34,102 bases of DNA from positions 1 through 34,102 of the forward strand of contig NZ_BAOL01000072.1 in NCBI RefSeq assembly GCF_000350145.1, read 5' to 3'. The notes beneath the pieces were generated by a model that was given only the letters and a program-made list of their open reading frames with translations, did not search any database and was not told where the DNA came from. How positions within the stretch are numbered: position 1 is the first letter of the stretch; each line of letters begins with the position of its first letter. Of the stretch, positions 1-34,102 are shown piece by piece. Origin of the DNA: Ilumatobacter nonamiensis YM16-303 (GTDB taxonomy: Bacteria; Actinomycetota; Acidimicrobiia; Acidimicrobiales; Ilumatobacteraceae). Made by a program: the position numbers and the translations under genes.

Positions 1-93
1 GCGCTCCGTGCGCGAACTGTTCACGAGTTGGACCGTTCCCGCGGGTTCGTGGCCGACGGGCAGTAGCCTGGAACGTCTACATATCGAATACAC

Positions 94-474
94 GGGGCTG
101 ACTGGTTTCGACGTCAGTAACGCTGTTCGAGTTTGCGACCCGAGTTTCTCAGACTCGTTAAACGGGGAAACCACAGAATTGCCGATGAGCAGTTCGCTCT
201 CGCCGCCTGATTTTCAGGTGAGTGAAGAGTCATCGTGAGCAGAAATGCCGCACGGGGCCAGTCAGCTACAGCCCGGCAACAGAAGTAGCCGATGACGGTG
301 GGAAAGACCACTGACGGCGAGAAAGACCGCTGACTTTCAGGAAAGACTGAGCGTGGTCCGCCTCGAGCGGACAGCCGACCCGTCGGTGTCTCAGCGTCAG
401 AGGCAATGTCGGGAATGGTCGTAGCGAGTTCGTTCACCGGCTGATGGACGGGGGTTCGATTCCCCCCAGCTCCA
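94..474 (+). ncRNA. ssrA: transfer-messenger RNA (tmRNA)
   Basis: tmRNA rescues stalled ribosomes with SmpB and adds a degradation tag. The 5' end GGGGCTG (94-100) pairs with CAGCTCC (467-473), forming the acceptor stem. The T-arm reads GGGGGTTCGATTCCCCCC, and base 474 is the discriminator A. The next bases are CTA, so the CCA is not encoded and must be added after transcription. The tag frame ends GCC-GAT-GAG-CAG-TTC-GCT-CTC-GCC-GCC-TGA at 181-210, giving ADEQFALAA with the canonical ALAA end. The resume codon could lie further upstream in the same frame. CCTGA/TCAGG (206-218) forms the usual hairpin over the tag stop codon. The length of 381 nt is normal. A weak -10-like TACATA lies at 78-83, without a clear -35. 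No smpB is visible in the window. Confidence 0.95.
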
Positions 475-630
475 CTATCAGGTTGTGGCCGTGCGGTCGC
501 GTGTGGCCCGGCGCGGCTCGAGCGGCGCAACTGATCGCAGGCTCTCTCGGTTCGCGGCGATCACCTCAGCAACGTCGCTCGAACGACGCCATGACCGCTC
601 GGACGAGCCAGCGGGTCGCGACGGATCGAG

Positions 631-1992
631 TTACGGCGCTGGGGCTGTGGGGTCGTAGTCGAGTGGGGCGCCCTTGGGGACGGCGTCGTGTTGGAGTGAG
701 GCCTGGAACTCGGCGACCTTGGGCATGAACACCTTGTAGAGCACCCAGGAGTGGACTTCGTTGAAGTTGTAGGGGGTGTTCTCGTCGGGGTTCACGGTGA
801 GGTTGTAGATGTGCGGTGTCGCCAACTTCTGGATCGGTGCGAAACCGTTCTCGACGACATGGGTGAGCACCTTGAAATTGCGGTACCGCATCCCGACGAG
901 GAGTTCATCGAAGAACATCATGAAGTGCTCGCGTTCGGACGTGTCCTGTTCGCCGGCGAGGAACCGGGACTGGTCGACACCGTCGAGCACCCGATCGGCG
1001 GGCAGATGCTCACCGTGGCCCATGATGTGCATCAGTGTCGGGTACCAGTCGACGACGTGGAACATCTCGTCGGACGCTCCGGTGCGCAGCTTGTCGGCCC
1101 ACTGGACCAGTCCGACCGTGCGGTTGTTGCCCTCGTACGTCGAGAAGTAGCCGCCCCGCCAGTTGCCTTCGGACCCCTGGTTGTTCGGGGCGTGGAAGGT
1201 GGTGTCGCGACCGTTGTCACCGGCGAAGATCACGATCGTGTTGTCGCGGATACCGAGTTCGTCGAGTACGTCGAGCAGACGCCCGAAGTCGCCGTCGACC
1301 ATCTGAATGCAGTCCGCCACGGGCCCGCCGTCGGAGGAGTCGATGTACTCGTCGCGCGGCAGCGTCGGGAAATGCATGTTCGAATGGTTGAAGTACAAGA
1401 AGAACGGCTCATCGGCGGCGACCGAGTCGCGCATCCACTGCTCACCCTTCTCCAGGAAATCGAGGTCGATGTCCTTGCGCACCTCGCGGTCGAGGACCTT
1501 GACGTTCTCGAGGTGACCGGGACCGGTCGACTCGATGACGTACTCGGGTTCGAGATCGGTGCGCTTGAAGAACTTGTCGTCGGGCCACATCGCGACGTCC
1601 CACGTGTCACCGATCCCGTACCAGTAGTCGAATCCGTGGTCGGTGGCGTAGCGGCCCTCTTCCTTGCCGCAGTGCCACTTGCCCATGATCGCGTTGCGGT
1701 ACCCGATGTCCTTCAACGATTGGGCGATCGTGGTCTCCCACGACACCAGCCCGTTGCCGGGCATCACCGACGTACATCCGGTCCGCACCGAGTGCCGGCC
1801 CGTCATCAACGCCGAGCGCGTCGGCGTGCACTGCGCTTCGACGTTGTAGTTGGTGAGCTTCAGCCCGTCGTCGGCGAAGCGGTCGACGTTCGGCGTCTCG
1901 GCACCGAGGGTGATGCCGCCGCCATAGCAACCGAAGTCACCGGTCGAGATGTTGTCCACATGGAAGAACAACAAATTCGGACGTTCACTCAT
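631..1992 (-). CDS. arylsulfatase (type I, formylglycine-dependent)
   Basis: This is a sulfatase of the alkaline-phosphatase superfamily, 453 aa, which would hydrolyse sulfate esters. The family signature C-x-P-x-R is present as CTPTR with the modifiable cysteine at residue 55, inside AQCTPTRSALMTGRH. That Cys must become formylglycine to be active. The N-terminal metal motif is HVDN (residues 11-14) where many members have DD, and a second metal motif FAGDNG lies near residue 250. I chose the ATG at 1992 because the core starts at once (MSERPNLLFFHVDN) and GGAAAG lies about 9 nt upstream; a longer in-frame start at 2118 adds 42 low-complexity residues. No signal peptide is seen, so it is probably cytoplasmic. 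It diverges from the carrier gene at 2178, and a formylglycine-generating enzyme lies at 12253. The natural substrate is unknown. Confidence 0.9.
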   Translation of the reverse strand: MSERPNLLFFHVDNISTGDFGCYGGGITLGAETPNVDRFADDGLKLTNYNVEAQCTPTRSALMTGRHSVRTGCTSVMPGNGLVSWETTIAQSLKDIGYRNAIMGKWHCGKEEGRYATDHGFDYWYGIGDTWDVAMWPDDKFFKRTDLEPEYVIESTGPGHLENVKVLDREVRKDIDLDFLEKGEQWMRDSVAADEPFFLYFNHSNMHFPTLPRDEYIDSSDGGPVADCIQMVDGDFGRLLDVLDELGIRDNTIVIFAGDNGRDTTFHAPNNQGSEGNWRGGYFSTYEGNNRTVGLVQWADKLRTGASDEMFHVVDWYPTLMHIMGHGEHLPADRVLDGVDQSRFLAGEQDTSEREHFMMFFDELLVGMRYRNFKVLTHVVENGFAPIQKLATPHIYNLTVNPDENTPYNFNEVHSWVLYKVFMPKVAEFQASLQHDAVPKGAPLDYDPTAPAP

Positions 1993-2177
1993 GACCACTA
2001 CTTTCCGTACGGGAACGCGGTGGATTCTGTTTTCACCGCTGCCCGATCTTCCCGCGCGTCCTCGGTTGTCACCATCCGAAACCTGCATTTTTTGGGGGCG
2101 GGTCCCGGGAAGGCTCATCGCGCCGCGGCGACCAGCACTAGGTTCCGATTGTCGTCCGAGTACCCAGGGGGTTCGAC

Positions 2178-3083
2178 ATGGAGGCGTTCCAAGCCATCTT
2201 CAACACGGTCCTGATCGTGTTCATCGTCACGACGATGCTGTCCGCCGGTTTCAACACGACCTTCGAGCAGATCGCGTCGTTGTTCTCCAAGGTCTGGCTG
2301 GTGGTGGCGGTGCTCGTGGTCGGCTTCGTCGTTCGACCCCTCGTGGGCTGGGGCACCGCCGAGGTCTTCAGCCTGGCCACACCGGCGTTCATCGCGATGG
2401 CCCTGCTGTGGGCGTGCCCGGGCGCCCCGTTCGGCGCGAAGCTCGTCATGACCGCGAAGGCCGACATCCAGTCAGGCGCGGTCCTCCAGGTGATGCTCGC
2501 CTCCATCGGCAGCATCACGTTCGCCCCGACGGCGAACGCGATCATCGCTGCCGCCGACCTCGGCGATGACGTGTCACTCCCCGTTGCCGACCTCATCAAG
2601 ACGGTCGCCGCGCTGCAGTTGATCCCGTTCGCGGTCGGCATCCTTACCCGACACTGGGCCGAGGAACGCGCACTGGAGTGGAATCGGTTCGCGTTGAAGA
2701 CGTCGAGCATCACGTTCGTCTTCGTGTTGGCCGGAGCTCTCCTCGGGAGTTGGGAGACCGTGATCGACCTCATCGGTTCGAAGGTGATCGTCGCCGCGCT
2801 CGTGGCGTCGATCGTGATGATCGCGATCGGCTACTTCGTGTCGGTCGGCGAGTCGCCGACGAAACAGGCCGCCGCACTCGTCCAACCGTGCACCAACTCG
2901 GGGCCGGCGTTCGCGGCAGCCGCGATCGCGTTCGACAACGATCCCGAGATCCTCGGAGCGATCACCGCGATCCTGTTGTTCCAGATCGTGGCCGGGCTGC
3001 TCACCGCCGTGTACTTCTCGAAGCAGAACGACGACGAGTCGAGTTACTCGAGAACCGTGTCGCCGCAGCCGGCGTCGGCGTGA
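2178..3083 (+). CDS. bile acid:sodium symporter (BASS/SLC10) family carrier
   Basis: This 301-aa integral membrane protein has about nine hydrophobic segments and the layout of the BASS family: an N-terminal hydrophobic segment, an ACPGAPFGAKL loop near residue 80, and a second loop with QPCTNSGPAFAAAA near residue 235, matching the paired discontinuous-helix regions that bind sodium and substrate in this family. The start is supported by GGGGG about 6 nt upstream of the ATG. Family members import organic anions such as bile acids, pantoate or sulfated steroids; the substrate here cannot be read. Sharing a divergent promoter gap (1993-2177) with the sulfatase makes a sulfated organic anion an attractive guess. 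It converges on the small gene ending at 3085, one base away. Confidence 0.8.
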   Translation: MEAFQAIFNTVLIVFIVTTMLSAGFNTTFEQIASLFSKVWLVVAVLVVGFVVRPLVGWGTAEVFSLATPAFIAMALLWACPGAPFGAKLVMTAKADIQSGAVLQVMLASIGSITFAPTANAIIAAADLGDDVSLPVADLIKTVAALQLIPFAVGILTRHWAEERALEWNRFALKTSSITFVFVLAGALLGSWETVIDLIGSKVIVAALVASIVMIAIGYFVSVGESPTKQAAALVQPCTNSGPAFAAAAIAFDNDPEILGAITAILLFQIVAGLLTAVYFSKQNDDESSYSRTVSPQPASA

Positions 3084-3084
3084 G

Positions 3085-3327
3085 TCAGCGCTCCGAGCGT
3101 CGCCGGCGAATGACCACCACGGCACCGATCGCCAACACCACCGTCCCGACGATCAGGATCGTCCGGTAACTGACTCGCGCTTCCTGCGCCGCCGTCGCCA
3201 CCGACTCGGCACGAGCCAGCCCGGCCTGCACGGTGTCGAGGTTCGCTTGCAGTTCGGCGACCTGCTCCTCGGCCGCCTGGATGCGTTCGACGGAGTTTAT
3301 CGCTCCGGGCTCAGTGCTCTGCGTCAC
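3085..3327 (-). CDS. small coiled-coil protein with a C-terminal membrane anchor
   Basis: 80 aa, family not recognised. Residues about 12-45 (VERIQAAEEQVAELQANL and following) form a charged heptad-like helix. A single hydrophobic segment, TILIVGTVVLAIGAVVVI, follows and the protein ends RRRRSER, so a tail-anchored membrane protein with positive residues in the cytoplasm is likely. The likely start is GTG at 3327, which lies inside the end of the preceding gene (17-nt overlap, different frame), implying translational coupling. No strong ribosome-binding site is visible. A longer frame to 3483 only reads the neighbour out of frame. Confidence 0.6.
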   Translation of the reverse strand: MTQSTEPGAINSVERIQAAEEQVAELQANLDTVQAGLARAESVATAAQEARVSYRTILIVGTVVLAIGAVVVIRRRRSER

Positions 3328-3451
3328 GAGAGGTCTGCACGGCGCCGTCGAGGTGGTCCCGCAGTCGGTGCAGGGCCTGCTGGGTCTCATCTTGCAGCTC
3401 GACCTCGTCGAGGCGGGCATTCTGGTCGTCGTCGTCGTTGAACAGTCCCAT
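3311..3451 (-). CDS. very small acidic protein
   Basis: 46 aa, starting MGLFNDDDDQNARLDEVELQ. It is strongly acidic and predicted helical, with no membrane segment. GAGAGG lies about 7 nt upstream of the ATG at 3451, a good ribosome-binding site. A longer frame to 3541 adds an unlikely Arg/Pro-rich leader. Its end overlaps the next gene, a coiled-coil membrane protein, by 17 nt, so the two probably form one unit and may form a complex. No family recognised. Confidence 0.6.
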   Translation of the reverse strand: MGLFNDDDDQNARLDEVELQDETQQALHRLRDHLDGAVQTSRDAEH

Positions 3452-3573
3452 GTCGGATCCTCTCGGGGGCGTGCAGCGGACAACCCGCCGCGCGGGGAAA
3501 CCTACGGGCACCGCCCGGACGGATCCAGCCGAAACCTGCACGCTCGCCGCACCGAGACGCGTTGTGGCTCGCG

Positions 3574-4482
3574 TCAGCAGACGTTGGATCGAGCGAGGCT
3601 TGCGGACGGGGGTTCTCCGTACGTTCGGCGGTACATCGCCGCGAAACGGCCCGCGTGACTGAAACCGTGATCGGCAGCCACATCGGTCACGGTTTCGATG
3701 TCGGGAGGCGCCTCAATCAGGACTTGTCGGGCGGCCTGCAACGCCCGTTGACGAAGGAATGCAGCGACGCCGACCCCGGTGACGTCGGTGAATGCGGTCT
3801 GCAATCGACGCTCCGACACGCCGACGTGACGACACAAGGTGAGCACCGGAGCGCGCCACGTCCCGTTTCGTTCGAGGAACGCGACGCACTCGCGGACGAT
3901 CTCCTGTGAGCTCCAGCCGCGGGCCTTCGGGTCCGATTCACTCGGACGGGTCACGAGTTCCACGATGGCTTGCACGATCCACTGCTCGGTCTGCTCGGCC
4001 GGCTCGGAGCCCCGCTGCTGGGTCACGAACTCGGAGACCCACCCCGGTCGAGTGGCGGGAACGATCGAGCGGAGCGTGCGCGACGGTGGTCGCCGCCCGA
4101 GCGTCTCCGCCGCGCGTTCGATCGACTCCCACGGGACCGCAGTGAGCACATACCTCAGACCAGCCGGATCGAGAGCGGCCTGCGTGGCGCCTGGCCCGTA
4201 CACGAACGTGGAACCGCCGCGCAGATCGATCCCGTCCCATTTTCCGCCAGGTGGGGTGTCGAGCACCGAGACGACGACCAAGGTGTCGTCGTCGGCGCGC
4301 GCCTCGCCTGCGACTGTGAAGCCCATCTCGACCTCGGCGGTCGCCACCGACCCGAACCGACGGAGCACCAGTTCCGTGGGACGATCGGAACCGGTGATCC
4401 GAACGAGTTCGCCGGACGCTCCGGGCAGCGCCATCACGTACGCGGCGCCATCGTCGGCGCGCACGGTTGCCGCCGTCTCCAT
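3574..4482 (-). CDS. AraC-family transcriptional regulator
   Basis: 302 aa from the ATG at 4482. The C-terminal 110 residues form a double helix-turn-helix of AraC type. The first HTH reads LTLCRHVGVSERRLQTAF and the second VAADHGFSHAGRFAAMYRR, followed by the typical ending YGEPPSASL. The N-terminal 180 residues are a sensor-like domain of the kind seen before many AraC-type DNA-binding domains; its ligand is unknown. The start is uncertain: the frame stays open upstream to 4719, but that extension looks non-coding, and GGAG before 4482 is rather far away. It is divergent from the SulP operon at 4698 across a 215-nt gap, so control of that operon is the natural inference. Confidence 0.85.
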   Translation of the reverse strand: METAATVRADDGAAYVMALPGASGELVRITGSDRPTELVLRRFGSVATAEVEMGFTVAGEARADDDTLVVVSVLDTPPGGKWDGIDLRGGSTFVYGPGATQAALDPAGLRYVLTAVPWESIERAAETLGRRPPSRTLRSIVPATRPGWVSEFVTQQRGSEPAEQTEQWIVQAIVELVTRPSESDPKARGWSSQEIVRECVAFLERNGTWRAPVLTLCRHVGVSERRLQTAFTDVTGVGVAAFLRQRALQAARQVLIEAPPDIETVTDVAADHGFSHAGRFAAMYRRTYGEPPSASLARSNVC

Positions 4483-4697
4483 GGCCGGGGCGCACTCCGT
4501 GTGGGTTCCACGCACGGCCGGAACGTAGCACCCTGACCAGGGGTGATGCGCAGGTGTACGGCCGATCCGGGTGTCCCCCGGCTTCCATCTGTGCACGTTT
4601 CGGCTGGCGCCGCCCACCCGCGACGATCCACGATGCCGGAGATGGGACCGGTCCGCGCGCGCATTCCGATGCCTCGAAGCGAGTGAGGCTGTCGCCG

Positions 4698-6437
4698 ATG
4701 CGTTTCCCCATTCAGTCACCCCGGAAGATGTTCTCCCGGCGCGGAGCGCGCGACGACGCGATGAGCGGTCTGGTGCTCGGAATCGAGAGCGTGCCCGACG
4801 GCCTGGCGAGTGGCCTACTCGCCGGTGTCAACCCGGTGGCCGGCCTGTACGCCTACATGTTCGGCGTCGCCGGAGCGGCACTGTTCACGAGCACCGCGTT
4901 CATGGCCGTGCAGGGAACCGGCGCGATGGCGATCATCATCAGCGACGTCGACCTGGCCAGCCGCGATGACCCGATCCGTGCGCTCTACACCCTCTCCATC
5001 CTCACCGGTGTGGTGATGATCGTCGCCGGGCTGTTCCGCTTCGGGACCTTCCTCCGATTCGTCTCGAGTTCGGTGATGACCGGTTTCATCAGCGCGGTCG
5101 GGGTCAACATCGTGCTCGGACAACTCGACGACTTCACCGGCTACGCCGCGAGCGGGTCGAACCGGGTCACCCGGGCGGTCGATCTCGTACTGCACTTCTG
5201 GAAGGTCGATCTGGCCACCGTGGCGGTCGGCGTGATCACGATCGTGCTGATCGTGATGCTCCAACGCACTTCGCTCGGCGCGCTCGGCCTCGTCGTCGCA
5301 GTCTTCGTCGGCTCCGCGATCGCGGCTGTGCTGGCCGCCCTCGACAACGAGATCGCACTGGTCGCCGACATCGCGACGGTTCCGAGCGGACTACCCGCCC
5401 CGGTGCTCCCGGTACTGAGCGACGTTCCGGCACTGATCGTTCCCGCGCTGTCCCTGGCATTCGTGGGACTGATCCAGGGTGCCGGCGTCTCCACCGGTTT
5501 CCCGAACGACGACGGGACCCCTACCGACGAATCACAGGATTTCGTGGCACAAGGCGCCGGCAACGTCGCCGCCGGATTCTTCCAGGGCATGCCGGTCGGT
5601 GGGTCGATGTCGGCGAGTTCGCTGATGGTCACCGCCGGGGCGCGGAGTCGACAGGCCGCCTTCTTCGCTGCGGGCGTGATGGCGATCGTGGTGATGGTGT
5701 TCGGCGGGGTGATCGAGCAGATCGCGATGCCCTCGCTCGCCGCGCTGCTCATCGTGGTCGGCGTCGGCACCGTGCGGGTCCCCCAGATCGTGTCGGTGGC
5801 GAAGACCGGAACCGTGCCGCTCACGGCGATGGTGACCACGTTCGTCCTGACCCTGCTCGTCCCGCTCCAGTTCGCCGTGCTCGTCGGTGTCGGGATCGCG
5901 GTGATCCTCTTCGTCGTGCAGCAGTCGGGCCACCTCGTCACCAAGCAGGTCCTGTTCCACGACGACGGCACGGTCGAGGAAGTCGACCCTCCCGAGGAGG
6001 TGCCGGCCGGCGAGGTCGTGGTCCTGCACCCGTACGGCGCGCTGTTCTTCGCGACGTCGGCCCGGTTGGGAGAGCAGATGCCCACCGTCACACCGGCGTC
6101 CGATCACGCCGTCGTGATCCTGCGAGTCCGCGGAGCAGACGACGCAGGTGTCACACTTCTCGACATGCTCACGAATTACGCCGACGAGTTGAGTCACGTG
6201 GGGAGCAAGCTGATGATCGTCACCGACAATCGACGCGTGATCCGCCAGTTGCGTGTCACCGGGGCGACGGCAGCGATCGGCGAGCACAACATCTACCGGA
6301 GCACCCGGTTCGTGGGTGAGTCCACCCGACGCGCGTACACCGACGCCGTCGAGTGGATTGCCGACCGGTCGCCGACTCCGCCGACCGGTCGCGCCGTCGA
6401 CAACGATCCCGAGTCCGGAGAACGAGGCGAAACATGA
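4698..6437 (+). CDS. SulP-family anion permease with STAS domain
   Basis: 579 aa. The membrane part (about residues 20-440) opens with ESVPDGLASGLLAGVNPVAG, the SulP start motif, and continues through about a dozen hydrophobic segments. The last 120 or so residues form a cytoplasmic STAS-like domain (VVVLHPYGALFFATSARL, then AVVILRVRG). SulP proteins carry sulfate, bicarbonate or other anions, either proton- or sodium-coupled; the substrate here is not determinable. The ATG at 4698 has GTGAGG 10 nt upstream and is the first start consistent with the family; the frame is open further upstream but reads as non-coding. Its stop overlaps the next start (ATGA), so the three genes 4698-8007 should be translationally coupled. 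AraC gene 3574 is divergent. Confidence 0.88.
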   Translation: MRFPIQSPRKMFSRRGARDDAMSGLVLGIESVPDGLASGLLAGVNPVAGLYAYMFGVAGAALFTSTAFMAVQGTGAMAIIISDVDLASRDDPIRALYTLSILTGVVMIVAGLFRFGTFLRFVSSSVMTGFISAVGVNIVLGQLDDFTGYAASGSNRVTRAVDLVLHFWKVDLATVAVGVITIVLIVMLQRTSLGALGLVVAVFVGSAIAAVLAALDNEIALVADIATVPSGLPAPVLPVLSDVPALIVPALSLAFVGLIQGAGVSTGFPNDDGTPTDESQDFVAQGAGNVAAGFFQGMPVGGSMSASSLMVTAGARSRQAAFFAAGVMAIVVMVFGGVIEQIAMPSLAALLIVVGVGTVRVPQIVSVAKTGTVPLTAMVTTFVLTLLVPLQFAVLVGVGIAVILFVVQQSGHLVTKQVLFHDDGTVEEVDPPEEVPAGEVVVLHPYGALFFATSARLGEQMPTVTPASDHAVVILRVRGADDAGVTLLDMLTNYADELSHVGSKLMIVTDNRRVIRQLRVTGATAAIGEHNIYRSTRFVGESTRRAYTDAVEWIADRSPTPPTGRAVDNDPESGERGET

Positions 6438-6886
6438 AGCACGACCTTTCCGCACGATCCATCGCGATGGGTTCGTCCGTCCTGATCTTCGTCGCGCTGG
6501 CGACACCGGGGGCTGCGGTCACGGCGACGGTCGACGCGTCCGGCCCTGCGTTGTACGCAACCGTCACGACAGATGACGTGTCGAGATCGGCAACCGTCGA
6601 GGACGATCAGAACGAGGACGACACGCCCGAGTCGGAGGCACCGGCGCCGGAGACGGATCCGCCCGGCACCGAGCCCGCCGACACCACGACGGACACCGCC
6701 GCCGACCTCGGGGTGATCGGCGCCGACCCCGACGTCGACGGAGGCGATGTCGCGGTGATCGCCGTCGTCGGCCTCGTAGCGGTGCTCGGTGTCGCGGCAT
6801 GGTGGATGACACGCCGTCGAGATCCCGACGACGCCCGTTCGGCACCCTCCGCCACGTCCGACTCGACCGGGCACGGCGTGCTGTGA
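6434..6886 (+). CDS. secreted or surface acidic Pro/Thr-rich protein with C-terminal membrane anchor
   Basis: 150 aa, family not recognised. Residues about 7-30 form a signal peptide (SARSIAMGSSVLIFVALATPGAA). Residues about 55-90 are a low-complexity stalk rich in Glu, Asp, Pro and Thr. A hydrophobic segment (VAVIAVVGLVAVLGVAAWWM) followed by TRRRDPDD gives a type I topology with the stalk outside. No LPxTG sorting signal is present. GAGG lies 7 nt before the ATG. The start overlaps the SulP stop, and its own stop overlaps the next GTG start (GTGA). Being sandwiched between two permeases suggests an accessory or envelope-spacer role, which is inference only. Confidence 0.75.
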   Translation: MKHDLSARSIAMGSSVLIFVALATPGAAVTATVDASGPALYATVTTDDVSRSATVEDDQNEDDTPESEAPAPETDPPGTEPADTTTDTAADLGVIGADPDVDGGDVAVIAVVGLVAVLGVAAWWMTRRRDPDDARSAPSATSDSTGHGVL

Positions 6887-8007
6887 ATGATCCGACGACC
6901 GATCCGGATGTGCGGCCCCGGCGGGCAGCGTCGACGGAGCGACGACGAATCCCGTCGTGGGCCGAGCGATCGGCCCGGTGGGCCTGGGCGTTCATCGGAA
7001 TCGTCGCGGCCCTTGCGTTGGTGGTCCTTGCCCTCGCGGCGCTGAACGAACTCGTCGTTCCCCTGATCGTCGCTGCGGTCGCCGCCGTCCTGTTCGCACC
7101 GGTCGTCGATTGGCTGGAGCGTCATCGCGTGCCGCGCCGGCTCGCTGCGGGCATGCTCACACTGCTCGTCGTCGCCGCGGCGGTCGCGGTGGTGGTGGTC
7201 ATCGTCGTCGCCGTCGCCGACCGATCCGACGAACTCGCCGATCAACTCGATCAGGCGTGGACCGAGCTCGGCGACGTGGTCGACATCCCTGCGCTCGACG
7301 ACATCGATGTCGATCTGGGCGCGGCAGGGCGCACCGTCGCCGAAGGGGCCGGGTCACAGGTCTCCTCGCTCGTGGGTTCCGCGGTCGGCGTGATCACCGG
7401 GCTGATCCTCGCGCTCGTTCTGCTCTACTACCTCCTCCTCGACGGCCGCCACTTCGTCGAGCGCTGGCTCGCCGGTCGACCGGAACATTCCCAGGCCCAG
7501 GCGCGACGGATCCTGTTCCAGGCGGCCTCGACGATCCGCGACAACGCACGGGGCCGCACGGCGCTCGCCGCCGCCCAGGCGCTGTTCGTGTTCGTGGTGC
7601 TGCTCGCACTGGGGGTGCCGCTTCCCGCAACGATCGCGCTGGTCAACTTCGTCGGAGCGTTCATTCCGTATCTCGGCGCCTTCGTCGGCGGGGCCTTCGC
7701 CGTGCTCGTCGCCCTCTCCGAGGGCGGGATGCAGCTCGCCGTCGCGGCGCTGGTCGCGGTCGTCGTGATGAACGTGGTGGTCGAGAATCTCCTCGAGCCA
7801 CGGCTGATCGGCTCGTCGATGAAGATGCATCCGATCATCGTGTTGATCGCGACGGTGGCCGGCGGAGCCGTTGCCGGCCTCCTCGGGCTGATCCTCGCCG
7901 CGCCCGTCGTCGCGATCGGCACGAACGTGTACCGAGAACTCCGTTCGTCGGGAGTGTTCCCATCGAGCGACGAATCGACGACGGAACCAGACCCACCGGA
8001 CGCGTGA
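6883..8007 (+). CDS. AI-2E family transporter (PerM/YdiK-like permease)
   Basis: 374 aa. After an Arg-rich cytoplasmic head (residues 1-35) there are paired transmembrane segments, a long soluble loop (about residues 110-170, DRSDELADQLDQAW onward) and a C-terminal group of segments with the family-typical region FVGAFIPYLGAFVGG, VVENLLEPRLIGSS and KMHPIIVLIA. Members are assigned variously to autoinducer-2 export or Na+/H+ exchange; which applies here is not visible. The GTG start at 6883 overlaps the previous stop by four bases and has only a weak ribosome-binding site, consistent with coupled translation. It converges on the PAP2 gene, 15 nt away. Confidence 0.85.
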   Translation: MNDPTTDPDVRPRRAASTERRRIPSWAERSARWAWAFIGIVAALALVVLALAALNELVVPLIVAAVAAVLFAPVVDWLERHRVPRRLAAGMLTLLVVAAAVAVVVVIVVAVADRSDELADQLDQAWTELGDVVDIPALDDIDVDLGAAGRTVAEGAGSQVSSLVGSAVGVITGLILALVLLYYLLLDGRHFVERWLAGRPEHSQAQARRILFQAASTIRDNARGRTALAAAQALFVFVVLLALGVPLPATIALVNFVGAFIPYLGAFVGGAFAVLVALSEGGMQLAVAALVAVVVMNVVVENLLEPRLIGSSMKMHPIIVLIATVAGGAVAGLLGLILAAPVVAIGTNVYRELRSSGVFPSSDESTTEPDPPDA

Positions 8008-8022
8008 CCGCGTCTTCGCTTC

Positions 8023-8814
8023 TTACGACCTCGCGGTGCTGTCGGCGACCCTCTGACGCCGCCGATCCGAACCGGTCGGCTGGCTCTCGATCTCGTCAGG
8101 TCTCGGCACGACGTCGTCGGGCGTCCCGAGAACCCGTAGACAGATGACGAGCGAGACGATTCCCAGCACGACCCCGGCGACGACGTCACTGAGGTAGTGC
8201 ATCCCCTGGTACATCCGGGCGAGCGCGACGGCCAGCACCACGGCCACGAGCAGGACCACCGCCAGCGCGCGGATCCAGCGGTTGCGGGTGTGCCAGAACA
8301 CGATGATGACGAGCGCGCCGTACACGGTGGCTGCCGCGACGTGACCGGACGGAAAACTCGAATCGACCGGCGAGTCGAGCAGCCGCTCGACGTCGGGACG
8401 GGGACGACCGACGATGAAGCTGACGATCACGAATGCGGTGGCTTCGAAGATCAGCGTCAGCGCGAGGAACACCGCCTCGTGCCATCGTTTCCAGACCATC
8501 GTCGCGACGACAGCGAAGACGGCCGTGGCGATGATCTTGATGTGGGTCGCCGCCAGCATGGCGGACCAGTGGGCGAGGTCGGTCTGGAAGTTCGTCCGGC
8601 CCGAGGCAAAGCGTTCGGCCACGTCCTGGTCGAATCGCGTGAGGGCGTTCGGCGCCAACGCATCGGTCGCCAGCCAACCGACCAGGCTGAACCCGACGAC
8701 CACGAACGCCAGGGAGACTCCGAGCTGGATCCACTCTGCGCGATGGAGCGGCCACGTGGCCTTCCACCACGGCTCGGAGTCGGATCGTTCCGTCGGGGGT
8801 GCGGCGGCGGTCAT
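8023..8814 (-). CDS. PAP2-family membrane phosphatase, motif 1 lysine absent
   Basis: 263 aa with about six membrane segments. The phosphatase motifs are GRPRP (136-140), PSGH (155-158) and R200-x5-H206-x3-D210, which give the catalytic His pair and Asp. The usual KxxxxxxRP of motif 1 lacks its lysine here (FVIVSFIVGRPRP), and motif 3 begins AR instead of SR. It may therefore be a weaker or altered phosphatase than its operon partner at 10644. Likely substrates in the family are phosphatidic acid, lysolipid phosphates or undecaprenyl diphosphate. The ATG at 8814 overlaps the DUF1206 stop (ATGA). It is the last gene of the four-gene minus-strand operon. Confidence 0.82.
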   Translation of the reverse strand: MTAAAPPTERSDSEPWWKATWPLHRAEWIQLGVSLAFVVVGFSLVGWLATDALAPNALTRFDQDVAERFASGRTNFQTDLAHWSAMLAATHIKIIATAVFAVVATMVWKRWHEAVFLALTLIFEATAFVIVSFIVGRPRPDVERLLDSPVDSSFPSGHVAAATVYGALVIIVFWHTRNRWIRALAVVLLVAVVLAVALARMYQGMHYLSDVVAGVVLGIVSLVICLRVLGTPDDVVPRPDEIESQPTGSDRRRQRVADSTARS

Positions 8815-9707
8815 GAATCGGCTCCCACCAACCGGCGCTTCGGCGCGCTCAGCGCACAGAAGATCCCGTACAGCAACAGGCCTGCACCAACCGCGACGAC
8901 GAGCCACGTGCCGAGTCCGGACGAGGCCGCTTTGCGGAGTGACCCGTCGAGGCCCTGGGCGTCGTCGGGGTCGAACCGGATCGCCGATCGTGCGAGGAAG
9001 AAGCCGATCAGCGACATCATGGCGGCGCGACCCACCCATCCGATGCGTCCGAGCACGACCAACATCTGGTGCGACACCGGACCGACGCTGCCCGGCATCA
9101 ACTGTGACTCGAACGAGGCGCTGATCGCTTTCCAGAGGAACACCGCAGCGATCACGATCAGGATCGCACCGATCACGAAGATCAGGGCTCGCCCGGCACT
9201 GTTGGTCATGAAGTCGCGCGTGAAGCTCTCGACCTTGCTGTCCTCACTGCTCTCGCCGGACTTCGACGGTTGGCGGGCGAACGTCACCGCGGTCCACGCC
9301 AACAGGAGGTAGGTGACGGCGCTGACCAGGTATCCACCGCGTGTCAGCCACCCTTTCAAGTCGTTGTCCGCCGGCAGCAGGACGCTCGCGATCCGCCACA
9401 GCGAATAGGTGACGAGCCCGATCGCCACCACCCAGAGCACGGCCACACCGGCCGGATTCTCGGCGATGCGGGCGATCGCCCCGGTCTGGCTCGCTTCCTG
9501 ATCGCTGCCACCGTCGGATGTCGACCCGTCGGACGCCCGAACCCCGATCAGGAGGGCCAGGATCCCGGTGAGCGCGTACACGACGCCCTTCGCGATCCAT
9601 CCGACGCGTGCGAACTTGACGACCGCAGGGTGCTCGCGAGCGAACTCCTCGGCCCGCTCGACACCGACATCCTCGTTTCCGGTCGTGTCGTGTGCTGTGG
9701 TGCTCAT
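8811..9707 (-). CDS. DUF1206 membrane protein
   Basis: 298 aa. Three repeated units of about 75-90 residues each start with an Arg/Gly-containing membrane helix: VGWIAKGVVYALTGILALL (near 35), LTRGGYLVSAVTYLLLAWTA (near 120) and IGWVGRAAMMSLIGFFLA (near 215). This three-repeat layout is that of DUF1206, whose function is unknown. Linkers between the repeats are Ser/Asp-rich. The ATG at 9707 overlaps the stop of the lipid kinase by four bases, and its own end overlaps the PAP2 start, so it is tightly locked into a lipid-phosphate operon. That makes a membrane-lipid-related role plausible but unproven. Confidence 0.85.
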   Translation of the reverse strand: MSTTAHDTTGNEDVGVERAEEFAREHPAVVKFARVGWIAKGVVYALTGILALLIGVRASDGSTSDGGSDQEASQTGAIARIAENPAGVAVLWVVAIGLVTYSLWRIASVLLPADNDLKGWLTRGGYLVSAVTYLLLAWTAVTFARQPSKSGESSEDSKVESFTRDFMTNSAGRALIFVIGAILIVIAAVFLWKAISASFESQLMPGSVGPVSHQMLVVLGRIGWVGRAAMMSLIGFFLARSAIRFDPDDAQGLDGSLRKAASSGLGTWLVVAVGAGLLLYGIFCALSAPKRRLVGADS

Positions 9708-10654
9708 GGTGCTTTCTCCCCTGTGTCGGCGGTCCACGGTTGGCAGATTCGGATCGCCTGTGGCACGCATCGGATCTCGAACTCGTTCGTGCGGTCTCGG
9801 TCGCCACCATCGACCTCCCACGGGAGGGACCGGTCGAGCGAGACCGTCAACTTCTCGGCGGTGACCACCTTGGTGAGCGGGGACTTGTGTGCCCGCTTGA
9901 AGGTCGCGCTGGTGAGCAACCGCAGCCACTCGGTCGACGACCGCGCCTCGACGACTCCCACATCGAGGCGACCGTCGGTCGGCGACGCGTCGGGAAACGC
10001 CTCGAGCCCACCGAGAATCGTGCCGATGTTCGCGACGATCACGCAGCTCGCATCTCCCGTGTACCACGGCTTCCCATCGACTTCGATCACGGCGTGCGCC
10101 GGACTCACGTCTCGATTGCGCATCCCGGCCACGACATAGCCGACACGACCGAAGCGTTCCTTGAGATCTCCGTCGTCGGCGTCGCGAATCAACATCGCGT
10201 CGAAGCCGGTTCCCGCCATGACGGCGAAGTACGTGCCGTTCATCTCACCGACATCGATCGCACGCGGATCGCCGCTCACCGCGATGTCGACCGCTCCGCG
10301 GAGGTCGATCGGGATGTCGAGGTTGTTGGCGAGCAGGTTGGCCGTCCCTGCCGGCAGGATGCCGATGGCGACGTCGTCGTATCCCTCGTCGATGATCGTG
10401 TTGATCGCTCGCCGAACCGTTCCGTCGCCGCCCCACATCAGGACCCGGTCGACACCGTGCTCCTCGACGAGTTTGCGGATCTTCTTGGGCGCCTTCTTGC
10501 TCTTCGACACCTCGTACCACGGAGGATCCGGATGCCCGGCGTCGGCCAGCGCCGACCGCAACTCCTCGAGACCACCTCCGAGTTCCTTGCCCTCGTTGAC
10601 GATCACGCCGACCGTCACCGGCCGTCCGTCGGACGTCGATCCATCAGCTCCCAT
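9704..10654 (-). CDS. diacylglycerol kinase family lipid kinase (DagK/YegS type)
   Basis: 316 aa. The nucleotide-binding loop GGDGT (75-79, MWGGDGTVRRAIN) and the motif ILPAGTANLLANNL (near 100) define the diacylglycerol/ceramide/sphingosine kinase fold. Later motifs are MAGTGFDA and the C-terminal WEVDGG, which corresponds to the DGE/DGG region of these kinases. It would phosphorylate a lipid alcohol such as diacylglycerol, with ATP, at the inner face of the membrane. The start overlaps the upstream PAP2 gene by 11 nt. Kinase and phosphatases in one operon catalyse opposing reactions, suggesting control of a phosphatidate/diacylglycerol pool, or of a related lipid phosphate. Confidence 0.9.
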   Translation of the reverse strand: MGADGSTSDGRPVTVGVIVNEGKELGGGLEELRSALADAGHPDPPWYEVSKSKKAPKKIRKLVEEHGVDRVLMWGGDGTVRRAINTIIDEGYDDVAIGILPAGTANLLANNLDIPIDLRGAVDIAVSGDPRAIDVGEMNGTYFAVMAGTGFDAMLIRDADDGDLKERFGRVGYVVAGMRNRDVSPAHAVIEVDGKPWYTGDASCVIVANIGTILGGLEAFPDASPTDGRLDVGVVEARSSTEWLRLLTSATFKRAHKSPLTKVVTAEKLTVSLDRSLPWEVDGGDRDRTNEFEIRCVPQAIRICQPWTADTGEKAP

Positions 10655-11546
10655 TGCGGGCTCCGTTCAGTTCGGATTCGTTCGCGACGGGTGTCGCGGC
10701 GAGTTCGTCGACCGGCTCGCCGAAGCGTTGCAACCGTCCGCCGAAGATGACCGCGACGACGAAGAACCATGCCCACCCGACGGTGAGACCGGCCACCACG
10801 TCGGTGACCCAGTGCACCCCGAGCAGCGTGCGGCTCGATGCGACCAGGCATGCGATCGCCGCCGCGAGGGCGAACAACCAGGGCCGAACCCGTGGCGGAA
10901 ACCCGCGGCCGACCACGAGCGCGATCGCCATCCAACACGCCGCAGACGCCGCGGAATGTCCCGAGGGAAACGACGATCCCGCTGCGGTGACCAGGTGATC
11001 GACGGGTGGGCGCTGTCGGTCGATCCACAGCTTGAGTGCGTTGTTGACGATCACGACGCCGATCCCGACGGTCAGGAGGAACCACAGTGAGGTGGCGTCC
11101 TTGCGACGGCGCCAGTCGATCAACCCGATCACTGTCATCAGCGCGAGCAACACGGACGTGCCGCCGAGATCGGTGACGACCTTCATGAACGAGGCGACGC
11201 CGTCGGTTGCGTGTTCCGGCCCCCAGTCGGCGACGGATTGATCCCACCGCGCGAACCCACTGTCCGTGTCGACCGTGTCGAACACCCAGCCGATGAACAG
11301 GCCCGCCACGAGGATCACGCCGAAACAGACCGCCACGGCCACTCCCCCGACGACGCGTCGATCGGCGTGGACGAGGAGTCGGTGCAGTCGAGGGTGCCTG
11401 GCCACCCGCTCGACGAGCCAGTGATCGGTCCGTTCGGCGTCGACCGGGTCGTCGAGGTGAGCGGGCCGTCCGCGCACGGCGGCGATCCCGATGAGCACGG
11501 CGGCGCCCACCAGACCGGCAAGCAGAACCGCGAGCAACGTCGACAT
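10644..11546 (-). CDS. PAP2-family membrane phosphatase with full active-site motifs
   Basis: 300 aa and the first gene of the operon running 11546 to 8023. All three motifs are complete: K172-x6-RP (KLWIDRQRP, 172-180), PSGH (194-197) and SR238-239 with H245 and D249 (SRTLLGVHWVTD). Several membrane segments flank them. Expected reaction: removal of phosphate from a lipid phosphate on the outer face of the membrane. The N-terminal 60 residues contain a hydrophobic segment and then a soluble stretch. The ATG at 11546 has no strong ribosome-binding site. It is divergent from the gene at 11682. Confidence 0.88.
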   Translation of the reverse strand: MSTLLAVLLAGLVGAAVLIGIAAVRGRPAHLDDPVDAERTDHWLVERVARHPRLHRLLVHADRRVVGGVAVAVCFGVILVAGLFIGWVFDTVDTDSGFARWDQSVADWGPEHATDGVASFMKVVTDLGGTSVLLALMTVIGLIDWRRRKDATSLWFLLTVGIGVVIVNNALKLWIDRQRPPVDHLVTAAGSSFPSGHSAASAACWMAIALVVGRGFPPRVRPWLFALAAAIACLVASSRTLLGVHWVTDVVAGLTVGWAWFFVVAVIFGGRLQRFGEPVDELAATPVANESELNGARNGS

Positions 11547-11610
11547 CCGAGTGTCGTACCCCGATCACATTGCGGCCAAACGCGCAGAGAGTGGCGGAAT
11601 GCGCACGGTG

Positions 11611-11639
11611 TTGGAACGATTTCGTCGCGGTTCTGTCAT
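11611..11639 (+). promoter_or_regulatory. candidate -35/-10 promoter for the gene at 11682
   Basis: TTGGAA (11611-11616) and TGTCAT (11634-11639) each match four of six consensus bases and are separated by exactly 17 nt. They lie in the divergent gap, 42 nt before the start codon. This is sequence resemblance only. Confidence 0.35.
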
Positions 11640-11681
11640 CGAGCGAGATCAGAATCGGGTGGGACCTGAGGAGGTGTGCTC

Positions 11682-12206
11682 ATGCAATTTCCCCCGACGA
11701 ACCCCACGCCGGACGAAGGTGAGTCCGGCGTTCTCGTGTCCATGGCCGACGACCTCGTCGTGATCCGGCCCGCCCAACGGGTCGAACTCGACACGACCCA
11801 CGTCCTGGTCGACGCCGCCGCTTCCGCCGTGACCGCGGGTGCCCTGGTGATGGTGGATCTCGACCACGAGACCGACAGCGACGACCTCCTCTGGTTCCGG
11901 CCCCGCCACGACGACACAACCCCATCGCTCGCCAGCGAGCCAGGCGTCGCCGAGGTGCTCGCCCCGGGGTGGGTCCGACTCTCGACGCGCGACGCGTATT
12001 GGACCATCGACGTCGCCCGCAGTCGGCTGTTCCGCTCCGAAACGCTCGTCGACCCCCATTTCGTCGCGGATCCCGCCTGGACCGGCGTCCGCGCACTCTG
12101 GATCAGTTGCACCCATGTCACCGCACTCACGGCGGACGGTTCGTACCTGTCGACGCGGACGGCCTGGACGAGTTCACGCGCGCGGCGTCGCCCGATCCCT
12201 GCCTGA
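11682..12206 (+). CDS. hypothetical protein, possible degenerate STAS-like domain
   Basis: 174 aa. The ATG at 11682 is set by an excellent ribosome-binding site, GAGGAGG at 11668-11674. Residues about 18-65 (SMADDLVVIRPAQRVELD, then ALVMVDLD) resemble the beta-alpha-beta opening of STAS domains (anti-sigma antagonists). The match is loose, and the C-terminal half (LSTRDAYWTIDVARSRLF onward) is not recognisable. The last residues are basic (SSRARRRPIPA). No membrane segment. It precedes the formylglycine-generating enzyme with a hairpin between them, so the two are not clearly one unit. Confidence 0.6.
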   Translation: MQFPPTNPTPDEGESGVLVSMADDLVVIRPAQRVELDTTHVLVDAAASAVTAGALVMVDLDHETDSDDLLWFRPRHDDTTPSLASEPGVAEVLAPGWVRLSTRDAYWTIDVARSRLFRSETLVDPHFVADPAWTGVRALWISCTHVTALTADGSYLSTRTAWTSSRARRRPIPA

Positions 12207-12209
12207 CGC

Positions 12210-12236
12210 ATCGACTGGGGTCTGATCCCCGTCGAT
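12210..12236 (+). repeat. hairpin, copy 1 of a dispersed palindrome (possible terminator)
   Basis: ATCGAC, a bulged T, GGGG, a 6-nt loop, then CCCC and GTCGAT form a 10-bp stem in the 46-nt gap after the stop at 12206. No T-run follows. The core closely matches the reverse complement of the hairpin at 20002-20026 (ATCGACyGGGGTCTGAyCCC in common), so this looks like a repeated element, possibly acting as a terminator. Confidence 0.6.
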
Positions 12237-12252
12237 ACGCGACACTGATCGC

Positions 12253-13191
12253 ATGGCCTCCTGCTGTGGACCGTCGCGAGAATCCGACGACGCGACCATC
12301 TCGCCACCGACCGCGGGGGTCAGCGGGGTCGCCGGCGCGACACGTGACGGTCTCGATCTGATCGCTCTCCCCGGCGGAACGTTCACGATGGGCACGAACG
12401 ATCCACGTGGGTACCCGGACGACGGCGAAGGCCCCGAGCATCGAGTGGAGCTGAGCCCGTTCTCGATCGGCCGGCACCCGGTCACCAACGATCAGTTCGC
12501 CACCTTCGTCGACGCGACCGGCTACCGCACGACCGCCCAGCAGTTCGGCAACTCGTTCGTGTTCGCTGGGCTCCTCCCGGACGAGTTCCCCGATACCCGC
12601 GGCGTGGCCGCGGCGCCGTGGTGGCGCGAGGTGCTCGCCGCGGACTGGCGGCGTCCCGAGGGCCCGCAGAGCAATGTGGACGACCGCGGCGACCACCCGG
12701 TCATCCACGTCAGCTGGCTCGATGCAGTGGCGTACTGCACGTGGAGCGGCACCCGGTTGCCGACCGAAGCGGAGTGGGAGTACGCGGCGCGCGGGGGTCT
12801 CGATGGTTCGCATTTCCCGTGGGGCGACGAGCGGGAACCGGACGGCGAGCACCGCATGAACGTGTACCAAGGGCAGTTCCCCCAGGGCGACGACGGCGAG
12901 GACGGCTTCGTCGGCACGTGCCCGGTCGGCTCGTTCCCTCCGAACGGCCACGGCCTCCACGAGATGACCGGCAACGTGTGGGAGTGGTGCTCGGACTGGT
13001 TCGATCCCGGCTACTACGCGCGTTCAGCAGCGCAGGATCCGGCAGGTCCGAACGGCGGGCGCGCGCGGGTGATGCGCGGCGGGTCGTACCTCTGTCACGA
13101 GAGCTACTGCTGGCGCTATCGAGTCGACGCGCGGAGCGCGAACAGCCCCGACAGCACCACGGGCAACATCGGATTCCGCGTCGCCGCCTGA
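12253..13191 (+). CDS. formylglycine-generating enzyme (SUMF1/FGE)
   Basis: 312 aa. It oxidises the cysteine of C-x-P-x-R motifs in type I sulfatases to formylglycine, using copper and oxygen. The FGE-sulfatase domain starts near residue 36 (LIALPGGTFTMGTNDPRG), passes HPVTNDQFATFVDATGY, RLPTEAEWEYAARGG and GNVWEWCSDWF, and ends with GGSYLCHESYCWRYR. Both active-site cysteines are present (C281, C286), followed by RSANSPDSTTGNIGFR, so this is a true FGE and not one of the many cysteine-free relatives. The N terminus MASCCGPS is like that of actinobacterial FGEs. No clear ribosome-binding site is seen before the ATG. The sulfatase at 631 in this window is an evident client. Confidence 0.93.
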   Translation: MASCCGPSRESDDATISPPTAGVSGVAGATRDGLDLIALPGGTFTMGTNDPRGYPDDGEGPEHRVELSPFSIGRHPVTNDQFATFVDATGYRTTAQQFGNSFVFAGLLPDEFPDTRGVAAAPWWREVLAADWRRPEGPQSNVDDRGDHPVIHVSWLDAVAYCTWSGTRLPTEAEWEYAARGGLDGSHFPWGDEREPDGEHRMNVYQGQFPQGDDGEDGFVGTCPVGSFPPNGHGLHEMTGNVWEWCSDWFDPGYYARSAAQDPAGPNGGRARVMRGGSYLCHESYCWRYRVDARSANSPDSTTGNIGFRVAA

Positions 13192-13221
13192 CGTCGCTCC
13201 GTCATCGCGGCGGACCTCGAC

Positions 13222-13518
13222 TCAGGTTCCGAGCAGCTTGGCCTTCTGCGCCGCGAATTCTTCTTTGGTGAGAATCCCCTGCTCCATGAGATCGGCGAGC
13301 TGCTTCAGCTGCTCGATCGGGACCGACGACTGCGTGGCCGGTGCCTGCGGTTCCGGCGCGTAATGCGGTTCAGGCGCGTATTGCGGCTGTTGGGCGTACT
13401 GCGGTTCGGCCTGTTGTGTCCACCGGTTGGCCTGTCGGCGCGACACGCGGTTCGACACCGCCGTCGCCGTTCCGGCAATCACTGCGGTGCGGGCCATTCC
13501 TCGAAGCAATCTGGGCAT
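13222..13518 (-). CDS. SHOCT-domain protein with conserved N-terminal helix
   Basis: 98 aa. The N terminus MPRLLRGMARTAVIAGTATA is a weakly hydrophobic, basic helix. The middle is a Gln/Pro/Tyr repeat (QYAPEPHYAPEPQ). The last 30 residues are a SHOCT domain (IEQLKQLADLMEQGILTKEE, then FAAQKAKLL), a short helical module often found at protein ends. GGAG lies 8 nt before the ATG. It follows the DUF6325-like gene by 32 nt and so is probably its operon partner. A frameshifted relative of its N terminus lies at 33796. Function unknown. Confidence 0.82.
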   Translation of the reverse strand: MPRLLRGMARTAVIAGTATAVSNRVSRRQANRWTQQAEPQYAQQPQYAPEPHYAPEPQAPATQSSVPIEQLKQLADLMEQGILTKEEFAAQKAKLLGT

Positions 13519-13550
13519 GGTTGTTCTCCGTTCTCGTGATCGTTCTTCGG

Positions 13551-13988
13551 TCAGACCGACTCGGTCGCGTCCAGCGAGTCGAGCACGTCAGTCAGCGGGA
13601 TGTAGCCGGCCGCCACCAGCTGGCCGCCACCATTGCGCATCCCGGTGACGAAGTCTGCCGCCCACCGATTCTCGAAGATCAGGATCCCCGCGGACGCACC
13701 GATCGCGATCGAGTCTCGGGCATCGTCGAGGTCCGATTGGTCGAGCATCCCACTCGACGCTCCCTCGAACACGCTGAGATCGAAATCACCCCCGTCGATC
13801 TCGTGCAGCGACAGCGCGGCCACGGACCCGTCATCACGGCGGGTCACGAACTCGAGGTCGAGGATCCTGATGATCCCCTGATCCACGAGGTCGATCAGAC
13901 TCTGCAAGCCCTCACCGGTCATCTTGTTCTCGGGGAACTCGACGATCAGATAGCTGATCGGTCCCATGGTCACGTCTTCGTCCGACAT
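13551..13988 (-). CDS. DUF6325-like protein (copy A)
   Basis: 145 aa. It starts MSDEDVTMGPISYLIVEFPE, continues with a TGEGLQSLIDLVDQGIIRIL helix/strand pair, and ends with FENRWAADFVTGMRNGGGQL and YIPLTDVLDSL, the pattern of small actinobacterial DUF6325 proteins. It has no membrane segment of normal length and no known catalytic motif. The ATG at 13988 is fixed by GGAGG about 7 nt upstream; a longer frame to 14195 reads non-coding sequence. It is followed by the SHOCT gene. The upstream gap carries a full copy of the palindromic element (14043-14072). A second DUF6325-like/SHOCT pair lies at 26708-27387. Confidence 0.82.
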   Translation of the reverse strand: MSDEDVTMGPISYLIVEFPENKMTGEGLQSLIDLVDQGIIRILDLEFVTRRDDGSVAALSLHEIDGGDFDLSVFEGASSGMLDQSDLDDARDSIAIGASAGILIFENRWAADFVTGMRNGGGQLVAAGYIPLTDVLDSLDATESV

Positions 13989-14042
13989 CTTGATCCTCCG
14001 TGCTGCGTGGTCGGTGTGCTGACGCCATCGTTCACCCAGCTC

Positions 14043-14072
14043 GGGTAGGCGCGCTCTACCCGGTGCGGGGTG
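14043..14072 (-). promoter_or_regulatory. palindromic operator candidate, site 1 (three half-sites)
   Basis: Read toward the DUF6325-like gene: CACCC-N6-GGGTA-N9-TACCC. The gene-proximal half-site ends 54 nt before the start at 13988. A further CACCC-N5-GGGTA pair overlaps it at 14033-14047, and CGGGTAG/CTACCCG (14042-14062) is a perfect 7-bp inverted repeat. Confidence 0.7.
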
Positions 14073-14091
14073 GCTCGACGATCGTTGCTGG

Positions 14092-14892
14092 TCAGAAGAC
14101 CGTCGGGACGGTGTACGGGGTGAGGTCGATCTCGACGTGCTCGGAGGGCGCCGGCCGCTCGGGGAGCTCGACCGTGAGCGGGTCGAGCGGTTCATAGGGC
14201 AACTGGCTCAGCAGGTGGGTGATCAGGTTGAGTCGGCCGCGTCGCTTGTCGTCGGTGCGAACGACGCTCCAGGGCGCCCAGCCGCTGTGCGTCGCCGTGA
14301 TCATGTCGTCGCGGGCTTCACCGAAGTCGTACCACATGGTGTACGACCGGAGATCCATGTCGGACAGCTTCCAGATCTTGCGCGGATCGTCGATGCGCGA
14401 CTGGAGCCGCTTGGTCTGCTCCTGCTCACCCACCTCGAGCCAGTACTTGAGAAGAATGATTCCCGAGTCGACCATGGCGCGCTCCACATCCGGAACCATT
14501 CGCAGGAAGCGCTCGGTGTCGTCCTCGCTGCAGAATCCCATCACCCGTTCGACTCCGGCGCGGTTGTACCAGCTGCGATCGAAGATCACGACTTCCCCGG
14601 CCGCCGGAAGGTGCGGCACGTAGCGCTGGATGTACATCTGCGACTTCTCGCGTTCGGTCGGTGCGGGAAGTGCCACGACCCGGAACACCCTCGGGCTCAC
14701 CTTGGCGGTGATCGCCTTGATCGTTCCGCCCTTGCCAGCCGAGTCGCGACCCTCGAACACGACGCAGACCTTCGCGCCGGTCGCCTTCACCCACTCCTGG
14801 AGTGCCACGAGTTCGGCGTGGAGCCGTTTGAGTTCGCGCTCGTACGCCTTGCGTGACAGCTTGTCGGGTCCTGATCGAGTTTTCTTTCCCAC
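14092..14892 (-). CDS. ppk2: polyphosphate kinase 2 (PPK2 family)
   Basis: 266 aa, the usual size for a single-domain PPK2. These enzymes transfer phosphate between polyphosphate and nucleoside mono- or diphosphates, and many favour making GTP or ATP from polyphosphate. Walker A is EGRDSAGKGG (47-56) and Walker B is VVIFDRSWYN (101-110), followed by RAGVERVMGF. The lid region has Arg/Lys-rich helices near 150-170, and the later DLRSYTMWYDFGEARDDM matches the family. The start is GTG at 14892; the ribosome-binding site is poor (GGAGG is about 16 nt away). The upstream gap (14893-14952) holds operator candidate site 2. Together with the CYTH and Ppx genes it points to polyphosphate turnover in this region. 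Confidence 0.92.
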   Translation of the reverse strand: MGKKTRSGPDKLSRKAYERELKRLHAELVALQEWVKATGAKVCVVFEGRDSAGKGGTIKAITAKVSPRVFRVVALPAPTEREKSQMYIQRYVPHLPAAGEVVIFDRSWYNRAGVERVMGFCSEDDTERFLRMVPDVERAMVDSGIILLKYWLEVGEQEQTKRLQSRIDDPRKIWKLSDMDLRSYTMWYDFGEARDDMITATHSGWAPWSVVRTDDKRRGRLNLITHLLSQLPYEPLDPLTVELPERPAPSEHVEIDLTPYTVPTVF

Positions 14893-14927
14893 GGCCCCAC
14901 TCTGAACCTCCGCCCGACGGGCGGCAT

Positions 14928-14943
14928 CACCCGCGCGCGGGTG
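14928..14943 (-). promoter_or_regulatory. palindromic operator candidate, site 2
   Basis: CACCC-GCGCGC-GGGTG is a perfect 16-bp palindrome, 35 nt before the PPK2 start codon at 14892. The third half-site seen at sites 1, 3, 4 and 6 is not present at the N9 position. Confidence 0.65.
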
Positions 14944-14952
14944 GAACCGACG

Positions 14953-16302
14953 TCACGCCACCGGCTCGGCGACCGCACGCGAATCGACGCCTCGCCGATC
15001 GAAGATCTTGTCGACCGCGATGTAGGCGACCACCACGGAGATCACCACGAGAGTCGCGGATGCCGCTCCGGCGCCGGACACGAGCCCGGTCGCAATGACG
15101 ACCGACGACAGCGGGAGCCGCATCACCGACACGACCGCCGCGGACAGCACGATCGCCACCGCCGCTCCCTGTGGGAGACCCGGCAGCCGGTCGGCCAGCA
15201 GCCCGCCGACGGTCCCGAGGAAGATCGCGGGGAAGACGCCGCCACCCCGGAACGCGCCCATCGACAGGCTCCACGCCACTCCCTTGAGCACGAGCAGCCA
15301 TCCCAACGTGGCAGCAGGAATCGTGGCGGCCCCGTCGACGACGGGAACCAACGCCTTCGAGCCCGAGAAGAGCACGGCATACGAGGTCTCCCCGGTTCGC
15401 GTGAAGAGGACGGCCAGGGCGGCCACGGCGATGCCGACGACGGGAAGGAGCAGCAGCGGCCGGGGCGACACGAATCGCAACACCAACCGCCCACCGGTGA
15501 CGACGAGAAATGCTGCCGCCGCGGCAAGGATCGCCAGTGGGATCGTCCAGGCGATCTGAACCACGGTCAGGTCACCCATGGCGGTCAGCTGCAGCGGGTA
15601 CAGAGCGTAGGCGTCGACGCTGAGGCCGGTGATGTAGCCCAGTCCCAGGTAGACGACCGATCCCACGCCGGCGCCGATCAGGCACGGAAGCAGCACCACG
15701 GGCACCAGTGGCCCCGCGAGCCCGATCGCCTCCAGGATCACGATGGCGCTGACCAACGGGGAACGGAAGACCATCGCGAACGCCGCGCAGCTTCCGGCGG
15801 CCGACATGACCATGAGCGCCTGGTGCGGGGCGTCCCGCTGGACCGCGTGCAGCACGAGCAGACCGAGTCCAGCCCCGATGGCGATGACGGGAGCAGACGG
15901 ACCCAGGACGAGTCCGAGCCCGAGCGTCGCCAATCCGGCGAGGATGACTCCCGGGAGGTCGACGTAGCGGGTCGGAGGCCCGGAACCCATCCCTTCGGCC
16001 GGCACCGAACCGCCTCGTCCCGGGAGACGGGTGATCGCGAGCGCCGTCACGAGGCCCGCAACGGCCAAGACCGGGATGGGCCACCACCGCGGAGGACCGT
16101 CGAACCCGATGACGTCCGGCAGGTCCTCGAACACGCGCTGTTGGATCCACGGCGTGAGTGTGAGGAAGCACCACGCAACCAGCGATGCAGCCAATCCGAC
16201 CACCGCGGAGAGCAGCAGGAAGCGGATGTACTCCCTGCTGCGGATCACCGCCTGAGGATCGACGGGCGAGACAGCGGGGTCGGGCATCTCGCGAGACTGC
16301 AT
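14953..16302 (-). CDS. ClC-family chloride channel/transporter lacking the gating glutamate
   Basis: 449 aa with many hydrophobic segments. The three ClC selectivity regions are present: GSGPPTR (107-113), GPSAPVIAIG (134-143) and FRGGGVFPAIFLG (near 365). In most bacterial ClC proteins the second motif carries a glutamate that gates the pore and couples protons (GxEGP, or GPEAP); here position 136 is serine. That suggests passive anion conduction rather than H+/Cl- exchange. No CBS domains. The ATG at 16302 follows the upstream stop by 3 nt, so it is in an operon with the amino-acid permease; ATG at 16287 is an alternative start. The following gap carries operator site 2. Confidence 0.88.
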   Translation of the reverse strand: MQSREMPDPAVSPVDPQAVIRSREYIRFLLLSAVVGLAASLVAWCFLTLTPWIQQRVFEDLPDVIGFDGPPRWWPIPVLAVAGLVTALAITRLPGRGGSVPAEGMGSGPPTRYVDLPGVILAGLATLGLGLVLGPSAPVIAIGAGLGLLVLHAVQRDAPHQALMVMSAAGSCAAFAMVFRSPLVSAIVILEAIGLAGPLVPVVLLPCLIGAGVGSVVYLGLGYITGLSVDAYALYPLQLTAMGDLTVVQIAWTIPLAILAAAAAFLVVTGGRLVLRFVSPRPLLLLPVVGIAVAALAVLFTRTGETSYAVLFSGSKALVPVVDGAATIPAATLGWLLVLKGVAWSLSMGAFRGGGVFPAIFLGTVGGLLADRLPGLPQGAAVAIVLSAAVVSVMRLPLSSVVIATGLVSGAGAASATLVVISVVVAYIAVDKIFDRRGVDSRAVAEPVA

Positions 16303-16305
16303 GAT

Positions 16306-17643
16306 CTAGGTTGCCGGCGCCTCGTTCGGGACGGTCGCGGCGATCGGTCCACTCTTGCGACGCGACTTCCACACCGCATCGAGGACGATGCTCATCACGA
16401 TGATGACGACCAACGCCACGGCCGTACCCGGCTCGTCGACCAGAGTCGTCACCGCGAAGGTGATCAACACCGCGGCTGTCGTTCCGATCGCGAGCAGGAG
16501 CATGCCCATGTTCGCTCCCGTCTCGCCCCGGACGCGCAGGTGCCCGATCGACACCATCGCGAACACGAGCAGGGCGATCGCACTACCGATCGAGGCGATC
16601 GCACTGAGGTCGAAGCCGACGGCGAGCACACTCGATGCGATCGCCGTGAGCACCAATCCCATCGGGGCGTGGTCGGCGACGCGCGACCCGAGCCAGGGCG
16701 GAAACTGACCGAGCAACGCCATCTCGTCGCAGAGCCCCGCCGCGGGATACAGGCCCGCATTGGTCGCCCCCGCCGTGGCGAACAGCGCGGTCACACTCAT
16801 GAGCCAGTACCCCGCCTGGCCGAGCGTCGGCTCAGCCGCGACCGCGATCGCGGTGCCACCCGAGTCGATGACCTCCTGGACGCTCAGCGTCCCGAACACA
16901 CCGAGGGCGACCGCGACATACACCGTGAGTGCGAGACCCAGTGCCAGATACATCGCTTTGGGAAGCTGACGGGACGGATCGCGCAGGTCCTTGGCCGTGA
17001 AGGTGATCACGCCGAACCCGAGGAAGGCGAAGAAGGTCAACGCGACGCTGGAGACGATGTCGCGCACGGACGGATAGCCCGAGAAGGCGAGCAGGTCGGG
17101 ATCGATGTTGACCAGTGTGGTGATCGCGAACAGCGACAGGATGCCGATCACGACGTAGACGACGACGGTCTGGGCATGGGCCACCACCGTGGAACCGAAC
17201 AGGTTCAGGCCGGTCATCACGACGACGACGAGTACCGCGAAGCACTTGATCGCGAACTCGTTGTCGGTGGAGTCGGTGACGGCCGCGCTGGCGTAGCTCC
17301 CGAACGACACGGCGACCATTCCGGTGATGATCGCGTTGGTGGCCAACAACAGCCAGGCGATGATGCCCGTGACATGCCCGTCGCCGTACCCGCGTCGGAC
17401 GTACTCGAGCATGCCGCCCGCGGTGGGGTACCGCGCCCCGAGGCGTGCGAACGAATAGCCCTGCAGGAGGGCGATCACGCCGGCGAAGAGAAACGAGATC
17501 CAGACGGCTGCACCGGCAACCTCACCGGCGGCACCCAGCAACGAGAAGATCCCGGCGCCGACCATTGCACCCACTCCGATGAAGGCCGCCTGGCGGATTC
17601 CGATCGCGTGCGCAGATGGCGCGGGCGTGTCAGCGCTCGTCAT
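16306..17643 (-). CDS. APC-superfamily amino acid permease
   Basis: 445 aa, about twelve membrane segments. The first one contains the APC hallmark GVGAMVGAGIFSLLG (near residue 20), where the broken helix binds substrate and ion. Another typical region is FFAFLGFGVITFTAKDLRDP (near 200), the conserved loop of amino-acid/polyamine permeases. The substrate is not determinable. I chose the ATG at 17643 because GGAGG sits 8 nt upstream and the first helix follows shortly after. The ClC gene follows 3 nt after the stop. The operator candidate site 3 lies only 22 nt upstream, so the element must overlap the promoter or leader. Confidence 0.88.
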   Translation of the reverse strand: MTSADTPAPSAHAIGIRQAAFIGVGAMVGAGIFSLLGAAGEVAGAAVWISFLFAGVIALLQGYSFARLGARYPTAGGMLEYVRRGYGDGHVTGIIAWLLLATNAIITGMVAVSFGSYASAAVTDSTDNEFAIKCFAVLVVVVMTGLNLFGSTVVAHAQTVVVYVVIGILSLFAITTLVNIDPDLLAFSGYPSVRDIVSSVALTFFAFLGFGVITFTAKDLRDPSRQLPKAMYLALGLALTVYVAVALGVFGTLSVQEVIDSGGTAIAVAAEPTLGQAGYWLMSVTALFATAGATNAGLYPAAGLCDEMALLGQFPPWLGSRVADHAPMGLVLTAIASSVLAVGFDLSAIASIGSAIALLVFAMVSIGHLRVRGETGANMGMLLLAIGTTAAVLITFAVTTLVDEPGTAVALVVIIVMSIVLDAVWKSRRKSGPIAATVPNEAPAT

Positions 17644-17665
17644 CGGTTCATCCTCCGCGCGGGGC

Positions 17666-17695
17666 GGGTGGTCGCTCCCCACCCCCGCCGGGGTG
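17666..17695 (-). promoter_or_regulatory. palindromic operator candidate, site 3 (three half-sites)
   Basis: Read toward the permease gene: CACCC-N6-GGGTG-N9-CACCC. The inner pair extends to CCACCCC/GGGGTGG (17679-17696). The gene-proximal half-site ends 22 nt before the ATG at 17643, close enough to overlap a core promoter. It lies in the gap after the CYTH-Ppx gene (stop at 17708). Confidence 0.72.
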
Positions 17696-17707
17696 GACCG
17701 ACAGACC

Positions 17708-19246
17708 TCAGATCGTGGTTGCCGCGGGCCCGAATCGATCGATCACCACGCCGTGTCGGAGACCACGATCGCTCACGGTCATCGCATCGTGACCGAGTGC
17801 GGTCAGGATGGCCCGCACGATGCAGACGCCGCCGAGGATCACCTCCGCTCGCGCCGTCTGGAGACCGGCGACAGTTCGTCGTTCGTCGGCGCTGCGGCTC
17901 CTGTACATCTCGATCTGCCGATCGAGTTCAGCGAGATCGACGACCGTCCCGTGAACCACGTCGGGGTCGTACTCGGCGAGGCCGTGGGCCACAGCGGCGA
18001 GATTCGTCGCGGTCCCGCCGATGGCGATGATCCCGTCCGGCCGGGTCCGGCCGTCGAGACGAGCCAGTCGTGAAGCGATCGAGACCAACACCTCCTCGAG
18101 CGTCGCCGGCGAAACGGCACCCGCCAGTCCGAACTCCTCAGCGACCCGTACTGCGCCGACATCCACGCTGAACTGCTCGTCGATGCGGTCCCCACGACCG
18201 AACGTGAACTGGGTGCTTCCGCCTCCCGAATCGAACACGGCTCGGTTTCCGTGCACGGTCGGGAGAGCCGATGTTGCGGCGAGGTACGCGAGGCGAGCCT
18301 CCTCCGGACCCGAGATCGCTTCGATGTCGACAGCCACTCGGTCGCGTACGGCGTCGATCACCGAGGAGCGGTTGGGCGCCTGGCGCAATCCGGCGGTGCC
18401 GATTCCGACGATGTCGACGGGTCCGAGGTCGCGCGCGTCGGTCACCATCGCCCGAATCGCCTCGACCGTACGCTCCACCGCCGCGGCGTCGAGGACGCCG
18501 TCGTCGGACTGGTTCTCGCCGAGACGGGTCACCTCGGCACGGTCCGCCAGTGTCGACGACGTCCCATCCGCGTCGCGTTCCTCCAAGTGGTACTTCACCG
18601 AGTTCGTCCCGACGTCGATGACCGCGAGCCGAGACGACCCGAACCCGAGGAGCGCCTTGATGCCTCGCGCCATGCTGATGTTCGGTCGATCGCCGAGGCC
18701 GAGTCGGAACAGCGTGTCCATCACCTGGGTTGCGTCCGGCGACTCGATCGTGACGCTCCGTCCCACGTTTCCGTCGATGGTGATGTCGGTCATCTCGACC
18801 ATGCACCCGTCGACTCGGAAATGCCGTCGTTTCTTGCTGACCGCCACGACCATCAGGTCATCGCGTGACTCACTGAGGTCGACGAGCCCATCCAGGGAGC
18901 ACGGCCCCGGTCGCGACGGCATCGCCGAACCGAGCCCGGCGAGGATCGTGGCCAGGTCGTCAGCGGAGAGCGGGAACTCGGCGGAGAGCGCCGGCGCCCA
19001 GAGTTCGAGCCCTCGATCGTCGACGTCGAGACGCAGCTTCATGTCCAACAGTCCACCGCGGAGCTTGACCGACGCATTGCTCCGGGCAGACACGAAGTAG
19101 CGCTCGTGGCTGGTATCGACACGCTCCGATTGTCGTCCGTCCAGCACGCGATCGGCGGCATCGAACCGGCTCCCGACCACCCGCCATTCCCAGCGCGGGA
19201 CCACTCCGGCCGGGAACTTCACAGCCGGGTTCTCCGAACTGTTCAT
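17708..19246 (-). CDS. CYTH-like domain fused to Ppx/GppA phosphatase
   Basis: 512 aa with two parts. Residues about 18-195 resemble a CYTH domain (triphosphate tunnel fold): WEWRVVG, paired basic strands SVKLRGGLLDMKLRL (59-73), and VVAVSKKRRHFRVDG. The opening ExExK motif is degenerate. Residues about 205-512 are an exopolyphosphatase/pppGpp phosphatase of the ASKHA fold: VIDVGTNSVKYH (209-220), SGPEEARLAYLA, FDSGGGSTQF and IAIGGTATNLAA. It likely removes terminal phosphates from polyphosphate, with the CYTH part helping to bind it; pppGpp is an alternative. The ATG at 19246 has AGGAGG upstream. A lone GGGTGG half-site (19264-19269) lies in the divergent gap. Typical Ppx proteins are about 300 or 500 aa without this N-terminal domain. 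Confidence 0.87.
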   Translation of the reverse strand: MNSSENPAVKFPAGVVPRWEWRVVGSRFDAADRVLDGRQSERVDTSHERYFVSARSNASVKLRGGLLDMKLRLDVDDRGLELWAPALSAEFPLSADDLATILAGLGSAMPSRPGPCSLDGLVDLSESRDDLMVVAVSKKRRHFRVDGCMVEMTDITIDGNVGRSVTIESPDATQVMDTLFRLGLGDRPNISMARGIKALLGFGSSRLAVIDVGTNSVKYHLEERDADGTSSTLADRAEVTRLGENQSDDGVLDAAAVERTVEAIRAMVTDARDLGPVDIVGIGTAGLRQAPNRSSVIDAVRDRVAVDIEAISGPEEARLAYLAATSALPTVHGNRAVFDSGGGSTQFTFGRGDRIDEQFSVDVGAVRVAEEFGLAGAVSPATLEEVLVSIASRLARLDGRTRPDGIIAIGGTATNLAAVAHGLAEYDPDVVHGTVVDLAELDRQIEMYRSRSADERRTVAGLQTARAEVILGGVCIVRAILTALGHDAMTVSDRGLRHGVVIDRFGPAATTI

Positions 19247-19319
19247 TGCTCCGTCCTCCTGATGGGTGGTTGTACGATGCGCAGGCCGAGCCGCGGCCAC
19301 GGGGGAGAACGAAACGACG

Positions 19320-19997
19320 ATGACTGCGACCGCCAACGTTCGGATTGGTTCCCGAGCCGCCTATGCGGGACTCGTGTTCTGCGCACTGTACGCCATCGTC
19401 TTCACCGTGTTGAGCCGGATCCCCGACGCGTCCGCAACGCAGGAAGCCGCCAAGGAGTTCTACGAATCGTCCGGCGAACGGCGCCTGGTCCAGATCGCCG
19501 GCGTGTACCTGGTTCCGCTCGCCGGTATCTCACTCTTGTGGTTCACCGCCGCCATGCGCCATCGGGTCGCCGGCCTCGCCGCCCGTCAGGACGAACTGCT
19601 CTCGACGGTGCAATTGCTGAGTGCCGCCGTCTACGTGGCGATGGTCTTCGCGGCCACCGCGATTCTCACCGCACCGGCGATCGGACTCAGCACCGGCGTG
19701 GTGACGCTCGCCAATCTGGGCGCCGATCGCTCGATGCTGGTCGTCGGCGACTCGATCCTCGTGGTGTACGCGCTTCGCGCCGCCGGGGTCTTCATCGGTG
19801 CGGGAACCACCCGCGCACTCAAGTCCGGTCTGATTCCGAGATGGGTCGCGATGCTCAGCTACCTCCTCGTCATCGTGCTGCTGGTGACGGTCGCGAGAAT
19901 TCGTGCGATCTCGATGTTGGTCCCCGTGTGGGTCGCCGTGATGAGCATCTTCGTCTTGGTGAAACGTCCGGCCGAACAACCCAGTGAATCGGCCTGA
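19320..19997 (+). CDS. multi-pass membrane protein of unknown function (DUF4386-like)
   Basis: 225 aa with about six hydrophobic segments. After a short head come RAAYAGLVFCALYAIVFTVL, a soluble external loop with SATQEAAKEFYESSGERR, and further pairs ending in VPVWVAVMSIFVLVKRPA. The layout resembles DUF4386-type proteins, but I do not recognise a firm family. The ATG at 19320 lies 12 nt after GGGGGAGA. It is divergent from the CYTH-Ppx gene (73-nt gap, with a -10-like TACGAT at 19273-19278) and convergent with the P-type ATPase; a hairpin separates the two stops. Confidence 0.7.
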   Translation: MTATANVRIGSRAAYAGLVFCALYAIVFTVLSRIPDASATQEAAKEFYESSGERRLVQIAGVYLVPLAGISLLWFTAAMRHRVAGLAARQDELLSTVQLLSAAVYVAMVFAATAILTAPAIGLSTGVVTLANLGADRSMLVVGDSILVVYALRAAGVFIGAGTTRALKSGLIPRWVAMLSYLLVIVLLVTVARIRAISMLVPVWVAVMSIFVLVKRPAEQPSESA

Positions 19998-20001
19998 CGT
20001 G

Positions 20002-20026
20002 TCGGCCGGGGTCAGACCCCGGTCGA
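20002..20026. terminator. hairpin between convergent genes, copy 2 of a dispersed palindrome
   Basis: CCGGGG (20006-20011), a 5-nt loop and CCCCGG (20017-20022) form the core; with TCGG/TCGA flanks and one G:T pair the stem reaches 10 bp. The P-type ATPase stop codon (20012-20014) lies in the loop, and the convergent gene ends at 19997. A bidirectional terminator is likely, although T-runs are absent. Its reverse complement matches the hairpin at 12210-12236. Confidence 0.6.
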
Positions 20027-22759
20027 TACACCGGCGAACGACTCGTCGACCTTGCGCAGCTGCAGCATCTTGTCGATCCAGACGATCGCCGGAGCGAGGG
20101 CCGACAACCCGATGCAGATCGCCCATTGGGAACCGCTCAGCGAGGTGCTGAGCAGCAGGCGCTGCAGCATGCCGAGTTCGACCGCTGCCCAGGTGAGCGC
20201 CCAGCCGAGCAGGATCCACCCCATGTAGGGGAAGATCGGCGACGCCCACACCGGCTCACGTTCGCGACGCATGACGACACCCATGTTGACCGAACTCAAC
20301 GCCACGACGGCGAAGGCCATGGTCATCGAGACGCTGGCGAACTCGGTGCTCGGCTCGTCAGGACCCCATGACAGCAACGACAGCGCGCTCACGGCGACCA
20401 CGAAGCCGCTCACGAACCACCGGATGATCTGGTCACGGTTGACGATCCGCGTCCCCGGCGTACGCGGCGGTCGCTGCATCACGCCCGGGTCGGGCACATC
20501 GACGACGAAGCCGACCACCACCGCCACGACGACGAACAGCTTGCAGAACAGCAGCATCATCGGGAACATCGCGACGCCGCCGTTGATGTCGAGGATCGTC
20601 GCGAGCAGCATCAGCTGGAGCACGGACGACAGGATCGTGAGCTGGAGCTTCACGTACGAGGTGATCCGGCGGTAGATGTCACGTCCGAGATCGACCGCGT
20701 GGACGAGCGTCGCGAAGTTGTCGTCGGTCAAGACCATCTTGGCGGCCTGCTTGGACACCTCGGAGCCGCTGCCCATCGCGACGCCGACGTCGGCCTGCTT
20801 CAGTGCGGCGGCATCGTTGACGGCATCCCCGGTCATCGCGACGACCTCTCCCGACTCCTGCATGAGGCGCGCGAGGCGGACCTTGTCCTCGGGAGCGACC
20901 CGACCGAACACGTGGAGCTCGGGAAGGTTCTCGACCACGTCGGCGTCGCTCATCGCGCGGAGTTCGGCTCCCGTGGCCACGCCGGCGCCCAGTCCGAGTT
21001 CGTCCGCAATGGCGCGTGCGGTGATCGTGTGGTCGCCCGTGATCATGCGCACGTCGATCCCCGCCGAGAGTGCGATGGCCACGGCATCCTTCGCCTCGGT
21101 CCGCAGCGGGTCGATGATCCCGACGAGCGCGATGAAACGCAGATCGTGAACCGCCCCCATCGGATCGTCGAGGCCAGCGGTCGCCGCCGCCGGGTCGAGC
21201 TCGCGCACGGCGAAGGCCAGCACGCGCAGACCACGCTCCGACAGCTGCCGGTTGGCGGCGAGAATGTCCTCACGCACCTGATCGACCGGCACCTCGTCAC
21301 CGTGCCAGAGGGCGTGGCTGCACCGCCCGAGCACCACGTCCGGAGCTCCCTTCACCGTCATGAAGTGCGGTTCGGTCAGCACCCCTCCGACCATCCAGTC
21401 CGGGCGTTCGTGGATCGTCGCCATGAACTTGTAGTCGGAATCGAACGGCACTTCGGCGCGGCGCGGGAGCTCCCGTCGCGTTTGCTCCGCCTCCACGCCC
21501 AACTTCGCGGCGAGAACCACGAGCGCGGCTTCGGTCGGGTCGCCGATCACCGTGCCGTCATCGGCGACGGTCGCGTCGCTGCACAGCGTCAGACCGAGGC
21601 CCAAGCGCTTGAACTCGGGGGGTGTGGTCCCGGCGACGCTGAGAACCGCCCCCGACTTCTCGTAGCCGCCGCCCTCGATCTTGAACCATTCGCCGCCGGC
21701 GAGCATGCTCGTGGCGGTCATCGCGTTCATGGTGAGCGTGCCGGTCTTGTCGCTGTTGATGACGGTCGTGCCGCCGAGCGTCTCGACGTCGGTCAGGCTC
21801 CGGACCACAGCTTTGTGCTCGGCGAGGCGACGCGCTCCCGAGCCGAGGATCGTCTGCACGAAGGTGGGCAACCCAGTGGGAATCGCCGAGATCGCCGTGG
21901 TCACGCAGAGCAGCGCGAGCGTCTCGCCATCTTGGTCACGGATGATCCCGAAGAGCGCGATGATCCCGACCGCCGTCGCAGCCATCACGCCGAACACCTT
22001 CGTCATCCCGTCCAGCTCCTGCTGGAGCGGCGACCGGGTGCGCGTCGTCGCCGACACCATGTCGGCGATCAGGCCCATCTGCGTCGTCGCACCAGTCGAG
22101 GTCACCATGAAGCTCGCCGATCCGCGGGTCACCTGTGTGTTCTGGAACACCATGTTGGTCCGGTCGCCGAGCGGAACCTCCGCACCCGGGATTGCCGCAA
22201 CGCCCTTCGGGATCGGCGCACTCTCGCCGGTCAGGGCAGCCTCTTGCGTCTCCAGGGTCGCAGACGACAACACCCGACCGTCGGCCGGGACGAGGTCGCC
22301 CGCTTCCACCAACACCACATCGCCGGGCACCAGTTCGCTCGAGGGCAGCTGTTGGACCTCACCATCGCGTCGGACCCGAGCATGCGGGACCTGGAGTTGA
22401 GCGAGCGCGTCGACGCTCGCGAGTGCCTTCTTCTCCTGGCTGGTGCCCATCAGCACGTTGAACGACACCAACAGCGTCACGATCACACCGGTCGGGATCT
22501 GTTCGATCGCGTAGCTCACGACGGCCACGATGATCAACATGATGTTCATCGGATTGGTGAGCTGGGCGCGCGCGATCGTCCACGTGCTCGGCGGCGGCTC
22601 CTTGGTGATTTCGTTCGGGCCGTATTTCGCCAGTCGATCGCGGACGTCATCCGCCGACAGCCCGCGGTCCGGATCGACATCGAGTCGAGTGGCCGTGGCG
22701 TTCGGATCGAGTGACCACCAATCGGAGTCAGCCGCCGTGTTCAGTTCGGTCGTGGTCAT
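20012..22759 (-). CDS. P-type cation-transporting ATPase (P2/P3-like)
   Basis: 915 aa, full length. In order: an N-terminal cation-ATPase domain (GLSADDVRDRLAKYGPNEI, 33-51), TGES (177-180) in the actuator domain, PTGLP (294-298) in M4, the phosphorylation motif NSDKTGTLT with D337, KGAP in the nucleotide-binding domain, MITGDHTITA, and the hinge TGDAVNDAAALK, followed by six C-terminal membrane segments. Three canonical motifs differ: M4 PEGLP has Thr for Glu, CSDKTG has Asn for Cys, and TGDGVNDAPAL has two Gly/Pro to Ala changes. The M4 change makes classical Ca2+ pumping less likely, so the ion is unknown (H+, Na+, K+ or Mg2+ possible). GAGG precedes the ATG. It follows the PLDc_N-SHOCT gene by 26 nt and is the last gene of the CYTH operon. 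Confidence 0.9.
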   Translation of the reverse strand: MTTTELNTAADSDWWSLDPNATATRLDVDPDRGLSADDVRDRLAKYGPNEITKEPPPSTWTIARAQLTNPMNIMLIIVAVVSYAIEQIPTGVIVTLLVSFNVLMGTSQEKKALASVDALAQLQVPHARVRRDGEVQQLPSSELVPGDVVLVEAGDLVPADGRVLSSATLETQEAALTGESAPIPKGVAAIPGAEVPLGDRTNMVFQNTQVTRGSASFMVTSTGATTQMGLIADMVSATTRTRSPLQQELDGMTKVFGVMAATAVGIIALFGIIRDQDGETLALLCVTTAISAIPTGLPTFVQTILGSGARRLAEHKAVVRSLTDVETLGGTTVINSDKTGTLTMNAMTATSMLAGGEWFKIEGGGYEKSGAVLSVAGTTPPEFKRLGLGLTLCSDATVADDGTVIGDPTEAALVVLAAKLGVEAEQTRRELPRRAEVPFDSDYKFMATIHERPDWMVGGVLTEPHFMTVKGAPDVVLGRCSHALWHGDEVPVDQVREDILAANRQLSERGLRVLAFAVRELDPAAATAGLDDPMGAVHDLRFIALVGIIDPLRTEAKDAVAIALSAGIDVRMITGDHTITARAIADELGLGAGVATGAELRAMSDADVVENLPELHVFGRVAPEDKVRLARLMQESGEVVAMTGDAVNDAAALKQADVGVAMGSGSEVSKQAAKMVLTDDNFATLVHAVDLGRDIYRRITSYVKLQLTILSSVLQLMLLATILDINGGVAMFPMMLLFCKLFVVVAVVVGFVVDVPDPGVMQRPPRTPGTRIVNRDQIIRWFVSGFVVAVSALSLLSWGPDEPSTEFASVSMTMAFAVVALSSVNMGVVMRREREPVWASPIFPYMGWILLGWALTWAAVELGMLQRLLLSTSLSGSQWAICIGLSALAPAIVWIDKMLQLRKVDESFAGVSTGV

Positions 22760-22785
22760 CGTTCCTCTTCTCCCGGACGCAGCTC

Positions 22786-23190
22786 TCAGGCGAGTGCTCG
22801 TGCCTTTGCCTGTGCGAACTCGTCATCGGAGAGCACGCCCTTTTCGTGCAGCTCGGCCAATCGTGCCACCTCCTCTGCCGCGTTCCGGGGATTCGTCGCG
22901 GCGGTCTCCTGAACGTAGGACCGGAACTGCTGCTCACGTTCCTGCGCGTTGCGGATACTCCGCTCCTGCATCGACTTGCCGCGGGCGATCAGGTACACGA
23001 ACACGCCGAGGAACGGGAGGAAGATCACGAAGATCGTCCACAACGCCTTTCCCCATCCCAACAGGTCATCGCTGCGGAAGATGTCCGAGAAGACCGTGAT
23101 GACCGTCCAGATCCAGAAGAAGAACAGTGTGAACCAGAGCATCGACCAGAGGACCTGGCCCGTTCCGAATTGGGCGAGCAGAGCAATCAT
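22786..23190 (-). CDS. PLDc_N-type membrane protein with C-terminal SHOCT domain
   Basis: 134 aa. Two strongly hydrophobic segments lie in the first 70 residues (WSMLWFTLFFFWIWTVITVF and ALWTIFVIFLPFLGVFVYLI), the two-helix PLDc_N module found without any phospholipase domain in many actinobacteria. A charged linker (RGKSMQERSIRNAQEREQQF) leads to a SHOCT domain (AEEVARLAELHEKGVLSDDE, then FAQAKARAL). GGGAGG lies upstream of the ATG. It sits between the CYTH protein and the P-type ATPase on one strand. Function unknown; small membrane adaptor is a guess. Confidence 0.85.
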   Translation of the reverse strand: MIALLAQFGTGQVLWSMLWFTLFFFWIWTVITVFSDIFRSDDLLGWGKALWTIFVIFLPFLGVFVYLIARGKSMQERSIRNAQEREQQFRSYVQETAATNPRNAAEEVARLAELHEKGVLSDDEFAQAKARALA

Positions 23191-23269
23191 GATTCAGACC
23201 TCCCGGTCCCTTGTTGTGGTTGGTTGTGGATGGTTCGGTCGGACCGGATGGTCGGCGACGATGTGCATG

Positions 23270-24070
23270 TCATGACCCGGAGTCGACGGCCGCGATCTCG
23301 GCGGAGAAGAACTCGAGTGCGGTGCGCGTCTTCGTCTGCTGCTCCGCCAGGAGGTCGACACCGTGAGATGCCAAGAAGACCTTGGTCTCCGCGGCAACCT
23401 CGAACGCCTCACGCGGTGAACACTTGGTCGACAGCTCCAGCAGCCTCGTTCCGTCCGGGTAGTTCCAGAGCTCGGCGACCATCCGGTGCTCGAAGTCCGC
23501 GGGCGTGAACTTGAGCTTCAGGACGTTGATCGGTCCGAGGCGGCGCAGTTCGTCGAGCTCCAGCCCTTCGGGAGCGTGCTCGGCAAAGAACTTCCGCTGG
23601 TCCTTCGACAGGAGCTTGCGGATCGACGCCGCGCCATCGAACACGGCCTTGACCGCTGCGTCATCATGCTTGGCCTTCATGCTCGCCGAGCACACGAACC
23701 CACCGGGCATGGCGTCGACCTCGACACCGAACAGCTTCGACTTCCGCAATGACGGCGACAACTGCGCGGGGATGACCGGACGCAGCTTGACGACGGTGTC
23801 CCCCTCGCGGCCCTGGACTCGTCGGGCGCGCACCACCACACCACAGCGATTGAGCGCGAGATCGGGCGTGTCGAAGAAGACGACCTGGCGGATCTGTGCC
23901 TCGATGGGGTCGAGACCCAACGCGGACACCGTGGATCGGCGATTGGCATCGGGAACGCTCAATTTGAGCTCGACGGAGTCGGCGCCCTTGATGAGCGCGA
24001 GCAACTCGGCGAGCTGATCCGGGGACAACGCGTCGTTGCCCGGCCGGGTATCGACTGGTGTTTCGGACAC
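23270..24070 (-). CDS. CYTH-like domain protein
   Basis: 266 aa from the GTG at 24070. The family's ExExK-type motif appears as SVELKLSV (32-39). It is followed by FFDTPDLALNRCGVVVRARR (65-84) and DTVVKLRP (91-98), the paired basic strands that line a triphosphate tunnel in CYTH proteins. The C-terminal part (LKLKFTPADFEHRMVAELWN onward) completes the barrel. CYTH enzymes bind or cleave triphosphates such as thiamine triphosphate, tripolyphosphate or polyphosphate, and neighbours here favour polyphosphate. I chose the GTG at 24070 because AGGAG (24077-24081) sits 6 nt ahead of it; GTGs at 24091 and 24100 are alternatives. It starts a likely three-gene operon ending with the P-type ATPase and diverges from the LuxR regulator. 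Confidence 0.85.
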   Translation of the reverse strand: MSETPVDTRPGNDALSPDQLAELLALIKGADSVELKLSVPDANRRSTVSALGLDPIEAQIRQVVFFDTPDLALNRCGVVVRARRVQGREGDTVVKLRPVIPAQLSPSLRKSKLFGVEVDAMPGGFVCSASMKAKHDDAAVKAVFDGAASIRKLLSKDQRKFFAEHAPEGLELDELRRLGPINVLKLKFTPADFEHRMVAELWNYPDGTRLLELSTKCSPREAFEVAAETKVFLASHGVDLLAEQQTKTRTALEFFSAEIAAVDSGS

Positions 24071-24076
24071 GATGGT

Positions 24077-24081
24077 CTCCT
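24077..24081 (-). promoter_or_regulatory. ribosome-binding site deciding the CYTH start
   Basis: AGGAG on the minus strand, 6 nt before GTG 24070. The two GTG codons further upstream (24091, 24100) have nothing comparable. Confidence 0.6.
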
Positions 24082-24114
24082 GCTCGTCCACGTGACACAC
24101 GATCGCAGCGTCCG

Positions 24115-24144
24115 GGGTGGAGACACCCCACCCGGGTCGGGGTG
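24115..24144. promoter_or_regulatory. palindromic operator candidate, site 4 (three half-sites, divergent promoter)
   Basis: Read toward the CYTH gene: CACCC-N6-GGGTG-N9-CACCC. An additional CACCC abuts it (24124-24128). The central pair (24129-24144) is 58 nt from the CYTH start at 24070 and 58 nt from the regulator start at 24203, so it could serve both directions, including autoregulation. Confidence 0.72.
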
Positions 24145-24188
24145 GGGCCGTGCACCACGTGATCGAACGGCTCTGTGCGGCGGTCCGA

Positions 24189-24194
24189 TAGTGT
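24189..24194 (+). promoter_or_regulatory. candidate -10 element for a leaderless regulator transcript
   Basis: TAGTGT fits the TAnnnT pattern of actinobacterial -10 elements and ends 8 nt before GTG 24203, so transcription could begin at or next to the start codon. No ribosome-binding site precedes any of the candidate GTG codons, which favours a leaderless message. No clear -35 is present. Confidence 0.35.
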
Positions 24195-24202
24195 CTGCGG
24201 TC

Positions 24203-26731
24203 GTGTCACGAGTGTCGGTCCCGCATCGACTTCCGCGCTTCTATCTGCGTCGTCCGTGGATGATCCGACGGCTCTCGACCGCGGCGCCTGTCACCTTGGT
24301 CATGGGCCCGGCCGGAATCGGCAAGACGACTGCGGTGGCCGGATGGACCAACGAATCCGACGATCCGATCGCGTGGATCAGGTGTGTGCCCAGCGATCAA
24401 GCGTCCGTCGCCTTCTGGCCGTCGATCGACAAGGCGCTGCGTTCGGCGATCGGGGACGAGAGCCACGACTCGAGTGTCGTCCGGTCTCTGGCTCCCGACG
24501 ACGCCGCTCTCGAACTGGTCGCCCTCCTCGACACGATGCTCGAGCGCGACACCGTGCTGGTGATCGACGACTACCACCTCGCCGAGGATGGGGGCCTCAC
24601 ATCGTCGATGGAGCTTTTTCTCGATCGGCTTCCCCTCCGGCTCCGAGTCGTGATCGTGTCTCGAAACGCGCCGATGTTCCCGCGCGATCGCATGCGCGTC
24701 GCGGGAGACCTCTCCGAGATCGACGTCGACGATCTGCGGTTCTCGAGTCTCGATGCGGCTGATCTCCTCCAGATGCTGGCGCCCGACATGGAGCCGGCTG
24801 TCGCCACGAAGATCGCTGCGGTGTCGGACGGGTGGGTCGCGGCGCTCCGGCTCGGCGCGCTGGCGTGGACATCGCGCCCTCACGAATCGTTCGAGATCGA
24901 GGCTCCGATCGATCATCTCGAGGATTGGGTGTTCCGCGAGGTGTTGGGAACCGAGTCAGCGTCGCTCGTGAGCTTTCTCGCCGACCTGGCGATCGTCGAC
25001 CATGCGTCGATCGGCCTCGCCCAGGCGATCACGGAGCGCCCGGACACGAGTGACCTGCTCGAGTTGGCACAGAACCGAGGGGTGTTCGTCTCGCGTGTCG
25101 GCGTCCAGGGGCACTACGCGATCCATCCTGCCGTGCGGAACGCACTGCTCACCCGGCGAGAGCAGCGCGATCCGGTCCGTCTGAAAGCGTGTCGCAGACG
25201 AGCGGCCGCATGGCTCGAAGGAAACGACGACACGATCGAGGCTCTGGAGCAGTACCTGCTCGCCGACGAGCAGGACGACGCGCTGCGGCTGCTGTCCGAC
25301 CGCCACGTCCAACTCTATGACGGCGGTGCCGCAGAGGCGGTTCGTGGCCTCCTCGCGAAAGTCGGACCAGCGGCGGCAGCGCGGAACGTCGGGAGCCTGC
25401 TCGACGTGGCCTGGTGTCAACTGCTGGCCGACGTACCCTCGTTCTGCGAGAACGTCGAGCAGGCCACCTGGTGGTCTGAGCACGACGGCTCCACGGATCC
25501 CCTCGAGACCAGGCGTCTTCACGCGCTTCAGGCGATCGTGTGGCTGTCGCGTGGCCACTCGGAACGGGCGGAGAGCGCGGCCCGATCGGCCCTCGAGGGG
25601 GACGCTCCGTGGTACGACGACCCGATCATCCGAACCACCTGGAACGACGTCGCACGGACGATCGCCGTCTCGGAACGTTGGGACGATGCATCGGATCATG
25701 TGCGCGAGGTCACGGTCGTGCTTCGGAGGGATCCGACCCGCACCCTGGTGCTCGAGGCGACCCGTGCACTGGGGCGGGCGCTCGCCGGCTGTCCGGTCGA
25801 CGCCCTGCGAGCCGCGAGCGGGGCACGAACCTCGTCGACTCTCGCCAACCTGACGATGTCGGTGGGCGAACTCGCCCTCGCCGAGGTGATCGCACGCCGA
25901 GAACTGGGCGACGCCGACGATGCTGTCCCTGAACTCGAACGACTCATCGATGCCGATGTCGGACCGCTCGCGTACGTACGCGGGTTTGCGGCCGCCGAAT
26001 TGACGCACCTGCATCTCGACCGCGGTTCGCTCGCCGAGGCGAACCACACGTTCGACCGACTCGAACGCATCGTCAGCGATGAAATGCCCGGGCCTGACGG
26101 GCAGACGCTGCTCGGCCGGGTCGGAACCGTCGTGTCGTCCGAGGTCGGAGACCGAGAACAGGCGCAGCTCTGGGCGGACATCGTCGACGACTCCTTCTGG
26201 GGTCCGGTCAGTCGAGCACGCCTCCTGCCGACGACAACCGCCGAACTCGCACAGCAGCTGCTCGCGGAGGCCGTGGCACGTACCCCGCGGCATGCCGTGA
26301 TCTTGGCCATGCTCAGGGCGCGGTACGCGACCGATCGGGACACGACCACCACGTTGGTGGAGTCGGCGGTCGAGATCGCGTACGAGAACAACCTGCTCCA
26401 GACCCTCGCCTCGGCTGGTCAGCACGAAGTGATCGAGCGGGTCGCGTGGCGTCTGCCCGAGGAGTGGATGGACCGCCTGCGGCGTGCGACTGCCGTGGTG
26501 CAGCCCGGAGTCGACACGAGTGCGTCGCTCGTCGAACCACTGACGGTTCGAGAGCGCGATGTGCTCCGGTTCCTCCCCAGTCGTCTAACGCTCAAGGAGA
26601 TCGCGTCCGAGCTGTACGTCTCGGTGAACACGCTCAAGTTCCACCTCAAGGTGATCTACCGGAAGCTCGGCGTCAACTCTCGCGCGGAGGCGGCCGAGAT
26701 CGCTCGGTCATGGAGCCGGGTCGATCACTGA
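24203..26731 (+). CDS. LuxR-family MalT-like (STAND) transcriptional regulator
   Basis: About 842 aa. The protein opens with VPHRLPRFYLRRPWMIRRL and a Walker A GPAGIGKTT (35-43), with Walker B TVLVIDDYHLAED near 117-129: the NTPase switch of MalT-type STAND regulators. A long helical, TPR-like middle (about 350-760) is the usual sensor arm. The last 65 residues are a LuxR helix-turn-helix: LTVRERDVLRFLPS, then LTLKEIASELYVSVNTLKFH and LKVIYRKLGVNSRAEA. Such proteins activate when they bind ATP and an inducer. The start is GTG at 24203, or GTG at 24191 (four residues longer); the frame reaches 24092 but that part crosses the operator and reads as non-coding. It overlaps the convergent SHOCT gene by 24 nt. 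It is the only regulator adjacent to an operator site. Confidence 0.9.
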   Translation: MSRVSVPHRLPRFYLRRPWMIRRLSTAAPVTLVMGPAGIGKTTAVAGWTNESDDPIAWIRCVPSDQASVAFWPSIDKALRSAIGDESHDSSVVRSLAPDDAALELVALLDTMLERDTVLVIDDYHLAEDGGLTSSMELFLDRLPLRLRVVIVSRNAPMFPRDRMRVAGDLSEIDVDDLRFSSLDAADLLQMLAPDMEPAVATKIAAVSDGWVAALRLGALAWTSRPHESFEIEAPIDHLEDWVFREVLGTESASLVSFLADLAIVDHASIGLAQAITERPDTSDLLELAQNRGVFVSRVGVQGHYAIHPAVRNALLTRREQRDPVRLKACRRRAAAWLEGNDDTIEALEQYLLADEQDDALRLLSDRHVQLYDGGAAEAVRGLLAKVGPAAAARNVGSLLDVAWCQLLADVPSFCENVEQATWWSEHDGSTDPLETRRLHALQAIVWLSRGHSERAESAARSALEGDAPWYDDPIIRTTWNDVARTIAVSERWDDASDHVREVTVVLRRDPTRTLVLEATRALGRALAGCPVDALRAASGARTSSTLANLTMSVGELALAEVIARRELGDADDAVPELERLIDADVGPLAYVRGFAAAELTHLHLDRGSLAEANHTFDRLERIVSDEMPGPDGQTLLGRVGTVVSSEVGDREQAQLWADIVDDSFWGPVSRARLLPTTTAELAQQLLAEAVARTPRHAVILAMLRARYATDRDTTTTLVESAVEIAYENNLLQTLASAGQHEVIERVAWRLPEEWMDRLRRATAVVQPGVDTSASLVEPLTVRERDVLRFLPSRLTLKEIASELYVSVNTLKFHLKVIYRKLGVNSRAEAAEIARSWSRVDH

Positions 26732-26935
26732 TCGCCCATCAGGGTCGACGACCTTCCGCCTCTGGCGCTCGAACTCGGTGCTCGAGAGCAATCCCCTCTC
26801 GAGCAGTGCCGTCAGCTCCTCGAGTTGCTCGGCCACGTCGATCACCGGACGATGCGGCTGCGGAAGATCGACCAGCCACGGGCTGCGATCGAGGAGCTCC
26901 TGCGGTGAGCGCTCACGCGGTCGACGGGAGGTCAC
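26708..26935 (-). CDS. small SHOCT-like protein
   Basis: 75 aa. Residues about 34-62 (VAEQLEELTALLERGLLSST, then EFERQRRKVV) match the SHOCT helix-turn pattern; the N terminus is basic and Pro-rich, with no membrane segment. The ATG at 26935 overlaps the stop of the DUF6325-like gene (ATGA), so the pair is coupled. The 3' end runs 24 nt into the convergent regulator gene. It lacks the MPxLLRGxARTAVIA head of the SHOCT protein at 13222. Confidence 0.72.
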   Translation of the reverse strand: MTSRRPRERSPQELLDRSPWLVDLPQPHRPVIDVAEQLEELTALLERGLLSSTEFERQRRKVVDPDGRSVIDPAP

Positions 26936-27387
26936 AGCGTTTCCCGCCGAGGCGACCGAAGCTGCGGCAGCACTTCGATGAGGCGAGCGGCGGGAATACG
27001 CTCACCACCCGCGACGTAGCCACCGACCGCTCGAACGGCCGAGGCGAGCGGCTGGGCCCACTCGTCCTCGACGACCACGACGACGGCGAGCGACCTGGCG
27101 GGAAGCGCCACGGCGATGAGTTCGAGGTCATGTGAGCTCAACACACCGCGTCGCGCTTCGAGCAGCGCCGGTCGGCACTCTGATCTCGGCATCTCCAAGG
27201 TGACGACCTCTCCAGATCGGTCGTGCCCGACGATCGCCCCGTCCAGGAGAACCACCTGTCTTCGCGATGCCAGGGTCTCGACGGCATCGAGGACGTCCTC
27301 GATCGACCTCTCGTCGGGCACGACCACGACGAGGTATTCGACGAGCTGCGGGTCGACGGATCGACCAGTTTCGCGGCGTACGCTCAC
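26932..27387 (-). CDS. DUF6325-like protein (copy B)
   Basis: 151 aa from the GTG at 27387. It begins VSVRRETGRSVDPQLVEYLV, and its C-terminal half (LAVVVVVEDEWAQPLASAV, then GGYVAGGERIPAARLIEVL) aligns by eye with the DUF6325-like protein at 13551 (FENRWAADFVTGMRNGGGQL and YIPLTDVLDSL). The similarity is fold-level, not close. AAGGAG (27396-27401) lies 8 nt upstream and decides the start; the longer ATG frame to 27447 lacks this. Coupled to the SHOCT-like gene by ATGA overlap, it repeats the DUF6325/SHOCT gene order of 13222-13988. Operator candidate site 5 lies upstream. Confidence 0.7.
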   Translation of the reverse strand: MSVRRETGRSVDPQLVEYLVVVVPDERSIEDVLDAVETLASRRQVVLLDGAIVGHDRSGEVVTLEMPRSECRPALLEARRGVLSSHDLELIAVALPARSLAVVVVVEDEWAQPLASAVRAVGGYVAGGERIPAARLIEVLPQLRSPRRETL

Positions 27388-27395
27388 CGGCGCTG

Positions 27396-27401
27396 CTCCT
27401 T
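27396..27401 (-). promoter_or_regulatory. ribosome-binding site deciding the copy B start
   Basis: AAGGAG on the minus strand, 8 nt before GTG 27387. It favours this start over the ATG at 27447. Confidence 0.55.
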
Positions 27402-27476
27402 CGGGATGAGATCCGATTCCGGCACGACGTCGGATTGGCTTGCCCAATCCTGGACCACGTCGGCGGGGTCGAGGAC

Positions 27477-27492
27477 CACCCTCGGCGGGGTG
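27477..27492 (-). promoter_or_regulatory. palindromic operator candidate, site 5
   Basis: CACCC-N6-GGGTG, extended to ACCACCC/GGGTGGT (27475-27494). It lies 89 nt before GTG 27387, in the gap after the ABC ATPase gene (stop at 27509). A third half-site is degenerate (a GACCC on the gene side, wrong spacing). Confidence 0.65.
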
Positions 27493-27508
27493 GTTGCGTG
27501 CCGAACGG

Positions 27509-29269
27509 TCAGCGCCGGATCGACGTCCGCCGATTCGTCAGAAGTGCCCGCGTCTGCTCGTGAGTCGGCCTGGCGAAGACTTCCGCCGTCGGCCCGATCT
27601 CGACCAGGTTGCCGTCGGCGAGGACCGCCGTCCGATCACTGAACGCTTGCACGGCACCGAGATCATGGCCGACGACCACGATCGTCAGATCGAGAACACC
27701 GCGCAACCGATCGAGCAGCTCGACGATCGCCGCGCGGACGACGCTGTCCAGCGACGCGGTGATCTCATCGCACAGAAGGAGCTCCGGCCCAGCGACGATC
27801 GCCCGTGCGATCGCCGCACGCTGGAGTTCGCCACCGGAGAGCTCGTCGGGATAGCACTCGGCAACGGACGCAGCGAGGGACACCAGTTCGAGCGCCTCGT
27901 CGACCGCACGACGCGTCTCGCGACGACTCGACCTCTGAGCACGCAGCGGTCGCGCGACGGAATCTCCGACCGCGCGGCGTGGATTGAACGACTCGTACGG
28001 GTGCTGCGGAATCAGCTGAATCGCGCGCCGCTGCGCAGGAGTTCGTCGTCGGACGCGCGGTTCGAGCACCACACCTCCGAAGGTGATCGTCCCGCTGTGC
28101 GCGGCGTGAGAGCCGGCGATCGTCCGCAGCAGGGTCGTCTTCCCCGCACCCGACTCACCGACGATCGCGAGCCATTCGCCGCGAGCAACCTCGATCGAGA
28201 CCGAGCGCACGACCTCGGCCCCGATCTGAGTCGCGGAGACGTCGTCGAGCGAGACGGCCACACCGCCGGGCTCCCGCCGCAACGTTGATGTCTCCGCACG
28301 CTTCCGGAGACGGTGCGGCACCGCAAACGAGTCGATGCACCGCGACCGTCGATCCGGACCGACGACGATCAACTCCGGTGTCACTCCGCGACAGTCGTCC
28401 CGCACCAGGTCGCACCGGTCCGCGAACCGACAACCCGGCACGCGTTCGGGTGGGGCAGGAGCGCGACCCGGGAGTCCGACCGCTCGACGTCCCCCCTCGA
28501 CCGGGATCGCCGCGACGAGTTGGCGGGTGTACGGATGCGCCGGGTCGGACAGCACGTCGGCCGTCGGTCCCTCCTCGACCACGTGACCGGCGTACAGCAC
28601 CGCCACCCGATCTGCGATGTCAGCGACCAGCCCGAGATCGTGAGAGATGCAGAGCACGGCAAGGCCCCGCTCACTCGTCAAGCGCCGAACCGTGTCGAAG
28701 ACGCGGGCACCGGTGACGGCGTCCAGACCGCTCGTGGGTTCATCGAGCACGACGACATCCGGTTGGCACACGAGCGCGATCGCCATGACGAGTCGCTGCA
28801 TCTGACCGCCCGAGAGCTGGTGTGGATATCGCCGAAGGAAGTCCGACGAGTCGGGAAGGGATACGGCGCGCAACGTCTGACCGATCGGATCGGTCTCGGC
28901 GTCGCTGGATCGGCCGATACGCGCCTCGAGTACGGCTGAGAGTTGCGTACCGATCCGTCGTGCCGGGTTCAGTGCCGACGCGGGGTGCTGGGACACATAG
29001 CTGATCCGTCGACGCCGCGGGTCGGACGAGGATCGCGAGTCCTTCGGCTCCAGTGGCTCGCCCCTCAGCCGGACTTCGCCGGAGCGCACCACCATGGCGT
29101 TGCCGAGGTATCCGAGAGCTGCCAATCCGAGTGTCGTCTTCCCGGCGGCGGACTCACCGACCACACCGACCACCTCGCCCGTCTCGACCGACAGGGTGAC
29201 GTCGTCGATGATGTCGTGACGGCTCCCGGCACGGGCGACGCTCAGTCCGTCGATTGCCAGGACGGTCAT
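27509..29269 (-). CDS. fused double ATP-binding protein of an oligopeptide-type ABC importer (DppD-DppF type)
   Basis: 586 aa made of two complete ABC ATPases. Domain 1 (about 1-310) has Walker A GESAAGKTT, signature LSGGQMQR, Walker B VVVLDEPTSGLD and the oligopeptide-importer C-terminal segment with Cys residues (PGCRFADRCDLVRDDCRG), which may hold an iron-sulfur cluster in related proteins. Domain 2 (about 335-586) has GESGAGKTT, LSGGELQR and LLLCDEITASLD, with Ile for the usual Pro after DE. Many bacteria encode the two halves as separate proteins. The ATG overlaps the stop of the permease gene by four bases. It is the last gene of the operon from 32710. Confidence 0.92.
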   Translation of the reverse strand: MTVLAIDGLSVARAGSRHDIIDDVTLSVETGEVVGVVGESAAGKTTLGLAALGYLGNAMVVRSGEVRLRGEPLEPKDSRSSSDPRRRRISYVSQHPASALNPARRIGTQLSAVLEARIGRSSDAETDPIGQTLRAVSLPDSSDFLRRYPHQLSGGQMQRLVMAIALVCQPDVVVLDEPTSGLDAVTGARVFDTVRRLTSERGLAVLCISHDLGLVADIADRVAVLYAGHVVEEGPTADVLSDPAHPYTRQLVAAIPVEGGRRAVGLPGRAPAPPERVPGCRFADRCDLVRDDCRGVTPELIVVGPDRRSRCIDSFAVPHRLRKRAETSTLRREPGGVAVSLDDVSATQIGAEVVRSVSIEVARGEWLAIVGESGAGKTTLLRTIAGSHAAHSGTITFGGVVLEPRVRRRTPAQRRAIQLIPQHPYESFNPRRAVGDSVARPLRAQRSSRRETRRAVDEALELVSLAASVAECYPDELSGGELQRAAIARAIVAGPELLLCDEITASLDSVVRAAIVELLDRLRGVLDLTIVVVGHDLGAVQAFSDRTAVLADGNLVEIGPTAEVFARPTHEQTRALLTNRRTSIRR

Positions 29270-30141
29270 CGCTCACCCATGCTGGCCGCTCCAGCGGTGG
29301 TTCGGGCGATGCCGTCGGTGATCAACCCGGCCCCCAAGGTGAGCGCGACGATGGCGGCTGTCGGTACCAGCACTCCCCACGGTTGCACGGCGAATGCAGC
29401 GCGGTTCTCCTGCACCATCGCTGCCCAATTGGCTTCGTTCGTGCCGGTGGTGAAGCCCAGGAACGCAAGCGACGCGACGATCGCAACTGCGTAGGTCAGC
29501 CGGATTCCCGCCTCGACGAGCAGCGCGCCGGAGATGTTCGGCAGCACGTCCCTGGTCATCACGTACCATCGCGTTTCGCCGATGCGGTCCGACACCTCGA
29601 CGAAGTCCCGCTCGACCACCACGGTTGCGGCACCGTACGAAACACGCGCGACTCGAGGAGCGGTGACGAGCGCCACCGCCGCCGTGATCAACCACGGCTC
29701 GGGACCCAGCGTCGTCATCGCCACCAGCGCCAGCAGGATCGGCGGGACGGCGAGCGTGACGTCGACGCCGCGCATGATCCACTGGTCGACCAAGCCGCCG
29801 TGGGCCGCAGCAAGCGCACCGGTGGCGGCGCCGACGAGGACCCCGATCGCGGTCGCAACCGATGCGATGACGAGAATCGACCGCCCGCCGAGGAGAAACC
29901 TCGACCACACGTCCTGTCCCAGATGATCCGTGCCGAGTATCGCTCCGGCAACTCGCGCCGTGTTCGGTCGTCCCACGTACTCCGTCGCTCCGAGCGGCGC
30001 GAGCAGCGGACCGAGGGCTGCGATGAGCACGACTCCCGTGACCAGAACCAGCCCGATCTTTACGCGTCTCAGGCGCAGAGCCCGTCGGAGCGGACCCTGG
30101 CGGCGACGCCGCCGTGCGCGGGTGTTCCCAGCAACGTTCAT
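29266..30141 (-). CDS. ABC importer permease, DppC/OppC type
   Basis: 291 aa. An Arg-rich cytoplasmic head (GNTRARRRRRQGPLRRALRL) precedes the first membrane helix, as is usual for DppC. The family region TDHLGQDVWSRFLLGGRSIL follows near residue 70, and the EAA loop is around RIGETRWYVMTRDVLPNISG, which contacts the ATPase. About six helices. The ATG at 30141 overlaps the DppB-type stop by four bases; a longer frame upstream only covers the neighbour. The end overlaps the ATPase start, so expression is coupled on both sides. Confidence 0.9.
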   Translation of the reverse strand: MNVAGNTRARRRRRQGPLRRALRLRRVKIGLVLVTGVVLIAALGPLLAPLGATEYVGRPNTARVAGAILGTDHLGQDVWSRFLLGGRSILVIASVATAIGVLVGAATGALAAAHGGLVDQWIMRGVDVTLAVPPILLALVAMTTLGPEPWLITAAVALVTAPRVARVSYGAATVVVERDFVEVSDRIGETRWYVMTRDVLPNISGALLVEAGIRLTYAVAIVASLAFLGFTTGTNEANWAAMVQENRAAFAVQPWGVLVPTAAIVALTLGAGLITDGIARTTAGAASMGER

Positions 30142-31103
30142 GTCAGGCGTGTGCGGAGACGTGGAGTGAGGAGCACGGTTCCGACGTCGGCGGCGACGTT
30201 GCACGCGACAAAGAGCGACGAGATGAACATGGCGATGAACTGAACGACCGGGACATCGTGCGTCGTGATCGCTTCGACGAGGCCGGTTCCGATGCCCGGG
30301 TAGTTGAACACCGCTTCGACGACAACCGCACCGCCAGCGATGTAGGTCAGACTCAGCGCGATGACCTGAAGGGTCGGAGGCAGAGCGTTCGGCCACGCCT
30401 GGTGCCAGACGACCTGGCGTGACGACAACTGGTTCATTCGAGCGGCGGCAACGTAGTCGCTGTCGAGCACCTCCATCATCGACGCCCGCATCGACCGCAC
30501 CACGTAGGGCACCGCCAGCAAGGCCATCGTGATCGACGGAAGGATCATGCCGTCCAAGTCATTCCATGGGCGAACGTCGCCGCGTACCGAACTCGTCGCC
30601 GGAAGGAACTCGAACACGCCGATCGAGAAGGCCATGAGCAGGAGAATCGCGATCAGGAACTCGGGAAGCGCAACGAGCACGAGGGTCGCGACATTGGTGA
30701 CCGAGTCGAACAGCCGATCCCGTCGCACCGCGGCGCGGACACCGATCAGGATCGACAACGGCACCGCCAGAATCGCGGCGACAGCCATCAACACCATCGA
30801 GTTCCCGACGCGCGACAACATGTCATCGCGAATCGGCCGTCCGTCGATGTAGGAATTCCCGGGCTCGCCGGAGATCAACCCGCGCAACCATTCGCCGTAC
30901 TGGCTCACCAGCGACCGATCGAGACCCAACTCCGAACGCTTCGCCGAGAGCACCTCGGGCTGCCGGGCACGCGGGCCCAGGATCGCGGCGGCCGGATCGC
31001 CGAGCACCCGCGTCAGCACGAAGACCAACAGCGACACCACGAAGATCGTGAGGACGCCGACGGCGCATCGCCGGACGACGAACTTCGCGACACCCACGCG
31101 CAC
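30138..31103 (-). CDS. ABC importer permease, DppB/OppB type
   Basis: 321 aa. The first helix VLTIFVVSLLVFVLTRVLGDPAA is the characteristic DppB opening. The external loop (SELGLDRSLVSQYGEWLRGL) is followed by five more helices, and the EAA loop region reads SDYVAAARMNQLSSRQVVWH. The ending YPGIGTGLVEAITTHDVPVV is typical. The start is GTG at 31103 with AAGGA close by; a GTG two codons later is possible. The gap to the substrate-binding protein is 20 nt. It forms the membrane heterodimer with the DppC-type protein. Confidence 0.92.
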   Translation of the reverse strand: MRVGVAKFVVRRCAVGVLTIFVVSLLVFVLTRVLGDPAAAILGPRARQPEVLSAKRSELGLDRSLVSQYGEWLRGLISGEPGNSYIDGRPIRDDMLSRVGNSMVLMAVAAILAVPLSILIGVRAAVRRDRLFDSVTNVATLVLVALPEFLIAILLLMAFSIGVFEFLPATSSVRGDVRPWNDLDGMILPSITMALLAVPYVVRSMRASMMEVLDSDYVAAARMNQLSSRQVVWHQAWPNALPPTLQVIALSLTYIAGGAVVVEAVFNYPGIGTGLVEAITTHDVPVVQFIAMFISSLFVACNVAADVGTVLLTPRLRTRLT

Positions 31104-31123
31104 AATCCTTCGCGCGGCGACGG

Positions 31124-32710
31124 CTACGCGTCCAGCCAGATGTTCTTGAAGCCGTGGCCGTAGTGATCGAGGTTCAACACGGTGGGCCGGGCGACGAGGC
31201 CGCGGACCCCGACCCGGTGGGCGTCGACCAGGTTGCTGAAGGCGGCGATGATGTTGCCACCATCACGGTACTCCTCTTCCTGCATCGCTCGAACGATCTC
31301 ACATCGAGCGTCGGCATCGTTCGTCCCGATCGCCTCCAGGTACCGCGACGCGAAATCGCTTCCGGCCGGCGGCCAATGGGTTTCCGGATGGACGGCGTCA
31401 TGCAAGCTGCTCAACGGCACCTGCGGCAGGTACGACCTCGTTCCCCAGAAGCCGGACGCGAACGTCCGCGTGCAGTACTCCTCCCCCCAGTACTCGGCGC
31501 TGGGCAGAACTCTCACGTTCACCGTGACGCCCGCGTCCCGGGCATGATCCGCGAACACGGAGGCAATGGCGACGAGCGCCTCGATGTCGTTCGGCGCGTA
31601 GAGGTCGATCTCGAGCTCCGACTGGCCGGCGTCGGCGAGCAGCTCGCGTGCCTGCTCGATGTCGCGTTCGCGTTGAGGAAGCTCGTTCGGAAAGCATGGA
31701 TCGAGTGGCGCGTACATGTCGTTGGCGACCCGTCCGTGACCGGCCAGTGCTCGCTCGACCAGCTCGTCGCGATCGACCATCAGTCGAAACGCTCGCCGAA
31801 CACGCTCGTCGTCGAACGGAGGCTGGTCGACCGCCATCGTCAGTGGAAGCCAGCTTCCACCCTCCGATTCGAGGAGCGTCAGGTCGCGGTCGCCGGCAAC
31901 CGTGTCGGCCAATCCGTACGGGACGTCGACCATGCAGTCCACCTGGCCCGTCCGGAGGGCGTTCATGAGGGCGGTCGAATCAGCGAAGTCGATGATGCGG
32001 ACTTCGTCGAGGTACGGGCCGTCGGATTGCCAGTACCGGGGATTCCTCACGTGCACGCTCTCGGAGCCCGGATCGAACGACTCGAGTTGGAACGGTCCGG
32101 TTCCGACCTGGTTCGGATCATCGCGGGAATACCCCTCCGGCACCATTCCGAACGCGTACAACGCCAGCATGTCGAGAAAGGTCACCGCCCGCTGCTCGAG
32201 ACGGATGTCGACGGTTCGAGCGTCGACCTTCGTGATCCCGGACGGAGCCAGGAGAGCCTGCAACGCCGGGTTGATCCCCAGACTCGGGTCGATCGCACGT
32301 CGGAAGGAGTACACGACGTCGTCGGCGTCGAGCGTCTTGCCGTTGTGGAATTCGATGCCCTCACGGATCCGGATCGTGTAGCGGTCTGGTGATTCCGACT
32401 CGATCTCCTCCGCCAGCCCGTGGTCGAGCGACACATTGAAGTTCTCGTCATACGTCGCGAGCGACTCCCACCCGGCGACGAGGCGCGCCGTGTCGGGTTT
32501 CGCGGTGATGAACTGACCGTCCACGATGTCGTTGGCGCCACCGAGCATGCCGACGCGCAATGTGCCACCGTGTCGTGGACCCTGGAGCGCGACCGACGCT
32601 GTCGAGGTGCCCGGGCCGCCGCTCCCGGACGATCCGGTGCCGCAGCCCGCAGCGATCGCGAGCGCGCCACCGGCGAGGAGGAACTCGCGTCTGGTCGAAC
32701 GGGACGTCAT
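31124..32710 (-). CDS. ABC importer substrate-binding lipoprotein (SBP_bac_5 family), Tat signal
   Basis: 528 aa. The N terminus MTSRSTRREFLLAGGALAIA has a twin-arginine motif (R7-R8, S/T-R-R-x-F-L) and then a lipobox ending at Cys23 (AIAAGC), so export as a folded, lipid-anchored protein is likely. The mature protein follows the family-5 pattern for peptides, nickel or other solutes: TLRVGMLGGANDIVD, IRIREGIEFHNGKTLDADDV (a strongly conserved region), GTGPFQLESFDPGSE and RAFRLMVDRDEL. The ligand is not determinable. The ATG at 32710 is fixed by the signal sequence. GGAG is about 14 nt away. It precedes the permeases and ATPase in one operon. Confidence 0.92.
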   Translation of the reverse strand: MTSRSTRREFLLAGGALAIAAGCGTGSSGSGGPGTSTASVALQGPRHGGTLRVGMLGGANDIVDGQFITAKPDTARLVAGWESLATYDENFNVSLDHGLAEEIESESPDRYTIRIREGIEFHNGKTLDADDVVYSFRRAIDPSLGINPALQALLAPSGITKVDARTVDIRLEQRAVTFLDMLALYAFGMVPEGYSRDDPNQVGTGPFQLESFDPGSESVHVRNPRYWQSDGPYLDEVRIIDFADSTALMNALRTGQVDCMVDVPYGLADTVAGDRDLTLLESEGGSWLPLTMAVDQPPFDDERVRRAFRLMVDRDELVERALAGHGRVANDMYAPLDPCFPNELPQRERDIEQARELLADAGQSELEIDLYAPNDIEALVAIASVFADHARDAGVTVNVRVLPSAEYWGEEYCTRTFASGFWGTRSYLPQVPLSSLHDAVHPETHWPPAGSDFASRYLEAIGTNDADARCEIVRAMQEEEYRDGGNIIAAFSNLVDAHRVGVRGLVARPTVLNLDHYGHGFKNIWLDA

Positions 32711-32807
32711 GTGCAGGTGAGGATCTCCAGTCGCTCGGTGGAGCGGAGCGCGTCCTCGCAGGGGCACCATAGCCGCCGATCTCCGCCGCCTCGCGGTGCC
32801 GTGTCGG

Positions 32808-33551
32808 TCAGGTACGAGCCCGACCGTCCTCGGAACGGAGCAGCTGGTGGGCAAGCGTGATCTCGACCACGACGACCGGGACGAGCACGAGGATCGCCGC
32901 AGCGGCGTGCATCGCCCACAGGGCGAGAAAGGAAAGCTCGAGATGGACTCCGAGCGCGTGGAGGATCTGGTGCTCGACGGCAACCGGAAGCGTCACGACG
33001 AGCAGGGTCAGACCGAACCGTCGACCGGTCAGCTGGAGCGAACGGCGCAGCGCGAGTCGCGCAGGAACGCGCTCGATCATCACGAGCGAACCGGCGAGGC
33101 ACGTGAGGGTGAACGCAACGAGTCCGGGGACGAACCCGAGGAGCGACGCCGTTCCGATGACGAGCGCCTGCGCGAGGTCGACCCCGACCAGGCGCCCATA
33201 CGGCAGGGTGCGGACCGCGCGGCGCAGACCGACGTCCTCCTCACCGAACTCGCGGCCGACCAGGGTGTCGAGCAGGCCGGCACACAACGCCGAGCCGAAC
33301 ATGAGCAGGCTGATCCAGAGATAGGTGCCGACGTAGAGCAGCGGCTCGCCACGCTCGATCCCACCGTGCACGATCCCGACGGCGAATGCCTCGATCGCCG
33401 CGAGCGGCCCGAACAGAACCAGACCGACGACCGCCAGGATCCCCGCGCGGCGCCGACAGATTCCCAGCGCAGTTCGAATCACCTCCCTGGCGCGTGGCCT
33501 GGACGAGCTCACGTCGCCACGCGACCAGCGCGGACTCGCAACGACAGCCAT
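32808..33551 (-). CDS. multi-pass membrane protein of unknown function
   Basis: 247 aa if started at the ATG 33551. About six hydrophobic segments, including AGILAVVGLVLFGPLAAIEAF, GTYLWISLLMFGSALCAGLL, and the last AAAAILVLVPVVVVEITLAH. A cytoplasmic stretch PYGRLVGVDLAQALVIGTAS and the Arg-rich VPARLALRRSLQLTGRRFG (near 180) recall glycerophosphoryl diester phosphodiesterase-type membrane domains and related unnamed proteins, but no family is certain. The start is uncertain: ATG 33587 is an alternative, and neither has a good ribosome-binding site. It lies 97 nt upstream of the ABC lipoprotein gene on the same strand and may or may not share its transcript. Confidence 0.65.
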   Translation of the reverse strand: MAVVASPRWSRGDVSSSRPRAREVIRTALGICRRRAGILAVVGLVLFGPLAAIEAFAVGIVHGGIERGEPLLYVGTYLWISLLMFGSALCAGLLDTLVGREFGEEDVGLRRAVRTLPYGRLVGVDLAQALVIGTASLLGFVPGLVAFTLTCLAGSLVMIERVPARLALRRSLQLTGRRFGLTLLVVTLPVAVEHQILHALGVHLELSFLALWAMHAAAAILVLVPVVVVEITLAHQLLRSEDGRART

Positions 33552-33682
33552 TGCATCGATCGCACCACACTCCAAGATGTCACACATCCCACACGAGCGT
33601 GGACGACCGGGGAGAGCGAGATCGTCGGACAACGCCTGCGACCATTCACCCGCGTCGACCACCCGGCGGCACGCGGGCGACC

Positions 33683-33712
33683 CACCCCTCGCCGGGTGGA
33701 GCGTCGCCACCC
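33683..33712 (+). promoter_or_regulatory. palindromic operator candidate, site 6 (three half-sites)
   Basis: Read toward the right: CACCC-N6-GGGTG-N9-CACCC, with the inner pair extended to CCACCC/GGGTGG. This is the only site facing a plus-strand gene, and its asymmetric third half-site is again on the gene side. It is 83 nt from the SHOCT remnant at 33796 and 131 nt from the minus-strand membrane gene. Confidence 0.72.
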
Positions 33713-33795
33713 GCGCTGGATCCATCATGGGCCCGGGCAGAGAGGCCGGCCCATCGCGCCGAACCGGTCGGATCGATCGAAGAGGAGAACGACGT

Positions 33796-33948
33796 ATGCC
33801 AGGATTGTTCAGGGGCGTGGCCCGAACGGCCGTGATCGCCGTTCATGGCAAACACACGAGTCGAACAGGGTGCCGTGATCATGCGTTCCACCGGTCGTTC
33901 GCAACGGATTCAGCAGCAAGCCAACCGATGGACACGGAGCAGACATGA
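33796..33948 (+). pseudogene. remnant of a SHOCT-protein N terminus, frameshifted and truncated
   Basis: The open frame reads MPGLFRGVARTAVIAVHGKH and stops at 33948. The first 15 residues match the SHOCT protein at 13222 (MPRLLRGMARTAVIA). After that the homologous pieces lie in other frames: SNRV around 33864-33875 and QANRWT near 33919-33936. The middle also has extra bases relative to the intact gene, and the SHOCT end is missing altogether. A good ribosome-binding site (GAGGAG, about 8 nt upstream of the ATG) is kept, so a short peptide could still be made. The next gene starts inside its end (33945). Confidence 0.65.
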
Positions 33949-34102
33949 CCGCCGACGATGATGCCGCTGTGACGGACACCCAAGACCCACCAACGCCCGA
34001 CGAGCCATCGAACAAGGCGATCAAGTTCCCCACCGCGCTCACGGTCCTGGGCATCGTTCTCCTGGCGGTCTGGGTCGCCTCGTTCCTCATCCCCTCGGGT
34101 TT
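33945..34102 (+). CDS. YfcC-family (C4-dicarboxylate/basic amino acid antiporter-like) permease, partial
   Basis: Only the first 52 codons are in the window; the frame is open at the right edge. A polar acidic head of about 27 residues (MTADDDAAVTDTQDPPTPDE) is followed by KFPTALTVLGIVLLAVWVAS and FLIPSG, the characteristic first helix of the YfcC/ArcD-like permease family (the head usually reads KFPxxxxLL). CGGAG is about 7 nt before the ATG. It lies directly downstream of the SHOCT remnant and of operator candidate site 6, so it is probably the functional target of that site. Product assignment rests on one helix. Confidence 0.6.
   Translation, partial: MTADDDAAVTDTQDPPTPDEPSNKAIKFPTALTVLGIVLLAVWVASFLIPSG

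Follow-up and report, generated by a model that had tools for sequence, protein, structure and literature searches.

We found that six genes or operons of the window, that is, of the whole 34,102-nucleotide stretch of Ilumatobacter nonamiensis YM16-303 DNA analysed here, carry upstream an inverted pair of half-sites separated by six nucleotides (an N6 dyad), in four cases followed by a third half-site. These elements have a fixed geometry, a one-sided polarity and a set spacing to a –10-like hexamer, recur in two other genomes and co-occur with one clade of LAL-type regulators in which the recognition helix has changed. Judging from sequence comparison, the elements are probably activator-dependent promoters of a MalT-like (LAL/STAND LuxR) regulon, the regulator of which would be encoded in the window itself, at 24092–26731.

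Half-site elements in the window

Reading toward the downstream gene, sites 1, 3, 4 and 6 follow the pattern CACCC-N6-GGGTR-N9-YACCC. Site 1 (14027–14072, minus strand; CACCC-N6-GGGTA-N9-TACCC-N10-AACGAT, with the halves at 14043–14072), which departs from GGGTG and CACCC in halves 2 and 3, respectively, is a candidate promoter of the first DUF6325-SHOCT gene pair. Site 3 (17650–17695, minus strand; halves at 17666–17695), site 4 (24099–24144, minus strand; halves at 24115–24144) and site 6 (33683–33728, plus strand; halves at 33683–33712) all read CACCC-N6-GGGTG-N9-CACCC-N10, followed by GAGGAT, GATCGT and CATCAT, respectively; site 3 precedes an amino acid permease gene, and sites 4 and 6 are candidate promoters of a CYTH-like gene and a small open reading frame (ORF), respectively. 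The other two sites retain the dyad CACCC-N6-GGGTG. Site 2 (14899–14943, minus strand; dyad at 14928–14943, –10-like CAGAGT at 14899–14904) lies before a polyphosphate kinase 2 (PPK2) gene and has no third half, and site 5 (27447–27492, minus strand; dyad at 27477–27492, –10-like CAGGAT) lies before a second DUF6325-like gene and has a degenerate third half. The full pattern of the window is CCACCC-N6-GGGTGG-N7-CCACCC-N10-NANNNT.

The original prediction had described these arrays accurately: the N9 spacing is exact at sites 1, 3, 4 and 6, the GGGTA and TACCC variants of site 1 are real, halves 1 and 3 lie 25 bp apart from start to start, polarity follows the gene at 4/4 three-half sites, and 22 nt separate the element of site 3 from the ATG at 17643. 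Two features had been overlooked, namely the –10-like hexamer and an inverted repeat formed by halves 2 and 3. The latter is a perfect 6-bp repeat (GGGTRG-N7-CYACCC) in 4/4 three-half sites of the window, and its symmetry is kept in site 1 by matched changes (GGGTAG/CTACCC).

When all 6-mer palindromes of the window with spacers of 0–15 nt were ranked without bias, CCACCC-N6-GGGTGG came first (4 observed versus 0.02 expected) and GGGTGG-N7-CCACCC second (3 versus 0.02). With at most one mismatch, CACCC-N6-GGGTG occurred seven times in the window, compared with 1.7 expected (shuffles as control). It had been argued that such a fixed asymmetric spacing is hard to obtain by chance, and the probability of YACCC at one fixed offset in 4/6 dyads, corrected for offsets and orientation, is indeed ~2e-8, a figure that may overstate the surprise because shared ancestry of the four sites is possible. 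The listed sites scored at least 35 bits in a profile, against a background of 4.5 bits in the window; site 2 lies outside that profile, and its score is below the 35-bit level. The full pattern (three halves and –10) has four copies in the I. nonamiensis genome and was absent from 396 other genomes of the order; all four copies lie on the window contig, and this confinement of the exact composite rules out a dispersed repeat.

Site 1 also contains a fourth half-site, a GGGTG that follows the TACCC of half 3 after five nucleotides (N5). This second pair, halves 3 and 4, looks like the N5-type dyads that relatives have, and no –10 was found at the matching distance from it.

A –10-like hexamer at a fixed distance

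A NANNNT hexamer resembling a –10 element begins 24 nt after GGGTG at sites 1, 3, 4, 5 and 6 and 23 nt after it at site 2, in one orientation only. The corrected probability of finding 5/6 hexamers at one offset by chance is ~6e-6. The consensus is loose and the individual hexamers are weak matches, so that the call is credible because of their fixed position rather than their strength.

If the hexamer is taken to begin at –12, this fixed spacing of 23–24 nt places the dyad at approximately –52 to –37, overlapping the –35 position, and the third half at approximately –27 to –23; the 3΄ end of the dyad thus lies ~36 nt before the predicted start, a distance that rests on the assigned –10-like hexamers. 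This arrangement supports the earlier proposal that the element overlaps the core promoter. At sites 2 and 3, the predicted start coincides with the first base of the start codon (PPK2, 14892; permease, 17643), and leaderless mRNAs are predicted for both. At sites 1, 4 and 6, the predicted starts lie ~20–60 nt upstream of start codons at 13988, 24070 and 33796, which were assigned by reading the sequence, and the start codon downstream of site 5 is uncertain.

Genes downstream of the elements

The target of site 1 encodes a DUF6325 protein (13551–13988, minus strand; ATG at 13988, assigned by reading the sequence), followed by a SHOCT protein gene (13222–13518, minus strand), and this pair is conserved in relatives. 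For DUF6325, no mention was found in the literature searched, and used as the sole query against the genome contigs it gave no match. The same island contains a sulfatase and a sulfatase-modifying-factor-type (FGE) protein (631–2118 and 12253–13191), and sulfatase or FGE-like genes also occur near DUF6325 genes in three related loci (L081, L083 and L087). Site 2 precedes the PPK2 gene (14092–14892, minus strand; GTG at 14892), and site 3 precedes the permease gene (16306–17643, minus strand), a homologue of which in Acidimicrobiia bacterium FR_1 (locus L230) has a matching promoter architecture.

The target of site 4 is a CYTH-like protein gene (23270–24070, minus strand; GTG at 24070), named by reading in the absence of a Pfam match; no relative of its product was found in the family at E 1e-20. 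The site 4 operon probably includes a PLDc_N-SHOCT protein gene (22786–23190, minus strand), which in relatives is a direct target of such promoters, and a P-type cation ATPase gene (20012–22759) lies downstream of it on the same strand. Site 5 precedes the second DUF6325-like gene (26932–27447, minus strand; start uncertain), after which there is a weak SHOCT match at 26753–26830. The 50-aa ORF downstream of site 6 (33796–33948) resembles the SHOCT protein at its N-terminus (MPGLFRGVARTAVIA) and then diverges; it is perhaps a decayed SHOCT copy or a leader ORF. Its stop codon overlaps the ATG (33945) of a gene that is cut by the contig end (33945–34102) and looks like one for a membrane protein. 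Neither this gene nor the ORF had a Pfam match.

The LAL-type regulator and its recognition helix

The proposed binder of the sites is a LAL-type LuxR regulator (24092–26731, plus strand) with a MalT-like NOD module, a GerE DNA-binding domain and the recognition helix NTLKFHLK. Its gene diverges from the CYTH-like gene with site 4 between them, and its true start is probably near 24190. The best match among solved structures was Escherichia coli MalT (8bob, E 5.9e-24). The best NCBIfam model was also MalT (NF003420), with a score of 193.7 bits that is far below the 537-bit cut-off, so that the ligand and other details may differ.

Closest relatives of this LAL were found near N6/N9 sites in both FR_1 and another genome, G637. 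In the helix-turn-helix domain, the FR_1 and G637 proteins were 82% and 86% identical to the window LAL, respectively, whereas the other LALs found did not exceed 59%. Only these three proteins have NTLKFHLK in the recognition helix; at the same position, the other LALs found mostly read VK[T/A]H, and some read LKTH, VRTH, VKTQ or VKTY. In an alignment with NarL, the Phe of the helix falls on the residue that is flanked by the recognition-helix Lys and His and that we take to be V189, which contacts bases in NarL. Across the three genomes with N6/N9 sites, the helix of the regulator and its putative operator therefore appear to vary together.

The N6/N9 variant in two other genomes

Scanning 395 genomes of the class for the full pattern with at most one mismatch, we obtained four copies in this genome, three in FR_1, one exact copy in G637 and one mismatched copy, inside a coding sequence, in a genome of the order (G132). 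Among the genomes scanned, exact copies outside I. nonamiensis thus occurred only in FR_1 and G637, which are listed in the same class and not in the same order. Third-half spacing in further copies served as a refutation test of the original prediction, and in the four additional copies, all from these two Acidimicrobiia genomes, the spacers are N6 and N9 without exception, with N10 before the –10. Of the 11 N6 dyads found across all three genomes, eight have their third half at offset 9, with at most one at any other offset. Halves 1 and 2 are present in 11/11 and half 3 is missing in 3/11; NANNNT follows at 23 or 24 nt, in one orientation only, in 11/11. When the ten sites of the window and FR_1 were aligned, both half 1 and half 3 were preceded by an invariant C.

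The three exact FR_1 copies all lie on one 16.5-kb contig, where they stand before three genes: one for a PLDc_N-SHOCT protein, one for the homologue of the permease downstream of site 3 and one for ornithine carbamoyltransferase, which belongs to an arginine deiminase cluster. FR_1 has one more dyad, before a DUF6325-like gene. At the carbamoyltransferase site, GGGTGG is paired with CTACCC, and the symmetry of halves 2 and 3 is lost. Genes for ornithine carbamoyltransferase, a carbamate-kinase-like amino acid kinase, arginine deiminase, a DcuC-family carrier and PPK2 stand in a row in FR_1 (L230, 6829–12963), and their position downstream of a three-half-site promoter links the regulon to arginine fermentation. 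The FR_1 homologues of the LAL, permease and ATPase change frame inside the gene (L230, 1956–4467, 5604–6877 and 12965–15682), through either sequencing errors of a metagenome-assembled genome or real frameshifts; the sequences were read as they are.

The G637 genome was found by the operator pattern search. Its site lies ~4 kb from a relative of the window LAL (44.5% identity, E 1e-143), which is the only window protein with a relative within 60 kb around the site. This LKFH-type LAL (L241+L240+L242, C1:1615000–1674700) has no DUF6325 or SHOCT genes nearby; its neighbours, named by reading only, resemble a glycogen-debranching enzyme and a glucosidase, and the site precedes the latter.

Several other candidates were discarded. 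Exact triple matches in 148 relatives appeared to be mostly chance or coding-sequence matches. One of them, in G016, lies ~4 kb from a DUF6325 gene but lacks a suitably placed –10, and the LAL of that genome reads LKTH. A wide CACCC-N(3–9)-GGGTG scan of 14 genomes was too unspecific.

N5 dyads in relatives across actinobacteria

We collected 20 regions around DUF6325 genes, 19 of them in other genomes within the order and one on a different contig of the I. nonamiensis genome. The top 6-mer palindrome in these regions was TCACCC-N5-GGGTGA (8 observed versus 0.09 expected), and many of the regions have a LAL-type gene close to DUF6325. The extended form ATCACCC-N5-GGGTGAT was present in 11/298 genomes of the order, compared with none for the reversed control. 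A similarity search with the SHOCT protein then supplied 80 loci, most of them from named actinobacteria. In these, the unbiased palindrome ranking again placed TCACCC-N5-GGGTGA first (23 versus 0.37) and TCATCC-N5-GGATGA second (11 versus 0.1); one of these loci alone, from FR_1 (L205), had an N6/N9 copy.

Of 163 oriented TCAYCC-N5-GGRTGA dyads, 76 have NANNNT 22 or 23 nt after GGRTGA, compared with ~2–3 per offset elsewhere, and their –10 distance equals that of the N6 dyads of the window. No preferred offset for a third half was found in these 76 N5 promoters, and the window is without any TCAYCC-N5-GGRTGA dyad that has a –10. Dyads and LAL genes tend to occur together (both in 11 loci, dyad only in 9, LAL only in 4, neither in 37; Fisher test, P = 2.6e-4), with no LAL detected at 9/20 loci with dyads. 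Such dyads, followed by a –10 after 22 or 23 nt, were seen near DUF6325 and SHOCT genes in Streptomyces, Actinoplanes, Cellulomonas, Nocardioides and other actinobacteria (L131–L210 and L069–L104). These patterns suggest that the N5 dyads mark a phylum-wide MalT-like regulon, which is not described under that name in the literature searched.

Comparison with known systems

In the maltose-regulated region of Actinoplanes sp. SE50/110, the motif of MalT (ACSP50_3915) is TCATCC-5 nt-GGATGA; it lies 34.4 ± 1.0 nt before mapped starts, overlapping –35, and deletion of malT lowers transcription of 42/51 genes (PMC7567727). This motif is TCATCC-N5-GGATGA, one of the top two in our unbiased ranking of relatives, which makes the window a diverged example of a type of regulon already known. 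As in Actinoplanes, a LAL/MalT-like LuxR regulator is encoded within the gene cluster (24092–26731), and palindromic hexamers would overlap –35 at ~35 nt from the start, which in the window is a predicted one. The Actinoplanes region holds an amino acid permease, arginine deiminase, ornithine carbamoyltransferase and carbamate kinase, and its relatives have ppk2 (PMC7567727); the window has the permease and PPK2, and the full arginine deiminase set is found only in FR_1, the window contig ending at the place concerned. The window differs in its spacer (6 rather than 5), its half-site (CCACCC rather than TCATCC) and its branch of the phylum, and no third half-site is described for Actinoplanes. 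Activation with induction by maltose is a feature of the Actinoplanes regulon.

E. coli MalT recognizes boxes of the form GGGGA(T/G)GAGG (PMC10427625, PMC7567727) and binds several sites as a multimer (PMC10427625). The window LAL would resemble it as a STAND/NOD activator that multimerises on several sites, with a box by –35, and GGGTGG/GGRTGA of the window and its relatives resembles GGATGA; however, the window has a symmetric dyad and a third half inside the –35/–10 spacer, and its protein scores far below the MalT model cut-off. Spacer contacts are known in actinobacteria from the SARP afs box (–40 to –19) and the PafBC –26 element (PMC10936776). Half 3 of the window would occupy a similar spacer position by its –10 spacing. 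Both the SARP and the PafBC contacts make up for a poor –35. SARP sites consist of direct repeats with an 11-bp spacing, unlike the inverted pair plus one more half seen here, and the window LAL has a LuxR-type (GerE) domain, unlike SARP. A –26-type contact is not described for MalT or LAL proteins in the literature searched.

Proposed mechanism and role of the third half-site

From these comparisons, we infer that the LAL protein would bind and activate these promoters, that transcription would begin at the predicted starts and that the LAL itself may contact half 3. The LuxR-type domains of the activated LAL would bind halves 1 and 2 (the CCACCC-N6-GGGTGG dyad), the dyad, ending at about –36, would replace or overlap the –35 element, and RNA polymerase would use the –10 hexamer 23–24 nt downstream. 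Half 3 would most likely serve one more protomer, positioned between the dyad and the –10, in the manner of the downstream SARP protomer or of the PafBC –26 element in sigma adaptation. Such a protomer at –27 to –23 is plausible by analogy, given the multimers of MalT and the spacer contacts of SARP and PafBC. The original proposal that one multimer contacts all three halves is not established; half 3 is dispensable and is absent from the N5 promoters, and the dyad of halves 1 and 2 is the constant part. A more specific reading is that of a derived STAND code, in which the inverted pair (approximately –52 to –37) and a third half in the spacer, contacted by another protomer of one oligomer, changed together with the helix Phe (mostly Thr/Ala in other LALs). 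We put this forward tentatively, with a probability somewhat short of even.

It is also conceivable, if rather unlikely, that the promoters contain two overlapping dyads, of which halves 1 and 2 would activate and halves 2 and 3, centred near –32, would serve as an alternative site for the regulator or for a separate repressor that blocks RNA polymerase, making the promoter self-limiting or switchable. The perfect repeat of halves 2 and 3 in four window sites, with the matched change in site 1, slightly favours this reading, and a protein at that position would occlude the core promoter. However, the FR_1 carbamoyltransferase site does not keep the symmetry, no second regulator is implicated, and halves 2 and 3 occur together in 8/11 sites whereas halves 1 and 2 occur in all.

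We consider it unlikely that half 3 is a functionless leftover or by-product, arising from promoter duplication or templated mutation in a palindrome, with the dyad alone sufficient. Its loss from 3/11 N6 promoters and from essentially all N5 promoters fits this idea, as would a possible origin of the window sites by duplication. On the other hand, N9 is constant across genomes of different orders although the flanks are not conserved, including at the permease promoter common to the window and FR_1, and half 3 is preceded by C in all ten aligned sites.

A hairpin or attenuator in the leader RNA, suggested by the palindromic form and the one compensatory change in site 1, is very improbable and was rejected, since the –10-like hexamer lies downstream of the element, which would consequently not be transcribed, and the predicted starts at sites 2 and 3 fall on the start codon. 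Chance or the composition of G+C-rich sequence, in which CACCC (64) and GGGTG (49) are common 5-mers of the window, has a negligible probability and is rejected by the shuffles, the unbiased palindrome ranking and the genome controls, in agreement with the corrected probabilities for the third half and the –10, the absence of the composite from other genomes of the order and the drop in profile score from the weakest listed site to the background.

Activator-dependent promoters of a MalT-like regulon thus remain our preferred reading. MalT-like STAND regulators occur across actinobacteria, where the Actinoplanes region is the one well-studied case. The geometry of a dyad, 23–24 nt and a –10 makes such promoters recognizable from sequence alone, and it yields the 76 oriented candidate promoters in related loci. 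The Actinoplanes region, with its links to polyphosphate kinase, arginine deiminase and an amino acid permease, is suggested to be part of a regulon that extends through the phylum and is linked with DUF6325/SHOCT genes. With the N6/N9 variant and the matching helix change, the reading of half-site arrays by a STAND activator, and its contact with RNA polymerase, could be studied as a natural experiment.
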